This document shows positions 1 through 64,000 of a stretch of DNA of 64,000 nt, one piece after another. Within the stretch, counting starts at the first letter, position 1. Every line of letters starts with the position of its first letter. Made by a program: the position numbers and the translations under genes. The DNA is from Bradyrhizobium sp. LTSP849 (GTDB lineage: Bacteria > Pseudomonadota > Alphaproteobacteria > Rhizobiales > Xanthobacteraceae). Where the stretch lies: the NCBI RefSeq assembly GCF_000938255.1, contig NZ_JYMR01000053.1, positions 62,001 through 126,000 of the forward strand, written 5' to 3'. The notes under the pieces were generated by a model. It was not told the DNA's origin and searched no databases. It was given only the letters and a program-made list of their open reading frames with translations.

Positions 1-88
1 TCCGCACCACCCCATGCGGCGTGGTCAGGCGGCCGGTGCGCGCGGCGCCGTCGGTGGCGAGCAGTTCGAAATGATTGGATAGATTCAT
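1..88 (-). CDS. tgt: Queuine tRNA-ribosyltransferase, N-terminal fragment (partial)
   Basis: The first 29 codons of a minus-strand gene that runs off the left edge of the window. The reading frame starts MNLSNHFELLATDG and continues with a TGRL-TTPHGVV segment, which is the usual opening of bacterial tRNA-guanine transglycosylase. The enzyme exchanges guanine 34 of GU(N) tRNAs for preQ1, the step just before QueA. queA lies 4.5 kb away on the same strand, so the two queuosine genes are nearby but not adjacent. The catalytic part is outside the window, so the call rests on the N-terminus alone. Confidence 0.8.
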   Translation of the reverse strand, partial: MNLSNHFELLATDGAARTGRLTTPHGVVR

Positions 89-195
89 GGCGGTGCTTAT
101 TGCGTGTCGGGACATGTCGATCAACCCGCCCGGACCATGATGCCCCAGACTGGGACACCGCTGACGTGGACGTGATACTCGCTCCCGCTTGTTAA

Positions 196-220
196 ATAAA
201 ACGATACAGTGTAGTTTTAT
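196..220. promoter_or_regulatory. Palindromic operator O1, probable TetR-family binding site
   Basis: A 25-bp near-perfect palindrome centred on base 208; 10 of 12 base pairs match across the axis. The left half is ATAAAACGATAC and the right half is GTGTAGTTTTAT. A second copy (2426-2450) with the same left half lies on the other side of the TetR gene at 1573. It sits 50 bp upstream of the patatin-like gene, where a bound repressor would block transcription. Binding by the neighbouring TetR protein is inferred from the arrangement. Confidence 0.75.
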
Positions 221-270
221 CCAGGGGTTGGACGAGATGCCGCGGTGAAGTTGCCGGCGGCATTACAAGC

Positions 271-1473
271 GTGATCGCCAGCCGCCGACCGATGCCCTTC
301 CCCTCATGTTCGACTGACGCGTCCGGCCTCTCACACGGCTGGCTAAGGCAGGCAGGCGCTCGCCTGATCGAGTTATTCGTCCTGGTGTGCAGCCTGGCGC
401 TCGCCGGCTGCACCTCCCTGCCGCGCACACCCTACACCGCCGCCGACGCCGCCGTCTCGCGCGTGCTCGATATCGACGGCTTGCGGCGCTACACCGACGA
501 GCCCGTCACGAAATTCAGCTTCGCAAAGGACAATAGCGCGGCGACCGGGAGCTATTTGGCGCTTTCCGGCGGCGGCGCGGATGGCGCCTACGGCGTCGGC
601 GTGTTGAACGGCTGGAGCGCGGCCGGCACCCGGCCCGCCTTCTCGGTCGTCTCGGGCGTGAGCACCGGCGGCCTGATCGCGCCCTTTGCGTTTCTTGGGT
701 CCCAATATGACGACACGCTGAGGGAGCTCTACACCAGCGGCCTCGCGGAAAGCCTGCTGAGCGATCCCAGCATCATGCGTGTGCTGTTCAGCTCCGGCCT
801 GTTCGGCAACACGCGATTGCGCGAGCTGGTGGCGCGCTATGTCGGGCCGGAGATCATGGCGCAGGTCGCCCGCGAAAACGCCAAGGGCCGACGGCTGCTG
901 GTGGTCACGACCGATCTCGACACCCAGCGGACCGCCATTTGGGACATGGGCAAGATCGCCGCGGTCGGCACGCCCGAGGCGCTCAAGCTGTTTCGCGACG
1001 TGATGGCGGCCTCCGCCAGCATTCCCCTGGTGTTTCCGCCGATCATGATCGAAGCCGAAGGCCAAGGCCGCAAGTTTCAGGAGATGCATGTCGACGGCGG
1101 CGTGACGGCCCCGGTGCTGACGCTGCCGGAGGCCCTGCTCTTCCAGGGTCGCCTGCCCGGCAACGCGAAGATGGACATCTACATCCTCGTCAACAAGAAG
1201 ATCGAACGAAACTTCGAACTTGTCGCCAACGGCACGATCGATGTCGCCTCACGCAGCCTGTCCTCGATCACCCAGTCGCAGACGCGCTCGATCATCTTCT
1301 CGACCTACGATTTCGCAAAGCGCAACCGGCTGGGCTTTCATCTCTCCTATATCGAACGCGATTATCCAGCGCCGGCTTCGGAAGGGTTCGACACGGCCTA
1401 TATGCGGGCGCTGTACCAATACGGATATGAGAAAGCCGCAAGCGGCCAGGCCTGGACCTCGAGGATGCCTTAA
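271..1473 (+). CDS. Patatin-like phospholipase, lipoprotein
   Basis: A 400-residue protein of the patatin family, which hydrolyses acyl esters with a Ser/Asp dyad. A hydrophobic stretch ends in a lipobox (LALAGC, Cys about 47), so the mature protein should be a lipid-anchored envelope protein. The glycine-rich oxyanion loop (GGGADGAYG, about 100-108), the nucleophile elbow G-V-S-T-G (Ser about 131) and the DGG motif with the catalytic Asp (about 275) are all present. The start is a GTG at 271; an in-frame ATG at 292 is an alternative that keeps the signal peptide. It lies 99 bp upstream of a TetR gene on the same strand and just downstream of operator O1, so it is probably co-transcribed with and repressed by that regulator. 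The substrate is unknown. Confidence 0.88.
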   Translation: MIASRRPMPFPSCSTDASGLSHGWLRQAGARLIELFVLVCSLALAGCTSLPRTPYTAADAAVSRVLDIDGLRRYTDEPVTKFSFAKDNSAATGSYLALSGGGADGAYGVGVLNGWSAAGTRPAFSVVSGVSTGGLIAPFAFLGSQYDDTLRELYTSGLAESLLSDPSIMRVLFSSGLFGNTRLRELVARYVGPEIMAQVARENAKGRRLLVVTTDLDTQRTAIWDMGKIAAVGTPEALKLFRDVMAASASIPLVFPPIMIEAEGQGRKFQEMHVDGGVTAPVLTLPEALLFQGRLPGNAKMDIYILVNKKIERNFELVANGTIDVASRSLSSITQSQTRSIIFSTYDFAKRNRLGFHLSYIERDYPAPASEGFDTAYMRALYQYGYEKAASGQAWTSRMP

Positions 1474-1572
1474 AGCCGCGCCTGCGGAACGACGTCGCAC
1501 TGAGACCGTTGACGATACGACCAATTCGGCCAGATTCGCGATGACGCCCCGGCTGCTGCGCGTTATAGAGCA

Positions 1573-2367
1573 ATGACCATTGTCAGGAACGCGCAGGAAT
1601 CATTGGGCATGGGATTGGCTGCGACCAAGGCAAGAACGGCAACGCCGCGACGCGAGGTGTCGAAATCGCGCGGCGGCCGTCCGACGAAAAGCGCCGCGAT
1701 CGAGCGCGATCAGCGGCTGATCGAGGTCGCCACCCGCTTGTTCCTGGACCGCGGTTTCGACGCAACCTCGCTCGATGCGGTCGCGGAAGCGGCCCGGGTG
1801 AGCAAGCCCACCGTCTATGCCCGCTACGGCGACAAGCGCGGGCTGTTCACGGCCGTGCTGAGGCGCGAGATCTCGCGCTGGCTTGCCCCATTGTCCGCGG
1901 CAGCCGAAACACAGCTCGGCAGCTCGTCCGACATTTCGGTCGAGCAGCGGCTGGTCGAGATCGGGCAGGAGATGCTGAGCTTCACCTGCGGGCCTGATGC
2001 CATGGCCTTCAGCCGCATGATGACGTCACAGGCCATCAACTTTCCCGACATCGCCAAGCTCGGCATGGAAGAAGGCTGGCTGAAGGCCGTCGCCACGACC
2101 GCGCGATTCTTCGATCACCTGGTGGCGCAAGGCGCGCTCGACCTCGAGAACACCAACATTGCGGCCGAGGTGTTTCTCGACGTCGTCGTCGGCCACACCC
2201 ACCGCATGGCGACGTTCGGAACGCCGATGGAAATCAAAGCCGCCGAAAAGCGGATGCGCGTGGCGATCAAGCTGTTCCTGGCCGGCGCGCTGGGGCCTGC
2301 CGACCGTGTCCAGGAGACTTCAAAAGCCCCTCCCAAACGCGCGCAGCGCCGCCGCCCATCCCGCTGA
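1573..2367 (+). CDS. TetR/AcrR family transcriptional regulator
   Basis: A 264-residue one-component regulator. A basic N-terminal extension of about 40 residues (rich in R, K and T) precedes the TetR helix-turn-helix at about 45-95, recognised by RLFLDRGFDATSLD, then AARVSKPTVYARYGDKRGLF. The C-terminal ligand-binding half is all-helical and not assignable to a known effector. A basic C-terminal tail (RAQRRRPSR) is unusual. The gene follows the patatin-like gene and lies between two matching palindromes (196-220 and 2426-2450), suggesting it controls its own operon and the downstream PepSY gene. The ATG at 1573 is used; ATG 1609 is an in-frame alternative. Confidence 0.9.
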   Translation: MTIVRNAQESLGMGLAATKARTATPRREVSKSRGGRPTKSAAIERDQRLIEVATRLFLDRGFDATSLDAVAEAARVSKPTVYARYGDKRGLFTAVLRREISRWLAPLSAAAETQLGSSSDISVEQRLVEIGQEMLSFTCGPDAMAFSRMMTSQAINFPDIAKLGMEEGWLKAVATTARFFDHLVAQGALDLENTNIAAEVFLDVVVGHTHRMATFGTPMEIKAAEKRMRVAIKLFLAGALGPADRVQETSKAPPKRAQRRRPSR

Positions 2368-2425
2368 CATTTCCGTGAGCTTCGCGATCTGTCCCCTGAG
2401 CGCGACAGCCTTGTCGTTGACCGAA

Positions 2426-2450
2426 ATAAAACGATACGGTATGGTTTTGT
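2426..2450. promoter_or_regulatory. Palindromic operator O2, probable TetR-family binding site
   Basis: A second 25-bp palindrome, centred on base 2438, with left half ATAAAACGATAC identical to O1 over 12 bases and right half GTATGGTTTTGT. Ten of 12 pairs match across the axis. It sits just after the TetR gene and 176 bp before the PepSY gene. A short inverted repeat followed by five T residues (2457-2474) lies immediately downstream and could be a weak terminator. Confidence 0.72.
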
Positions 2451-2626
2451 TATAGGCGGTTCGGAACCGTTTTTCACCAGCCCCAAATGGGTTCGGACCG
2501 CCTTTGAGACCATGATCGCCGTGACGGGTACAGCCCGTTGCGACAATCAGCGGCCGGCCACTGCCCTTGGTCGGCCGCGACTTCTTTACGATTATCCGGC
2601 ACACTCGCCGGCTGAGGGTTCTGAGC

Positions 2627-3232
2627 ATGAGCACAGCACGACGACACACTTGGCAGTTGCTGGCGATGGCCCTGTCGGGGCTGCTCGTCGCAGCGCCGGC
2701 GCAGGCGCTCATCTCCACAGGCAGCACACCCACCGCCCTTCACGGCGAGACAGATGGTGACGCCGGGACGGATCGCCAAGCCGTCAGCCGCGAGATCGAG
2801 CGCTTCCGCAGTTCGTCGATCTCGATCAGCCAGGCCATGGCGATCGCCGAAGCCCGTCATGCCGGCGCCACGACCGCCGACGTCAGCTTCGATGGCGGCT
2901 CCGGCGTTCCGGTCTACCGGGTCAAGACCCTGCACAATGATCGGGTCTGGCGGCACACCATCAACGCTGCGACCGGCGAGCTGGTCGGCGGGGAAGCCGC
3001 CTTCCCTTTGGCCGAACTTGACGTGGAGGATCGCAGCAATCTTGCGGCCCTCGGCGCTATCCGGCATCGCCTTGCGGATGCAGTCCGGGTCGCCGAGCAC
3101 GCGGCATCCGGCAAGGCTATCAGCGGCGGACTCGTGCGCGAAGGCGGACGGCTGAATTTCGCGATCGTCGTCATCAGCGGCGACGACCTCAAGGAGGTCA
3201 TCCTCGAGCCACCGGGCGCCCGGACCAAATAG
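2627..3232 (+). CDS. Secreted PepSY-domain protein
   Basis: A 201-residue exported protein. The ATG at 2627 gives a clean signal peptide (charged start, hydrophobic core, cleavage near APAQA); the upstream TTG at 2567 would bury it. Two PepSY-type units follow: one near residues 65-125 (ISQAMAIAEARHAGA, then PVYRVKTLHNDRVWRHTINAATGE) and a second near 145-200 (ADAVRVAEHAASGKAI ending in a beta-rich strand). PepSY modules are often seen as inhibitory or folding domains in the periplasm. The partner is unknown. Operator O2 upstream links it to the TetR regulator and hence to the patatin-like lipoprotein. Confidence 0.75.
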   Translation: MSTARRHTWQLLAMALSGLLVAAPAQALISTGSTPTALHGETDGDAGTDRQAVSREIERFRSSSISISQAMAIAEARHAGATTADVSFDGGSGVPVYRVKTLHNDRVWRHTINAATGELVGGEAAFPLAELDVEDRSNLAALGAIRHRLADAVRVAEHAASGKAISGGLVREGGRLNFAIVVISGDDLKEVILEPPGARTK

Positions 3233-3260
3233 CGACGGCCACAATCCCGCCGAAAAGCCA

Positions 3261-3289
3261 TTGACGGCCGCAAAACTCTCCCGCATAAG
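3261..3289 (+). promoter_or_regulatory. Candidate promoter for the asd leader
   Basis: TTGACG (3261-3266), a 17-bp spacer, and CATAAG (3284-3289) resemble a housekeeping sigma promoter. The expected start point is near 3296, only about two bases before the ATG of the leader peptide, so the leader mRNA would be nearly leaderless. As I recall, the Sinorhizobium trpL leader is also leaderless. Confidence 0.55.
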
Positions 3290-3297
3290 TCGCCGCC

Positions 3298-3369
3298 ATG
3301 TTCACGACCACCAAACGCACGACCAAAACCACGAAGCCCGCAGGGGCCTCGGGAGGCGCGCGCGCGTAG
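3298..3369 (+). CDS. Thr/Lys-rich leader peptide upstream of asd (candidate attenuator peptide)
   Basis: A 23-codon ORF that begins MFTTTKRTTKTTKP and ends at TAG 3367-3369. Seven of codons 3-12 are threonine, and there are three lysine codons at 6, 10 and 13. The reading frame closes 27 bp before a strong intrinsic terminator (3397-3430), and asd follows 36 bp later. Thr and Lys are end products of the pathway that starts with Asd, so ribosome stalling on charged-tRNA shortage is a natural control. No clear Shine-Dalgarno precedes the ATG, which fits a leaderless transcript from the promoter at 3261. Translation is inferred, not shown. Confidence 0.65.
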   Translation: MFTTTKRTTKTTKPAGASGGARA

Positions 3370-3396
3370 TCGTAACGTAACGCATCAGCTTATCCG

Positions 3397-3430
3397 AAGC
3401 CCCGTCCTGAAAAGGTCCGGGGCTTTTTTA
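3397..3430 (+). terminator. Intrinsic terminator in the asd leader (attenuator)
   Basis: An 8-bp GC-rich stem, AAGCCCCG (3397-3404) with CGGGGCTT (3418-3425). The loop contains an inner CCT/AGG pairing closed by GAAA, and six T residues follow (3424-3429). It stands between the leader ORF and asd, so it would stop transcription before asd. A GGGGC at 3343-3347 inside the leader can pair with GCCCC at 3399-3403 and is a candidate antiterminator strand. Confidence 0.85.
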
Positions 3431-3465
3431 TTGCCCGCAACACTGCTCAAACAGAGGACAGACCC

Positions 3466-4491
3466 GTGAGCTACGAACCCGTTGTTGCCATCGCCGGCGT
3501 GACCGGCGCGGTCGGCGCCGAATTCATTGCCACCATGAACCGGCGCGCCTTCCCCGTCGGCAAGCTCAAGGCGCTGGCAAGCGCCCGCTCGGCCGGCAAG
3601 ACCATCGACTTCCGCGGCCAAAAGGTCGTCATCGAAGAGCTCACGGAGAAGTCGTTCGAGGGCGTCGATATCGCGCTGTTCTCGGCGGGTGCCGGCGTCT
3701 CGCGCAAGTTCTCCCCCGCCGCGGTGAAGGCCGGCGCGGTCGTGATCGACAATTCCTCCGCGTTCCGGATGGATCCGAACGTGCCCCTGGTGATCCCCGA
3801 GATCAACGCCAATCGCATCAGGGAGCACAAGGGCATCATCGCCGTTCCGAATTGTTCGGCGATCACGGCGCTGGTGCCGCTATGGCCGATCCATCGGCAC
3901 AACCGCATCAAGCGCCTGATCCTGTCGACCTACCAGGCGGCAAGCGGCGCGGGCGCCGCGGCGATGGAGGAGCTGGTGGAGTCGACCCGCGCCTATCTCG
4001 ACGGCCAGCCCTTCACGCCAAAGGTCATACCGCTTCCTTATGCCTTCAACGTCTTTAGCCACAACACGGACATCGATCCCGAGACCGGCTACAACGGCGA
4101 AGAAACCAAGGTCATCAAGGAAACCCGCAAGATTTTTGAGGATGAGACAATCGCCATTGGCGTGACCTGCGTTCGCGTGCCGGTGCTGCGCGCCCATTGC
4201 GAGGCCATCACCTTCGAATGCGAGAAGCCGATCAGCGAGGACCAGGTCCGCGCCATCATGGCGCAAGCCCCCGGCGTGAAGCTCGTCGACGACCGCGTGA
4301 AGAATTACTTCCCGATGCCGATCGACGCCTCGGGCCAGGACGACGTCCTGGTGGGCCGCATCCGCAAGGATCTCAGCGATCCCACGGGGCATTCGATCTC
4401 GATGTTCGTGGCGGCGGATCAGTTGCTCAAGGGCGCCGCGCTGAACGCGGTGCAGATCGCGGAGCTGTTGCCGCAGCGGGTCATGGCGTAA
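3466..4491 (+). CDS. asd: Aspartate-semialdehyde dehydrogenase
   Basis: A 341-residue enzyme that reduces aspartyl phosphate to aspartate semialdehyde with NADPH, the branch point to Lys, Thr, Met, Ile and diaminopimelate. The N-terminal GVTGAVG is the nucleotide-binding loop; the catalytic Cys is in VPNCSA (about 130), and the family's substrate-binding regions around DNSSAFRM and ITFECEKP are present. The GTG start at 3466 is supported by AGAGGA 10 bases upstream. It is monocistronic between the attenuator-like leader and a hairpin repeat. Length and motifs are normal. Confidence 0.95.
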   Translation: MSYEPVVAIAGVTGAVGAEFIATMNRRAFPVGKLKALASARSAGKTIDFRGQKVVIEELTEKSFEGVDIALFSAGAGVSRKFSPAAVKAGAVVIDNSSAFRMDPNVPLVIPEINANRIREHKGIIAVPNCSAITALVPLWPIHRHNRIKRLILSTYQAASGAGAAAMEELVESTRAYLDGQPFTPKVIPLPYAFNVFSHNTDIDPETGYNGEETKVIKETRKIFEDETIAIGVTCVRVPVLRAHCEAITFECEKPISEDQVRAIMAQAPGVKLVDDRVKNYFPMPIDASGQDDVLVGRIRKDLSDPTGHSISMFVAADQLLKGAALNAVQIAELLPQRVMA

Positions 4492-4508
4492 GCCATCGCG
4501 TCTGTCGA

Positions 4509-4646
4509 CCCGTCATCCTGAGGTGCGAGCTCTGTGGCGCAATTGCGCCGTGGAGCGAGCCTCGAAGGATGAACGGCCGGGATTCAGCAGCCGGGCCGTC
4601 GCCCTTCGAGGCTCGCCGAAGAGGCGAGCACCTCAGGGTGACGGTG
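4509..4646. repeat. Long-hairpin intergenic repeat between asd and queA
   Basis: Two nested inverted repeats. The outer arms (4510-4530 and 4624-4644; core CATCCTGAGGTGC) match at 18 of 21 positions. The inner 14-bp arms are perfect: GCGAGCCTCGAAGG at 4555-4568 and its complement at 4603-4616. The sequence resembles a dispersed palindromic repeat that I recall from Bradyrhizobium genomes. It lies between convergent asd and queA, where the RNA hairpin could act as a terminator from either side. The right arm supplies the TGA stop codon of queA (4633-4635). Confidence 0.75.
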
Positions 4647-5727
4647 ATAGAGTCCGCTCCCGCGCCCGAAACAGCAGGCACGCATCCCCATACGAATAGA
4701 ACCGGTAGCCTTCCGCGATCGCGTGCGCGTAGGCCTGCTGCATGGTCTCGAGCCCGGTGAATGCCGACACCAGCATGAACAGCGTCGACTTCGGCAGGTG
4801 GAAATTGGTCATCAAAATATCGACGGCGCGGAAGCGATAGCCGGGGGTGATGAAGATCGAGGTCTCGGCCGCGAACGGCCGGATGGTGCCGTCCTCGCTG
4901 GCTGCGCTTTCGAGCAGCCGCAATGATGTGGTGCCAACCGCGATGATGCGGCCCCCATTCTTCCGCGCGGTGTTGAGCGTCTCCGCCGTCTCGGCCGGGA
5001 TCATGCCCCACTCGGCATGCATCTTGTGGCCGTCGGTGTCGTCCACCTTCACCGGCAGGAACGTCCCTGCCCCGACATGCAGCGTGATGCGGTTGATGCC
5101 GACGCCGCAGTCGCGCAGCGCCTGCTCCAGCGCCGGCGTAAAGTGCAGGCCCGCAGTAGGAGCCGCGACCGCGCCTTCATTCGCCGCGAACATGGTCTGG
5201 TAGTCTGCGAGATCCTGCTCGTCAGGCGTGCGCTTGGAAGCGATGTAGGGCGGCAGCGGCGGGCTGCCGAGATCGGCGATGGCCTGGTCGAGCGCCGGGC
5301 CGTGGAACGAGAATGACAGCGTCACCTCGCCTTCACTGCCTTTGGCCTCGACCTCGGCATCGAGATGGCCGAGCAGGCAGACCTTGCCCTCATTGCCGAA
5401 GCGGATGCGGTCGCCGGCCACGAGCTTCTTCGCCGGCTTCACCAGCGCCTGCCAGCGCGAGCCGTCGAGGCGCTTGATCAGCGTCGCCTCGATCTTCGGC
5501 TCGGTCTCGCGGCCGATGCGGCGGCCCTTGAGCTGCGCTGAAATCACCTTGGTGTCGTTGACGACGAGCTGATCGCCCGCCTTCAGCCATTGCGGCAGGT
5601 CGGAGATGATTTGGTCGCGCAACGCACCGTTCTCTACGACCAGCATCTTCGCGGAGTCGCGCGGGTGCGCGGGGCGCAACGCGATGCGCTCGGCAGGCAG
5701 ATCGAAGTCGAAGAGATCGGTGCGCAC
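4633..5727 (-). CDS. queA: S-adenosylmethionine:tRNA ribosyltransferase-isomerase
   Basis: Transfers the ribosyl moiety of SAM to preQ1 in tRNA, making epoxyqueuosine. About 364 residues, full length, beginning with the standard [16 protein letters not shown]. Other family signatures are [28 protein letters not shown] and [15 protein letters not shown]. An upstream ATG at 5754 adds nine residues, but AAGGT lies 7-11 bases before the GTG at 5727, and family proteins begin at that point. It is the last gene of the coaD-ppiA-hypothetical-ppiB-queA run. The last few residues (SPSP) and the stop codon are encoded by the adjoining repeat, so the extreme C-terminus has probably been remodelled. Confidence 0.95.
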
Positions 5728-5811
5728 GTTTGGTACCTTGTCCTGCCCCGCCATCCGGCCCGGTCTTTGACCGGCCGGACAACAGGCTCCGGCGGGGCAT
5801 GACGGCAGCGG

Positions 5812-6276
5812 TTACTCTGCGTCAGCAGCCATCCGCGCCTTGACGATCTTGTCGGGGTTCTGCACCGGCTCGCCGCGCTTGATCTTGTCGACGTTCTCCA
5901 TGCCCTCGGTCACCTTGCCCCACACCGTGTACTGGTTGTCGAGGAAGCGGGCGTCGTCGAACACGATGAAGAACTGGCTGTCGGCGGAATCAGGGCTCGC
6001 CGCACGGGCCATCGAGGTGACACCGCGCACATGCGGCTCCTTGTTGAACTCGGCCTTCAGCTTCTGGCCGGAGCCGCCCGTGCCGGTGCCGTGTGGGCAG
6101 CCGGTCTGCGCCATGAAGCCGTCGATGACGCGGTGGAATACGATGCCGTCGTAGAAGCCTTCGCGCACCAGCTCCTTGATGCGGGCGACATGGCCCGGCG
6201 CGAGGTCGGGCCGCATCTCGATGGTGACGGGGCCCTGCGTGGTCTCGAGGATCAATGTGTTCTCAGTGGCGCTCAT
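5812..6276 (-). CDS. ppiB: Cytoplasmic cyclophilin-type peptidyl-prolyl cis-trans isomerase
   Basis: A 154-residue cyclophilin without a signal peptide. Active-site motifs include VFHRVIDGFMAQTG, SMARAASPDSADSQFFIV and FLDNQYTVWGKV. It catalyses isomerisation of Xaa-Pro bonds in the cytoplasm. Its ATG overlaps the stop of the upstream gene by four bases (6273-6276), indicating translational coupling. The exported paralogue ppiA lies two genes upstream, and queA follows. Confidence 0.93.
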   Translation of the reverse strand: MSATENTLILETTQGPVTIEMRPDLAPGHVARIKELVREGFYDGIVFHRVIDGFMAQTGCPHGTGTGGSGQKLKAEFNKEPHVRGVTSMARAASPDSADSQFFIVFDDARFLDNQYTVWGKVTEGMENVDKIKRGEPVQNPDKIVKARMAADAE

Positions 6277-6683
6277 GCTCGTCTCTCTTGCGTTGGGGGT
6301 GAAGTCTTCCGGTTACGAAACTGGATTGCGAATGGACGCCCCGCAGCGGCGCCGGCCATCGCATCGGTAAATGGCATCGGCGTGCAGCGTTGCAATGCCT
6401 CCATCACCGCGATCCGGTATTGCAGCCGGTCATCGTCGGAGGCCTCCGCGGATTCATAGGTAATCCTCGGATGGCCCAGAATGTTTCCGGCCCGGTTAAA
6501 GCTCACGACGACGGTGATGTCGATGGGGCGAGCCCTGGCCGCCGGCGGCGGTTTCCAGCAGGTACGCAGATGCTGGAAGATGTCCTGGATGGTGTTGACC
6601 TGCGCGTCCTCTGCGGCCGCACTGGTGACGCCGATCAGCAGCGCCGCGGCGGCGAGCAGGAGCCTGTCGCCACGGCGCGCCAT
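6273..6683 (-). CDS. Small exported protein, TonB C-terminal-like
   Basis: A 136-residue protein with a signal peptide (MARRGDRLLLAAAALLIGVTSAAAED). The mature part, with a Cys in HLRTCWKPPP, a strand DITVVVSFNRAGNILGHPRI, then a helix with RIAVMEALQRCTPMPF and FAIQFR, resembles the TonB C-terminal/TolA fold seen in many small periplasmic alphaproteobacterial proteins. Two Cys residues could form a disulfide. Its position between two cyclophilin genes, and the four-base overlap with ppiB, suggest one transcript. The role is unknown. Confidence 0.7.
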   Translation of the reverse strand: MARRGDRLLLAAAALLIGVTSAAAEDAQVNTIQDIFQHLRTCWKPPPAARARPIDITVVVSFNRAGNILGHPRITYESAEASDDDRLQYRIAVMEALQRCTPMPFTDAMAGAAAGRPFAIQFRNRKTSPPTQERRA

Positions 6684-6692
6684 CGCGTTTCC

Positions 6693-7268
6693 CTATTTGA
6701 TGTCGGAGGCGACCTGCACCTTCACCATCTTGTCCGGATCGGTGACGGTGCCGCTGCCTGAGCCGGGGGGGGCCTTCTTCAGCTTGTCGACGACGTCCAT
6801 GCCCTGCACGACCTCGCCGACCACGGTGTACTGGTTGTCGAGGCTGCCGCCGTCGGCGAACATGATGAAGAACTGCGAGTTGGCGGTATCGACACTGTCG
6901 CCGCGCCGGGCCATGCCGACGATGCCGCGGGCGAAATGAACCTTGGAGAATTCCTGCTTCAGGTTCGGATATTTCGAGCCGCCGGTGCCGTTGAAATTCT
7001 GGCCGTCGCCGGTCTGCGCCATGAAGCCGTCCATCACGCGGTGGAACGGCACGTTGTTGTAGAAGCCCTCGCGCGCGAGCTGCTTGAGGCGCTCGGCGTG
7101 CTGGGGCGCAAGGTCGGTCCTGAGCTTGATGACGATGCGGCCCTTAGTGGTGTCGATGACGAGCGCATTGGCCTTGTCGAGTCCTGCCGGCAGGGTCTGT
7201 GCGCCCGCCGGGACCGCGCCAATGAGCGCGACAAAAATCGTGGCAAGAATTGCGAGGCGACGGATCAT
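6693..7268 (-). CDS. ppiA: Periplasmic cyclophilin-type peptidyl-prolyl cis-trans isomerase
   Basis: A 191-residue cyclophilin with a signal peptide (MIRRLAILATIFVALIGA, cleavage near PAGAQ). Core motifs are VPFHRVMDGFMAQTG, GMARRGDSVDTANSQFFIM and LDNQYTVVGEV. It should assist proline isomerisation of exported proteins. The gene is between coaD and the small TonB-like gene, with 9-37 bp gaps. It is paralogous to ppiB at 5812, differing mainly in the signal peptide and a short insertion. Confidence 0.92.
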   Translation of the reverse strand: MIRRLAILATIFVALIGAVPAGAQTLPAGLDKANALVIDTTKGRIVIKLRTDLAPQHAERLKQLAREGFYNNVPFHRVMDGFMAQTGDGQNFNGTGGSKYPNLKQEFSKVHFARGIVGMARRGDSVDTANSQFFIMFADGGSLDNQYTVVGEVVQGMDVVDKLKKAPPGSGSGTVTDPDKMVKVQVASDIK

Positions 7269-7305
7269 GAGAACTCCGGATCAGGTGAGATGAGGAAGCG
7301 CGCCG

Positions 7306-7803
7306 CTATGCGGCGAATTTGGTCTTGAGCAGGGATGCAACAAGCGGCGGCACGAACGTCGAAACATCGCCGCCCATGCCCGCGATCTGGCGCACCAATG
7401 AGGCGGTGATCGGGCGGACCATCGGGGACGCCGGCAGGAAGACCGTGTGCACCTCCGGCGCCATGGCCCCGTTCATGCCGGCAAGCTGCATTTCGTAGTC
7501 GAGATCGGTGCCGTCGCGCAAACCGCGAATCATGATGGTCGCCCCGGCTTTGCGCGCCGCGGTCACCGAGAGGTCGTCAAAGGTGGTGGCCTCGAGGGTG
7601 CAGCCGGCCGCCGCTGCTACCGGCCCACAGACGTCGTGGAGCATCTTCAGCCGCTCCTCGGTCGAGAACAGCGGCTTCTTGCCGGGGTGTACGCCGATCG
7701 CGACAACCAGCCTGTCGCATAGCGGAACGGCATGCCGGACCACGTCCAGATGGCCGTTGGTGATGGGGTCGAAGGAACCTGGATAGAAGGCAATGCGCGG
7801 CAT
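7306..7803 (-). CDS. coaD: Phosphopantetheine adenylyltransferase
   Basis: A 165-residue enzyme that adenylates 4'-phosphopantetheine to dephospho-CoA, the penultimate step of CoA synthesis. The nucleotidyltransferase TxGH motif is in [12 protein letters not shown], the second motif region is [14 protein letters not shown], and the C-terminus has the usual SSSLVRQIA-like segment ([16 protein letters not shown]). It is the first gene of the minus-strand run leading to queA. Confidence 0.95.
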
Positions 7804-8068
7804 GGCTTCCTCCTACCCCGCCCGGCCCTGCCCGGCAAGCCGGGCAGGTTCCCTGCCGGTTTTTCCGGCAATCCAGGTCTTTTCGTCAAATCACGTCGGA
7901 AACCGCCGAATTGTTTCGTCCTCGGGGCAGCGACGAAACAAAGGGAGCACGGACGAAACCATTTCCCGTATTCGCGAAGACGTCCGGAAACTGGCCATGG
8001 TTACTAATCCACCCAACAAATGACGGGCCGCACACTGGGCGTAGCGGCCGCATCACAGGGGACTGTCA
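7804..8068. other. Intergenic region between divergent coaD and the 85-aa protein gene
   Basis: 265 bp without a convincing gene. It contains a perfect inverted repeat, CCTGCCCGGC (7827-7836) and GCCGGGCAGG (7839-7848), and a smaller GCCGG-tttt-CCGGC hairpin a few bases on (about 7855-7869). Neither is followed by a proper T run in the coaD direction. They lie in what should be the 5' leader of the coaD operon. The region must hold promoters for both directions; I cannot assign them. Confidence 0.4.
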
Positions 8069-8326
8069 ATGATCAAGGCTCTTTCGGCGATCGCTATCGC
8101 TGCGTGTGTTGCTGCGACCCTCACCCTCCTGCCCGGTTTCGCGCCGACCGTCGAAGCCAGCGTGCCGCAGCCCCTCGCCAAGAGCGATCGGCTCGACATC
8201 AAGACCATCGGCAGAGACTGCTCGCAGCAGGCCTGGCCGAATTTCGAGGCCTCCTGCTTGCGCCGCGCCGGCACCAAGACCGACGTTCGCGTGGCGCGCC
8301 TCGTGACCGCGGACCGCACCCCGTAG
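8069..8326 (+). CDS. Small exported protein of unknown function
   Basis: An 85-residue protein with a clear signal peptide (MIKALSAIAIAACVAATLTL). The mature part of about 55 residues has two cysteines (GRDCSQQAW and EASCLRRAG) that could form a disulfide. AGGGGA lies nine bases before the ATG. It resembles small periplasmic proteins that are common and uncharacterised in Bradyrhizobium. No function can be inferred from the context, upstream of kup. Confidence 0.65.
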   Translation: MIKALSAIAIAACVAATLTLLPGFAPTVEASVPQPLAKSDRLDIKTIGRDCSQQAWPNFEASCLRRAGTKTDVRVARLVTADRTP

Positions 8327-8481
8327 GCGGTCTGTCAGCTTGGCGTCATAAAGACCGATATAAACCCCAAGATAAGCCGAAGATAAACCCCATGGATATT
8401 TGCGGCGTCTCGTCGCAGACTATGTGACGCTCGCGCCCTTCGGAATGGCCCGTGGGGCGCGATCCCATTGGGGGGTCGCCT

Positions 8482-10392
8482 TTGTCCAGTACGCCCGCAG
8501 TCGCTTCCGGCCATCATCCCGATCCGCTGCCGATTGCCATGACCATGGGCGCCCTCGGGGTGGTCTACGGCGATATCGGCACCAGCCCCCTCTACGCCCT
8601 CAAGGAAGCCGCCAAGGCGGCCGCCCATGGCGCGACAGTGACTCCGGAAGCTATCCTGGGCGTTGCTTCGCTGATCCTCTGGGCCCTGCTCCTCATCATC
8701 TCGCTCAAATATGCGCTTCTGATCCTGCGCGCGGACAACCGCGGCGAAGGCGGCATCGTCGCGCTATTGGCGCTGCTGCATGCCCGCCACGCGCAACCCG
8801 GCACCTGGCGCGCACATCTCCTGGTGGTTGGCCTCGTCGGCGCCGCGCTGCTCTACGGCGACGGCGCGATCACGCCGGCGATCTCGGTGCTCTCAGCCAT
8901 CGAAGGTCTCAAGGTCGACGCGCCCTCGCTTGCGCCGGCGGTGGTGCCCATCACCGTCGTCATCCTGATCGGGTTGTTCATGATTCAGAAGCAGGGCACC
9001 GGCTTCATCGGCCGTATCTTCGGGCCGGTGATGATGGCATGGTTCGTCGTGCTGGCCGCGCTCGGCATCCACGGCATCATCAAGGCGCCGGGGGTGTTGG
9101 CGGCGCTCAGCCCGCTCTATGCTTTCGACTTCCTGATCCACCAGGACTTTCATGTCTCCTTCGCGATCCTCGGCGCGGCCTTCCTCGCGGTGACCGGCGG
9201 CGAGGCCATGTATGCCGACATGGGGCATTTCGGCCGCCTTCCGATCCGGCTGGCGTGGTTCGCCATCTGCCTGCCCGCGCTGGTGCTGAACTATTTCGGC
9301 CAGGCTGCGCTCCTGATCACCGATCCCACGATGATCGAGAATCCGTTCTTCCAGCTCTGCCCCGACGCCCTGCATTATCCGCTGGTCGCCTTCTCGGCAG
9401 TAGCAACCGTGATCGCCTCGCAGGCGATCATCTCCGGCGTGTTCTCGCTGACGCAGCAGTCGATCCAGCTCGGCTTCCTGCCGCGCATGCAGATCCGCCA
9501 CACCACCAGCGATGCGATCGGCCAGATCTACGTGCCGCTGGTGAACTGGCTGCTCGCGGCCGCGACGCTCGGCGCGGTCCTGAGCTTCGGCACCTCGGAT
9601 GCGCTCGCCGGCGCCTACGGTATCGCGGTGTCGCTCCTGATGGCGATCACCACGCTGCTCGCGGCCCTGGTTGCGATCCAGTGGGGCTACTCGCCGTGGC
9701 TCGTGGTGGCCGTGAACGGCTTCTTCTTCGTGATCGACGTGATCTTCTTCGCGGCCAACTCGACCAAGTTGTTCGAGGGCGGCTGGTTTCCCCTGCTGCT
9801 CGCGGCCCTCGTCGCCTTCCTGATGCTGACCTGGCGCGCTGGCGTCAAGCTGGTCGAGGCCGCGCGCGGAAAGCTGCGCCAGCCCGAGGAAGACCTGATC
9901 GAGACCGCGGTCAACAAGTGCAGCGCAAGGCTGCCCGGGACGGCCGTGTTCCTCGCGTCCGCGCCGAACGGCGTTCCGCTCGCGCTGACCCAATTCGTCA
10001 AGCACAACCACGTCCTGCACGAGCGCATTATCCTCGTCACCGTGCTGATCGAGGAGCTTCCTCACATCGCCGACGAGGACCGCACCGAGGTGATCGATAT
10101 CATCCCCGGCATCACCCGCGTGGTCCTGCATTACGGCTTCATGCAGAACCCGACGATCTATGACGGGCTGACGCTCGCCTGCCGCCAGGGCAAGCTGCCC
10201 GGCATCGACCTCTCCGACATCACCTACTATGTCGGCCGCGAGACCATCATCCCGCGCGAGGATGTTCCGGGCATGTGGGTCTGGCGCGAAAGTCTGTTCG
10301 CCTTCCTCCAGCGCAACGCCGAACGCTCGGCCGCGTTCTTCGGCGTGCCGACCAAGCAGGTGGTGGAGTTCGGCACGGAGCTGGAGATTTAG
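8482..10392 (+). CDS. kup: Low-affinity potassium transporter Kup
   Basis: A 636-residue inner-membrane K+/H+ symporter of the KUP/HAK/KT family. The signature near the N-terminus, GVVYGDIGTSPLYALKE, is followed by about twelve membrane segments and a soluble C-terminal domain of about 170 residues. Start choice: a GTG at 8452 is open, but a run of six G (8470-8475) lies six bases before a TTG at 8482 that yields the usual N-terminus SSTPAVASGHH; I prefer the TTG. It is monocistronic. The family takes up K+ under acidic or low-turgor conditions. Confidence 0.93.
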   Translation: MSSTPAVASGHHPDPLPIAMTMGALGVVYGDIGTSPLYALKEAAKAAAHGATVTPEAILGVASLILWALLLIISLKYALLILRADNRGEGGIVALLALLHARHAQPGTWRAHLLVVGLVGAALLYGDGAITPAISVLSAIEGLKVDAPSLAPAVVPITVVILIGLFMIQKQGTGFIGRIFGPVMMAWFVVLAALGIHGIIKAPGVLAALSPLYAFDFLIHQDFHVSFAILGAAFLAVTGGEAMYADMGHFGRLPIRLAWFAICLPALVLNYFGQAALLITDPTMIENPFFQLCPDALHYPLVAFSAVATVIASQAIISGVFSLTQQSIQLGFLPRMQIRHTTSDAIGQIYVPLVNWLLAAATLGAVLSFGTSDALAGAYGIAVSLLMAITTLLAALVAIQWGYSPWLVVAVNGFFFVIDVIFFAANSTKLFEGGWFPLLLAALVAFLMLTWRAGVKLVEAARGKLRQPEEDLIETAVNKCSARLPGTAVFLASAPNGVPLALTQFVKHNHVLHERIILVTVLIEELPHIADEDRTEVIDIIPGITRVVLHYGFMQNPTIYDGLTLACRQGKLPGIDLSDITYYVGRETIIPREDVPGMWVWRESLFAFLQRNAERSAAFFGVPTKQVVEFGTELEI

Positions 10393-10459
10393 CACGTCAA
10401 TTCGCTTGAGACCCTGCCGAACCGGCGCGATCATGCCGGAAGCCGGATTGCGAGAGACG

Positions 10460-12100
10460 ATGAGAGCGCTGCTTCTTCTTGTTTCGACCATCGTGCTCTA
10501 CGCAACGCCCGGCTTCGCCATCAGCAATGACGATGTGCGCGCGGCACTCGAACTGCGTTTCAGGCGAGATCGCACCGGCGCCTGTATCGCAGCCGGAGTG
10601 ATCGACGCTGGCGCCATTGCGACAGGCTATTACTGCGCGAATGCGAGCTCCCAGCGACCGTACGATGACCACACAGCCTTCGAGATCGGCTCAGTCACCA
10701 AGACGATGACTGCGGCACTGCTCGCCGAACTCATCGCACGCGGTGAAGTCGCCCTCAGCGATCCCATCGCAAAGCTGTTGCCTCCCGGGACGCGCGTGCC
10801 CTCTTTCAACGGCCACGACATGACCATCGGGCAAATCGTGACTCATACGTCCGGCCAGCCGGGGGTCCCGGCTAACTATCGCCCGTCCGACATCAACAAT
10901 CCCTACGCCAACGTCACCGAACACGAATTGCTCGACGCATTGGCCGAGACCACGCTGACACGCGAGCCCGGCTCGAAGTGGGAATATTCGAATTTTGCGA
11001 TGATGGTGTTGTCCTACGCGCTCGCCAAGCGCGCCGGCAAGGACTACGAGACACTGCTCCGCGAACATTTGCTTGTCCCGCTCGGCATGAACGAAACCTA
11101 TGTGGACCATCGCCCGCCGCAGGTTCACGTGGCCCAGGGTCACTTCCCCAACACTGACCCTGCCGGCCCCTGGGATTTTCCGCCTGATATGGCCGGCGTC
11201 GGGGGCGTGCGCGCAACGTTGCCGGACATGTTGCGGTACCTCGAGGGCCAGCTGGGTACGCGCGCGAGCGCGATCACGCCTGCCTTGGCGCAGACCCAGG
11301 AACAGGTCGCCAGCGTCGGTGGACACACGATGGGCATGAACTGGAATCTATTCACCCGGAACGGACACACCATCATCGTGCACGAAGGTGGCACCGGCGG
11401 CTTCTCAGCCTACGCGGGGTTCGATCGCGCGGCCAAACGCGGCGTCGTCCTGCTTTGCGATACCGCGTTGACGTCCATCGGCGGCCTTGGACAGCTCGGA
11501 ACGCACCTGCTCGATCCGTCGGCACCGGCCGGCGCGCCGCGTGTGGTCGCCGCGGCGGACACCAAACTGATTGACGCCCTGGTCGGAAAGTATCGCCTGC
11601 AAGGCGGCCTTGGCATGGAGTTGCGCCGAAAGGAGAGCAATTTGACCATCCAGGCGGATGGCCAGCCTGAATTCGAGATGGGCTACGACAGCGCCGGCGA
11701 CTTCTATCCGCTCAAATTCGACGCCCTGTTGCGACCCAAGCACAAGGCGGACGGCAGCTACACCTTCACCTGGTTTCAGCTTGGCGGCGTTGCCGAGGCC
11801 GAACAAATCGGTACCCGGCCGGTTGCGGCCAAATGGACCCCTTCCGAAGAGAAACTCAAGGACTACATCGGCAACTACCCGCTGACGTCCAGTTTCGCGC
11901 TCCGCATATTTTCGACCGACGCCAAGCTATTTGTGCAGGGGACCAATCAACGACCGCTCGAACTCGCGTCCGTGGAACGGGATGTCTTCGTCGCCGAATC
12001 CGTTGCCGCTGAGCTCGATTTCGAGCGCGACGCCAATGACAAGGTGGTCTCGCTGACGTTGAAGCAGCGAGGACAAGTCCTGAAAGGCGAACGCCGCTAG
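10460..12100 (+). CDS. Exported serine hydrolase, beta-lactamase/penicillin-binding-protein fold
   Basis: A 546-residue protein with signal peptide (MRALLLLVSTIVLYATPGFA). The catalytic SxxK tetrad is S-V-T-K (Ser 78, Lys 81), the YxN motif is Y-S-N (about 176-178) and the third motif is HEGGTGG (about 308). This is the class C-like architecture also used by EstB-type esterases and D-aminopeptidases, so antibiotic hydrolysis is not implied. About 170 C-terminal residues form two DUF3471-like lipocalin-type modules (LIDALVGKYRL and LKDYIGNYPL). The ATG at 10460 has GAGAG upstream; ATG 10433 is in frame but would lengthen the signal. Confidence 0.82.
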   Translation: MRALLLLVSTIVLYATPGFAISNDDVRAALELRFRRDRTGACIAAGVIDAGAIATGYYCANASSQRPYDDHTAFEIGSVTKTMTAALLAELIARGEVALSDPIAKLLPPGTRVPSFNGHDMTIGQIVTHTSGQPGVPANYRPSDINNPYANVTEHELLDALAETTLTREPGSKWEYSNFAMMVLSYALAKRAGKDYETLLREHLLVPLGMNETYVDHRPPQVHVAQGHFPNTDPAGPWDFPPDMAGVGGVRATLPDMLRYLEGQLGTRASAITPALAQTQEQVASVGGHTMGMNWNLFTRNGHTIIVHEGGTGGFSAYAGFDRAAKRGVVLLCDTALTSIGGLGQLGTHLLDPSAPAGAPRVVAAADTKLIDALVGKYRLQGGLGMELRRKESNLTIQADGQPEFEMGYDSAGDFYPLKFDALLRPKHKADGSYTFTWFQLGGVAEAEQIGTRPVAAKWTPSEEKLKDYIGNYPLTSSFALRIFSTDAKLFVQGTNQRPLELASVERDVFVAESVAAELDFERDANDKVVSLTLKQRGQVLKGERR

Positions 12101-12159
12101 ACGGTTTCGATAGTCCCGTAACATGTGCGGCCGTCGGGCGGCTCGGAGCAGCGGCGCCT

Positions 12160-12948
12160 TCAGTGCGGCGGCAAAGGCTTCATTCCGGCTTTCGTGATCA
12201 CGGCTGCAACATCTGCGGAGGAAAGGAAGTGCAGCAGGGCCAGCGCGGCGTCGGGCTGTTGCGAATTCATGGGCAGGGCACCGACATAAAGGGTCGGCGG
12301 CTGAACCTCAGACGGCACCGTGCCCACGAAATCGATCCCCGGCACGTGGATCAGCTCCGGGACTTGCTGGAAACCGAGCTCCGCCTCTCCGCGCGCGACG
12401 ACCGCAGCGACGGGCTCGCCTGAGGGAGGACCGCGCACCTTGCGCGTCTTGCCGGCGATTTCGTCGGCGACACCGAGTTTCTTGAAGCCGATCGTCGACA
12501 GATAGGTGCCGCTGGAACTGTCCGAATAGGCGATGGACTTGGCCGCGAGCAGTGTCTTGCGCAGCGAATCCATCGTGCTGATGTCGGGCTTCGGTTGCCC
12601 GGCCCGAACCACCATGCCGATAAACGATTCCGCGAGCGGCACCCGGCTGCCCGGGCGCGTCAGATCCTTCTGGTCCAGGAGATCGACGCCGACCCCGTCC
12701 ATGATGACCACGTCGGCCGCCTCGCCACGGGACAGACGGGTCGGGATCGACTCCGGTGAATCGCCGACCGAAGGCCCGCGCGTGGTGATGAGCTTGTGCC
12801 CTGTCGATTTCTCGAATGCAGGACCGAGCTCCTCATACACGGCAAAGAACCCGGCTGAGATAATCACCTTGACATCAGCGGCCGCCGCACCCGTCGCCAA
12901 AGTGGCGGTAACCAGGACAGCAATCAGGCAAGCAATGTATCGCGGCAT
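12160..12948 (-). CDS. Solitary ModA-like periplasmic solute-binding protein
   Basis: A 262-residue exported protein. Signal peptide MPRYIACLIAVLVTATLATGAAAAD is followed by the type II binding-protein fold: VIISAGFFAVYEELGPAFEKSTG, then DVVIMDGVGVDLL, then a hinge with YSDSSSGTYLS. It resembles molybdate-type binding proteins, but no permease or ATPase gene is next to it, so the ligand and partner are unknown. The start at 12948 is preferred over ATG 12978 because AGGGG lies nine bases upstream. The gene lies just downstream of gyrA on the same strand. Confidence 0.75.
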   Translation of the reverse strand: MPRYIACLIAVLVTATLATGAAAADVKVIISAGFFAVYEELGPAFEKSTGHKLITTRGPSVGDSPESIPTRLSRGEAADVVIMDGVGVDLLDQKDLTRPGSRVPLAESFIGMVVRAGQPKPDISTMDSLRKTLLAAKSIAYSDSSSGTYLSTIGFKKLGVADEIAGKTRKVRGPPSGEPVAAVVARGEAELGFQQVPELIHVPGIDFVGTVPSEVQPPTLYVGALPMNSQQPDAALALLHFLSSADVAAVITKAGMKPLPPH

Positions 12949-12980
12949 GGCACGTCCCCTAACACCAACCCGGGCCACGC

Positions 12981-15722
12981 TTACTGCGCGCCATTCCCGT
13001 TGTCGCCATTGCTGCTCTCGGCCTCCTCCGTGATGTGCTCGACCGAGACCACATGCTCGTCCTCGGCGGTGTCGAACACGATCACGCCCTGCGTCGAGCG
13101 GCCGGCGATGCGGATGCCTTCGACCGGACAGCGAATGAGCTGGCCCTTGTCGGTGACCAGCATGATCTGGTCGGCGTCTTCCACCGGGAAGGAGGCGACC
13201 AGATTGCCGTTGCGGTTGTTGACGCTCATGGCGACGATGCCTTTGCCGCCGCGGCCGGTGGTGCGGTACTCGTAGGACGAGGTCCGCTTGCCGTAGCCGT
13301 TGACGGACACCGTCAGCACGACCTGCTCGGCCGCCGACATCTCGACATAGCGCTCCGACGGAATCTGGAAGCTGCCGGAGGTCTCCTCGACCTCGGCGTC
13401 CGCTGCCGGCTCCTCGGCCGCGGCTTCGCCGGCCACCGCACGGCGCATCTTCAGGTACGCCGAGCGCTCGTCCGAGGACGTCTCGACGTGGCGCAGGATC
13501 GCCAGCGAAATCACCTTGTCGCCGTCGCTAAGCGCGATGCCGCGCACCCCCATCGAGGTGCGCCCGGTGAACACGCGCACGTCGGTGACGGGGAAGCGGA
13601 TGCACTGGCCAGCGGCGCCGGTGAGCAGCACGTCGTCGCGCTCGGTACAGATCTGCACGTCGACGATTGCTTCATTGTCGTCGAGCTTCATGGCGATGAT
13701 GCCGGAGCGGCGCACATCGACGAAGTCGGATAGCTTGTTGCGCCGGACGTTGCCGCCTGTCGTGGCGAACATCACGTCGAGATTGCCCCAGGTCGATTCA
13801 TCCTCGGGTAGCGGCATGATAGTGGTGATGCGCTCGCCCTGCTCCAGCGGCAGAATGTTGATGAGTGCCTTGCCCCGCGCGTTCGGCGCGGCCATCGGCA
13901 GGCGCCAGACCTTTTCCTTGTAGACTTGGCCGCGTGACGAGAAGAACAGCACCGGCGTATGCGTCGACGCCACGAACAGGCGCGCAACAAAATCCTCGTC
14001 GCGGGTCTGCATGCCGGAGCGGCCCTTGCCGCCGCGGCGCTGGGCGCGATAGGCCGACAGCGGCACGCGCTTGACGTAGCCGGCGTGCGAAACAGTGACG
14101 ACCATTTCCTCGCGCTGGATCAGGTCTTCGTCCTCGACCTCGCCTTCCTGCTCCATGATCACGGTCTTGCGCGGCGTGGCGAACTCGGCCTTCACCTCGG
14201 CGAGCTCGGTCTTGACGATGTCCAGCACGCGGGCGCGCGAGCGCAGGATGTCGAGATAATCGGCGATTTCGCCGGCGAGCGTGTCGAGCTCTTCGCGGAT
14301 CTCATCACGACCGAGCGCGGTAAGGCGCTGCAAACGCAGATCGAGAATCGCCCTGGCCTGCTCCATCGACAGCCGGATCGTGCCGTTCTCGCTGATGCGG
14401 TGACGAGGGTCGTCGATCAACGTGAGCATGTCCTCGACGTCCCGGGCCGGCCAGTCGCGCGACATCAGGGTGTCGCGCGCAGTGGTCGGGTCGGGCGAGG
14501 TCCGGATGACGCGGATCATCTCGTCGATATTGGCGACAGCGATCGCCAGACCGACCAGGATATGCGCGCGGTCGCGCGCCTTGCTCAACAGGAACTTGGT
14601 CCGCCGCGTGACGACACGCTCGCGGAAGTCGACGAAGATCGCGAGCAGATCTTTCAGATTCATGATCCGCGGCCGACCACTGTCGAGCGCCACCATGTTG
14701 ACGCCGAAGCTCGTTTGCAGCGGCGTGAACCTGTAGAGTTGGTTGAGCACCACATCGGGCACGGCGTCGCGCTTCAGCTCGATGACGACGCGGAAGCCGT
14801 CGCGGTCGGATTCATCGCGCAGATCGGCGATGCCCTCGATCTTCTTTTCCTTAACCAGTTCGGCGATGCGCTCGACCATCGTCGCCTTGTTCACCTGGTA
14901 CGGAATCTCGGTGACGATGAGCGCCTCGCGCTCCTTGCGAATGGTGTCGATCGTGACCTTGCCGCGCATCACGACCGAGCCGCGGCCCAGATGGTAGCCG
15001 GCGCGGATGCCCGCGCGCCCGAGAATGATGCCGCCGGTTGGAAAATCCGGTCCGGGGACGATGTTAATCAGTTCGTCGATGGTGAGCGCAGGATTGTCGA
15101 TCAGCGCCACGCAGGCATCGATGACCTCGCCAAGATTGTGCGGCGGAATGTTGGTGGCCATGCCGACCGCGATGCCGCCCGCGCCGTTGACCAGAAGGTT
15201 CGGGAACTTGGCCGGAAGAACCGAGGGCTCGGTCTCGTTGTTGTCGTAGTTCGGCTGGAAGTCGACGGTGTCCTTGTCGATATCGGCCAGCAGGGCCAGC
15301 GCCGACTTGGTCAGTCGCGCTTCGGTGTAACGATAGGCGGCAGGCGGATCGCCATCGACCGAGCCGAAATTGCCCTGACCGTCGATCAGCGGCACGCGCA
15401 TCGAGAAGTCCTGCGCCATGCGGACCATCGCGTCGTAAATCGACTGGTCGCCGTGCGGATGGTACTTACCGATGACGTCACCGACCACGCGGGCGGATTT
15501 GACGTACTTCTTGTCGGGCGTATGCCCCTGCTCGTGCATCGAGTACAGGATGCGACGGTGCACCGGCTTCAATCCGTCGCGGGCATCAGGCAACGCACGC
15601 GCCACGATCACGCTCATGGCGTAATCGAGGTAGGACTTCTTCATCTCCTCGAAGATGGAGACGGGGCGAATGTCCGAGGGTTGCGCCGGCTGGTCGCCGG
15701 GCTTGTTGTCGTCGTCAGCCAA
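12981..15722 (-). CDS. gyrA: DNA gyrase subunit A
   Basis: A 913-residue type IIA topoisomerase subunit. The catalytic Tyr is Tyr132 in [10 protein letters not shown] (E. coli Tyr122). The quinolone-resistance region reads [10 protein letters not shown]: the position of E. coli Ser83 is Gln93 and that of Asp87 is Asp97. The N-terminal winged helix, the tower and coiled-coil arm, and the six-bladed C-terminal pinwheel with a GyrA box (QRRGGKG, about residue 560) are present. A C-terminal acidic insertion ([13 protein letters not shown]) sits between blades, as is common in alphaproteobacteria. It is a single gene on the minus strand. Confidence 0.98.
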
Positions 15723-15890
15723 GGGGGAATCCGGTGAAGTTTTATCTGGGAATCATATAGCGCATCGCCCCCCTGATAACCACCCTTGCACGCTTTCGGG
15801 AAGCGCTTTTTCCGACTGTTTTTCCAGAGACTTACGGGCTTTGCGCCGTCGCCATGGACAGGCCCCGGATGAGCCGCCCGGAACCGCCCC

Positions 15891-16133
15891 TTACGCCCCG
15901 AAAATTACGCGGTGCATGATGCGCCCGGGCACCGGCGTGAACAGGCCCGCCACCACCAGCGCGCCCGTGAACAGCAGGATCATGATGCGCCGGTGATCGA
16001 TGACACAATGGGTGTGGGCCCGCCACACCGCCAGCGGCAGCATCACCAGCGTGAAGATCGAGAGCAGGTGGATCGGGCTGAACGGCCCGACCAAACGGAT
16101 CTGGTGAATCCAGAACGACGATGCCGCCACGAC
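15891..16133 (-). pseudogene. 5'-truncated DUF2306 membrane protein gene
   Basis: From 16133 down, the frame reads ASSFWIHQIRLVGPFSPIHL and continues with two membrane segments, VWRAHTHCVIDHRRIMIL, and ends GRIMHRVIFGA. This is the conserved C-terminal half of small (about 140-residue) DUF2306 proteins as I remember them. The expected N-terminal half, with two membrane helices, is absent: the frame upstream (up to an ATG at 16217) is unrelated polar sequence abutting the ssb end. Two substitutions look like decay (Cys in THCVID; Pro in FTPVPGR). Whether a short protein is made is unknown. Confidence 0.6.
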
Positions 16134-16220
16134 CGCTCTTGGTCCGGATGCTCGAAAGCCGGGCCGGCCGTTTCCAGCCCCGATCCGAGCCGACTCTTCC
16201 CAAGCCTTAGATCTCAAGCC

Positions 16221-16718
16221 TCAGAACGGAATGTCGTCGTCCATGTCGCTGTTGCGGCCACCGCCGCCGGCGGCAACGGGACGGCGCGGCGCGCTGCTGA
16301 CAGGACCGGAGGAGCCGAAATCGCCGCCCGGCTCATCGCCAAAGCTGCCGCCTCCTCCGCCGCCGCTACGGCCATCGAGCATCGTCAGCGTCGAGTTGAA
16401 GCCCTGAAGCACGACCTCGGTCGAGTACTTCTCGACACCCGCCTGATCAGTCCATTTGCGCGTCTGGAGCGCGCCCTCGATGTAAACCTTGGCGCCCTTC
16501 TTCAGGTACTGCTCGGCAACCTTGCAGAGCCCTTCATTGAAGATCACGACGCGGTGCCACTCGGTCTTTTCCTTGCGCTCGCCGCTATTCTTGTCGCGCC
16601 AGGTCTCCGAGGTGGCGATGCTCAGATTCGCGATCGGCCGCCCGTCCTGGGTGCGACGGATTTCCGGATCCTTGCCGAGATTTCCAACCAGAATGACCTT
16701 GTTGACGCTTCCCGCCAT
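16221..16718 (-). CDS. ssb: Single-stranded DNA-binding protein
   Basis: A 165-residue SSB with an N-terminal OB-fold (about 1-110; [19 protein letters not shown], and [21 protein letters not shown]), a Gly-rich linker (GGGGGGSF) and the conserved acidic tip MDDDIPF that recruits partner proteins. The ATG at 16718 is chosen because GGAGAG precedes it by six bases; a GTG at 16742 adds eight residues not found in the family. A perfect LexA box lies 154 bp upstream (16872-16886), so it is probably SOS-induced. Confidence 0.97.
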
Positions 16719-16871
16719 CGCCGCTCTCCGCTCCAAATCCACTGAATTTTAGAAGGCCGGGCCCGCTCGCCGCGCCATCTGTGCCTGTTGAGCTGACCCT
16801 ATACGCTCACGGGCGCCGGTCGGCCCGCCACGCCCTTGGTTATCCCCATATATAGCATCGACCTGATATTT

Positions 16872-16886
16872 GTTCCAGATTTGTTC
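16872..16886. promoter_or_regulatory. LexA (SOS) box upstream of ssb
   Basis: GTTC (16872-16875), seven bases (CAGATTT), then GTTC (16883-16886): a perfect match to the alphaproteobacterial LexA consensus GTTC-N7-GTTC. It lies between ssb on the minus strand and an omp remnant on the plus strand; ssb is the obvious target. Confidence 0.85.
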
Positions 16887-16930
16887 TAGTCAAAATCGAT
16901 CGTGAATATAGGGCGCATGTCGGTAGCTGT

Positions 16931-17027
16931 GCCGCTCCCGTCGCGACCTACACCAAGGCGTCAGCCATGATGTCGACTGGGCCTGTCAACTATCGCGTGG
17001 GGCGGTCCGATCATCGCGACGTACTGA
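16931..17027 (+). pseudogene. Remnant of a deleted omp paralogue
   Basis: Bases 16931-16960 translate to AAPVATYTKA and match the N-terminal region of the intact omp gene at 17262 (AARPYTKA). Bases 16985-17027 align with its C-terminal codons: GTCAACTATCGC, then GGTCCGATCATCGCGACGTA, ending TACTGA (GPIIATY-stop versus GPIVAKY-stop). The two parts are one base out of frame and the beta-barrel core is missing. It carries its own terminator (17053-17077), nearly the same as that of the intact gene, so a tandem duplicate has lost its middle by deletion. Confidence 0.7.
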
Positions 17028-17052
17028 TCCACCTGATATCATTCGGGAATCG

Positions 17053-17077
17053 AAGGCCGGCCTGGCGCCGGCCTTTT
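17053..17077 (+). terminator. Terminator of the omp remnant
   Basis: Stem AAGGCCGGC (17053-17061) and GCCGGCCTT (17067-17075), followed by a short T run ending at 17077. The sequence is close to the terminator after the intact omp gene (17962), which supports the origin of this stretch by duplication. Confidence 0.75.
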
Positions 17078-17261
17078 GCCGTTTAGTTCCCTGCGGGAAC
17101 TATAGGTCAGTGACCGTTACATTCTGCGTCTGTTGTGACTTTTGAGAGACACAACTTGCAGCTTCAATGGTGTAGGTACGACATCAGTTGGACCAACGCG
17201 TCCGATGCCCTTCCGATCGCGGAAGGCAGCAACAGAAACTGGGACTGGGATTAGGTTGAAA
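17078..17261. other. 5' region of the outer-membrane protein gene
   Basis: 184 bp with no gene. A perfect 7-bp hairpin (AGTTCCC at 17085-17091, GGGAACT at 17095-17101) sits near its left end. It should contain the promoter and a long untranslated leader for the omp gene; I cannot place the promoter with confidence. Confidence 0.35.
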
Positions 17262-17933
17262 ATGAAGAAGGTTTTGTTGGCTTCGGCCTGTTTGTTCGCA
17301 CTCGCCGCTCCGGCTTCGGCGGCCGATCTCGCGGCACGCCCCTACACCAAGGCTCCGGCCCCGATGGCTGCGGTCTACAACTGGACCGGCTTCTACCTCG
17401 GTATCGTCGGTGGCGGTGCCTGGGAAGATTCCTCGACCGATCCGAAGGTGAAGGGCGGCTTCGTCGGCGGCACCGCCGGCTACAATTGGCAGACCGGCAA
17501 CGTCGTGTTCGGCCTCGAAGCCGACGGTTCCTGGGCTGACGTCAATGCTTCGGTGACGACGCTTGGCGTTACCCTGAGCAACAAGATCGATGCGCTGGGC
17601 ACCGTGCGCGGCCGCATCGGCTACGCCGTCAACAACGTTCTGTTCTATGGTACCGGTGGCTACGCCTGGATCGACGACAAGCTCAGCCTCAGCGCGCTCG
17701 GCGTGACCGTCTCCGACACCAAGTTTCGCTCTGGCTGGACCGTCGGTGCGGGCGTCGAAGCGTTCTTTGCCCCTCAGTGGTCGGTCAAGGGCGAGTACCT
17801 CTATCGCAGCTTCAGCGGCGCGACGTATTTCTCCGGCATCGGTCTCCCTTTCAACACGGGCACGGACAGCTTCCACACCGTGCAGGTCGGCGTGAACTAT
17901 CACTTCAGCGGCCCGATCGTCGCGAAGTACTGA
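17262..17933 (+). CDS. Outer-membrane beta-barrel protein, RopB/Omp25 type
   Basis: A 223-residue protein with a signal peptide (MKKVLLASACLFALAAPASAAD). The mature start, LAARPYTKAPAPMAAVYNWTGFYLG, is the classic opening of Omp25/RopB-like proteins of rhizobia and Brucella. Alternating hydrophobic strands with Gly/aromatic turns (GYNWQTGNVVFGLEAD, VRGRIGYAVNNVLFYGTGGYAW, VGAGVEAFFAPQWSVKGEYLY) make an 8-stranded barrel, ending in Tyr. The true ATG is 17262, after AGGTTGAAA. It is placed between the divergent SOS genes ssb and uvrA and is preceded by a decayed paralogue. Confidence 0.92.
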   Translation: MKKVLLASACLFALAAPASAADLAARPYTKAPAPMAAVYNWTGFYLGIVGGGAWEDSSTDPKVKGGFVGGTAGYNWQTGNVVFGLEADGSWADVNASVTTLGVTLSNKIDALGTVRGRIGYAVNNVLFYGTGGYAWIDDKLSLSALGVTVSDTKFRSGWTVGAGVEAFFAPQWSVKGEYLYRSFSGATYFSGIGLPFNTGTDSFHTVQVGVNYHFSGPIVAKY

Positions 17934-17961
17934 TCTTCGCTACCGACGTTACATCGTCACG

Positions 17962-17990
17962 AAAGGCCGGCCTCGCGCCGGCCTTTTTGT
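17962..17990 (+). terminator. Intrinsic terminator of the omp gene
   Basis: Stem AAAGGCCGGC (17962-17971) and GCCGGCCTTT (17977-17986) with a five-base loop, followed by TTTTTG then TTTTT. It separates the omp gene from the uvrA promoter region. Confidence 0.9.
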
Positions 17991-18098
17991 TTTTGCGGCA
18001 CGTTCCAATGCCGCCCACACCCGGTTCCTGCTGCCATTTCCCGCCAACGCCCCAACAATCCGTTGACGATTCGCGAAGGGCACTGGAAATCCGTTCTC

Positions 18099-18113
18099 GT
18101 TCTTCCTACGTTC
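18099..18113. promoter_or_regulatory. LexA (SOS) box upstream of uvrA
   Basis: GTTC (18099-18102), TTCCTAC, GTTC (18110-18113): a perfect GTTC-N7-GTTC box 98 bp before the uvrA ATG. An extra GTTC six bases to the left (18093-18096) is out of register. uvrA is a classical SOS gene, so this is a confident assignment. Confidence 0.9.
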
Positions 18114-18211
18114 GCTGACATACCCATCGGCGCCGATCCCGGTTCCGGGCGAAGCGCGCCTTTTACGTTGGCGCGATCGCGCGCCTTTGGGATTCCTTGA
18201 GGACCACCAGG

Positions 18212-21184
<2,973 letters not shown>

Positions 21185-21233
21185 TCTCCGCCGCCTTGAG
21201 CGACCGGGATCAAGCTACCGTGGAGTGACCTCC

Positions 21234-21557
21234 ATGCCGAGCCGAACCTATACGCTGTTTCGCAACGCCATCCTCGCTGAACAGCAGGTCACCTGCGTCT
21301 ACGAGGATCGCTATCGCGAACTCTGCCCGCATATCATCGGCATCAACAAACGCGGCGAGGAGGCTGTGCTGGCCTGGCAGTTCGCCGGCGAGAGCAGTGG
21401 TTCGCTGCCTCAATGGCGATGCCTCAAACTGGCTAATGTTAGCGACGCTCGCGCGCGCAATGGCCGCTGGCACGCGGGCGGCTCCCACCTGACCGCTCAA
21501 ACTTGCATTAACGATATCGATCTCGATATCAATGTTCACGTACGCAAGCTGCGTTGA
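21234..21557 (+). CDS. Hypothetical protein
   Basis: A 107-residue soluble protein, possibly a small beta-rich domain: QVTCVYEDRYRELCPHIIGINKRGEEAVLAWQFAGESSGSLPQWRCLKLANV. The pattern (strand, R-x-x-C-P-H-I-I-G, A-W-Q-F, W-R-C-L-K-L) is faintly like WYL-type ligand-binding domains, which read similar surface strands, but this is only an impression. A GTG at 21225 is an alternative start three codons earlier; GGAG lies 9-12 bases before the ATG. It is convergent with the DUF5615 gene. Confidence 0.6.
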   Translation: MPSRTYTLFRNAILAEQQVTCVYEDRYRELCPHIIGINKRGEEAVLAWQFAGESSGSLPQWRCLKLANVSDARARNGRWHAGGSHLTAQTCINDIDLDINVHVRKLR

Positions 21558-21563
21558 GCCTTG

Positions 21564-21899
21564 CTAACTGCCGACGAATTCTATGACCGCCTCGCCTCGC
21601 GCAACCGCTTCGACAATTTGCGGCATGGCCGCCAGAAACTGACGAACCAGGGTGCGATTGTCGATGTTGCCAACCCGGACCCACAGCACGATCGGCCCCT
21701 GCCTCTTTGCTGCGCGCAAAAGTGAGAAATCGCGGTCCTTGGTAATGAGAACGGCCGATCGAGAAATGGCTTCGTTCCAGATTGCCCCATCGGTCGCGTT
21801 TGCCATCGCGAACTCGGCCACATGAGCCGCATCATATCCAGAGCGACGCATGGCTTCCGCGAGTCCAGGGGGAAGCTGAGCATCGATCAGATAAAACAA
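21564..21899 (-). CDS. DUF5615 PIN-like protein, probable toxin
   Basis: A 111-residue protein resembling the DUF5615/Mut7-C PIN-like ribonuclease family: an N-terminal strand with an acidic residue (FYLIDAQLPPGLAEAMR), a central DGAIWNEA segment and the ITKDRDF motif with acidic residues. These proteins are usually the toxic partner of DUF433 genes. The TTG start at 21899 lies one base after the stop of the DUF433 gene, so the two are translationally linked. Catalysis is inferred. Confidence 0.75.
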   Translation of the reverse strand: MFYLIDAQLPPGLAEAMRRSGYDAAHVAEFAMANATDGAIWNEAISRSAVLITKDRDFSLLRAAKRQGPIVLWVRVGNIDNRTLVRQFLAAMPQIVEAVARGEAVIEFVGS

Positions 21900-21900
21900 G

Positions 21901-22128
21901 CTATTTCGCCGCTATGATCGGGTGGTCAACCTGACGCGCAGCATAGGCGAGCACAGCGTCGATATCCGCCTCTTCCAGATACGGATAGTCCCCGAGAATG
22001 CTCTCGCGCGACTGTCCCGCGGACAGCAGTCCCAGGACGTCGGCAACTGTGATCCGGAGATCGCGAATACAGGGGCGTCCATGCATCCGCTCAGGATTGA
22101 CCGTAATTCTTGCCAGTAGCTCCGACAT
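21901..22128 (-). CDS. DUF433 protein, probable antitoxin
   Basis: A 75-residue protein with the typical DUF433 opening ITVNPERMHGRPCIRDLRITV, followed by a helix-turn-helix-like VADVLGLLSAGQSRESIL and YPYLEEADIDAVLAYAAR. DUF433 genes commonly precede DUF5615 toxins. It is the upstream gene of the pair, as expected for an antitoxin. Confidence 0.8.
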   Translation of the reverse strand: MSELLARITVNPERMHGRPCIRDLRITVADVLGLLSAGQSRESILGDYPYLEEADIDAVLAYAARQVDHPIIAAK

Positions 22129-22226
22129 CTGTCACCTCTGTGCAATCAATATAGCATCTCCGATTGCATCTGTCAGCGCATCGCCAGCGAACACGATGCT
22201 CGGTCAGTCCGGCCCGCTCTTCCTCC

Positions 22227-22862
22227 ATGCCCTACTCCCTCGCCATCTTCGATCTCGACGGCACGCTCGTCGACAGCTTTCCCTGGTTCCTGCGCACCAT
22301 CAATGACGTCGCCGACCGCTTCGGCTTTCGCCGCGTCGCCGATGAGGATGTCGAGGGGCTGCGGCATGCCTCGACGCGCGAGATCCTCAGCCGACTCGAG
22401 GTGCCGCTGTGGAAGCTGCCGGTGATCGCGCGGCATGCGCGGCGGTTGAAGGCGGAGGCGGCGGCCGAGATCTCGCTGTTTGCCGGCGTCGAGACGATGC
22501 TGCAGACACTCGCGAACAGCGGCGTTCAGCTGGCGCTCGTGAGCTCCGACAGCGAGGCCAATGCACGGCGGAAGCTCGACGGCACCGCCGCGTTGTTCTC
22601 GCATTTCGACTGCGCCGCCTCGGTGTTCGGCAAGCCCGCGAAATTTCGCCGCGTGATCCGGCGCGCCGGTGTCACCCCCGCGGATGTCATCTCGATCGGC
22701 GACGAGGTCCGCGACATTGAGGCGGCGCGGACTGTCGGAATTGCCTGCGGCGCGGTCAATTGGGGCTACGCGGCGCCGGCGGCGTTGCAGGCGCTTGCGC
22801 CCGATCACATGTTCGCGCAGATGGATGAGATTGCGGACGTGGTTTGCCGGACCAAAGCCTGA
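22227..22862 (+). CDS. HAD-superfamily hydrolase (phosphoglycolate-phosphatase-like)
   Basis: A 211-residue HAD phosphatase. Motif I is FDLDGTLVDSFPWF with the nucleophile Asp, motif II Ser in LALVSSDSE, motif III Lys in FGKPAKF and motif IV VISIGDEVRDIEAA. The cap is a small helical insert, as in Gph/pyrophosphatase-type members. The ATG at 22227 removes 21 residues of unlikely upstream sequence. The substrate is not determinable. The nucleoside hydrolase follows 35 bp downstream on the same strand. Confidence 0.85.
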   Translation: MPYSLAIFDLDGTLVDSFPWFLRTINDVADRFGFRRVADEDVEGLRHASTREILSRLEVPLWKLPVIARHARRLKAEAAAEISLFAGVETMLQTLANSGVQLALVSSDSEANARRKLDGTAALFSHFDCAASVFGKPAKFRRVIRRAGVTPADVISIGDEVRDIEAARTVGIACGAVNWGYAAPAALQALAPDHMFAQMDEIADVVCRTKA

Positions 22863-22897
22863 TCCGCAATCGGCACGCCCAGCCCAGGGAGACGGTG

Positions 22898-23818
22898 ATG
22901 ACACTGACGGACGCAGCCCGCCTCAAACTCCTGGAGCCGCCGGTCGGCAAGGTGCGCGTCGTGCTCGACACCGACACCTATAACGAGATCGACGATCAGT
23001 TCGCGCTCGTGCAGATGCTGCTGTCGAAGGACCGCTTCGACGTCGAGGCGATCTACGCCGCACCGTTCTTCAACGCACGCGCCGACAGTCCCGGCCACGG
23101 CATGGAGCTGAGCTACCAGGAAATCCTTCGCCTGCTGGAGCGGCTGAACATCGCAGCCGAAGGCTTGGTCCATCGCGGCGTCACCGACTATGTCGGTTCG
23201 GCCAAGACGGCGCAGGCGGCACCCGCGGTCGACGACCTCGTGGCCCGCGCGCGCGCGGGCTCGCCCGACAAGCCGCTCTATGTCATTGCCATCGGTGCCA
23301 TCAGCAACGTGGCCTCTGCGCTGCTCAAAGCCCCTGACATCATCGACCGTATCGTCGTGGTCTGGCTTGGTGGCCACGCGCTGGAATGGCCGCACACGGT
23401 CGAGTTCAATCTCAAGCAGGATGTCGGCGGCGCGCAGGTGCTGTTCGACAGCGGCGTGCCGCTCGTTCTGGTACCGTGCATGGGCGTCACCTCGCGCCTG
23501 CACAGCACGGTGCCGGAGATCGAGCGCTACGTCGAACCGCACGGCAGTATCGGCGCGTTCCTCGCCATGCGCTTCAAGGAATATTCGTCCGACCATATAG
23601 GCTGGGCCAAGGAGATCTGGGACATGGCGCCGGTCGGCTGGCTGCTCAATTCTGTGTGGGCACCGAGCGTGATCGTCCCCGCCCCGGTTCTCACCGATCA
23701 GATGACCTGGAGCGTCGACCGAAGGCGGCATCCGATCCGTTACGTGACCTATGTGGATCGCAACCCGATCCTGAAAGACTTCTTCCTGAAGCTGAAGGCG
23801 TTTGCCGGATCGAAATAG
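22898..23818 (+). CDS. Inosine/uridine-preferring nucleoside hydrolase family protein
   Basis: A 306-residue member of the nucleoside N-ribohydrolase family, which cleaves nucleosides to base and ribose. The Ca2+-binding aspartates are in VLDTDTYNEIDDQFAL (DTD, then DD), which is slightly longer between the first and second Asp than in IunH. Downstream are YVIAIGAISNVASALL and WLGGHALEW. It follows a HAD phosphatase in the same direction, consistent with nucleotide salvage. A GTG at 22895 is also in frame. Confidence 0.82.
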   Translation: MTLTDAARLKLLEPPVGKVRVVLDTDTYNEIDDQFALVQMLLSKDRFDVEAIYAAPFFNARADSPGHGMELSYQEILRLLERLNIAAEGLVHRGVTDYVGSAKTAQAAPAVDDLVARARAGSPDKPLYVIAIGAISNVASALLKAPDIIDRIVVVWLGGHALEWPHTVEFNLKQDVGGAQVLFDSGVPLVLVPCMGVTSRLHSTVPEIERYVEPHGSIGAFLAMRFKEYSSDHIGWAKEIWDMAPVGWLLNSVWAPSVIVPAPVLTDQMTWSVDRRRHPIRYVTYVDRNPILKDFFLKLKAFAGSK

Positions 23819-23964
23819 AAAGCGCGCTTACGCAACCCACAACCTGTTGCGCTGCCCGGCGCCCAAAACACCCACGCAAAGGTCAACGACATCAGGCAAA
23901 GATAATTCTCTTTATCAGAACTTCGGGTTATCGTATAGGAGGCCATCTCAACCCGGCCGAGGGG

Positions 23965-24425
23965 CGTTATCGCGATCGTCACGTACGCGGGATGGGACGT
24001 GGTGGACGCGGGCGGCGTCGGCGCGAAGGTGGTTTGCAGGGCGGCTCACGCCGTGAGCAACTACCGAGGCGCAAACGACCGGTGCAGCCCGCGTACGGCA
24101 AAATCGTGTGGTCCTGGCGCCCGGAGCCTGTGCGCCAAGTCTTGTGGTGATGTGCGAGCCCGACCGGGCACGCAAATCAGCCATCCGCAAGGTGACGGGG
24201 GCAATAGTGCATCGCTCCCCGGGGAGATCACGACATAAGCCGTAAAGCCACTGCGCAGGGAAGGCCGGATGTTTGGCTTCACCTGTATGCCGCTGTGCAT
24301 CTGTTTCCAGCGCATTTGCGCACAGCGGACCGCGGGTGCCAGCCGGCACCCGGCCTTCCCTGCGCCCTCGGCACTTTCGGGGGCGGCAATTGAGCAAAGC
24401 TCGGGCAGGATATGCCGCGAGGGTT
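23965..24425. repeat. Multi-hairpin dispersed repeat module
   Basis: An outer 16-bp perfect inverted repeat, GCGCAGGGAAGGCCGG (24253-24268) and its complement (24350-24365), encloses a 9-bp hairpin (CCGCTGTGC 24290-24298 and GCACAGCGG 24320-24328) and a 6-8 bp hairpin (GGTGCC and GGCACC, 24335-24340 and 24345-24350). A CTCCCC/GGGGAG palindrome lies at 24215-24226. The result is a branched RNA or DNA fold. I recall closely similar modules in many copies in Bradyrhizobium and Rhodopseudomonas genomes; this is recollection, not a search. The left boundary is uncertain. Confidence 0.6.
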
Positions 24426-24482
24426 TGAACGTGTGTCCGCGATTTCAAACGTCAATGAAAGAAGAAGCATGCGGCTACGAGC

Positions 24483-24573
24483 CGTCATTGCGAGCGCAGC
24501 GAAGCAATCCAGAGTCCCTCCGCGGAAAGATTCTGGATTGCTTCGTCGCAAGAGCTCCTCGCAATGACGACGG
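24483..24573. repeat. Inverted-repeat element (GTCATTGCGAGC type)
   Basis: Left arm CGTCATTGCGAGC (24483-) with AGCGAAGCAATCCAGA, right arm TCTGGATTGCTTCG then CTCGCAATGACG (to 24573). The two arms pair over most of their length, with a short loop near 24520. A mini-version occurs at 31829-31853, so this is a dispersed family of the genome. Confidence 0.75.
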
Positions 24574-24595
24574 AGAGAGCGATTGTGCCCCTCGC

Positions 24596-25393
24596 CTATT
24601 CCCCCAGCGTCGCTTCCACGAACCCACGCGGATCGTCGCAAAACTCGCGCATCACCCGATAATGATCGGTCTGCTCCACCGTCGTCGGCTCAAGGCCGTA
24701 TTTCCCGAGCCGAAGCAGCTGCGCATTTGGATAGGCCATCAGCAGAGGCGCATGGGTCGCCATGATGACCTGGCAATTGCCGGAGAGATCCATCCGATGC
24801 AGGAGCTTGAGGAAATCCATCTGCCGCGCCGGCGACAACGCCGATTCCGGCTCGTCGAAGATGTAGATGCCCTGCTTCTGGCAGCGCTCCTCGAAGAAAA
24901 CCAGAAAGCCCTCGCCATGGGAGAAGGAGAGATAGTCCGGCGCCTCCTGAACGCTCGCACCAAACACGCCCTCCATGGCTTGCGCAGCGCTCACGGCCGA
25001 CCGGTCCAGATAGCGCGCGATCGAAAAGAATGTCTCCGCCCGGAAGAACCAGCCATCGGTTACCTTTGGTACCCAGGCAGCCTTCAAGGCGGCAGACAGC
25101 TCTACGCCAGTGACTTCCATGCCGCCGCCGTCGATCTCCTGAAAGCCCTTGCGGCCGCCCGTGCTGGCAAAGCCGGCGAGCCCGGCGATTCCCTCGAGGA
25201 TGGTCGATTTGCCGGTCCCGTTCTCGCCGACGATGATGGTCACGGCGGTATCGAAGCTCTGATCGAACTCGTCCCTGAACACCGGAAGACAGAACGGATA
25301 CGCCTCCCAATCCTCGACCTGCGCGCGATCGAGCCAGACGCGCCGAAGGTAAGGTGCAGGCAGCGTGGTTTCGCGACGGCGTTTCCGACCCAT
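24596..25393 (-). CDS. AAA ATPase (COG3910-like), second of a tandem pair
   Basis: A 265-residue single-domain ATPase of the ABC/SMC-like type. Walker A GENGTGKST (about 48-56), a lid region with the H-loop-like ATHAPLLM, and Walker B IYIFDEPESALSP. Signature-like SFSHGEG precedes Walker B. ATG 25393 is used; ATG 25453 would overlap the neighbouring gene. It starts six bases after the stop of the upstream paralogue, which it resembles along its whole length (about 60% identical by eye). No nuclease or helicase domain is present and no partner is evident. Its biological role is unknown. Confidence 0.8.
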   Translation of the reverse strand: MGRKRRRETTLPAPYLRRVWLDRAQVEDWEAYPFCLPVFRDEFDQSFDTAVTIIVGENGTGKSTILEGIAGLAGFASTGGRKGFQEIDGGGMEVTGVELSAALKAAWVPKVTDGWFFRAETFFSIARYLDRSAVSAAQAMEGVFGASVQEAPDYLSFSHGEGFLVFFEERCQKQGIYIFDEPESALSPARQMDFLKLLHRMDLSGNCQVIMATHAPLLMAYPNAQLLRLGKYGLEPTTVEQTDHYRVMREFCDDPRGFVEATLGE

Positions 25394-25398
25394 GCCCT

Positions 25399-26175
25399 CT
25401 ACCTTCCCTGCTGGTCCAACGCCGCGTCGATAAATCCGTCCGGATCGTCGCAAAACTCGCGCATCACCTTGAAATGATCCGTCTCCCGCAACCTCACCGG
25501 CTCAAGTCCCGCTCTGGTCAGCCGCAGCAAGCTCGCATTCGGATAAGCCATCAGCAGCGGCGAATGGGTTGCCATGATGACTTGGCAGATGCGCGACTCT
25601 TCCATGCGTCGCAGCAGCTTCAGGAATTCGATCTGGCGCGCCGGCGACAGCGCCGATTCCGGTTCGTCGAAGATGAAGATGCCCTGGCGCTGGCAGCGCT
25701 CTTCGAAGAAGCGCAGGAAGCCTTCGCCATGGGAATGCGACAGGAAATCGGGGCCGACCTGGCCGGCATCGCGTGCGGCCTTGTCGAGATATCGCGCCAC
25801 CGAGAAAAAACTCTCGGCGCGGAAAAACCAGCCATTGGTAATCTTCGGCAGCCAGCTTGCGCGCAGAGCTTTGGAAAGTTGGCCGCCCATCTTCTCCCGC
25901 GCTTCGGAGTGGTCGACGGGCATGTATCCCTTCCCGCCACCGGCATCGTCGTAGCCAGCGAGCGCTGCAATACCCTCGAGGATGGTCGACTTGCCCGTCC
26001 CATTCTCTCCGACGATGATCGTGACGGCGGCCTCAAAGTTAAGCTCGAAATCATCCGGAAAGATCGGCAAGCAAAACGGATAGACCTCGCGATCGTGGAC
26101 CTGCAACGGGTCGAGCCAGATCCGTTTCAGGTAAGGCGCCGGCAGGTTGATCGTTCGACCGCTTCTTCGGCTCAT
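25399..26175 (-). CDS. AAA ATPase (COG3910-like), first of a tandem pair
   Basis: A 258-residue paralogue of the ATPase at 24596. Motifs: GENGTGKST Walker A, SHSHGEG signature-like, IFIFDEPESALSP Walker B and ATHSPLLM switch. Both begin with a short conserved block, LPAPYL-[KR]-R-[IV]-W-L-D, and end with a FCDDP motif near the C-terminus, so the duplication is of the entire gene. The two form one operon. Members of this family have been annotated as predicted ATPases without a known function. Confidence 0.8.
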   Translation of the reverse strand: MSRRSGRTINLPAPYLKRIWLDPLQVHDREVYPFCLPIFPDDFELNFEAAVTIIVGENGTGKSTILEGIAALAGYDDAGGGKGYMPVDHSEAREKMGGQLSKALRASWLPKITNGWFFRAESFFSVARYLDKAARDAGQVGPDFLSHSHGEGFLRFFEERCQRQGIFIFDEPESALSPARQIEFLKLLRRMEESRICQVIMATHSPLLMAYPNASLLRLTRAGLEPVRLRETDHFKVMREFCDDPDGFIDAALDQQGR

Positions 26176-26453
26176 GCCCGGCTTCCAACTCCTTACGACT
26201 GATCTGCTGATGTGAACATATCAGGAACGCAATCTTCGCGAAAGCTGCATCTGAGAAACATATGGAAACAAATAGCAATAAAACCCGCTATGCGTCACTT
26301 GGACGAAAACTAAAATCTAAGATTGTGGATCAGAATCGTCTTAGAAAAACGTAGCGCTGAGACAGCACGCTGGCATGAGGCCAGCCCCCACCTCGCGACC
26401 CCGGCAATGATTGACGGAAGTCCAGGACCGTTAGAAGCCGCGAGGAATGCGCG
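26176..26453. other. AT-richer intergenic region between divergent genes
   Basis: 278 bp between the AAA ATPase operon (minus) and the DUF1217 gene (plus). The stretch 26215-26345 is distinctly lower in GC than its surroundings and should hold both promoters. No clear operator or terminator is visible. Confidence 0.4.
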
Positions 26454-28532
26454 ATGGTGACAACGTATTTCAACTACAACTACATCACGAGCAATCTCAA
26501 GCAGTCGCTGACGCGGGTTGGACAGCAACCGGACGTCGCGCGGGAGGCCGCCTATTACAAAGCCAACATCGGCAAGGTGAAGACCGTCGACGATTTCATG
26601 AAGGATTATCGCCTTTATAGTTATGCGATGAAGGCATATGGCCTGGACGACATGACGTACGCCAAGGCTTTCATGAAAAAGGTGCTGCAGAGCGATCTCT
26701 CCGACTCCAACAGCTTTGTGAACAAATTGGTCGACAAGCGTTACCAGGAGTTTGCCGCGGCATTTTCCTTCAATGGCAGTGCAACGCCGGTTGCGCAATC
26801 GGAGAACCAGACCGATGAGATGATCGGTCTTTACACGTCGACCAAGACAAACCAGGTCAATGCACTTGCCGACGACTCGAACTACTACAGCGCCGAAATC
26901 GGCAACGTCAGCAGCGCAGACCAACTCCTAAACAACGACCGTCTTCGCAACTATGTCTATTCGGCATACGGGATCGACCAAAGCAAGTGGTCGCGTGACA
27001 CGATAAGCCAGGTCTTGCGCAGCGATCCGTCCGATCCAAGCAGCTACGTCAACACCACCTTCACGTCCCAGCTCAGCGGCCTCAATACAGCGCTCACCCA
27101 GGCGCAATCGGATATCAGCACCGCCAATTCGAACATTACCAATTATACGGCCCAACTCTCACAGCCGGGCGCCAACGTGCCTCAATTGCAGGTCCAGATC
27201 CTGGTCGAGAAATATCATCTCGATACGGCAACGAAGAGCGTTTCCAGCCTCAACGACCAGATCGCGACGATCGGCAATTTTGTAGACTTGGCCGGCGCGT
27301 TCGAGTTCCTGCCCGACGGGTCGCTTCCGGCAGGTACGCCTGCGCAGACTGCCGCAAATATAACGCTCACGAAGAAGCAGTTCGACGACAGCAAGGCCGA
27401 GGTCTACGCTGCGGCAAGCCCGATCTACGGAGCCGTGGCGATCAAGCAATTCAGGGCGGACCTCCTCAAGATCAATTCGGTCCAGGCGTTCGTGTCGACG
27501 CCGGGTGTGTATGATTTTGCGCTGGGCGCCGTCGGCCTCGATCCCGGACAGGTCTCGCAAGACACCGTCAAGAAAGTCCTCGAAAGCGATCTCAACGATC
27601 CAAAGAGCTACGTGTACACCCTCAAGGACAATCGATACGTTCAGCTCGCGCGCGCCTTCAACTTCGATGCAAAAGGCAATCTGACGACCCCCCTGGTCGC
27701 GCAGGACTCGGCCGAAGTCCTCCAGATTGCGAAAGACTACATCATTCAAGCAGTGAAGAGCGCGAGCACGGCAACCCCGCAGCAGCAGGCGGCAGTTCGG
27801 GCACAAGCCGCCAAGGACGCGACGGCCTATCAGGAGGCGATCGCAGGCATCGACAGTGTTTCCGATCTTCTTGCAAACAGGCCAATGGTCGATTTGATTC
27901 TCCTGGCCAAGGGTTTGGACCCCAGGAAGGTCAGCGACGATTTTCTCAAGAAGGTCTTCGCCTCCGACCTGAACAATCCAAAGAGCTTCGCGAACACGCA
28001 GAGCGATCCTCGCTTTGCCGAAATCGTGGCGTCGTTCAACTTCGACAGCAAGGGCAACGTCGCGCGCCTCCCGATGATGGGTCCGCAGAAGCGAGATCAA
28101 TTCCGGGAAACACAAGCGAACTATATCGAGCAAAGCCTGGAGCAGCAGCAAGGGGATACCAATCCCGGTGTGCGCCTGGCGCTATATTTCCAGCGAAAGG
28201 CGGGAGAAATCACCTCCGCATACGACATCCTTGCCGACAAGGCGCTTTCGGAGGTGTTCAGGACCACCTTCGATCTGCCTGATTCGATGGCTGCGATGCC
28301 GATCGATCAGCAAGCCAAGTTCGTGGACAAGATCCTCAAGGTCAAAGATCTGTCCGACCCCGCGAAGGTTGAAAAGCTCCTGAGCCGGTTCACCGCCATG
28401 TATGATCTCAAGAACAGCCAGAGCACCGATCAGTCTCCCGTGCTCGACCTCTTTCAAGGATCTGGTTCAACCATATCAGGGATAAGTGAATCGACGTTCC
28501 TGGCCATTGCCAAACTGCGCGCGCATTCCTGA
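26454..28532 (+). CDS. Orphan DUF1217 repeat protein
   Basis: A 692-residue protein built from five copies of a roughly 75-residue unit: A-Y-Y-x-x-N-I (or similar), then DFM-x-D-Y-R-L, a KAYGLD stretch, F-x-x-K-V-L-x-S-D-L-x-D-P-x-S-F and an R-Y-x-x-x-x-A-F-x-F ending. Repeats lie near residues 29-104, 145-205, 316-404, 457-545 and 570-650. Between the second and third is a helical linker rich in Q and N. DUF1217 proteins are frequently found near flagellar genes in alphaproteobacteria and may be secreted; no signal peptide is visible and no flagellar gene is in this window. The ATG has GAGGA upstream. Confidence 0.75.
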   Translation: MVTTYFNYNYITSNLKQSLTRVGQQPDVAREAAYYKANIGKVKTVDDFMKDYRLYSYAMKAYGLDDMTYAKAFMKKVLQSDLSDSNSFVNKLVDKRYQEFAAAFSFNGSATPVAQSENQTDEMIGLYTSTKTNQVNALADDSNYYSAEIGNVSSADQLLNNDRLRNYVYSAYGIDQSKWSRDTISQVLRSDPSDPSSYVNTTFTSQLSGLNTALTQAQSDISTANSNITNYTAQLSQPGANVPQLQVQILVEKYHLDTATKSVSSLNDQIATIGNFVDLAGAFEFLPDGSLPAGTPAQTAANITLTKKQFDDSKAEVYAAASPIYGAVAIKQFRADLLKINSVQAFVSTPGVYDFALGAVGLDPGQVSQDTVKKVLESDLNDPKSYVYTLKDNRYVQLARAFNFDAKGNLTTPLVAQDSAEVLQIAKDYIIQAVKSASTATPQQQAAVRAQAAKDATAYQEAIAGIDSVSDLLANRPMVDLILLAKGLDPRKVSDDFLKKVFASDLNNPKSFANTQSDPRFAEIVASFNFDSKGNVARLPMMGPQKRDQFRETQANYIEQSLEQQQGDTNPGVRLALYFQRKAGEITSAYDILADKALSEVFRTTFDLPDSMAAMPIDQQAKFVDKILKVKDLSDPAKVEKLLSRFTAMYDLKNSQSTDQSPVLDLFQGSGSTISGISESTFLAIAKLRAHS

Positions 28533-28548
28533 TGATCGCTCGCCGTAG

Positions 28549-29409
28549 TTACGCCAACACCTCGAGCACCAGCTCCATGGTCATCAGCACAGGATTGTCG
28601 CCACGGATCAGACGGCCCTCCGCAATGCCTCCGGTGTAGTCGATCAGCGCGACATCGAGCACAGCTTCGAGCGCGCCGGATGCGTCTGGCGCGATCGCGC
28701 CGGCCGTTATCGCGAGCTCCGTTGCGAACGGCTCGGTCACACCACCATGGGTGAAGCGCGCGCCGACGGTCGAGCCGACGCCGCCGTGGATTTTCGCGCG
28801 CGCAATGCCTTGCGCGCGACAGAACTCTTCGAGGCAGCCGGCGAAATCCTGGTTAGGCCGCAGCCGCAGAGCGAAGGCCCGGCTCGTTGTGTGCGCGCCG
28901 CTGAGCGCGGAAACCACCGGTCCGAACAGCTTGAAATTGGTCTCGGTATCAGGCTCGGCGATGAACGCCGCACCATCGATCCCAAACGCCTCAACCGCGA
29001 ACGGCTCGGCGACGATGGTCTCATCTGGCAGCATATGCCCGCCGCTAGCGCGGCCATCGGCCTCAGTCCAGAGCCCGTGGCAGTGAAAGAACGGCGCGCC
29101 GTCACGCGTGCCCAACGTCATGCTGCCGAGCTTCGTACGCGTCACGCCCTTGGGCCGGAACGTATCGCTGTAGAACGCGGCATTCTCGCCGGTCTTCGAC
29201 AGCGCCGGCATCACATAGGCGAACGGCCCCAGCGCACCGCTGCCAAAATTCAACACGCCGCCGGCAAATCCCTCTGCCGCAAAACCGCGGCGCGCGGCCT
29301 CCAGCAACGGCACACCTGCCTGAAGCGTGAACGAGAAGGCGCGTCCCCTCGCCTCCACCCATTGGATGCGCTCGACGATGGGAGCGCCCGGCTGCTTGAT
29401 ACTCCGCAT
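28549..29409 (-). CDS. Double PPC (DUF296) domain protein
   Basis: A 286-residue soluble protein made of two PPC/DUF296-like domains: one about 10-140 (ARGRAFSFTLQAGVPLLEAARR, then TLGTRDGAPFFHCHGLW and SGGHMLPDETIVAEPFAVEAF) and one about 165-285 (RAFALRLRPNQDFAGCLEEFCR and ARAKIHGGVGSTVGARF). The H-x-H and GGHM motifs match metal-binding positions of prokaryotic PPC proteins. It is the downstream gene of a two-gene unit with an acyl-CoA synthetase (gap of nine bases). PPC domains are poorly understood in bacteria. Confidence 0.75.
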   Translation of the reverse strand: MRSIKQPGAPIVERIQWVEARGRAFSFTLQAGVPLLEAARRGFAAEGFAGGVLNFGSGALGPFAYVMPALSKTGENAAFYSDTFRPKGVTRTKLGSMTLGTRDGAPFFHCHGLWTEADGRASGGHMLPDETIVAEPFAVEAFGIDGAAFIAEPDTETNFKLFGPVVSALSGAHTTSRAFALRLRPNQDFAGCLEEFCRAQGIARAKIHGGVGSTVGARFTHGGVTEPFATELAITAGAIAPDASGALEAVLDVALIDYTGGIAEGRLIRGDNPVLMTMELVLEVLA

Positions 29410-29418
29410 CGTATGCGC

Positions 29419-31026
29419 TCAGCCCGCCTTGGTCTTGTCGAGATCGAGCAGCCCGCGCGCCTCGAGTTCGTCGCGGACCATGCGCTTTGGAATCTTGCCA
29501 TAGCCCGACTTCGGCAGCGCCTCCCAGAAGAAGAACCGCTTCGGCATCTTGTAGCGCGGCACCTTTGGCAACAGGAATGCCGCCATCTCGGCTTCACTCA
29601 CAGGCCGCTCGCCTTCGCGCGCCACGCAGACAGCGACGCCGACCTCGCCCCAGGTCGCATCCGGCACGCCGAGGACGGCAACCTCGCCGACGCAAGGATG
29701 CGTCAAGATCTTCTCCTCGATCTCGCGCGGATAGATATTGGAGCCGCCGGAGATGTACATGTCGGAGGCGCGGCCGGTGATGTAGACAAATCCCTCCTCG
29801 TCCATGTGGCCGAGATCGCCGGTGCGGAACCAGCCGTTGCGAAATGCCTTCGCATTGGCTTCGGGGTTGTCGTAATAGCCGGCGAGCACGGCAGGGCCGA
29901 TCACGCAGATCTCGCCGCTCTGGCTGGCACTGAGCTCGCGGCCCTCGTCGTCCTGGATCGAGACCTGCATGCCGGTTCGCTCGAAGCCGCAGGTGCCGAT
30001 CCTGGCATGCGGCCCGTCCTCGGGATCGTGCAGCGCCGCCGGCAGCACCGTGATGTTTCCGGTGACCTCGCCGAGGCCAAAATACTGCACGATGACCTTG
30101 CCGAGTTTCTTCAGCGCGGCCTTCTGGTCCTCGCGGTACATCGGCGCGCCGGCATAGATCACGTGACGCAGCGAGGAATGATCGTATTTGTCGGCGGCGG
30201 GGTGCTCGACCATCATCTTCAGGATCGTCGGCACGGTGAAGAGATTGCTGACCCGATGCGCCTCGATCAGGCGGAACGCCTCGCTGATATCGAACTTCTC
30301 GCTCGGCAGCAGCACGGTGCACACGCCGCGCGCGGTCTGCACCAGCTGATGCACGCCGGCGCCATGCGACAGCGGCGCCACGACCAGCGATGCGTCGTCT
30401 TCGGTGACGCCGGGCGTCAGATCGGCAAGATGATTGGTGACAACAAAGCCCATTTGTCCGTGGGTCAGCACCGCGGCCTTGGAGCGGCCGGTGGTGCCGG
30501 ACGTAAAGAAGAACCAGCAGGGATCGTCATGCTCGACCGCGACGTTCTCGACCACGTGACCGGCCTGCGACGCGATGGCATCTGCAACCGAGGTCTCGCC
30601 GAAAGATGCCTTGCCGTCGATGCTCCAGGTGAACTCCAGCGTACCGCCGCTGACGGCCTTCGCGTGCTCGGGAAAATCGACGTGGCACAGAAACGCCTTC
30701 GCGCCGGAGGCCTGCGCGAGATAGGTGACCTCGTCCGGCATCAGGCGGAAATTGGTGGGCACCCAGACCGCGCCGAGCCGGAACGCGGCGAACATCGAAA
30801 AGAACATCTCGTCGCCATTCTTGGAATGGACCAGGATGCGATCGCCCTTCACGATGCCCCGCGCGGCAAGCGCAGCCGAAAGCGCGGAAACCTGCGCATC
30901 GATCTCGCGCCAGGTCCAGGATTTGTCCCCCCACACGAAGCCGGGGCGCGATCCATGCCGCCGCGCATTCAGGGTCAGCATGTAAGCGAGATTCATGACG
31001 CGGCGGGACATGCGCAGGGGCTGCAT
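29419..31026 (-). CDS. AMP-dependent acyl-CoA synthetase/ligase
   Basis: A 535-residue adenylate-forming enzyme. The P-loop is FFTSGTTGRSKAAV, the A5 motif is QYFGLGEVTGN, the A7-A8 region is GWFRTGDLGHMDEEGFVYITGR and the catalytic Lys is in LPKSGYGKIPKR. It would activate a carboxylic acid with ATP and CoA; by overall sequence it is like medium/long-chain or aryl-CoA ligases. ATG 31026 is supported by AGAGGA eight bases upstream. A gene for a double-PPC protein follows nine bases after its stop. Confidence 0.92.
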   Translation of the reverse strand: MQPLRMSRRVMNLAYMLTLNARRHGSRPGFVWGDKSWTWREIDAQVSALSAALAARGIVKGDRILVHSKNGDEMFFSMFAAFRLGAVWVPTNFRLMPDEVTYLAQASGAKAFLCHVDFPEHAKAVSGGTLEFTWSIDGKASFGETSVADAIASQAGHVVENVAVEHDDPCWFFFTSGTTGRSKAAVLTHGQMGFVVTNHLADLTPGVTEDDASLVVAPLSHGAGVHQLVQTARGVCTVLLPSEKFDISEAFRLIEAHRVSNLFTVPTILKMMVEHPAADKYDHSSLRHVIYAGAPMYREDQKAALKKLGKVIVQYFGLGEVTGNITVLPAALHDPEDGPHARIGTCGFERTGMQVSIQDDEGRELSASQSGEICVIGPAVLAGYYDNPEANAKAFRNGWFRTGDLGHMDEEGFVYITGRASDMYISGGSNIYPREIEEKILTHPCVGEVAVLGVPDATWGEVGVAVCVAREGERPVSEAEMAAFLLPKVPRYKMPKRFFFWEALPKSGYGKIPKRMVRDELEARGLLDLDKTKAG

Positions 31027-31205
31027 CGGGCTTCCTCTTCGACGGCGGACGGCACGCAAGCCCCCCGCTCATTGCAGCCCATTTATCGCCATCGCCAGCA
31101 CCCCCGCAAGGCCGCCGGCCGCGTAGCTGCCAGCACGATCGTTCAGGGAATTTTAAACATGATCGGCGCAACCTCGCGCAGTTCTCGCGTACAGAGTGCC
31201 GCATC

Positions 31206-31532
31206 ATGGTCAAAGCGTCCGCATTACTCCTCTTGTCGCTGGCGCTCGCCGGATGTGCGATGTCCCCGCAAGCCCAGCTCACCCCGGATCCCGCCTTCAA
31301 GCTCGCGCGCTATGCCTGGGATGGCGCCGGCGAGGACCCCAATCGGCCCCGTTCCGCCTCCGAGCCATCTCGCGCAACGCGAACCTCAGCGAGTGGCAAA
31401 CAGGACAACGCGCAGGACGGCATCGATACCGATCAGGATGCGAAGGTCAGCCGTTCGCTGGTCATTTGCCAGGGTTGCCTGCGCTCAAAACCTCAGCCGG
31501 AAGATTCGCGGCTCGCCAAAGCGGCCGATTGA
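31206..31532 (+). CDS. Small lipoprotein of unknown function
   Basis: A 108-residue protein with a lipobox (LSLALAGC, Cys 17), then a low-complexity, hydrophilic mature part: proline- and serine-rich, with a C-x-x-C at CQGC near residue 88. It may be an outer-membrane lipoprotein. The gene ends just before a small acetyltransferase on the same strand. Nothing else is recognisable. Confidence 0.6.
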   Translation: MVKASALLLLSLALAGCAMSPQAQLTPDPAFKLARYAWDGAGEDPNRPRSASEPSRATRTSASGKQDNAQDGIDTDQDAKVSRSLVICQGCLRSKPQPEDSRLAKAAD

Positions 31533-31549
31533 AGCGAACCGAAAACATC

Positions 31550-31825
31550 ATGAGCGACATCATCAACAACAGGGGCCAGCACCGCTACGAACTCGAGCTC
31601 GAGGGCCATCTCGCCGCGACCTATTACGAGATCGAGGGCGACGTGATCACCTTCGTCCACACCGAGGTGCCGCCCGAACTCGGCGGCAAGGGTGTTGGCT
31701 CAAAGCTGATCAAGGGCGCGCTCGATCAGGTCCGCGCTGCCGGGCTGAGGGTGGTCGCGCAGTGCCCGTTCGTGAAAGCGTATATCGAGAAGCACCCGGA
31801 GTATCAGGATCTGCTGAAGGTCTAA
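31550..31825 (+). CDS. Small GNAT-family N-acetyltransferase (COG2388 type)
   Basis: A 91-residue minimal GNAT domain. The acetyl-CoA loop is GGKGVGSKLIKGALD; the family's terminal YIEKHPEYQDLL is present. Such small proteins lack the first two strands of normal GNATs. A second member with the same architecture is 1.3 kb away at 32893. The substrate is unknown. Confidence 0.82.
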   Translation: MSDIINNRGQHRYELELEGHLAATYYEIEGDVITFVHTEVPPELGGKGVGSKLIKGALDQVRAAGLRVVAQCPFVKAYIEKHPEYQDLLKV

Positions 31826-31828
31826 CCC

Positions 31829-31853
31829 CGTCATTGCGAGCGAAGCAATGACG
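31829..31853. terminator. Bidirectional hairpin between convergent genes
   Basis: Perfect 9-bp stem CGTCATTGC (31829-31837) and GCAATGACG (31845-31853), loop GAGCGAA. It separates the plus-strand acetyltransferase from the minus-strand TPR gene. No T run follows, so it may work by structure only. It is a small version of the GTCATTGCGAGC repeat at 24483. Confidence 0.55.
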
Positions 31854-31858
31854 GAGAA

Positions 31859-32788
31859 CTACAGCGCTCCCAGCCGCTTCAACGACTCCTGCGCCGTCTG
31901 CAAGCCCGGCTTCAACTCCAAGGCCTTCCTGAAATCGGCAATCGCGCCCTGCTTGTCGCCGAGCCGCATTCTGGCCTGGCCGCGATTGTTCCAGGAAAAC
32001 ACGTCGGCGGGATCGTACTGCAGCGCCTTGTCGTAGTCGGCGAGACCGCCCTTGTTGTCACCCTGGTAGAGGCGGATCATGCCGCGATTGCGCCAGCCCC
32101 GCGCGTCGGTCGGCGCGACGCGGATCGCCTCGCCATAGTCGGCGGCGGCGCGGTCAAGCTGCTCGCTGTCGCGATAGACGTTGCCGCGGTCGATATAGGC
32201 GAGCAGATCGGGCGCGAGCTTGATCCGCACGGTGTAATCGGCGAGCGCATGCGTCATGTCGTGCCTGCGGTAATACACCAGGGCGCGATTGGCGTAGGCC
32301 GTGGCATAGTTAGGATCGCGCTTGATCGCAGCGTCGAAATCCGCGAAGGCGCCGTCGAGATCGCCCTTGTTGAAGCGGGACTCGCCGCGGTTGCTGTAGG
32401 CCAGCGCCAGCGACGGATCGAGCTTGATGGCCTGGTCGTAATCGGCGATGGCGCGGTCATAGTCGCGCTTGAAACTGTAGACGCGGCCGCGGTTGTTGAA
32501 GGCGCAGGCATAGGTCGGATCGAGCCGAACCGCTTCGTCCAGGTCGGCCAGCGCGGCATCGAGCTCGCGGTTCTCGGTGAGGCCGTGCCCGCGGCTGCAA
32601 TAGGCGCCGGCGAGTCTCTGACCTGTCTCGCTCCTGGTGTCGATCACCGTCGAGCAGGCCTTGACCCGTTCATCCGGCGTGCTCGTCAGCCCAATGCAGG
32701 CGTCCCAGGTTGGACCGCCCTCAGCCGAAGCCGGGACCGACGAGAGGAGCGCGGCGAGCAACGCCATGAGGCTGAGCGGGACACGCAT
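31859..32788 (-). CDS. Exported tetratricopeptide repeat protein
   Basis: A 309-residue protein with a signal peptide (MRVPLSLMALLAALLSSVPASAEG) and about seven consecutive TPR units from residue 60 onwards, with the spacing of A-x-A-D-Y/L-D-x-A-I-x-L-D-P-x-x-A-x-A-Y-x-N-R-G. TPR proteins scaffold protein-protein interactions in the periplasm. It is flanked by two paralogous small acetyltransferases on the opposite strand. No partner can be named. Confidence 0.85.
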   Translation of the reverse strand: MRVPLSLMALLAALLSSVPASAEGGPTWDACIGLTSTPDERVKACSTVIDTRSETGQRLAGAYCSRGHGLTENRELDAALADLDEAVRLDPTYACAFNNRGRVYSFKRDYDRAIADYDQAIKLDPSLALAYSNRGESRFNKGDLDGAFADFDAAIKRDPNYATAYANRALVYYRRHDMTHALADYTVRIKLAPDLLAYIDRGNVYRDSEQLDRAAADYGEAIRVAPTDARGWRNRGMIRLYQGDNKGGLADYDKALQYDPADVFSWNNRGQARMRLGDKQGAIADFRKALELKPGLQTAQESLKRLGAL

Positions 32789-32892
32789 TTTCCGGATATC
32801 TCCCCTGCGGCAATTTCCCTTGGTCGCGCCTTGGCAGAGGCGGGTTCAGGCGCCTAGATCAGGGGATAAGCAGCGCTTCGGAAGGATCTCTC

Positions 32893-33168
32893 ATGGCGGC
32901 ATCGGTACGCGACAACAGCGACAGGAGCCGCTTCGAACTCGATGTCGGCAATGAGCTTGCCTTCGCCAATTACCGGCTGACGCCGTCGGCCGTGATCATC
33001 ACCCACACCGAGACGCCGCACGCGCTGCGCGGCCGCGGCGTCGCCTCCGAGCTGATCAAGGGCGCGCTGGACTTGATCCGGCGCGACGGCAAGAAAGTGA
33101 TCGCGGGCTGCGGCTTCGTGGTCGACTATCTCGACAAGCATCCGGAGGATGCGGATCTCGTCGCCTGA
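32893..33168 (+). CDS. Small GNAT-family N-acetyltransferase (COG2388 type), paralogue
   Basis: A 91-residue paralogue of the protein at 31550; the acetyl-CoA loop reads RGRGVASELIKGALD, and the C-terminal DYLDKHPEDADLVA matches. Both genes encode exactly 91 residues on the plus strand. Confidence 0.82.
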   Translation: MAASVRDNSDRSRFELDVGNELAFANYRLTPSAVIITHTETPHALRGRGVASELIKGALDLIRRDGKKVIAGCGFVVDYLDKHPEDADLVA

Positions 33169-33218
33169 AGCAAATGGGCCCGCGCGATGGCGGGCCCTCG
33201 CAGCGACCGAGTGCTCGA

Positions 33219-33626
33219 TCAGTGCTTGATTTCCGGCGGCAGCTTACCGCCATTGGCGGCGAGCTTCGACATCACCTGCTTATGCAGCCAGACATTCATG
33301 CTCGCCGAGTCGTTCATGTCGCCGCTGAAACCGAGCTCCTTGGCGAGGTCCTTGCGCGCGGCCAGGCTTGAATCGATGTCGAGCGCCTTCATGAGATCGA
33401 CGATCGAGGTGCGCCATTCCAGCTTCTCCTTCTGGGCCGCCACCAGCTTGTCGACGATGGCCGCAACGTCCACGGTCGCTGCGGGCGCCGCAGAGGGTGC
33501 CGCGCCGGGCGCGGACGACGGTGCAGCCCCGGCAGACGCGGTCCCTGCGGGTGCGCTGCCGGCGGGCGCGGCGGAAGCCGGATGGCTGCCGAAGATCGCG
33601 CCCATAATTTTCCCGAAAATGCTCAT
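33219..33626 (-). CDS. DUF3597 protein
   Basis: A 135-residue protein: N-terminal MSIFGKIMGAIFG, an Ala/Pro/Ser-rich linker of about 45 residues, then a C-terminal helical domain (VDVAAIVDKLVAAQKEKLEWRTSIVDLMKALDIDSSLAARKDLAKELG). This is the DUF3597 arrangement. The ATG at 33626 has GGGGAG upstream; the upstream ATG 33671 adds 15 residues not seen in the family. The function is unknown. Confidence 0.82.
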   Translation of the reverse strand: MSIFGKIMGAIFGSHPASAAPAGSAPAGTASAGAAPSSAPGAAPSAAPAATVDVAAIVDKLVAAQKEKLEWRTSIVDLMKALDIDSSLAARKDLAKELGFSGDMNDSASMNVWLHKQVMSKLAANGGKLPPEIKH

Positions 33627-33960
33627 GTCTACTCCCCGAAAAGGATCCGTTGGAAGGGCCTTGAGTGGCACTTATAGACGAAGTTTGTGCGATGCGCCCG
33701 CGCTGTTCTCGCGAACCACAAGCAGCATCAGCTTATCTGCGGCGAAATGACGACCGAATGACATCATCGAGGTTGCACTGCGGCATCGAATCTCACCCAA
33801 GCGTGAGGGACAGGACTCGGGATTGGGAGTACGCTTTGTGTTCAGCTCGCGATGCCATCCGGAATTCGCGTCTGGTCGGAATCGCGATCATCCAAGAAAA
33901 GCGGCCGCTCGCGCCGTTTGCCGGCGCCGGATTCGGCTGCATGGCGAGGAGCAAGCGACT
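33627..33960. other. Intergenic region between divergent DUF3597 and DUF2189 genes
   Basis: 334 bp with no supported gene. It contains an imperfect palindrome GTTCTCGCGAAC (33705-33716) that is not a LexA box because it is inverted and has the wrong spacing. Promoters for both flanking genes should be here. Confidence 0.4.
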
Positions 33961-34869
33961 ATGGCCACACTTTACCAGGGCAATGTGCCCACAATGGCCC
34001 CGCCCGCTGATGCGGCGGGACCAACCATCCGAACCATCCAGCTATCCGACCTGTACGACGCGCTCAAGCGCGGCTGGGAAGATTTCAAGGCGGTTCCGAG
34101 CCACGCCATCATCCTCTGCGTGATCTATCCGGTGCTCGGCCTCGTGATCGCGCGCGTCGCAATGGGCTATTCGGTGATACCGCTGCTGTTTCCGCTGGCC
34201 GCGGGGTTTGCCCTGATCGGCCCGTTCGCAGCGCTCGGCCTCTATGAGCTATCGAGCCGGCGTGAACGCTATGAAGAGGCCAACGCCTGGGATGCCGTGG
34301 AGGTGCTGCGCTCGCCCTCCTTCGGTGCAATGCTCGGCCTCGGCACGCTGTTGCTCGCTCTGTTCGTGACCTGGGTTGCGACGGCGCAGGCGATCTATGT
34401 TGCGGCGTTTGGCTATGAGGGGGTGACCGGAATCTCGGATTTCGTGACGCGCGTGCTGACGACATCGCAGGGCTGGTGGCTGATCGCGATCGGCTGCGGC
34501 ACGGGCTTCCTGTTTGCACTCGCCGCGCTCTGTATCAGCGCCGTGTCGTTCCCCTTGATGCTCGACCGCCATGCCGGTGCGTTCGAGGCAATGGTCACCT
34601 CGCTCCGCGTCGTGGCCAAAAACCCGGTGCCGATGGCGGCCTGGGGCCTGATCGTCGCGGTGCTGCTGGCGCTCGGCACGATTCCCGCTTTCCTCGGCCT
34701 CGCCGTCGTCATCCCGCTGCTCGGCCACGCCACCTGGCATCTCTATTGCAAGGTGATCGTCTCCGATCCCGGCGCACGGCCGGTGCCGCCTCCGCCACAG
34801 CGTCCGCGCAAGCCGGCCGCCGATTTCCCCGCCAATCTCTTCCCGTGGCGGAACAGGACGGACGCCTGA
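33961..34869 (+). CDS. DUF2189 integral membrane protein
   Basis: A 302-residue protein with about six membrane segments (including HAIILCVIYPVLGLVIARV, LLFPLAAGFALIGPFAAL, LGLGTLLLALFVTWVATAQ and GLIVAVLLALGTIPAFLGLAVV), a soluble N-terminus and a proline-rich basic C-terminal tail. The pattern matches DUF2189, whose function is unknown. ATG 33961 follows GAGGAG. Confidence 0.85.
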   Translation: MATLYQGNVPTMAPPADAAGPTIRTIQLSDLYDALKRGWEDFKAVPSHAIILCVIYPVLGLVIARVAMGYSVIPLLFPLAAGFALIGPFAALGLYELSSRRERYEEANAWDAVEVLRSPSFGAMLGLGTLLLALFVTWVATAQAIYVAAFGYEGVTGISDFVTRVLTTSQGWWLIAIGCGTGFLFALAALCISAVSFPLMLDRHAGAFEAMVTSLRVVAKNPVPMAAWGLIVAVLLALGTIPAFLGLAVVIPLLGHATWHLYCKVIVSDPGARPVPPPPQRPRKPAADFPANLFPWRNRTDA

Positions 34870-34999
34870 CGATATCGCAACATCCGATCCTGCCCAGATC
34901 CGGGCAGGATCGGACAGCGTCATACGCCTTGCTTTGGCCGCGGTTACAACCGACATTGCCGCCGCCGGTCATGCCACTTCACGGAATCAATTTAGACGA

Positions 35000-35815
35000 A
35001 TGACCCCGACGATTTCTCGTCTCGCTCTCGCAGCCTTCGCCCTCACCGCCTTAATCCTCGCCGCCGAGCCTGCGGTCGCCTGCGGTTCAGGCAATTTCGA
35101 CGCCTGGCTTGCGGATTTCAAAACCGACGCCGCAGCCAAAGGCATCTCGCAACAGGCCATTGCCTCCGGGCTCGCCGGTGTGACGCTCGACCAGGGCGTG
35201 CTCAACCGCGACCACTCGCAAAAGGTCTTCACCCAGACCTTCGAGGAGTTTTCAGGCCGCATGGTGCCGCCGAGGATGACGCGCGGCTCAAACATGATGA
35301 AGCAGTACGGCTCGGTGCTGTCGCGCATCGAGCAGACCTATGGCGTGCCAGGCGAAGTGCTGGTCGCGATCTGGGGTCTCGAGACCGATTTCGGCGTCAA
35401 CACAGGCAAGTTCGCGACGATCCGCTCGCTGGCGACGCTGGCCTATGACTGCCGGCGCGCCGAGCAGTTTCGCGGCGAACTGATGGATGCGCTGCGCATC
35501 GTCCAGCGCGGCGATCTCGCGCCCGCCGACATGAAGGGCGCCTGGGCCGGCGAACTCGGCCAGACCCAGTTCATGCCATCGTCCTGGATGAAATACGCCG
35601 TCGATTTCGACGGCAACGGCAAGCGCGACCTCTTGCGCAACGCGCCCGATGTGCTCGCTTCCACCGCCAACTATCTCGCCGGCTATGGCTGGCAGCGCGG
35701 CAAGGATTGGCAGCCGGGCAGTCCGAACTTCGCGGTGCTCCAGCAGTGGAACAAGAGCGAGGTCTATTCCAAGACGGTCGCTTATTTCGCCACCCAGCTC
35801 GCGCACGCGCCTTAA
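35000..35815 (+). CDS. Lytic murein transglycosylase (MltB-like)
   Basis: A 271-residue exported enzyme of the GH103/MltB type. Signal peptide MTPTISRLALAAFALTALILAAEPAVA; the catalytic Glu is in WGLETDFGVNTG (about 134), followed by the typical TQFMPSSWMKYAVDFDGNGKRD and VLASTANYLAGYGWQRGKDW. It cleaves peptidoglycan glycan strands, forming 1,6-anhydro products. The ATG at 35000 avoids 22 non-conserved upstream residues. Confidence 0.9.
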   Translation: MTPTISRLALAAFALTALILAAEPAVACGSGNFDAWLADFKTDAAAKGISQQAIASGLAGVTLDQGVLNRDHSQKVFTQTFEEFSGRMVPPRMTRGSNMMKQYGSVLSRIEQTYGVPGEVLVAIWGLETDFGVNTGKFATIRSLATLAYDCRRAEQFRGELMDALRIVQRGDLAPADMKGAWAGELGQTQFMPSSWMKYAVDFDGNGKRDLLRNAPDVLASTANYLAGYGWQRGKDWQPGSPNFAVLQQWNKSEVYSKTVAYFATQLAHAP

Positions 35816-35904
35816 GGCAAGCCTGTTTAAGACAAGCCTGAAACGAAACGCGTAGGGCCGATCGCCCAGCGACCGGCCCTCTCTTGGTGCGTTTACTTAC
35901 CCGT

Positions 35905-36168
35905 TTACTTGCCTGCGGTGGCTTGCATCGCCTTGTTCAGGTGCATGCCGCACGCACCCATTTTACCGTTGAGCAGCGCGTCCTGCGCAGCCGTGATTTC
36001 CTTCTCAGCCACGAACTTGCTGTCACCGTCGGCCATGTTCTCGATCGCGGTCTCCGTCTTCTCCAGATTGGACCCACTGCAACCGCCCATGGCGTGCTTG
36101 GCGGCCTGGGCCGGCGCGACGGCGAAAGCGACGGCGGCAATTGCAATAACCCCGAGTAACTTCGTCAT
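35905..36168 (-). CDS. Small exported protein of unknown function
   Basis: An 87-residue protein with signal peptide MTKLLGVIAIAAVAFAVAPAQA, cleaved before AKHAMGGCSGSNLEK. The mature part is helical, with two Cys residues and a terminal CGMHLNKAMQATAGK. The ATG has AAGGAAAG upstream. It resembles widespread small periplasmic proteins of Bradyrhizobium with no known role. Confidence 0.72.
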   Translation of the reverse strand: MTKLLGVIAIAAVAFAVAPAQAAKHAMGGCSGSNLEKTETAIENMADGDSKFVAEKEITAAQDALLNGKMGACGMHLNKAMQATAGK

Positions 36169-36884
36169 GATGTTACTTTCCTTCTCTTCTTCTTGGGACA
36201 GACCCAGCGACATTGCCGGAATCTGCAACATGACTTTGCTGCCGACGCGGCAACTTGCCGCAATAAATTCCCCGCGAGAACTGCGTGATGTTGCGCGCGG
36301 CGCAGAGCCGCATGCGAAATTTCTGATTTTCATTACAAGTTTGTAATCAGGCCTCTGCACGTTCGGCGTGTGTGCAGTGCATCATTGGAACGGACGCTCA
36401 CTTGGCTGATTGAGCAAGAATCTCGGGCCTCGCTGCGAGCCCATTAATGAATTCCTGAAGCCTCGCCCGAACGAATCCCAGCCGTCTCCCCGAGACAGAT
36501 AGCGGGATTATCTCCCTCCAATACTATGAATGCATAATCATTTCTTCTGACACTGATTCATGCGAATCACGCATGCCGGACTTGGGCCTACAAGCTGCCG
36601 CGACGCCTTGAAGATCACGGAAATGTAACCCATTTCCTCAGTATCGGAACCGCGCAAAGATATGTAAATCCGTGATTTAACGGGCATTTAGAGTGCCACG
36701 CGACCGGTTTCGCCTAGCTGTTGGGCGGGACTGCCGAGAGGTTAATCGTCTCTTACCGATGCCATGCATCCTTCGCTTAGCTGCATCGCAACATCGGAAC
36801 TTCCGCACTGCACCACCCTCTTCTATATTCATTTCAACGATGACGCTCAGGTCAAGGGCTGAATCGAACTACAGGAGACTACCA
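36169..36884. other. Long gene-free region upstream of the DUF1127 gene
   Basis: About 715 bp. An AT-rich segment (about 36520-36580) is flanked by GC-rich DNA. I see no open frame with family features, no good hairpin and no recognised regulator box. The divergent small exported gene and the DUF1127 gene must both be controlled from here; long leaders or an unannotated small RNA are possible. Confidence 0.35.
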
Positions 36885-37037
36885 ATGCTGCTCTCGCTCA
36901 TCCGCATGATCCAGGCTTTCCGGGACTATCAGCGCAATGTTGCCGAGCTGTCCCAGCTCAGCGATCGCGAACTGGCCGACATCGGCCTCGATCGCTCGGA
37001 CATCCCGCGCGTTGCCGCCGGTCAGTATCAGGGCTGA
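36885..37037 (+). CDS. DUF1127 small protein
   Basis: A 50-residue DUF1127 protein with the arginine-rich C-terminal helix LSDRELADIGLDRSDIPRVAAG. AGGAG lies eight bases before the ATG. Small DUF1127 proteins influence RNA turnover and C1/stress metabolism in several alphaproteobacteria. A hairpin (37071-37089) follows. Confidence 0.88.
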   Translation: MLLSLIRMIQAFRDYQRNVAELSQLSDRELADIGLDRSDIPRVAAGQYQG

Positions 37038-37070
37038 TATCGTTCAGCCCTTAACCGGACGAACCGATAA

Positions 37071-37098
37071 CGCCCGCCTCGTGCGGGCGCTGTCGTTT
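37071..37098 (+). terminator. Terminator after the DUF1127 gene
   Basis: Stem CGCCCGC (37071-37077) with GCGGGCG (37083-37089), loop CTCGT, then CTGTCGTTTT. The T run is delayed, so termination may be partial. Confidence 0.6.
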
Positions 37099-37163
37099 TC
37101 AGCGGCAGAAAACTCGATCTCAGCGATTCCACTGACCGCCGAAAAGCGCTACCTGTCCGCCCC

Positions 37164-38591
37164 ATGACAGGATCCCAATCTAATACCGTGCACGTCATCG
37201 GCGCAGGCCTTGCCGGCTCCGAGGCCGCCTGGCAGGTGGCGAAATCCGGCGTGCCCGTGGTGCTGCACGAGATGCGGCCGGACCGCATGACCGAGGCACA
37301 CCGCACCGACGGACTCGCCGAGCTCGTCTGCTCCAATTCGTTCCGTTCGGACGATGCCGCCAACAACGCCGTCGGCCTGCTCCATGCGGAGATGCGCCGG
37401 CTCGGCTCACTGATCATGCGCGCGGCCGACGCCAACCAGGTGCCTGCCGGCGGCGCACTCGCCGTCGACCGCGACGGCTTTTCGGCCGCCGTCACCAAGG
37501 CGCTCAACGACCATCCGCTCATCGAGATCGCCCGCGGCGAAGTCGCAGGCCTGCCACCGGCGGACTGGAGCAACGTCATCGTTGCGACTGGCCCCCTCAC
37601 CTCCGCCCCGCTGGCCGACGCCATCCGCGGGCTGACCGACGAGAACGCGCTCGCCTTCTTCGACGCGATCGCGCCGATCGTGCACCGCGAATCCATCGAC
37701 ATGTCGGCGGCCTGGTTCCAGTCCCGCTACGACAAGGTCGGCCCCGGCGGCACCGGTGCCGACTACATCAACTGCCCGATGACGAAAGAGCAGTATGACG
37801 GCTTCGTCGCCGCGTTGATCGCCGGCGAGAAGACCGAATTCAAGGAGTGGGAGACCAACACGCCCTATTTCGACGGCTGCCTGCCGATCGAGGTGATGGC
37901 GGAGCGCGGTCCCGAGACCTTGCGCCACGGCCCGATGAAGCCGGTCGGCCTCACCAATCCGCACGATCCCGCGACGAAAGCCTACGCGATCGTGCAGCTG
38001 CGCCAGGACAACAAGCTCGGCACGCTCTACAACATCGTCGGCTTCCAGACGAAGCTGAAGTACGGCGAGCAGCAGCGCATCTTCCGCACCATTCCGGGGC
38101 TGGAGAAGGCCGAGTTCGCCCGCCTCGGCGGCCTGCATCGCAACACCTTCCTGAACTCGCCAAAGCTGCTCGACGGCCAGTTGCGCCTGCGCGCGCAGCC
38201 GCGGCTGCGCTTTGCCGGCCAGATGACGGGCTGCGAGGGCTATGTGGAATCCGCCAGCGTCGGCCTGATCGCCGGCCTCTATGCGGCAGCCGATTCGCGC
38301 GGCGAGACGCTTGCGAGCCCACCCGGCACGACCGCGCTGGGATCGCTGCTCAGCCACATCACCGGCGGCCATATCGAGACCATCGAACCGGGCACGCGCT
38401 CGTTCCAGCCGATGAACATCAATTTTGGCCTGTTCCCGCCGCTCGCGAGCGCACCGACGAAGAAGCCGGACGGCACGCGTCTGCGCGGCAACGAGAAAAC
38501 GGTGGCCAAGAAGCAGGCGATGAGCGCTCTGGCGCTCGCCGATCTCGATCGCTGGATCGCCGATCATTTGCGCATTGCCGCCGCGGCGTGA
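37164..38591 (+). CDS. trmFO: Methylenetetrahydrofolate-tRNA (uracil-5-)-methyltransferase
   Basis: A 475-residue FAD/folate-dependent tRNA methyltransferase that makes ribothymidine 54. FAD-binding [12 protein letters not shown] is at the N-terminus, [11 protein letters not shown] and GLLHAEMR contain the active-site region, and the C-terminus has LFPPL and a typical [15 protein letters not shown]. The stop is seven bases before the next gene, suggesting an operon with the kinase-like fusion protein. Confidence 0.97.
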
Positions 38592-38598
38592 GTTTGAG

Positions 38599-39693
38599 AT
38601 GAACCTTCCCAAAGACGACGCCGCGGTGCTCTCGGCACGCTGGATCGAGGGCGTGCTGCTCAAGCGCGACGTGTTCTCGACCGTCGAGCGCGGCCGCTTC
38701 CGTGGCGACAATGGCGAGGTCGACGCTGTGCTGCGCCGGCTCGACGAGGTGCCGTGGTGGTCGTTCCTCCTGGCACGCCATCTGTTCGCGCGCGAGAAGC
38801 ATGCGCTGGCGCTCGCCAAGGGCCTCGACGTCGGTCCCGAGCTCTTGTGGGCCGGCCGCCGCGCCCTGATGCGCGGCTTCGTTGACGGCGTCGCACTGCA
38901 TCTGGCGAAGCCGCATGGCGATCTCGCCTATTTCCGCTCGGCCAAGGTGGCGCTGCGCCGGATGCGCCGCGCCGGCATCTGCCACAACGATCTCGCCAAG
39001 GAGCAGAACTGGCTGGTCGGCCGCGACGGCCGCGCCTATGTGACCGACTTCCAGCTCGCCGCCTGCTTCAAACGCCGCGGACGGCTCTATCGCGTCCTCG
39101 CCTATGAGGATCTCCGGCACCTCCTCAAGCACAAGCGTTCCTATGCGCCTGAGGCGCTAACGCCGCGCGAACGAAAAATTCTCGCGAAAAAGTCGTTCGC
39201 CGCGAGCCTGTGGCTCGCCACCGGCAAGAAGGTCTATCGGGCAATCACGCGCGGCCTGTTCAACTTCACCGACCGGGAGGGCGGCGGCCGCCGGCTCGTC
39301 AACGATGCGCCGGTGCTGGCCGAGCTGATCCGCAAGATTCCGGCCGTGCGCGACACCGCGATCGTCGCCTTTGCCGACCGCCGCTCGGGCGTCGGGCTCT
39401 ATGCCTTCGTCGAGGCCGATCACGCCGCACTCGAGGGCCAGATTCGCAACGAGCTCAGCGCCGCGAAAGGCCCAAAGCCGCCGGAACACATCCAGGTCGT
39501 GCACGCGCTACCGCGCGACGCCAGCGGCAGGCCCCGCACCGAGATCCTGCAACTGGTCGCCATGAACCAGCTCGACCTGATCGAGCCGATGATGAAGAAC
39601 GACCAGGACCGCGCCTTCCTGAAGGACATTCTGGAGCAGCGCAAAAACCTGCGTGACCGCTTCAATTTTGAGGCGCACCTGCCGGCGGGCTGA
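38599..39693 (+). CDS. Kinase-like protein fused to an AMP-binding_C-like domain
   Basis: A 364-residue protein. The N-terminal half (about 10-175) resembles Kdo/WaaP-RIO type kinases: a catalytic-loop-like H-N-D-L-A-K-E-Q-N (129-137) and a metal-binding-like D-F-Q-L (150-153). About 40 basic residues follow, then a C-terminal domain (about 250-350; LIRKIPAVRDTAIVAFADR, LYAFVEAD and a LPRDASGRPRTEILQ) resembling the C-terminal domain of acyl-CoA ligases. The catalytic Lys there is replaced by Arg (SGR). It follows trmFO by seven bases. It could phosphorylate a lipid or a protein; I do not know its substrate. Confidence 0.68.
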   Translation: MNLPKDDAAVLSARWIEGVLLKRDVFSTVERGRFRGDNGEVDAVLRRLDEVPWWSFLLARHLFAREKHALALAKGLDVGPELLWAGRRALMRGFVDGVALHLAKPHGDLAYFRSAKVALRRMRRAGICHNDLAKEQNWLVGRDGRAYVTDFQLAACFKRRGRLYRVLAYEDLRHLLKHKRSYAPEALTPRERKILAKKSFAASLWLATGKKVYRAITRGLFNFTDREGGGRRLVNDAPVLAELIRKIPAVRDTAIVAFADRRSGVGLYAFVEADHAALEGQIRNELSAAKGPKPPEHIQVVHALPRDASGRPRTEILQLVAMNQLDLIEPMMKNDQDRAFLKDILEQRKNLRDRFNFEAHLPAG

Positions 39694-39787
39694 CAGGCTG
39701 CCCGCGCCTTGAAGCGTCCACATTGGCGATAGAGAAGCAGTCGGATAACGCAGGTTTGGCGGAGTTATGGGCACTCGGGGGACGAAG

Positions 39788-40342
39788 ATGCATCGCGTGG
39801 CTGGCGGCCTGATCGCCGGCCTTCTGTTGCTGGCCACCGCACCCGCAATGGCCGAATCTCCGGCAGAGCAGATCTCCAGCTTCCGCCTCAAGCATGGTGA
39901 GGTCCGCGTCGTGCGCGATGCCACCCTCGACCGCATTGCGATGGACCAGGCACGCGCGATGGCGGCGAAGGATGATCTCAGCCACGAGACGCTCGGCCCG
40001 TTCAACAGGCGCATCGCGCCGGCCGGCGCGGGCCGTGCCGCCGAGAACATTGCTTACGGCTACGACAATTTCGAGAAGACGCTCGGCCAGTGGATCGACT
40101 CCTCCGGCCACCGCAAGAACCTATTGCTCCCCAACGCCTCCCGCGTCGGAATTGCGAGCGCCAAGAATGCCAGCGGCAAGCGCACCTATTGGGCCATGGA
40201 GATCGCCGGCGATTACGAGCAGAAGCGCGGCAAGGGCAAGAAGGACACGGAGCCGCTGGTCGTCGTAAAGCGCGAGGCTGCTCCCGCGAGCAAGCCCAAA
40301 TCCAGCAACTGCCACATCAAGCTGCTCGGCCTCTGCATCTGA
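39788..40342 (+). CDS. Exported CAP-domain protein
   Basis: A 184-residue protein with a signal peptide (MHRVAGGLIAGLLLLATAPAMAES) and a CAP/SCP-like domain (LDRIAMDQARAMAAKDDLSHETLGPFNRRI, NIAYGYDNFEKTLGQWIDSSGHRKNLLLP), then a basic tail (KRGKGKKD) and a C-terminal C-x6-C pair near the end. Bacterial CAP proteins are often secreted; function unknown. GGGGGA precedes the ATG. Confidence 0.85.
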   Translation: MHRVAGGLIAGLLLLATAPAMAESPAEQISSFRLKHGEVRVVRDATLDRIAMDQARAMAAKDDLSHETLGPFNRRIAPAGAGRAAENIAYGYDNFEKTLGQWIDSSGHRKNLLLPNASRVGIASAKNASGKRTYWAMEIAGDYEQKRGKGKKDTEPLVVVKREAAPASKPKSSNCHIKLLGLCI

Positions 40343-40439
40343 GACGACGCCAGGCATTGTTCCTTGCTGTCCGCCATCTTGCCCGCATTGTTCGGCGCGT
40401 CTAATTCATGCAGAAAGATGGCGAGAAGCGGAGGCCTAG

Positions 40440-41618
40440 TTGATCGACATCGCGCGAATACGTGCCGACACGCCTGCCACCAGCCGGCTCACATACCTGC
40501 ATAACGCGGGAGCCGCTCTCATGCCCGCGCCTGTTGTCGAGGCGATGAAGCAGCATATCGATCTGGAAGGCGAGATTGGCGGCTATGCTGCCGCCGACCG
40601 AGAATCCGATCGGCTTGATGCCGTCTACGGCTCTGTGGCGCGCCTGCTGAATGCCGCGCCGGACGAAATCGCCCTCGTGGAGAACGCGACAGTTGCCTGG
40701 CAGATGGCGTTTTATGCGCTGCTGTTTCGCACCGGCGATCGCATCCTGACCGCCGAGGCGGAATATGCCGCCAATTATGTCGCCTTTCTTCAGGTCGCCA
40801 AGCGGACGGGCGCGATCATCGAGGTGGTGCCGAGCGATGCCAGCGGCGAGCTCGACGTCCACGCGCTCGAGCGCATGATCGATGAGCGCGTGAAGCTGAT
40901 CGCGATCACCTGGGTCCCGACCAATGGCGGCCTCGTCAATCCTGCGGCGGCCGTCGGCAGGATCGCGCGCGCACGAGGCATTCCCTATCTGCTCGACGCC
41001 TGCCAGGCGATCGGCCAGATGCAAGTCGACGTCGAAGCGATCGGCTGCGACATGCTGTCCGCCACCGGCCGCAAATTTTTGCGCGGCCCGCGCGGCACCG
41101 GCTTTCTCTACGTCCGCCGGGCGCTGCTGCAACAGCTCGAGCCCCCCATGATCGACCACTTCGCGGCGCCCTGGGTTTCGCGCGATGAGTACCGGCTCCG
41201 CGACGATGCGCGCCGTTTCGAGACCTGGGAGAACAACTACACAGCCCGGCTGGGACTCGGCGCGGCCATCGATTACGCCCTCGATATCGGAATAGGCCCG
41301 ATCGAACAGCGCTGCCGCATGCTTGCGGACCGCCTTCGCAGCGGCCTCACCTCCATTCGCGGCATCAAAATTCGTGACCTCGGACGCACGCCGGGTGCCA
41401 TCGTCAGCTTCACGATGGAGGGGTATGAGGCCGAGGCCATCGTCACCAGCGCCGGCGCGGCCGGCATCACGATCGGCGCATCGGATCCATCGAGCACCCG
41501 CATCGACTCCGAGGTGCGCTCCCTGCCGGTGCTCGTGCGCGCATCCCCGCATTACTACAACACGGAGGCCGAGATCGATCGGCTGATCGGCCACCTCGCA
41601 GGTTTGGCGCCGCGATAG
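40440..41618 (+). CDS. Class V aminotransferase (PLP enzyme)
   Basis: A 392-residue PLP enzyme related to isopenicillin N epimerase and cysteine desulfurase families. The Schiff-base Lys is in SATGRKFLRGPRGTGF, the preceding Asp in LLDACQAIGQM, and other pockets are conserved. The start is a TTG at 40440, preceded by GGAGG at eight bases. It is convergent with threonine ammonia-lyase seven bases away. The substrate is unknown; amino-acid racemisation or lyase activity is possible. Confidence 0.88.
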   Translation: MIDIARIRADTPATSRLTYLHNAGAALMPAPVVEAMKQHIDLEGEIGGYAAADRESDRLDAVYGSVARLLNAAPDEIALVENATVAWQMAFYALLFRTGDRILTAEAEYAANYVAFLQVAKRTGAIIEVVPSDASGELDVHALERMIDERVKLIAITWVPTNGGLVNPAAAVGRIARARGIPYLLDACQAIGQMQVDVEAIGCDMLSATGRKFLRGPRGTGFLYVRRALLQQLEPPMIDHFAAPWVSRDEYRLRDDARRFETWENNYTARLGLGAAIDYALDIGIGPIEQRCRMLADRLRSGLTSIRGIKIRDLGRTPGAIVSFTMEGYEAEAIVTSAGAAGITIGASDPSSTRIDSEVRSLPVLVRASPHYYNTEAEIDRLIGHLAGLAPR

Positions 41619-41624
41619 CGACGC

Positions 41625-42869
41625 TCAGGTGCAGCGTGCGCTCAGCCCGGATGCGCCGAGCTTGGCCATGACCTCGTCGAGATGCGCGCTATCGCGGGTT
41701 TCGATGACGAGTTGCAGCAGTGTCGCCTTAGCCGGCAGATCGGAGAACGTCCGCTGGTGCGAGACCTCGATGATGTTGGCGCCGGCCTCGGCCAGCAGCG
41801 CCGCGACCGCGGCCAATTGCCCGGGCCGGTCGGGGATATCGAGCGACAATTGGGTCAGCCGGCCCTCGCGCGCAAGCTCACGCGTGAGCACCGAGGCGAT
41901 CAGCCTTGTGTCGATATTGCCTCCGCTCAGGACCAGCCCGACTTTCTGGCCGGCGAAGCGCGACGGATCTGACATGACCGCCGCGAGGCCCGCGGCGCCG
42001 GCGCCCTCGACGACCGTCTTCTCGATCGAGATCAGGGTTGCGACCGCGCGCTCGAGCTCGGCTTCGTTGACGAGCGCAATGTCGTCGACGAGGTGGCGGA
42101 CGATCTCGGTGGTAATCTTACCGGGCGATTTCACCGCAATGCCTTCGGCCAGCGTATCGCCACGCGCGGGCAGAGTGCCGCCGTGGATGGCGTTGTACAT
42201 CGAGGGATAGAGCCAGGCCTCGACGCCCAGAATCCGCAATGATGGCTTCAAGGACTTCGCGGCTATGGCAATGCCGCTGATCAGGCCACCGCCGCCGATC
42301 GGGACGACCAGCGTATCGAGCTCCGGCACCGCCGTGAGCATCTCAAGCCCGACCGTGCCCTGCCCCGCAATGACCAGCGGATCGTCGTAAGGGTGGACGA
42401 AGATCATGTCGCGGGCCTCGCCGTGGCTTCGCGCGAACGCGGCAGCCTCCTCCAGCGTCGCGCCGGTAACGACCACCTCAGCACCGTGATGCCTGGTATT
42501 CTCGACCTTCACCATCGGTGTGCCCACGGGCATGACGATGGTGGCGGGAATGCCGAGCCGCCTGGCGTGATAGGCCACGCCCTGCGCATGGTTTCCCGCA
42601 GACATCGCGACCACGCCGCGCGCACGTTCTACCGGCGTCAGCGCCGTGAGCCGGTTCAGCGCGCCGCGCTCCTTGAACGAGGAGGTGAACTGGAGGTTCT
42701 CGAATTTGAGCCAGATCTCGCAGCCGCAGATGTTGCTCAGCGTCCGGCTGTAGCTACAGGGCGTTTCGACCACGGCGCCCCGGATCGTAGCGGCAGCGGC
42801 ATGAATGTCGCTCAGTGCGACCGGAAAGTCGCTCGGATCGGAGGATACGGTTTGGGACAACTCGGCCAT
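41625..42869 (-). CDS. ilvA: Threonine ammonia-lyase
   Basis: A 414-residue PLP enzyme that deaminates threonine to 2-oxobutanoate. The Lys of the Schiff base is in SSFKERGALN, the glycine-rich phosphate loop is IGGGGLISG, and the C-terminal about 75 residues form an ACT domain (LSLDIPDRPGQLAAVAALLAEAGANIIEVSHQRTF), typical of the allosteric/TdcB-like short form. Whether it is biosynthetic or catabolic cannot be told. The substrate threonine links it to the asd pathway. Confidence 0.88.
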   Translation of the reverse strand: MAELSQTVSSDPSDFPVALSDIHAAAATIRGAVVETPCSYSRTLSNICGCEIWLKFENLQFTSSFKERGALNRLTALTPVERARGVVAMSAGNHAQGVAYHARRLGIPATIVMPVGTPMVKVENTRHHGAEVVVTGATLEEAAAFARSHGEARDMIFVHPYDDPLVIAGQGTVGLEMLTAVPELDTLVVPIGGGGLISGIAIAAKSLKPSLRILGVEAWLYPSMYNAIHGGTLPARGDTLAEGIAVKSPGKITTEIVRHLVDDIALVNEAELERAVATLISIEKTVVEGAGAAGLAAVMSDPSRFAGQKVGLVLSGGNIDTRLIASVLTRELAREGRLTQLSLDIPDRPGQLAAVAALLAEAGANIIEVSHQRTFSDLPAKATLLQLVIETRDSAHLDEVMAKLGASGLSARCT

Positions 42870-42914
42870 AGGACAGCATAGAGCATTTGGCCGGCCCGGG
42901 CGATAAGCCGAGCG

Positions 42915-43778
42915 CTATTTGGTAAATTCCCGCGATCGTGAAGCCCGCCACAGCGTCCACAGCGTGCGCAACCGCGACGCCGGCTGCGGCGCGAACGGAT
43001 TGCGCCCCGGCCGCGACAGGCGCTTGAGATCGGCCCGTGCCTGGCTTAGCGGCAGAAGCGCAGGCCGGACCGACGGCGGCACCTCCGCGAGCAGCGATAT
43101 GGCCGTTGCCAAATGTTGCTGCGCCTCGCTCACGAGCTGATCCAAGACAGCTCTGAGATTGGAGCTCTCCTTACCGGCAAAGACATCTTCGATCCCGCAG
43201 TCGTGGCTATCCAGAATCTGCTGCGGCAGGAACAGTTGCCGGTGCGCGGCATCGCGCGGCAAATTCGTGATCACCTGCGCGATGCCCTGCGCCAGCCCGG
43301 CGTGCCGCGCGAGATGCTCGACGGCTTCCGAAGGCGGCGCCATGATCCGGGCTGCGAGCGTGAACAACGCCGAACAGGTCGCAGCCAGATAGCCTTCGAG
43401 CGCCGTCATCGTCGGCATTGGATCGTTGTAGAGATCGAACTGGTGCTCGTCGGCGAGCAGCGACAATGGCTCGACCGGCAGCTCGAAATCGCGGATCGCC
43501 CGCAGTAGCTCTGCCGCGACCGGATTGCCCTCGACGCTGCCATGGGCGTGGCCTGACAGCATGTCGGTCCACCATTGCAGGCGGATTTCGCCGGGCAAGG
43601 GCTGGCTCACCTGATCGCGGACGCGGACGATCTCGACATTGAAGGCGTAGAGCGCCAGCAGCGCGCGACGCTCGACGGCGGGCACGAACAGCGTCGCGAC
43701 ATAGCGCGGAAAGTCATGGCTTCGCACGAGATCGGCGCAGAAGGCAGCGCTATCGGCAGGAGGCGTGGCGCTGTTCAT
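42915..43778 (-). CDS. Phytoene/squalene-synthase-like protein (NDUFAF6-like)
   Basis: A 287-residue protein with the trans-isoprenyl fold: FCADLVRSHDFPRYVATLFVP, RALLALYAFNVEIVRVRD, RLQWWTDML and AQGIAQVITNLPRDA. The first Asp-rich region is not D-x-x-x-D, so it is probably not an active synthase. Its ATG overlaps the stop of the Mth938 gene by four bases. The eukaryotic relative of this family, NDUFAF6, is a complex I assembly factor. Confidence 0.82.
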   Translation of the reverse strand: MNSATPPADSAAFCADLVRSHDFPRYVATLFVPAVERRALLALYAFNVEIVRVRDQVSQPLPGEIRLQWWTDMLSGHAHGSVEGNPVAAELLRAIRDFELPVEPLSLLADEHQFDLYNDPMPTMTALEGYLAATCSALFTLAARIMAPPSEAVEHLARHAGLAQGIAQVITNLPRDAAHRQLFLPQQILDSHDCGIEDVFAGKESSNLRAVLDQLVSEAQQHLATAISLLAEVPPSVRPALLPLSQARADLKRLSRPGRNPFAPQPASRLRTLWTLWRASRSREFTK

Positions 43779-44158
43779 GGCACGGCGATCAGCGCGGCCG
43801 CGACGCGACGCCGTTCGCCGATCATGATGTTGTAGGTGCGCACGGCGGGACCGGTCTGCATCGTGTCCAGCACCACTCTCACCGCCTTCAAGGCCTGTCG
43901 CAGCTCCGGCGGCGGCAGCCACACTCCGGTTCCGGTGCCGACCAGAAGCGTGTCGATGCTGTTGGCAGCCGCAAAGACCCGCTCAAGCGAATAACGGTCG
44001 ATCCTGGCGGGATCGGTCACGTCCCAGGCCCAGATCGCGTCGGGCAGGCAGAGCAGCGAGCCCCGATGCGACATGCCCGCAAAGGCAAAGCCGCCCTTGC
44101 CATAGGCCTCAATTGGCGCCGAGCGCGGGAAATGCGGTGCGTTGGGATCGCCGGCCAT
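43775..44158 (-). CDS. Mth938/DUF498 domain protein (NDUFAF3-like)
   Basis: A 127-residue protein with the Mth938 fold (PIEAYGKGGFAFAGMSHRGSLLCLPDAIWAW, LLVGTGTGVWLPPPELRQAL, and VRTYNIMIGERRRVAAALIAV). It lies between secF and the phytoene-synthase-like gene. Mitochondrial NDUFAF3 belongs to this family. The overlap with the following gene indicates a shared transcript. Confidence 0.85.
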   Translation of the reverse strand: MAGDPNAPHFPRSAPIEAYGKGGFAFAGMSHRGSLLCLPDAIWAWDVTDPARIDRYSLERVFAAANSIDTLLVGTGTGVWLPPPELRQALKAVRVVLDTMQTGPAVRTYNIMIGERRRVAAALIAVP

Positions 44159-44218
44159 GCGCTTCGTCCGAATGAGCTTACTGCCGTCGCAAACGCTTGC
44201 GAGGGCATGCGGTTCGGA

Positions 44219-45238
44219 TCATGCCTTGTTTTTCTTCGCCGGCGTAGTCACTTCGACCGCATCCTCGCGATGCTCGCCGACGCCGAGATAGATCAGGATC
44301 GGCGCCGCGATGAAGATCGAGGTGTAGGTGCCGACCAGCACCACGCCGAACATCATGACGGCCGTGAAGCTGTGAATGGCATGCCCGCCGAACAGCAGCA
44401 GCGCCAGCAGCGCCAGTGTCACAGTGAAGTGGGTGATGATCGAGCGCGACAGCGTCGAGTTGATGGACTCGTTGAGCAGCTGCGGCATCGGCATCTTCTT
44501 GTAGCGCCGCAGCATTTCACGGATGCGGTCATAGATGACGACGGTGTCGTTGAGCGAATAGCCGAGAATGGTCAGAAGCGCGGCGATGCTGGTCAAGTCG
44601 AAATCGACCTGGCTGATCGACATGAAGCCGATCGTCAGCACGATATCGTGCACGTTGGCGATCATGGCGCCGAGCGCGAACTGCCATTCGAACCGGAACC
44701 AGAGGTAAATCAGGATCGAGACGATCGCGAGCATCAGGCCGAGCATGCCGAAGGCCAGCAACTCGCCGGAGACGCGCGGGCCGACCACCTCGACGCGGCG
44801 ATATTCGAAGGAATCACCGAGCGCGCCGCGGACTTTCTGCACGGCTTCCTGCTGGGCGGCATCACCGCCGGGCTGCTCCGCGACACGGATCAGGACGTCC
44901 GCGGGACCGCCGATTTGCTGGATCTGGACTTCGCCCAGGCGCAGACCATCCAGTGTCGTGCGCATCGCCGCGATGTCGGCGGTGCCGGATTTGGCCCGCA
45001 CCTCCAGCAGCGTGCCACCGCGGAAGTCGATGCCGAAATTCAGGCCGTGGGTGAAGAACAGCGTGATGGCGACGATCGACAGCGCCGCCGAAATCGGGAA
45101 GCTGATGCGGCGGAAGCGCGTGAAATCGAAATGCGTATCGTCCGGGACGATGCGCAGCGACGGCAGCCAGCCGAACACCGAGACCACGGTGAGGACGGCA
45201 ATCAGGATGCCGAGCCCGATGAGAACAATGTGAGTCAC
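44219..45238 (-). CDS. secF: Protein translocase subunit SecF
   Basis: A 339-residue RND-type inner-membrane protein with six membrane segments and a periplasmic domain containing NFGIDFRGGTLLEVR. The conserved second half includes LTILGYSLNDTVVIYDRIRE and FTAVMMFGVVLVGTYTSIFIAAPIL. Works with SecD to power late steps of protein export. It starts ten bases after secD ends. Confidence 0.96.
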   Translation of the reverse strand: MTHIVLIGLGILIAVLTVVSVFGWLPSLRIVPDDTHFDFTRFRRISFPISAALSIVAITLFFTHGLNFGIDFRGGTLLEVRAKSGTADIAAMRTTLDGLRLGEVQIQQIGGPADVLIRVAEQPGGDAAQQEAVQKVRGALGDSFEYRRVEVVGPRVSGELLAFGMLGLMLAIVSILIYLWFRFEWQFALGAMIANVHDIVLTIGFMSISQVDFDLTSIAALLTILGYSLNDTVVIYDRIREMLRRYKKMPMPQLLNESINSTLSRSIITHFTVTLALLALLLFGGHAIHSFTAVMMFGVVLVGTYTSIFIAAPILIYLGVGEHREDAVEVTTPAKKNKA

Positions 45239-45248
45239 GGTCAGGCTC

Positions 45249-46847
45249 CTAGATCGGGACGCTCTGCGGCCGCTTCCACCGCACCCACCCGGCCACGATC
45301 AGCCGGGTCAGCGTAAAGGCGGTGAATACCGTGGTGATGATGCCGATGCCGAGCGTCACGGCGAAGCCGCGCACCGGGCCGGTGCCAATATAGAATAGCA
45401 CCGCAGCGGCAATGAAGGTCGTGATGTTGGAATCGAGGATGGTCGCAAGCGCCCGCTTGAAACCGGCGTCGATCGCCGAGATCGCGTTGCGGCCGCCGCG
45501 CAGCTCCTCGCGGATGCGCTCATAGATCAGCACGTTGGAATCGACCGCGATGCCGACGGTGAGCACGATGCCGGCGATGCCGGGCAGCGTCAGCGTGGCA
45601 TTGAGCAGCGACAACAGGCCGAAGATCATGGCGACGTTGATCGCCACCGCGATGTTGGCGAACACGCCGAACAACCGATAGGTCAGCAGCATGAACACGA
45701 TGACCATGATCGAGCCGACATAGGCCGCAAGCTCGCCCTTCTCGATCGAGTCCTGGCCGAGGCCCGGACCGACTGTACGCTCTTCGACGACCGTGAGCGG
45801 TGCCGGCAGCGCGCCGGCGCGCATCAGGATCGCGAGATCGTTGGCGGACTGGACCGTGAAGCTGCCCGAGATCTGCCCCTGCCCGCCCGTGATGGGCTCG
45901 CGAATGACAGGTGCCGAGATCACTTCATTGTCGAGCACGATCGCAAATGGCAGACCCACGTTTTCCTGCGTAGCCTGCGCGAACTTGCGGGCGCCGGTTG
46001 AATTGAAGCGGAAGGAGACGATCGGTTCGTTGGTACGCTGGTCAAACCCGGTCTGCGCATCGTTGAGCTCGGCGCCCGAAACCAGCACCTGCTTCTTGAC
46101 CACGTAAGGCACCTTCGGCGAGCTTTGGCTCATCAACAGCTCGGATTCCGGCGGCACTCCACCCCGCTGCGCCTGGTCCGGCGGCACGGAGGTGTCGACC
46201 ATCCGGAATTCCATCTTCGCGGTCTTGCCGAGCAGCTCCTTCAGATGGGTCGGATCCTGAAGGCCCGGGACCTGCACCAGGATGCGGTCGTTGCCCTGGC
46301 GCTGGATCACGGGCTCGACGGTGCCGAGTTCGTTGACGCGGCGTTCGACGATCTGGATCGATTGCTCGATGGTCTTGCGCATACGCTCGACCATCGCGGG
46401 CTGAGACAGCGCCAGGCGGATCAATCCGCCGCCGGCATCGGTCACCTCGAGGTCGCGCTGGCTGCTCGACCCGAGCAGGCCGCCGATCGGCTGCGCCAGG
46501 TCACGCAGCTTGGCGAAAGCAGTCTGGAGGTCGGTGTCCTTGACGCGGACTTCGACCGTGTCGCCGCGCGTCACAAGGCCGGTATAGCCGATCTTGGCAT
46601 CGCGCAGCGCGCGACGGACATCGTCGCGGACCTGATCGAGCTTCTCTTTCTTCACATAGGCGGAATCGACCTCGAGCAGCAGATAGGAGCCGCCCTGGAG
46701 GTCGAGGCCGAGCACGAGCCGGCGCTGCGCCCAGGCCGGCCAGGTCTTGACCTGCGTTTCGGGGAAAAAATTCGGGACCGCGCAGAGGCACACGATCAGC
46801 GCCGTCAGGATAATCCCGAGCGCCCTCCACCGCGTGAAATACAACAT
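45249..46847 (-). CDS. secD: Protein translocase subunit SecD
   Basis: A 532-residue RND-type protein: a first membrane segment at the N-terminus, LGLDLQGGSYLLLEVD (D-L-x-G-G motif), a large periplasmic P1 domain with an NRILVQVPG-like block, and five C-terminal membrane segments with GIAVDSNVLIYERIREELR. It forms a heterodimer with SecF. Confidence 0.96.
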   Translation of the reverse strand: MLYFTRWRALGIILTALIVCLCAVPNFFPETQVKTWPAWAQRRLVLGLDLQGGSYLLLEVDSAYVKKEKLDQVRDDVRRALRDAKIGYTGLVTRGDTVEVRVKDTDLQTAFAKLRDLAQPIGGLLGSSSQRDLEVTDAGGGLIRLALSQPAMVERMRKTIEQSIQIVERRVNELGTVEPVIQRQGNDRILVQVPGLQDPTHLKELLGKTAKMEFRMVDTSVPPDQAQRGGVPPESELLMSQSSPKVPYVVKKQVLVSGAELNDAQTGFDQRTNEPIVSFRFNSTGARKFAQATQENVGLPFAIVLDNEVISAPVIREPITGGQGQISGSFTVQSANDLAILMRAGALPAPLTVVEERTVGPGLGQDSIEKGELAAYVGSIMVIVFMLLTYRLFGVFANIAVAINVAMIFGLLSLLNATLTLPGIAGIVLTVGIAVDSNVLIYERIREELRGGRNAISAIDAGFKRALATILDSNITTFIAAAVLFYIGTGPVRGFAVTLGIGIITTVFTAFTLTRLIVAGWVRWKRPQSVPI

Positions 46848-46894
46848 CGACTGGACCTGTCAGATCAGGAGATTTGAGAGACTCGCGCGGACGC

Positions 46895-47263
46895 TCACTT
46901 CGCCGCGGTGTCGTCCTTGGCGCTTTCCTTGGCGCTTTCTTTGGCCGGCTCGCCCTTGGCGCGCACGCCAGAGACCATCGAACGCATCTGGCGCACACGC
47001 ACGCCGTCGGCGATCTCGAACTCGATCTGGTCGTCATCGACCACCTTGGTGACCTTGCCGACGAGGCCGCCCGAGGTGACGACGGTATCGCCGCGGCGGA
47101 TGTTCTTCACGAGCTCGGCATGGTCCTTCACCTTCTTCTGCTGCGGGCGCAGAATCAGGAAGTACATGATCACGAAGATCAGGGCGAACGGCAGCAGCGA
47201 CATCAACATGCTGTTGGTGTCGCCGGCGCCCGCAGCCTGGGCATACGCAGGAGTAATGAACAT
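46895..47263 (-). CDS. yajC: Preprotein translocase accessory subunit YajC
   Basis: A 122-residue protein with one membrane helix (LMSLLPFALIFVIMYFLIL) then RPQQKKVKDHAELVKNIRRGDTVVTSGGLVGKV. Slightly longer than E. coli YajC because of a C-terminal charged tail containing a KESAKES repeat. It heads the yajC-secD-secF unit. Confidence 0.95.
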   Translation of the reverse strand: MFITPAYAQAAGAGDTNSMLMSLLPFALIFVIMYFLILRPQQKKVKDHAELVKNIRRGDTVVTSGGLVGKVTKVVDDDQIEFEIADGVRVRQMRSMVSGVRAKGEPAKESAKESAKDDTAAK

Positions 47264-47443
47264 TCGGACGATCCTCGTGGAAACGGGGGAAAACCGGTCA
47301 GGCCCCTGGGGCGACCGGTTCGGTCAAATTCGCGCGGACTATAGCGGCCACCGGCCCAATTGCAACGCTGCCAGACCGGCGATTTGGCCACCTTGCGGCG
47401 CGGCTTCAGGCCCGATAAGGCTGCATTCTCAGGAACTTCGGAC

Positions 47444-48427
47444 ATGCCCAGAAAACCAAGCAAAAGCCCGGCCGGCAAAGGCCCCCGTACCCCTGCCGGA
47501 AAGCCCGCCCGCGTCGCGGCAAAACGCCTCAAGGGACCCACCAAGGCAGCCCCCATCGACCTCACCCAGGAGCGCATCGTCCGCGCGCTGGAGACCATTG
47601 CGGCCCACCTCGCCGCCCAGGGGAAGCCGGCCGCAACGCCCGAATCGTTCGCACGGGCGGATGCCTATGTCTGGCACCCAGACGGCCGCCTCGCCGCGGT
47701 GCCTCGGGTCAGCCGCGTCGAGCTGTTCCTTTTGAAGGGCGTCGACCGGATGCGCGACATCCTGATGGAGAACACCGAACGCTTCGCCAATGGACTGCCC
47801 GCCAACAACGCCCTGCTCTGGGGCGCGCGCGGCATGGGCAAGTCGTCACTGGTGAAGGCGGCGCACGCCAGCATCAACGCGGACCGCAAGGCCTCCGAGA
47901 AACTGAAGCTGATCGAAATCCATCGCGAGGACATCGAAAGCCTGCCCGCACTGATGGAGCAATTGCGCGCCTCGTCCTTCCGCTTCATCGTGTTCTGCGA
48001 CGATCTCTCCTTCGACGGCAACGACGCCTCGTACAAATCGCTCAAGGCCGTGCTCGAAGGCGGCATCGAGGGGCGGCCCGAAAACGTCATCCTCTACGCC
48101 ACCTCCAACCGCCGCCATTTGCTCGCGCGCGAGATGATCGAGAACGAGCGCTCGACCGCGATCAATCCCGGCGAAGCGGTCGAGGAGAAGGTCTCGCTGT
48201 CGGATCGCTTCGGCCTCTGGCTCGGCTTCCACCGCTGTAGCCAGGACGAATACCTCGCCATGGTACGCGGTTATTGCAGCCATTTCGGCGTCAAGGTCGA
48301 CGACGAAGCGCTCGAACGCGAAGCGCTGGAATGGTCGACCACGCGCGGCTCGCGCTCAGGCCGCGTCGCCTGGCAGTTCGTGCAGGAGCTTGCCGGACGG
48401 CTGGGCGTGAAGCTGGCGGCGAAGTAG
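47444..48427 (+). CDS. DUF815 family ATPase
   Basis: A 327-residue AAA-type ATPase with a basic, Pro/Lys-rich N-terminus and a P-loop WGARGMGKSSLVKA (about 130), Walker B FIVFCDDLSFDGND, and sensor YATSNRRHLL. DUF815 ATPases are widespread and uncharacterised. ATG 47444 fits the family; the 28 upstream residues are not conserved. It diverges from yajC. Confidence 0.9.
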   Translation: MPRKPSKSPAGKGPRTPAGKPARVAAKRLKGPTKAAPIDLTQERIVRALETIAAHLAAQGKPAATPESFARADAYVWHPDGRLAAVPRVSRVELFLLKGVDRMRDILMENTERFANGLPANNALLWGARGMGKSSLVKAAHASINADRKASEKLKLIEIHREDIESLPALMEQLRASSFRFIVFCDDLSFDGNDASYKSLKAVLEGGIEGRPENVILYATSNRRHLLAREMIENERSTAINPGEAVEEKVSLSDRFGLWLGFHRCSQDEYLAMVRGYCSHFGVKVDDEALEREALEWSTTRGSRSGRVAWQFVQELAGRLGVKLAAK

Positions 48428-48452
48428 CGGAAGATCTCGCCACAAGTGAACT

Positions 48453-48555
48453 GTCATTCCCCGCGCAGGCGGGGAATCCAGTATTCCAGAGACATCGAGA
48501 TTCAGCACAACCGCCGCGGCGTACTGGGTCGCCCGGTCAAGCCGGGCGACGACAC
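48453..48555. repeat. Intergenic hairpin repeat, copy 1
   Basis: Left hairpin ATTCCCCGC/GCGGGGAAT (about 48457-48477), the shared block ATCCAGTATTCCAGAGAC (48477-48494), CGCGGCGTACTGG, then a second hairpin CGCCCGG/CCGGGCG. A second copy is at 54934-55035. Between convergent genes, so it may serve as a terminator. Confidence 0.75.
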
Positions 48556-48580
48556 CGTCTTTGCGGATGCTACGTAGGCC

Positions 48581-49978
48581 TCACGCCCCATTCAAAAATT
48601 GAAGCGGGTCAACCGGGCTCGATCCCTTACGGATCTCGAAGTGGAGCTGCGGCGACGCCACCTCCCCGGATTGACCCGACTTGGCAATGACCTGACCGCG
48701 CTTGATGGTATCGCCGCGCTTCACCATCAGCTCACTCGCATGGGCATATGCGGTGACGTAGCCGTTGGAGTGCCGAACCAGGACCAGATTGCCATAACCC
48801 TTCAGCTCGTTGCCGGAATAGGCAACGACACCGTCTTCAGCCGCCTTGACCGGCGTACCTTCGGGCACCGCGACATTGATGCCGTCATTGGACTTGCCGT
48901 TGGTCTTGGCGCCGTAGCTCGTGATCACCTTGCCGCGCACCGGCCAGCGGAAGGTCGGCAGCGAGCTGGTGGTCTCCGCAGCCTTCGCCGGTGTCTCGAC
49001 AGGCTTCTCTTCGATATTGGTGGTGGCCTGGGCCAGACGCGCGCTCTGCGCCGGCGCAGCGATAGAAGCCATCTTGGTTGCGGGCGCAGGCGCGGCTGCA
49101 ACGGGTTGCAGCGCGGCCGCAACGGGCGCGGCCGCGACAGGCGCCGGAGCAACCGGTGCTGCGAGCGCGGCGGTCCTGGCACCCGGCACGGTCAGCTTGG
49201 TGCCGAGCTTGAGTTTTGTCGACGGGTTTAGACCATTGGCGCGGGCGAGCTCGGCCGCCGAGATATGGTTCTTGCGCGCGATGCTGGCGAGCGTGTCGCC
49301 GTGATTGACGAAGTGGGTACTCGGCGGTGCGGCCAGGGCCGCAACCGGCTTCGCCGCCGGCGCCATCGCGGGAGCAGCCGCGACCGGAGCCATCAGCGGC
49401 GCGGGCGCAGCAGCCGTCGCTCCGGGATGCGGGATGACCAGTTGCTGGCCGGGCGAGAGCGCGCGCGGGCCCTTGTAGCCGTTGGCAGCCATGATCGCCT
49501 GCGGCGTGACGTGATAGCGTTTGGCGAGCACGTCGAGCGTGTCGCTGGTCCCGACGATGATCTTGGTCCCGCCGGGCGGCTGGGCGGCCGCGACCGAGCG
49601 CGGCGGCACGGTGCCGGTGGTTTCAAGACGCGGCTGGGCCGGCGGCGTATAGGACCCGAGGCCGCGCCCGCCTCCAGAGACGCCTCCACCCGCTGCAACG
49701 GGATAGGATTGCGGGGCTGCAACCGCCGGCGGCGGCAAGGGCTGAGACTGGTAGTAACCGGACTGCGTCTGCGGCCGCGCATATTGCGGCAGCTCGCGCG
49801 GCGGCGGTGCCTGCTGTACCGAACCGGTCTGCTCGGACGCAAAGGGATTGGAGAAATTCGACTGGGACAGCCGCGACTGCATGTCGGCGCTACACCCAGC
49901 AAAGCTGAAGGAGATCAGCGCCAGCACCGCAACCTGCGGCACGCGGCGCGAGTAAAGCAACTCGGCGACTACAGACAT
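48581..49978 (-). CDS. NlpD-like LysM/M23 lipoprotein (probable amidase activator)
   Basis: A 465-residue lipoprotein. A lipobox (SFAGC, Cys 29) follows the signal peptide; a Pro/Gln-rich linker precedes two LysM domains (about 135-180, TLDVLAKRYHVTPQAIMAANGY, and about 220-265, TLASIARKNHISAAELARANGL). The C-terminal M23 domain (about 345-465) has Asn in place of the first His and Asp metal ligands (GKSNDGINVAVP) and Gln in place of one in the H-x-H motif (QLHFEIR), so it is probably inactive, as in EnvC/NlpD activators of division amidases. It is downstream of pcm, as nlpD is in E. coli. Confidence 0.85.
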   Translation of the reverse strand: MSVVAELLYSRRVPQVAVLALISFSFAGCSADMQSRLSQSNFSNPFASEQTGSVQQAPPPRELPQYARPQTQSGYYQSQPLPPPAVAAPQSYPVAAGGGVSGGGRGLGSYTPPAQPRLETTGTVPPRSVAAAQPPGGTKIIVGTSDTLDVLAKRYHVTPQAIMAANGYKGPRALSPGQQLVIPHPGATAAAPAPLMAPVAAAPAMAPAAKPVAALAAPPSTHFVNHGDTLASIARKNHISAAELARANGLNPSTKLKLGTKLTVPGARTAALAAPVAPAPVAAAPVAAALQPVAAAPAPATKMASIAAPAQSARLAQATTNIEEKPVETPAKAAETTSSLPTFRWPVRGKVITSYGAKTNGKSNDGINVAVPEGTPVKAAEDGVVAYSGNELKGYGNLVLVRHSNGYVTAYAHASELMVKRGDTIKRGQVIAKSGQSGEVASPQLHFEIRKGSSPVDPLQFLNGA

Positions 49979-50087
49979 GGTTACTCACTCGTACGCAACA
50001 GAACTGGTCTTTTAAGTAAACACGCGCCGAGTAAATAACGGCTTAACCCTCCCAATAAGATGTTGGCAGCACAGCCAATCCGGAGTT

Positions 50088-50738
50088 CTACAGCTCCCGC
50101 GCCACGCCCGGCAGCGCCGGCACGAAGCGGACCTCGACGAGTTCCTTGCGCTCGATGCCGGCCTCGCCCCGGCGGAGGCGGGTCAGCGTCTGCACGCCCT
50201 GATGCGGGCCGACCGGCGCGATCAGGATGCCACCGACCTCGAGCCGCTCGACCAGGTTCTCCGGAATCTGCTCCATCGCCGCGGTGACGATGATGCGGTC
50301 GAACGGGCCGATGTTGGGAGGCAAATTGAGGCCGTCGCCCAGCATCACCTCGACATTGTGGAAGCTGAGCTGCTCAAGCCTGGCGCGCGCGGCATCCGCG
50401 AGCCTGCGGTAGCGCTCGACCGTCAGCACCTGGCCCGCCAGCCGCGACAGCACGGCGGCCTGATAGCCGGAGCCGGCGCCGATCTCTAGCACGCGGTGGC
50501 TCTTCTGGAGCTGGAGCTGCTCGGTCATGTAGGCGACGACGAAGGGCTGGCTGATGGTCTGCCCGCAAGCGATCGGCAGCGCGCTGTCGCGATAGGCGCC
50601 GTCGCGATCGGCGGCCTCGACAAACAGCTCGCGCGGCACCTCCTCCATGGTCCGCAGCACGGCCTGATCGCTAATGCCCCGGCGCCTCAGCGTGAGCTGA
50701 AACATCATCTTTTCCGGCGGATGCTGATGGGAGGTCAT
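50088..50738 (-). CDS. pcm: Protein-L-isoaspartate O-methyltransferase
   Basis: A 216-residue SAM-dependent repair enzyme. SAM motif I is [19 protein letters not shown], preceded by [25 protein letters not shown], the family's characteristic block. It methylates L-isoaspartyl residues in damaged proteins. It is in the classic cluster surE-pcm-nlpD on the same strand, interrupted by a response regulator gene on the other strand. Confidence 0.95.
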
Positions 50739-50965
50739 TGCTGTCTGCGTTCGTCTCGGAGGGCTAGATCGATGGTTTGCGTCGCAACGGCCCAGGCGAG
50801 AATCTTGTTCCGGCTCAGGAACCTATGATAGCCTTCCGGCGCAGCACTTGACCACAATCGGCTCGCGACAGATTAAGCTATTTGCGGATTTGCGTTGGCC
50901 TAAACGCGCATTGCGTCGCTTGGTGTTATCTGCGAACGTTTTCCGGAATGGGCAAGGACTCGGTT

Positions 50966-51337
50966 ATGACTGCGACAGGGCTTTCGGGCCGCTCTGTGTT
51001 CCTCGTCGAGGACGAGGTCATGATCCGGATGATGGTCGCAGATATGCTGGAAGAGCTCGGCTACAAGGTCGCGGCTGAAGCGGGCGATATCACCGAGGCG
51101 CTGCGGCTTGCACAATCGACCGAGTTCGACCTCGCCATCCTCGACGTCAACGTCAACGGCAAGGTCATCTCGCCGGTTGCCGACCTGATCAAGGCGAAGG
51201 GCTGCCCCTTCATCTTCGCGACCGGCTACGGCTCATCGGGCCTGCCCGAGCAATATCGCGACCGGCCGGCCCTTCAGAAGCCGTTCCAGCTCGATGCCCT
51301 GGGCAAGACCATCGAGGCCGCGCTGCGCGGCGGCTAG
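50966..51337 (+). CDS. Single-domain response regulator (CheY-like receiver)
   Basis: A 123-residue receiver domain without an output domain. Acidic pair E15-D16, phospho-acceptor Asp60 in AILDVNV, Thr in FATGYGS and Lys in LQKPF are all present. AAGGA lies eight bases before ATG 50966; ATG 50948 is an alternative. It is inserted on the opposite strand between pcm and surE. Partner kinase unknown. Confidence 0.9.
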   Translation: MTATGLSGRSVFLVEDEVMIRMMVADMLEELGYKVAAEAGDITEALRLAQSTEFDLAILDVNVNGKVISPVADLIKAKGCPFIFATGYGSSGLPEQYRDRPALQKPFQLDALGKTIEAALRGG

Positions 51338-51357
51338 CCCTGTTTCCAAGCCGTTAC

Positions 51358-52125
51358 TTATTTCAGCGTCACGCTTAGCGCTTCCGAAAACGCTTCGTTG
51401 GTGCGGTCGAGCCTGAGCGGCGTGACCGAGACGTAGCGCTCGCGCAGCGCTGCGAGATCGGTGCCTTCGGCAGGCGTGTCCAGCATCGCCGCGCGTTCGA
51501 AGCCGATCCAGAAGTAAGGGTTGCCGCGACCGTCCCTGCGCTCGTCGATCTTGAGGAAGCCGAGATTGCGCTTGCCCTGCCGCGTCACACGGATGCCCAG
51601 CACATCTTCCGGCGCACAGGCCGGGAAGTTGACGTTGATGACCGTGTCCTTCGGGATGCCGGCAGCAATCACCTTGCGCAGGATGTCGGGCCCGAATTTA
51701 AGCGCGGTATCCCAGAGTGGCCGCTCGCGCGTCTCGACGCTGAATTCCTGCGACAACGCGAAGGATGGGATCCCCAGAATGGTGCCTTCAAGTGCACCGG
51801 CAATGGTGCCGGAATAGACCACGTCCTCGGCAACGTTGCGGCCCTTGTTGACGCCGGACAGCACGAGGTCGGGCAGCTTGGCGCCGAGAATATGGCGCGC
51901 GCCCATGATGACGCAGTCGGTCGGCGTGCCGCGCACCGCGAAGTGCTGTGGGCCGACTTCGCGCAGGCGCAGGGGATCGTTCAGCGACAGCGAATGCGAC
52001 ACGCCCGACTGGTCGAGCTCAGGCGCCACCACCCAGACATCGTCGGACAGCGCGCGTGCGATCTCCTCCACGACCTTGAGGCCGGGAGCGTGGATGCCGT
52101 CGTCATTGGTGCAGAGAATACGCAT
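51358..52125 (-). CDS. surE: 5'/3'-nucleotidase SurE
   Basis: A 255-residue stationary-phase nucleotidase. The metal-binding N-terminus is MRILCTNDDGIHAPGL, followed by VVAPELDQSGVSHSL and LVLSGVNKGRNVAEDVVYSGT. It dephosphorylates nucleoside monophosphates. It belongs with pcm and serS on the minus strand. Confidence 0.96.
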   Translation of the reverse strand: MRILCTNDDGIHAPGLKVVEEIARALSDDVWVVAPELDQSGVSHSLSLNDPLRLREVGPQHFAVRGTPTDCVIMGARHILGAKLPDLVLSGVNKGRNVAEDVVYSGTIAGALEGTILGIPSFALSQEFSVETRERPLWDTALKFGPDILRKVIAAGIPKDTVINVNFPACAPEDVLGIRVTRQGKRNLGFLKIDERRDGRGNPYFWIGFERAAMLDTPAEGTDLAALRERYVSVTPLRLDRTNEAFSEALSVTLK

Positions 52126-52307
52126 GCCGGAGGTCGATTCCTGAGATGGGGGCAGGCCGTCTTATCCGGCTACGGCCGATCAGGCAAACCGGCCGAATCC
52201 GGGAATTAGGCCGGTGCAATGCACGTCTCCTTTGTGATCTAGCTCATTGCGGTGCTGCAACGCCGTATCCTATTTTTCCTGGGCATTTTCTGGCGACTGG
52301 GCACGGA

Positions 52308-53060
52308 ATGACCCGCTTTGCAGCCGCAATCCTCCTCAGTCTCGGCCTCTGCATGGCAGGCGCCGGATGGGCGCAGGATTCGGAGCCTGCGGACCGCTGC
52401 TTTCCCTGGCAGGAGTTCCGCAACGGCGTCTGCGTCGCCAAACCGGCCCCAATTGCGCCCGCACCGATCCCGGCAGCGCCGGAGCCAAGTCCGCTTCCCG
52501 CCCCGGCCGAGAACAGCGCGACGAGCATCCCGCTCGCATGTCCGCCCAACTCCCATGTCGAGGGCGGCGCCTGCATCATCGATGCGTCCCCCGCCCCGCC
52601 GCGCACGCTGATCACCGTCACGTGCAATGGCGGCACGGTGAGCAACGGGCAATGCACCTGCCCGGCCGGCTACGAATTGATGCCGGCGGGGACGGATCCG
52701 GGCGGGACATGCGTGCGGGCCAATGCGGAGAATTGCATCGGCGGCGCGATGACGGTCGCGGGCCAGTGCCTGTGCAACGGCCAGGTCACGATGTCCGGGC
52801 AGGTCTACGATCTCGAATTGGCCAAGGGCCAATGCGTGCCGAAGCGATGCCCGCGCGATGCTCCCTGCGTCACGGCCGCAGCCAAGCCGGAGACCGACGC
52901 TTCGCCAAAATTGTCATCGGAGGAGCCATCGCGCGACTGCGGCCGCGGCATGGTCGCGACGCGCCATGGCTGCATGCCGGTGCGGCATCGCTCGCACGCG
53001 ACCGACCCGGGCACGTATTTCCGGATCACACCAAACTACCCGAGCCCAATGCACCATTAG
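52308..53060 (+). CDS. Cysteine-rich exported protein
   Basis: A 250-residue protein with a signal peptide (MTRFAAAILLSLGLCMAGAGWAQD). It has about 16 Cys residues in four or five repeating blocks, such as C-x-P-N-S-H-V-x-G-G-x-C, then C-N-G-G-x(5)-G-Q-C-x-C, C-I-G-G-x(5)-G-Q-C-L-C-N-G and C-V-P-x-R-C. The patterns recall small disulfide modules like EGF/EB repeats. A Pro/Ala-rich linker separates the first block. It is inserted between surE and a hypothetical gene; function unknown. Confidence 0.68.
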   Translation: MTRFAAAILLSLGLCMAGAGWAQDSEPADRCFPWQEFRNGVCVAKPAPIAPAPIPAAPEPSPLPAPAENSATSIPLACPPNSHVEGGACIIDASPAPPRTLITVTCNGGTVSNGQCTCPAGYELMPAGTDPGGTCVRANAENCIGGAMTVAGQCLCNGQVTMSGQVYDLELAKGQCVPKRCPRDAPCVTAAAKPETDASPKLSSEEPSRDCGRGMVATRHGCMPVRHRSHATDPGTYFRITPNYPSPMHH

Positions 53061-53426
53061 CTAGCGGCGGATTCGCCATTGCGGCAGGAAGCGCGCGAGC
53101 TTGCCCTCCGCACGGAGCTGCATCGCCGGCAAGACCGGGCTCTCGACGGGCGATGTGTCAATCACACCGAGCGCTTCGAGTTGCGCGATGATCGGAGCCA
53201 ACACCGGCGTCTGCGGATGGCGGCTCCGCGCCATCGTCACGGCCTTGTCAAAATCCTCGACATTGACGCCGGGCTTGGCCCGCCGGCTTTGCACATGGGC
53301 ATCGTCCCAGAGCCGCGCGACGTCGATGTCCAGCACGCCACGCAGGCGCTGATCGACGGCCTGAACGCCAGCGCCGGTCACCGCCCATTGTCTGCCAACC
53401 CAGAAGATGTCGCGATGCAAGGCCAT
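53061..53426 (-). CDS. Hypothetical protein
   Basis: A 121-residue soluble protein. The N-terminus MALHRDIFWVGRQWAVTGAGVQAVDQRLRGVLDIDVARLW and C-terminus LRAEGKLARFLPQWRIRR look like a conserved family of rhizobia and relatives that I recognise only as unknown. The middle VNVEDFDKAVTMARSRHPQ is helical. The ATG at 53426 is preferred on those grounds over 53486. It lies between surE and serS on the minus strand. Confidence 0.6.
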   Translation of the reverse strand: MALHRDIFWVGRQWAVTGAGVQAVDQRLRGVLDIDVARLWDDAHVQSRRAKPGVNVEDFDKAVTMARSRHPQTPVLAPIIAQLEALGVIDTSPVESPVLPAMQLRAEGKLARFLPQWRIRR

Positions 53427-53522
53427 GAACGGTTGGTTCGCGTTGACGGACGGCCGGTAGGATAACCGGCCGCCCGATCTTCGCAACCAAACGTTTCTGC
53501 CGCAACACCCGGCAATGGAGCG

Positions 53523-54884
<1,362 letters not shown>

Positions 54885-54933
54885 TCAGCTTCCGAGTTGC
54901 AAGTTTGCAGATAGCGGGTCTCCCTAGCACGGC

Positions 54934-55035
54934 TGTCATCGCCCGCGAAAGCGGGCGATCCAGTATTCCAGAGACGGCAGTGATTCTTCGAGGGGCCGCG
55001 GCGTACTGGATTCCCCGCCTTCGCGGGGAATGACA
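54934..55035. repeat. Intergenic hairpin repeat, copy 2
   Basis: Left hairpin TCGCCCGC/GCGGGCGA (54939-54959), the shared ATCCAGTATTCCAGAGAC (54958-54975), CGCGGCGTACTGG, and right hairpin ATTCCCCGC/GCGGGGAAT (55010-55031). The flanks GTCAT and ATGAC also pair, so the whole element can fold on itself. It matches copy 1 at 48453 in the central block. It lies between tatC and serS. Confidence 0.78.
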
Positions 55036-55051
55036 TCGGGGCGGCGGCGCC

Positions 55052-55864
55052 CTACTCCGCCGGCTTGGCGTCCGACGACGCGTCGGTGCCGGAGGGAGCC
55101 TTCGCGGCGGCTGCCTTCTTCTCCACCATCGAGACCGCAATGATCGAACCCTCATAGAGCGCGAGCAGCGGAATCGCGAGCGAGCACTGACTGAGCACGT
55201 CCGGCGGCGTCAGCACGGCGGCGATGATGAAAGCGACGACGATAAAATAGCGTCGCTTCTCGCGCAGCATTTTCGAGGAGATGATGCCAATTCGGCCGAG
55301 CAGCGTCAGGATCACCGGGAGCTGGAAGGCGATGCCGAAGGCGAAGATCAGCGACATCATCAGCGACAGATATTCGCCGACCTTGGGCAACAGCTGGATC
55401 TGCGCGGTCTCGTCACTGCCGGCCTGCTGCATACCGAGCGAGAAGCGGACCAGCATCGGCAGCACGACGAAATAGACCAGCGCCGCGCCCAGCACGAAGA
55501 AGAACGGGGTCGCGACCAGATACGGCAGGAAGGCCTGCTTCTCCTGCTTGTAAAGGCCCGGTGCCACGAACTTGTAGATCTGCGTGGCGACGATCGGGAA
55601 CGAGATGAAGCCGGCGCCGAACAGCGCGAGCTTGAGCTGCGTGATGAAATATTCCAGCAGCGCCGTGTAGATGAATTTCGAATTCTCGGGCCCAGCGATC
55701 CACACGAACGGCCAGACCAGCACGTTGTAGATCTGCTTGGCGAAGAAGAAGCAGAAGATGAAGGCCAGGCCGAAGCCAAGCAGCGCCTTGATCAGCCGCG
55801 AACGCAGCTCGATCAAATGGTCCATCAACGGCGCCTTGCTGGCTTCGATATCGGCGTCGCTCAT
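55052..55864 (-). CDS. tatC: Sec-independent protein translocase TatC
   Basis: A 270-residue integral membrane protein with six membrane helices; the conserved N-terminal [16 protein letters not shown] and first loop are typical. Binds twin-arginine signal peptides. The ATG overlaps the tatB stop (55861-55864). A C-terminal Ala/Lys-rich tail is longer than in E. coli. Confidence 0.96.
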
Positions 55865-56412
55865 GACGCTTTGGCGTCCTTGATCGCCTCGGATGGCGCG
55901 GTGTCCTGGCTGACCTCGGCCGGTTCGACCTCGCGCGTGATCGCGAGCGGCTCGTTCACCGCAGCATGCGCTTCGGCTTCCACAAATGTCTCGGGCGTCG
56001 GGGCTTCCGGCGTCGTCGGTGTGACCGGTGCTTCATTTGAAGTCGCCGGCGCTTCACTCGGAGTCGCTGACGCTTCGACGGCAGCGGCCGTGGTCGTGGT
56101 CGTCTCGGCCGGCTTGTCGAGCGCATCGACGCGGAGCGCGTCGCTGACGTCCTTCTGGAGCGAGGTCATCAAATTGTTGCCGGCAAAGCCGGACGCGGCT
56201 TCCTTGACCTCGTCAAAACTCTTCTTGAGGTCGGCCATCTCGGCCTCGCGCATCGCTTCCTGGAACTGGCCCTGGAATTCGGCGGCCATCTTGCGGGCCT
56301 TGCCCATCCATTGACCGACCATGCGCAGCACGCCCGGCAACTCTTTCGGGCCGATGGCGACCAGGGCCACGACCCCGATCAGGACCAGTTCACTCCACCC
56401 GATGTCGAACAT
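55861..56412 (-). CDS. tatB: Sec-independent protein translocase TatB
   Basis: A 183-residue membrane protein. Membrane helix and hinge [30 protein letters not shown], amphipathic helix with [20 protein letters not shown], then an acidic, threonine/proline-rich tail of about 100 residues. The tail is long and repetitive ([20 protein letters not shown]). Confidence 0.94.
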
Positions 56413-56500
56413 GACGTCTTCCGTTCACGCGAAATCACGATCGGCCCAATCCCTCACGCGCAGGATCGGGGCCACTACCCGCGTCTCGCGTGCTCCTGGC

Positions 56501-56734
56501 TCAGACGGCCTTGCTGCCGACGTCGGTTCGCGCCGCGGTCGGCGCAGCCGTGTGCTCGATCGACTTGGACGGCTCGGGCTTGTCGGCGACCTTGTCGTCG
56601 TCCTGCATGCCCTTCTTAAAGGCCTTGATGCCCTGCGCCACGTCGCCCATGAGATCCGAAATCTTGCCACGGCCGAACAGCAGCAGGACGACTGCGATCA
56701 CCAGGATCCAGTGCCAAATGCTAAGCGAACCCAT
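56501..56734 (-). CDS. tatA: Sec-independent protein translocase TatA
   Basis: A 77-residue protein: membrane helix [19 protein letters not shown], hinge FGRGK and amphipathic helix [22 protein letters not shown] 56734 is preferred because AGG lies just upstream in GGAGGGTTGCAGG, and family proteins begin [12 protein letters not shown] 56749 adds five residues. It is first in tatABC, 88 bp before tatB. Confidence 0.95.
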
Positions 56735-56902
56735 CCTGCAACCCTCCAAACACGCATGGCCGGGGACCCCGACCGATCTTCACCGAAACCTAGGCTTCGC
56801 AGGTGTCAAAAACAAGGACCAAGGCAGCGCCAATTCGCTGTTGGCGCTACGTAATCTTGCTAGTGTTAACTGGTCGCAGGGCGCCCGCAAAAGGACGGAA
56901 TA

Positions 56903-57640
56903 TCAGCCCTCTTCGCCACCCTCATTGCCGCCTTCTGGCGTCTCGGGTTCGACCGCAGGAGCCAGCGCGAGATCCAGGTCTTCGCCTGGTTCCAGCGGAT
57001 CCTCGTCCTCGCGCAGCGTCGGGTCATCCGACGGCGTGGGGACGCTGAATCCGGTCGGCAGACGTGAATCCAGCAGGCCCGTGCCCTTCAGCTCCTCGAG
57101 GCCCGGCAGATCGCCGAGCTGTTCCAGGGTGAACTGCGACAGGAAGTCCTCGGTGGTTCCGAAAGTCAGCGGACGGCCGGGCGTCTTGCGACGGCCGCGC
57201 GGCTTGATCCAGCCGGTCTCCAAGAGCACGTCGAGCGTACCCTTCGAGGTGACGACGCCGCGGATCTCCTCGATCTCGGCACGCGTCACCGGCTGGTGAT
57301 AGGCGATGATCGCCAGCACTTCGATCGCCGCACGCGACAGGCGCCGGGTCTCGGTGCTCTCACGCGTCATCAGCCAGGCGAGATCGCCGGCGGTGCGGAA
57401 CGTCCATTTGTTGGCGACGCGCACGAGGTTCACCCCGCGCAACGCATATTCGGCCTGCAGCTGTTCGAGCGCGGCCTTGACGTCGACGCCCTCCGGCATG
57501 CGCTTGGCCAGCGTCGCGGTATCGAGCGGTTCATTCGAAGCAAACAGCAGCGCTTCGAGCAGCCGCAATTCTTCGGGGCGCGCCTGGGGTTCATTCTCCA
57601 TCGGCTCGACCTCTTCTACGCGAACTTCCGCCAAAGCCAT
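56903..57640 (-). CDS. scpB: Segregation and condensation protein ScpB
   Basis: A 245-residue kleisin-associated winged-helix protein: LRLLEALLFASNEPLDTATLAKRMPEG, RAAIEVLAIIAYHQPVTRAEIEEIRGV, LLETGWIKPRGRRKTPGRPLTFGTT. A disordered acidic tail of about 60 residues follows. AAGGAG precedes ATG 57640; ATG 57661 adds seven residues. It forms the SMC-ScpAB condensin. Confidence 0.94.
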   Translation of the reverse strand: MALAEVRVEEVEPMENEPQARPEELRLLEALLFASNEPLDTATLAKRMPEGVDVKAALEQLQAEYALRGVNLVRVANKWTFRTAGDLAWLMTRESTETRRLSRAAIEVLAIIAYHQPVTRAEIEEIRGVVTSKGTLDVLLETGWIKPRGRRKTPGRPLTFGTTEDFLSQFTLEQLGDLPGLEELKGTGLLDSRLPTGFSVPTPSDDPTLREDEDPLEPGEDLDLALAPAVEPETPEGGNEGGEEG

Positions 57641-57661
57641 GGCAGCTTCTCCTTCTTGCAC

Positions 57662-58501
57662 TTAGCCGACCGGCGCATCGGGCGCGGGAGCTGCGTCCGG
57701 AACCGGTTGATGGCGCCCCTTGCGGAAATAGATGGGCGCAAACGCCTCTTTCTGGTTCAGCTCCAGCTGACCCTCGCGCACCAGCTCGAGCGCGGCGGCA
57801 AAGCTCGAGGCGAGCACCGTCGCGCGCTGCGTCGGATCGGCGACGTGCCGGAGCAGATAGTCGTCGAGAACGCCCCAATCATCCTGTTCGGTGATGCTGC
57901 CGACCAGCCGCTCCAGCGTGGCGCGCGCCTCGGCAAGCGACCACACCGTGCGCTTGGCGAGATGCACGCTCGCCAGCACGCGCGACTGGCGCTGCGAGGC
58001 GTAGGCCGTGAGCAGGTCGTATAGCGTCGCCGTATATTTCGGATGCCTGATCTCGGCGATGTGCTCGGGCTCGCCGCGCGGAAAGATGTCGCGCAGCAAT
58101 TGCTGCCTGTTCATCAGCCGGTTGGCCGCTTCGCGAATGGCTTCCAGCCGGCGCAGACGGTTGGCAAGCGCGGTCGCCATCTCCTCCGCGCTCGGACCTT
58201 CCGCACTCGGCGGCTCCGGCAGCAGCAGGCGCGACTTCAGGAAGGCGAGCCACGCCGCCATCACGAGATAATCGGCCGCCAGCTCGAGCCGGATCTTTCG
58301 CGCAGCTTCGATGAAGTGGAGATACTGGTCGGCCAGCGCCAGGATCGAGATCTTGGACAGGTCGACCTTCTGCTGCCGCGCCAGCGCGAGCAACAGGTCG
58401 AGCGGGCCTTCATAGCCCTCGACATCGACCACCAATGCCGGCTCGCCCTCGGCGAGCTCTGCGGGCCGCCCGGTTTCAAACGATAGGATTTCTGCGGTCA
58501 T
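57662..58501 (-). CDS. scpA: Segregation and condensation protein ScpA
   Basis: A 279-residue kleisin. EGPLDLLLALARQQKVDLSKISILALADQYL begins the N-terminal domain and the C-terminal winged helix ends FAAALELVREGQLELNQKEAFAPIYFR. ATG 58501 overlaps the nagZ stop by four bases (58498-58501); upstream frame is non-conserved. Confidence 0.95.
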   Translation of the reverse strand: MTAEILSFETGRPAELAEGEPALVVDVEGYEGPLDLLLALARQQKVDLSKISILALADQYLHFIEAARKIRLELAADYLVMAAWLAFLKSRLLLPEPPSAEGPSAEEMATALANRLRRLEAIREAANRLMNRQQLLRDIFPRGEPEHIAEIRHPKYTATLYDLLTAYASQRQSRVLASVHLAKRTVWSLAEARATLERLVGSITEQDDWGVLDDYLLRHVADPTQRATVLASSFAAALELVREGQLELNQKEAFAPIYFRKGRHQPVPDAAPAPDAPVG

Positions 58502-59526
58502 GCGGATGCCGTGCTTGCCCGTGCGATCAATGCGTCCAGTTCCGCGCGTGCAGCCGCCCGGTCGAACGGCTGCGGCGCCTTGCGCGCGGCGAGTGCGGCG
58601 TTCGCCCGCGCCAGCGCCCTGCCCGACAATTCCGGCGTCTGGCCGGCAACGTCGCGCATCTCCTCGATGTTGCCGTTGCAATGAAGCGCCATGTCGCAGC
58701 CGGCCGCAAAGATGGCCCGGGTCCGCTCGGCGAGGTTGCCCGCCAGCGCGTTCATCGACACGTCATCACTCATTAACAAACCCTGGAACCCGATTGCGTG
58801 GCGAATCACCTGAGCGATCATTGTCGCAGAAGTCGTCGCCGGATGAACGGGGTCGACGGCGCTAAACACAACATGTGCAGTCATCGCCATCGGCAGATCC
58901 GCGAGCGGCTTGAATGCCGCGAAATCGGTCCGGTCCAGCTCGTCCCGCGGCGTATCGACGGTCGGCAGCTTGAAATGGGTGTCGGCAGTTGCCCGGCCAT
59001 GGCCGGGAATATGTTTCAGCACCGGCAGCACGCCACCCTGCTCCAAGCCCTCGGTAACCGCGCGGGCGATGGCCGCGACCTTGCCCGGCTCGGTGCCGTA
59101 GGCGCGGTTTCCGATCACGGCATCAGCACCCGCAACCGGTACGTCAGCCAGCGGCAAGCAGTCCACGGTAATGCCGAGATCGCCGAGATCGGCCGCGATC
59201 AGGCGGGCGCTAAGGCGGGCTGCGGCGAGCCCGAGCGCCGAATCAGTGTCGTACAATTTCGCAAACACGGCGCCCGGCGGATAGACCGGCCAGTGCGGCG
59301 GCCCCAGCCGCTGCACCCGTCCGCCCTCCTGATCGATCAGGATTGGTGCGTCGGCAGCACCCGAGACGCTCCGTAATTCCGCAACAAGTGCAGCGACTTG
59401 AGCTGGCGTCTCGATATTGCGCTTGAAAAGGATGAAGCCCCATGGGCGCTCAGCACGGATGAACTCCCGCTCAGCGGCGGTCAGTCCCGTTCCGGAAACG
59501 CCGGTAATGAAGGCCCGCGTGTTCAT
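58498..59526 (-). CDS. nagZ: Beta-N-acetylhexosaminidase NagZ
   Basis: A 342-residue GH3 enzyme that removes N-acetylglucosamine from muropeptides. The substrate loop is IDQEGGRVQRL, the catalytic-site loop KHIPGHGRATADTHF (His) and the nucleophile Asp in MSDDVSMNA. Cytoplasmic; acts in cell-wall recycling. Translationally coupled with scpA. Confidence 0.95.
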   Translation of the reverse strand: MNTRAFITGVSGTGLTAAEREFIRAERPWGFILFKRNIETPAQVAALVAELRSVSGAADAPILIDQEGGRVQRLGPPHWPVYPPGAVFAKLYDTDSALGLAAARLSARLIAADLGDLGITVDCLPLADVPVAGADAVIGNRAYGTEPGKVAAIARAVTEGLEQGGVLPVLKHIPGHGRATADTHFKLPTVDTPRDELDRTDFAAFKPLADLPMAMTAHVVFSAVDPVHPATTSATMIAQVIRHAIGFQGLLMSDDVSMNALAGNLAERTRAIFAAGCDMALHCNGNIEEMRDVAGQTPELSGRALARANAALAARKAPQPFDRAAARAELDALIARASTASA

Positions 59527-59571
59527 AGGGCCGATTAACCCTGCCCCGTGAGAGGGTCAAGGAATCCGCCG

Positions 59572-61125
59572 CTAATTCCTCTGGACGAAGCACGACGGCA
59601 GGCCAGCAGACTTCAGATTGTTGCAGGCCTGCACCGCCTCATCGGCCGAGCCAAACGGCCCCGCGAAGGCGCGGTAGACGATTCCCTTGCCCTTGTCGGT
59701 CAGATCAACCCGCTTGATCACCGGGGAGCGCGAGCCGAGGACGCTGCCATATTTGCTCTGAAGCACCCGATACGAGGCCTGCGCGCTGTCCTCGCTCTGC
59801 TGCGAGGAGACCTGCACGACAAAGCCGCCACCGGCACCGCTGCTCGCAGGTGCAAGCTGCGTCGGATTGGTCGCGGCCATCCGCTGCGGCGGCTCGGACG
59901 GCGCTGCCTGCGGTGACAGCGAGAGCGGCTGGTTGGCACTGGCATTGGCCGAGGTCGGCGGCGTGCGCGGTGCGGCCGGTGCTGCGACCGGCTTCAGCGG
60001 TGCTGCCGGCTTGGTGGCCGACGGCGCGGCGACTTGCGGCGCGGTGCCGTCAGTCTGATCGCCTCTCACGGCCACAGTCTTGATCGAGCGCGGCGCGCTG
60101 TTCGGCATCGTTCCGTTGCTTGGAATCGAACCGCCAGTCGGCGGCGGAACGGTGGACGGCGAGACGCTCGCGACCGGCGGCGGGTTCGCGTTCTGGTTCA
60201 ACGGCGGGAACACCACGCGGGGACCGGCCGCCTTGGTGTTGACGTCGACAGGCGCCTCCTCGCGCGGCACGATTTTCTCGCTGCCGTCACCGCTCACCAT
60301 GCGGTCCGGCACCTTGGCCGAGGAGTCCGCCGGCGCCGGCACGACCTTGGTCGGCGTGTTGTCGGCCTTGATGATCGGGGGCTCGCCGCTACGGGGCGAG
60401 CCGATATAGGTCTTGTAGGCGAACGCGGCGCCGGTTCCGACAACGGCGAGCGCCAGGATTGCCGCAACCGTTATCATGCCGCCGCGCGACTTCCTGGGCT
60501 CTTCGAGATCGGCCTCGGGATAGTCGCTCTGGAACGCGTAGGGATCGTCCGGATAGGCCGGCTCGCGCTGGAAATCCTGCTCACCCGCCTCAAGCCGGCC
60601 GTAGAGCGCATCATCGTAGCGCGCCGGATCGGGCTGCTCCTGTGGCTCCTGGTAGGCCTGCTCCTGATGGTAGGTTTGGGCTTGGTGCGCCTGGTCTTGG
60701 TAAGCGTGATCCTGATAGGCCTGCGGCTGATGAAGATCAGGCTCGGGCGCCGTCGGCTGGGCCGAATAGCGATGCAACGGATGAACCGGGTTCACAGAGA
60801 CGGGATAGTCAGGCTCGGGAGCGGGTGCCGGCTGCACATTGGCGCGCCGCATCCATGACGGCGGCCCGGGCTGAGGCGGCGCGGCCTGCTCGGCATAGTC
60901 CTGCTGAGAGTCGTCCTGCGGATAGTCGTCTTCCTGATAGCTCTGCGTGGGTGCAGGCGCTGCCGGTGGCCGTGCACTCGGCCGGCCTTGCGCGACGAAG
61001 GGATCAGTTTGCCCGATCAGGCGGGCGAGTTCAGCCAAGGGATCGCTCTCCGCTCTCCCATGCTGATCGCCACCGCGACCAAAGTCATCGGAAGGAAACG
61101 GTCTGTCCTGATATCGATCGGCCAT
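59572..61125 (-). CDS. SPOR-domain membrane protein
   Basis: A 517-residue protein: N-terminal cytoplasmic Gln/Pro-rich part (repeats of YQD, QDQAHQ and EQAYQE), one membrane helix (GGMITVAAILALAVVGTGAAFAY, about 220-245), a long Pro/Ala linker, and a C-terminal SPOR domain (about 435-517; GFVVQVSSQQSEDSAQASYRVLQSKYGSVLG, with GIVYRAFAGPFGSADEAVQACNNLKSAGLPSCFV). SPOR domains bind denuded peptidoglycan at division sites. It sits between argS and nagZ. ATG 61125 is used; ATG 61200 adds 25 non-conserved residues. Confidence 0.9.
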   Translation of the reverse strand: MADRYQDRPFPSDDFGRGGDQHGRAESDPLAELARLIGQTDPFVAQGRPSARPPAAPAPTQSYQEDDYPQDDSQQDYAEQAAPPQPGPPSWMRRANVQPAPAPEPDYPVSVNPVHPLHRYSAQPTAPEPDLHQPQAYQDHAYQDQAHQAQTYHQEQAYQEPQEQPDPARYDDALYGRLEAGEQDFQREPAYPDDPYAFQSDYPEADLEEPRKSRGGMITVAAILALAVVGTGAAFAYKTYIGSPRSGEPPIIKADNTPTKVVPAPADSSAKVPDRMVSGDGSEKIVPREEAPVDVNTKAAGPRVVFPPLNQNANPPPVASVSPSTVPPPTGGSIPSNGTMPNSAPRSIKTVAVRGDQTDGTAPQVAAPSATKPAAPLKPVAAPAAPRTPPTSANASANQPLSLSPQAAPSEPPQRMAATNPTQLAPASSGAGGGFVVQVSSQQSEDSAQASYRVLQSKYGSVLGSRSPVIKRVDLTDKGKGIVYRAFAGPFGSADEAVQACNNLKSAGLPSCFVQRN

Positions 61126-61265
61126 CGTGATGATGCGTCCCTTCGGGAAAGCCGCGCGCCCCTCGACCAAGGCGCGGCTTTCGACCCACAAGGCTTTCAA
61201 CCAAGTCTAAGCGATCCGGCTTCTGCCGGTATCCCCAAAATTCCCCTTAAGTAGTTCGCCCCAAA

Positions 61266-63056
61266 CTACCGCATCTCGTCCGGGGCATGGACGCCGAGGA
61301 TGGCGAGGCCCGATGCCAGGACTGAGACGACGCCCTGGACCATGGCCAGCCGCGCCTTCGTTAGATCTGCATCATTATTGATAATGAAGCGTAAATAGGG
61401 CAAATCGCGCCCCTTCGTCCAAAGTGCGTGAAATTCGCTCGCTAAGTCATAGAGATAGAAGGCAATTCGGTGCGGCTCGTGGGCGCTGGCTGCCGCTTCC
61501 AGCATGCGTGGAAAAATTGCGAGCCGCTTGAGAAGGTCGAGCTCGACGGGGTCCGAGAGCCGCTCCACAGCCGACTCACGAAGCCAAGCGATGCGCTTGC
61601 CGGCGTCCTCCGGGAGTTCCGGGAACACCTCGGTCCGCGCGTTGCGGAAGATCGAGTGGCCGCGGGCATGGCCGTACTGGACGTAAAATACCGGGTTGTC
61701 GCGGGACTGTTCCATGACCTTGGCGAGGTCGAAATCCAGCACCGCGTCATTCTTGCGGTAAAGCATCATGAAGCGGACGGCGTCCTGGCCGACTTCATCC
61801 ACCACCTCACGCAAGGTGACGAAGTCCCCGCTCCGCTTGGACATTTTCACCGGCTCGCCATTGCGCAGCAGCTTGACGAGCTGGACGATCTTGACGTCGA
61901 GCGCGCCCTTGCCGGAGGTCGTGGCCTTCACCGCCGCCTGCATGCGCTTGATATAGCCGCCATGATCGGCGCCCCAGACGTCGATCATCTCGGCGAAGCC
62001 GCGGTCGAACTTGTTCTTGTGGTAGGCGATGTCGGAGGCGAAGTAGGTGTAGGAATTGTCCGATTTGATCAGCGGACGATCGACATCGTCGCCGTAAGCG
62101 GTGGCCTTGAACAGCAGCTGCTCGCGGTCTTCCCAATCCTCGACCGGCGCGCCCTTCGGCGGCGGCAGGCGCCCCTCGTAGATGTCGCCCTTGGCCTTCA
62201 GGAAATCGATGGTCTCGGCAACCTTGTTGTTGCCGGTCTCGATCAGCGAGCGCTCCGAGAAGAACACGTCGTGGCGGATGTTGAGCGCGGCAAGATCGCC
62301 CTTGATCTCGTCCATCATCATCGCGATCGCCTTGGCACGCACCGTCGGTAGCCATTGCGCCTCGCTCATCGCGCGGAGCTTGTCGCCATGCTCCTTCGCC
62401 AGTGCCGCGCCGACAGGCTTGAGATAATCGCCGGGATAAAGCCCTTCCGGGATCGCGCCGATATCCTCGCCAAGCGCCTCGCGATACCTGAGGAAGGCGG
62501 AGCGCGCGAGCACGTCGACCTGCGCGCCAGCGTCGTTGATGTAATACTCGCGCGTAACATCGTGGCCGCCGAACTGGAGCAGGCTCGCCAAGGCGTCGCC
62601 GAACACAGCACCGCGGCAATGGCCGACATGCATCGGTCCGGTCGGATTGGCCGAGACGTATTCGACGTTGACCTTGGAGCCGCCGCGAACGCGGCCGTAA
62701 TCGGCCCCGTCGCGCAACACCGTCCGCAGCGCCTCCGCCCAGGCGGCAGGCTTCAGCGTCAGGTTGATGAAGCCCGGACCGGCGACATCGACCTTGGCGA
62801 TCAGCCCGTCGGCACGGAGCCGTTCGGCGATCTGCTCGGCGAGGTCGCGCGGCTTCGCCTTTGCCTCTTTCGCAAGCACCATGGCGGCGTTGGTCGCCAT
62901 ATCGCCATGAGAGGGATCGCGCGGCGGCTCGACCACCACGCGCGAGAAATCGATGCCCTCGGGCCAGCTGGCGTCGGCCGCGAGCGCGCGGCAGACAGCG
63001 TGCACGCGCGCGAGCACGTCGGCGAACAAATGCAGGGATGAGGATGTGTCGGGCAT
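61266..63056 (-). CDS. argS: Arginyl-tRNA synthetase
   Basis: A 596-residue class I synthetase. HIGH-type motif in [23 protein letters not shown] signature in the central part, the DALR anticodon-binding domain at the C-terminus and the N-terminal ArgS-specific domain. It starts nine bases after the dgt stop. Confidence 0.97.
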
Positions 63057-63065
63057 GGCCGCCGC

Positions 63066-64000
63066 CTAACGCAAATCCGGGGTCGAGTCAAAGAGCCGCT
63101 GGTGCTCGGTCAGGGCAAAACGGTCGGTCATTCCGGCAATGAAATTGCCGATCCGGCGGGCCCGGTCGGCCTCGTCATCCCCCTCCGCCTCCACCAGCCA
63201 TTCCGGCGGCAGCTCGCCCGGCGATGTCAGGTATTTTGCGAACAAATCGAACAGGATCTGCTCCGCCTCCGCCATCACCCGCATCACGCGCTTGTGGCGG
63301 TACATGTGCTGGAAGAGGAAGCGCTTGATGGCGGCCTCCTCATCGGCGACCTCGGCGGGGAACGAGATCAGTGCCCGGCTCTGGTGCCGGACGTCCTGGG
63401 CCGATTGCGGTTGCACGGCGGCGAGGTTCCTCTTGGCTTCCGCGAAGACCGCGCCGATCAGGTGCGAAATCAGCTCGCGCACCAGCTCGGCGCCACGCCT
63501 GACGTCTTCGAGATCGGGATAATGCGCCGAGGTCTCGGCGATGATCTCTGCCGTGAGCGGCATCACCTTGAGATCGTCGAGGTGAAACAGGCCGGCGCGC
63601 AGGCCATCGTCGATGTCGTGGGCGTCGTAGGCGATGTCGTCGGCGATCGCGGCCACCTGCGCTTCGAGCGAGGCGAAGCTCCAGAGCTCGAGGTCGTATG
63701 ACTTGATGTAGTCGGCGATCCCGACGGGAATGCCGTGCTGACGATAGCGCCCGACCGGCGCGCCGCTGCGATCCGCCAGCGGCCCGTTGTGCTTGACGAT
63801 GCCTTCCAGCGACTCCCAGGTCAGGTTGAGCCCGTCGAATTCGGGGTAACGATGCTCCAACGAGGCTACGACGCGCAACGCCTGGGCGTTGTGGTCGAAG
63901 CCGCCAAAATCCCTCAGGCAGGCGTCCAGCGCCCTCTCGCCGGCGTGCCCGAACGGCGGATGACCGAGATCATGGGCGAGCGCCAGCGTTTCCGTGAGGT
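63066..64000 (-). CDS. dgt: dGTP triphosphohydrolase-like protein (partial)
   Basis: The gene runs off the right edge; 311 codons are visible. The HD-domain metal site is in [15 protein letters not shown] (63950-63990), and downstream [40 protein letters not shown] is typical of the family. It converts dNTPs to deoxynucleoside plus triphosphate. Its stop precedes argS by nine bases, a fixed arrangement in alphaproteobacteria. Confidence 0.95.

Follow-up and report, generated by a model that had tools for sequence, protein, structure and literature searches.

A candidate threonine/lysine attenuator in front of a second asd gene of Bradyrhizobium

Arrangement of the leader and of asd2

The window analysed here, a stretch of 64,000 nucleotides, belongs to a genome of 8.57 Mb in 57 contigs, and its nearest named asd relatives are those of Bradyrhizobium. 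An ORF with a PepSY domain match ended at position 3232, upstream of the leader and in the same direction as asd2 (3466..4491, + strand), which starts with GTG and encodes a second aspartate-semialdehyde dehydrogenase of 341 aa. Its product scored above the cut-offs of TIGR01296 and NF011456, and PF01118 and PF02774 also matched. Asd acts in the Thr/Lys/Met pathway and makes the precursor of the amino acids that the leader would sense. Between the PepSY gene and asd2, the hexamers TTGACG-17-CATAAG, an ATG, a Thr/Lys ORF, and a GC-rich hairpin followed by six Ts were arranged in this order on the + strand. The ordinary asd of the same genome was located at G000:C40:104355-105344 (L111) and is 45% identical to asd2. 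An earlier note on this DNA, made from the sequence alone, had named asd as the target of the leader; an asd gene does follow it, but this gene is the second, divergent copy, and the ordinary asd has no such leader here.

The leader ORF (3298..3369) consists of 23 codons, MFTTTKRTTKTTKPAGASGGARA*, and contains seven Thr and three Lys codons within codons 3-13 (3304..3336), base for base as the earlier note had read it. At the Thr frequency of asd2 (4.4%), the probability of at least seven Thr in 11 codons was ~9e-8. Four of the 1079 ORFs of at least eight codons on the two strands of the window reached a looser threshold for T/K clusters, and the leader ORF scored highest; the T/K-cluster ORF at 26860 was out of frame inside an ORF of 692 aa.

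The putative promoter, also claimed before, was read at 3261..3289 (TTGACG at 3261-3266, a 17-nt spacer, and CATAAG at 3284-3289), and 8 nt separated CATAAG from the leader ATG. A simple sigma-70 promoter scan of 2900-3700 reported no site, because the sixth base of CATAAG is G where the scan demands T, and the evidence for the promoter is thus its conservation: TTGAC, 17 nt, and CATA were found in 110/110 asd loci including the window's own copy, with the complete CATAAG in 109. The spacing between the -10 element and the ATG was steady (8 nt in 105 loci, 7 nt in 4, and 10 nt in 1), which suggests a transcript that is leaderless or nearly so, with its start at or just before the AUG (3296..3298). 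Among the Bradyrhizobium mRNA starts reported in PMC4842269, 320 lay within 10 nt of the start codon and 192 exactly there.

The intrinsic terminator (3397..3429), for which sequence and folding agreed with the earlier description of a GC-rich stem and T run ahead of asd, is composed of the stem AAGCCCCG...CGGGGCTT from 3397 to ~3425 followed by T6 (3424-3429), and it ends 36 nt upstream of the asd2 start. A pairing of GGGGC (3343-3347) with GCCCC (3399-3403) had also been proposed. Both elements were read directly, but the predicted antiterminator was a long hairpin around the stop codon and not just these two. In the fold of the RNA 3' of a ribosome at codon 11, 3343-3347 paired with 3399-3403 and 3349-3367 paired with 3375-3397. 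The stop codon lies at the tip of this structure, whose energy in the window was -30.3 kcal/mol (RNA ending before the second terminator arm). The 5' strand of the antiterminator (3343..3367) is the second half of the ORF and starts with an invariant GGGG, while its 3' strand (3375..3403) is formed by the spacer after the stop codon and the 5' arm of the terminator. The antiterminator and the terminator are mutually exclusive, since the terminator needs 3397-3403.

Conservation in Bradyrhizobium and the modelled switch

Of 195 genus genomes (own included), 188 matched at least part of 3200-3700 at the DNA level. The 110 asd loci compared were made up of 80 named loci and the 30 best DNA matches, with the window's own copy as L001; 77 of the named loci were titled Bradyrhizobium, and L058, L097, and L110 were titled otherwise. 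These loci, taken from the matches listed, are the closest to the window and not an even sample, and they contain 88 distinct leaders, of which near-identical relatives are not independent. The leader ORF had 23 codons in 109 loci and 22 in one, and the terminator was present in 110/110. The gap from the stop codon to the terminator ranged over 25-33 nt in all three phases, while the length of the ORF was nearly fixed. Loss of the ORF or of its codons in relatives, which the earlier note had named as grounds to abandon its reading, was looked for and not seen, as they were kept in all 110 loci.

Among the 55 distinct ORFs of 23 codons, Lys6 was AAA in 55/55, Lys10 was AAA in 54/55, and Thr11 was ACC in 55/55. 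The other Thr codons of the leader swapped among ACC, ACG, and ACT yet mostly stayed Thr (codon 8, for example, was ACG in 36, ACC in 17, and GCG in 2). The alignment over Bradyrhizobium that had been suggested as a check thus showed Thr identity mostly kept through synonymous change, together with a conserved stem. In the terminator, 99.3% of cells were paired over 10 pairs (88 sequences), and the hairpin with at least five Ts was kept in the 88 aligned distinct leaders. The antiterminator GGGG was invariant in 88/88. A GGVRA-like C-terminus of the peptide was conserved across the 110 loci as well; the conserved C-terminal codons are the 5' strand of the antiterminator, and the conserved end of the ORF is therefore explained. 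Within the genus, no covariation was found in the antiterminator core, where GGGG:CCCC never varied in the 88 leaders, and the fifth pair was missing in 16/88 in the one register that was counted. The sole two-sided change in the genus (C-G in 72 and G-C in 16) falls in a short hairpin that forms locally within the ORF; this hairpin would compete with the antiterminator and is not part of it, and the change may represent one event.

A palindromic repeat starting GCATGATC and containing GGAAAAGTGG was seen between the terminator and asd2 in 12 of the 80 named loci (L039, L046, L052, L057, L059, L074, L075, L077, L081, L087, L102, and L107). It was looked for in the window and was absent there.

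From these features a mechanism can be proposed. The RNA would start at or just before the leader AUG, where a ribosome would initiate with no Shine-Dalgarno site. A shortage of charged tRNA-Thr or tRNA-Lys would hold the ribosome at one of the Thr/Lys codons, at codon 11 at the furthest, leaving 3343-3367 free to pair with 3375-3403, and with this antiterminator formed RNA polymerase would read into asd2. With an ample supply of both amino acids, the ribosome would arrive at codon 13 or the stop codon and cover the 5' strand of the antiterminator, whereupon the terminator (3397-3425) would form and the RNA would end near 3429, giving a product of about 132 nt.

This scheme was examined by folding the leader with the ribosome placed at successive codons, the 3' edge of the ribosome being taken by convention as nucleotide 3c+10 for the A-site codon c. 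In RNA that ends before the second terminator arm, stalls at codons 3-11 gave a mean antiterminator (2:3) pairing of 0.77-0.92 over the 88 leaders; the value was 0.57 at codon 12 and 0.0 at codons 13, 14, and the stop. Once the complete terminator was included, its probability in the window was 0.95-1.0 at codons 3-9, fell to 0.09 at codon 10 and 0.01 at codon 11, and was back to 1.0 at codons 13, 14, and the stop, which placed the modelled switch point at Lys10-Thr11 (3325-3330). The means of the 88 leaders were 0.23 at codon 10 and 0.25 at codon 11. The value for the codon-11 stall in the window (0.007) was reached by 0/200 dinucleotide shuffles of the stretch between the Thr/Lys codons and the terminator, and a terminator probability below 0.5 at codon 11 was found in 68/88 leaders versus 18% of 870 shuffles, the other 20/88 being at 0.5 or above. 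Without a ribosome, the terminator probability was 1.0 in the window and 0.97 in the mean of 88, and the untranslated leader RNA should therefore terminate. At equilibrium the terminator of the window is favoured when the ribosome stalls at codons 3-9, so control at these positions needs the antiterminator to be formed first; in the model, stalls at early Thr codons would work only if co-transcriptional folding lets it do so. Pairs for a protective 1:2 hairpin (codons 13-17) could be drawn. This hairpin was rejected, as it was near zero in every stalled state; it appeared only in untranslated RNA (0.43 in the mean, 0.75 in the window), in which the terminator prevails (0.97).

Folding with and without a ribosome on the leader codons thus gave the terminator/antiterminator switch that attenuation requires. 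An ORF of regulatory codons, a pathway gene downstream, an intrinsic terminator, and an exclusive antiterminator set by the ribosome were all found at the locus by sequence and computation. The conservation and the mutually exclusive structures were computed, and we infer the translation, the start site, the termination, and the amino-acid response. The attenuation proposed in the earlier note is supported by comparison and folding, and 3261-3465 is very probably a Thr/Lys-responsive, ribosome-mediated transcription attenuator of asd2.

Leaders outside Bradyrhizobium and the competing readings

Two asd genes were present in each of nine same-genus genomes compared (own included), with asd2 85-91% identical and the ordinary asd 43-45% identical to the asd2 of the window. 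The order, class, and family concerned are taken here as Hyphomicrobiales, Alphaproteobacteria, and Xanthobacteraceae (GTDB names). In the class, asd2 was found in 22/289 genomes (own included, E 1e-95 or better), the other 21 at 57-78% identity, and further copies occurred in the family (G258, 81%) and in the order (G413, 62%). This sporadic presence in the class hints at transfer or repeated loss. The 23 loci outside Bradyrhizobium counted as asd2 are a set of 20 together with L112, L114, and L115, the last of which is only 49% identical and perhaps not asd2. A strict scan found the leader in 13 of the 23, inspection added four more, and none was seen in six. The four inspected leaders (L136, L137, L141, and L147) have the same GCCCCGCC hairpin and a shorter cluster, which the strict T/K threshold missed. 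Fewer Thr and relatively more Lys codons were observed in these four, as were Met codons in L137 and L147. Met likewise derives from the product of Asd, and the leaders with Met codons possibly sense Met too.

A covariance model of the Bradyrhizobium leader matched 8 of 115 class genomes (own included). Its three best other matches were upstream of asd2 in G530, G618, and G612; weaker ones were found in G582 (two) and G586, each on a contig different from that of asd2, and also in G594 and G529.

The antiterminator core varies too little inside Bradyrhizobium, and the pairing test was therefore moved to other genera. It used 13 leaders, namely that of the window plus 12 others that precede asd2 outside Bradyrhizobium (L145 was dropped, no hairpin being detected in it), and left out the constant GGGG anchor and the terminator arm. 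The strands paired with their own partners at -16.7 kcal/mol versus -13.6 kcal/mol with foreign ones, and 2/20000 permutations were as good (n=13). With seven Bradyrhizobium representatives included (n=19), 21/20000 permutations were as good. The own partner of these representatives ranked only 3rd to 13th of 19, which indicates that the signal comes from the other lineages; that of L114 ranked 16th and that of L146 19th. In the stall modelling, 11 of 13 leaders from different genomes switched, falling below 0.5 at some stall codon and returning to ~1.0 beyond it, and L112 and L146 did not. In 13/13 of these leaders, the final codon at which a stall still keeps the antiterminator free was Thr or Lys, and the last three permissive codons were Thr or Lys in 35/39 cases. 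Six Ts right after the stem were present only in L131, L134, and L112 of the 12 other asd2 leaders, and six of the 12 have no T run, which the model needs. An inverted repeat TCTCTC...GAGAGA was noticed just 5' of the asd2 start in L143, L144, L145, and L114, whose leaders are without a T run.

Thr/Lys leaders were not confined to asd2, nor to Bradyrhizobium, the genus named in the earlier note, since they also precede asd in other genera. A Thr/Lys-rich sORF was found upstream of the ordinary asd in 41 of 67 order genomes outside the family (21 of 36 families); the loci are L122, L124, L127-L129, and others among L151-L210. On the antisense strand, no such match occurred in 119 upstream regions surveyed, and the T/K threshold was reached in 2 of 1190 dinucleotide-shuffled upstream regions. 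In the genome of the window and its family, no Thr/Lys leader was found before the ordinary asd, with one doubtful case of 29, and no Thr/Lys sORF was found in the hom, lysC, and best thrC loci of the window genome. In the ordinary-asd leaders the Thr/Lys cluster is often at the end of the ORF, and only 3/41 carry a T run. Single folds judged by eye gave a multi-stem RNA after the sORF, with a C-rich CUCUCCCC-like element whose partner can be either its neighbour or, close to the asd start codon, a G-rich GGGGAGAG-like element. No consensus structure emerged from RNAalifold on 39 of the 41 leaders (the two excluded ones have fewer than 90 nt behind the ORF), and the own-versus-foreign pairing was weaker than that of asd2 leaders (665/20000; 133/20000 with one per family, n=21). 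These features suggest that the output of the ordinary-asd leaders differs from that of the asd2 leader and is perhaps exerted on translation.

What the attenuator senses was considered from its codons. It could sense threonine alone, with the Lys codons serving otherwise, e.g., to prevent structure in the first half of the RNA. Thr was more frequent than Lys in each of the Bradyrhizobium peptides listed (7 versus 3 in the window), and AAA codons are A-rich and unstructured. Yet Lys6 and Lys10 are almost without exception conserved, Lys10 sits at the modelled switch point, and Lys equals or exceeds Thr in the clusters of four distant asd2 leaders (L136, L137, L141, and L147, counted by eye). 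The codon choice also speaks against threonine alone, AAA dominating two leader sets and not the third: it accounted for 126/132 Lys codons in 56 distinct Bradyrhizobium leader ORFs and 79/101 in the 41 ordinary-asd leaders, and for 17/33 in 13 other asd2 leaders. The background against which these shares were set was asd2 of 80 loci, in which AAA made up 14 of 1485 Lys codons. Among the Bradyrhizobium leader Thr codons, 370/379 have G or C at the third position. The preference for AAA is read here as selection of a rare codon as a sensitive probe of lysine, with selection for unstructured RNA as the alternative. One tRNA-Lys(CUU) and one tRNA-Lys(UUU) were found among the 46 tRNA matches of the window genome, and the AAA pattern gives a sharp prediction on which tRNA-Lys is sensed. 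Sensing of threonine alone is on balance unlikely; that Thr and Lys are sensed jointly is likely, if less certain than attenuation itself.

The T runs bear on whether the hairpin ends transcription at all. Were the leader to control the translation of asd2 or the decay of its RNA, the hairpin would not be a working terminator, as its lack of a T run in six of 12 asd2 relatives and in 38/41 ordinary-asd leaders of other families might indicate. In Bradyrhizobium, however, hairpin and Ts form a textbook intrinsic terminator that is kept in all 88 distinct leaders, and we consider such a role very unlikely for the window.

A main product acting in trans, either the peptide or the RNA of about 132 nt that termination would yield, with attenuation in cis as a secondary effect, was given still less credence. 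The leaderless sORF and the terminated RNA do resemble rnTrpL as described in PMC7298713, and the GGVRA-like end of the peptide is conserved. The role of this end as an antiterminator strand nevertheless accounts for its conservation, and the peptide sequences diverge between genera outside Thr and Lys. In addition, only the window copy scored strongly in its genome, where no other convincing copy of the leader was found; the best other match (E 0.08) was in a locus without a T/K sORF.

Regulation by a ligand-binding riboswitch, for lysine or another ligand, is hardly to be expected here. The asd gene is riboswitch-regulated in some other bacteria, but the Rfam search of 2500-5500 gave nothing at gathering score, its five matches up to E 5 (best E 0.46) belonging to other families. 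The covariance models of the lysine riboswitch and the asd RNA motif, which we assume to have been among the Rfam models searched, gave no match in this region. Besides the terminator, the RNAalifold consensus added only two short helices in the ORF and one helix from the ORF end to the spacer. Finally, the idea that the terminator belongs to the PepSY gene, which does end shortly upstream (at 3232) in the same direction, and that the sORF is a meaningless chance product is refuted as far as sequence can, since the promoter, sORF, and terminator persist in the 6/80 loci that showed no PepSY gene on the upstream side and the leader and hairpin also precede asd2 in other genera.

Under the preferred reading of an attenuator for Thr and Lys, a wider picture can be drawn, to which we give an even chance. 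Hyphomicrobiales and other Alphaproteobacteria would have a largely undescribed joint Thr and Lys sensing for asd, the branch-point gene of the aspartate family, in which a single type of input, a Thr/Lys peptide with its lysines preferentially encoded by the rare AAA, serves two RNA outputs, the terminator/antiterminator of the sporadic asd2 and the conserved multi-stem RNA, mostly without a T run, of the ordinary asd; in the family of the window the ordinary asd would be without leader, and control would lie on the attenuated second copy in Bradyrhizobium.

Comparison with known systems

No covariance-model match to the gammaproteobacterial threonine-operon leader or to the other leaders of Rfam was found. 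The Rfam search of the loci of 20 relatives gave nothing at gathering score, and 16 scanned ordinary-asd sORF loci gave no match at that level. In the open literature no description of an asd attenuator was found; the 2004 work of Vitreschak et al., reportedly a survey of proteobacterial attenuators, was outside the scope of this search, and priority is not proven. No asd leader was found in the main text, as far as covered, of PMC4842269, PMC5082802, PMC1273637, and PMC3766115. The only comparable sORF found was in PMC10117765.

This sORF, SEP5 of Sinorhizobium meliloti, is translated and has six Thr and three Lys codons near its 3' end (PMC10117765). It is located in the 5' UTR of a gene named there aspartate dehydrogenase, has been suggested to encode a leader peptide of the Thr/Lys pathway, and was reported to be conserved only in Sinorhizobium (PMC10117765). 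SEP5 resembles the leader of the window in its Thr and Lys codons and its suggested leader role, and differs in that its cluster is near the 3' end of the sORF and that no attenuator structure is given in the text covered (PMC10117765). By description only, the ordinary-asd leaders fit SEP5, whereas the gene of the window is the divergent asd2; if its gene is the ordinary asd, SEP5 belongs with the ordinary-asd leaders and not with the asd2 leader. The earlier note knew of no described Thr/Lys attenuator of asd in Bradyrhizobium, and none was found in the literature searched, but a Thr/Lys leader peptide had already been suggested in Sinorhizobium (PMC10117765).

The rnTrpL/trpL leader of Sinorhizobium meliloti and its Bradyrhizobium counterpart are likewise attenuators in Hyphomicrobiales that yield a short terminated RNA (PMC7298713). 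In Sinorhizobium, the leader ORF is at the 5' end of this RNA, which coincides with the ATG of trpL, as predicted here for asd2 (PMC7298713). They differ from the asd2 leader in their Trp codons, in their target trpE(G), and in the functions in trans shown for rnTrpL (PMC7298713). According to a 2013 survey, amino-acid attenuators may have arisen in gammaproteobacteria with few transfers (PMC3766115); the Thr/Lys asd leaders, for which no Rfam 15 gathering match was obtained in the loci scanned, suggest that this picture of their origin is incomplete.

Several consequences would follow from the proposed switch. The regulation of asd in rhizobia gains a concrete and testable switch, amino-acid attenuation would be extended to joint control by threonine and lysine, and the SEP5 sORF of Sinorhizobium would be explained as a member of a Hyphomicrobiales-wide family. 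The presence of two asd genes in Bradyrhizobium, one with the leader and one without, matters for metabolic engineering and amino-acid supply.

In its predicted mode of action, the asd2 leader would work as the classical amino-acid attenuators of thr, trp, and his do. The enterobacterial thr, trp, and his attenuators share with it an ORF of regulatory codons, an alternative antiterminator, an intrinsic terminator, and a pathway gene downstream, and the enterobacterial thr operon, with its Thr/Ile leader, also senses two amino acids. The leader described here differs from them in its pair of Thr and Lys, in its target, which is a second copy of asd, in its apparently leaderless ORF, and in its antiterminator, which is built from the second half of the ORF itself with the stop codon at the tip. 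As far as known, the pair of Thr and Lys on asd with a worked-out switch is new, as are the antiterminator centred on the stop codon, the attenuated second asd, and the breadth of Thr/Lys asd leaders.
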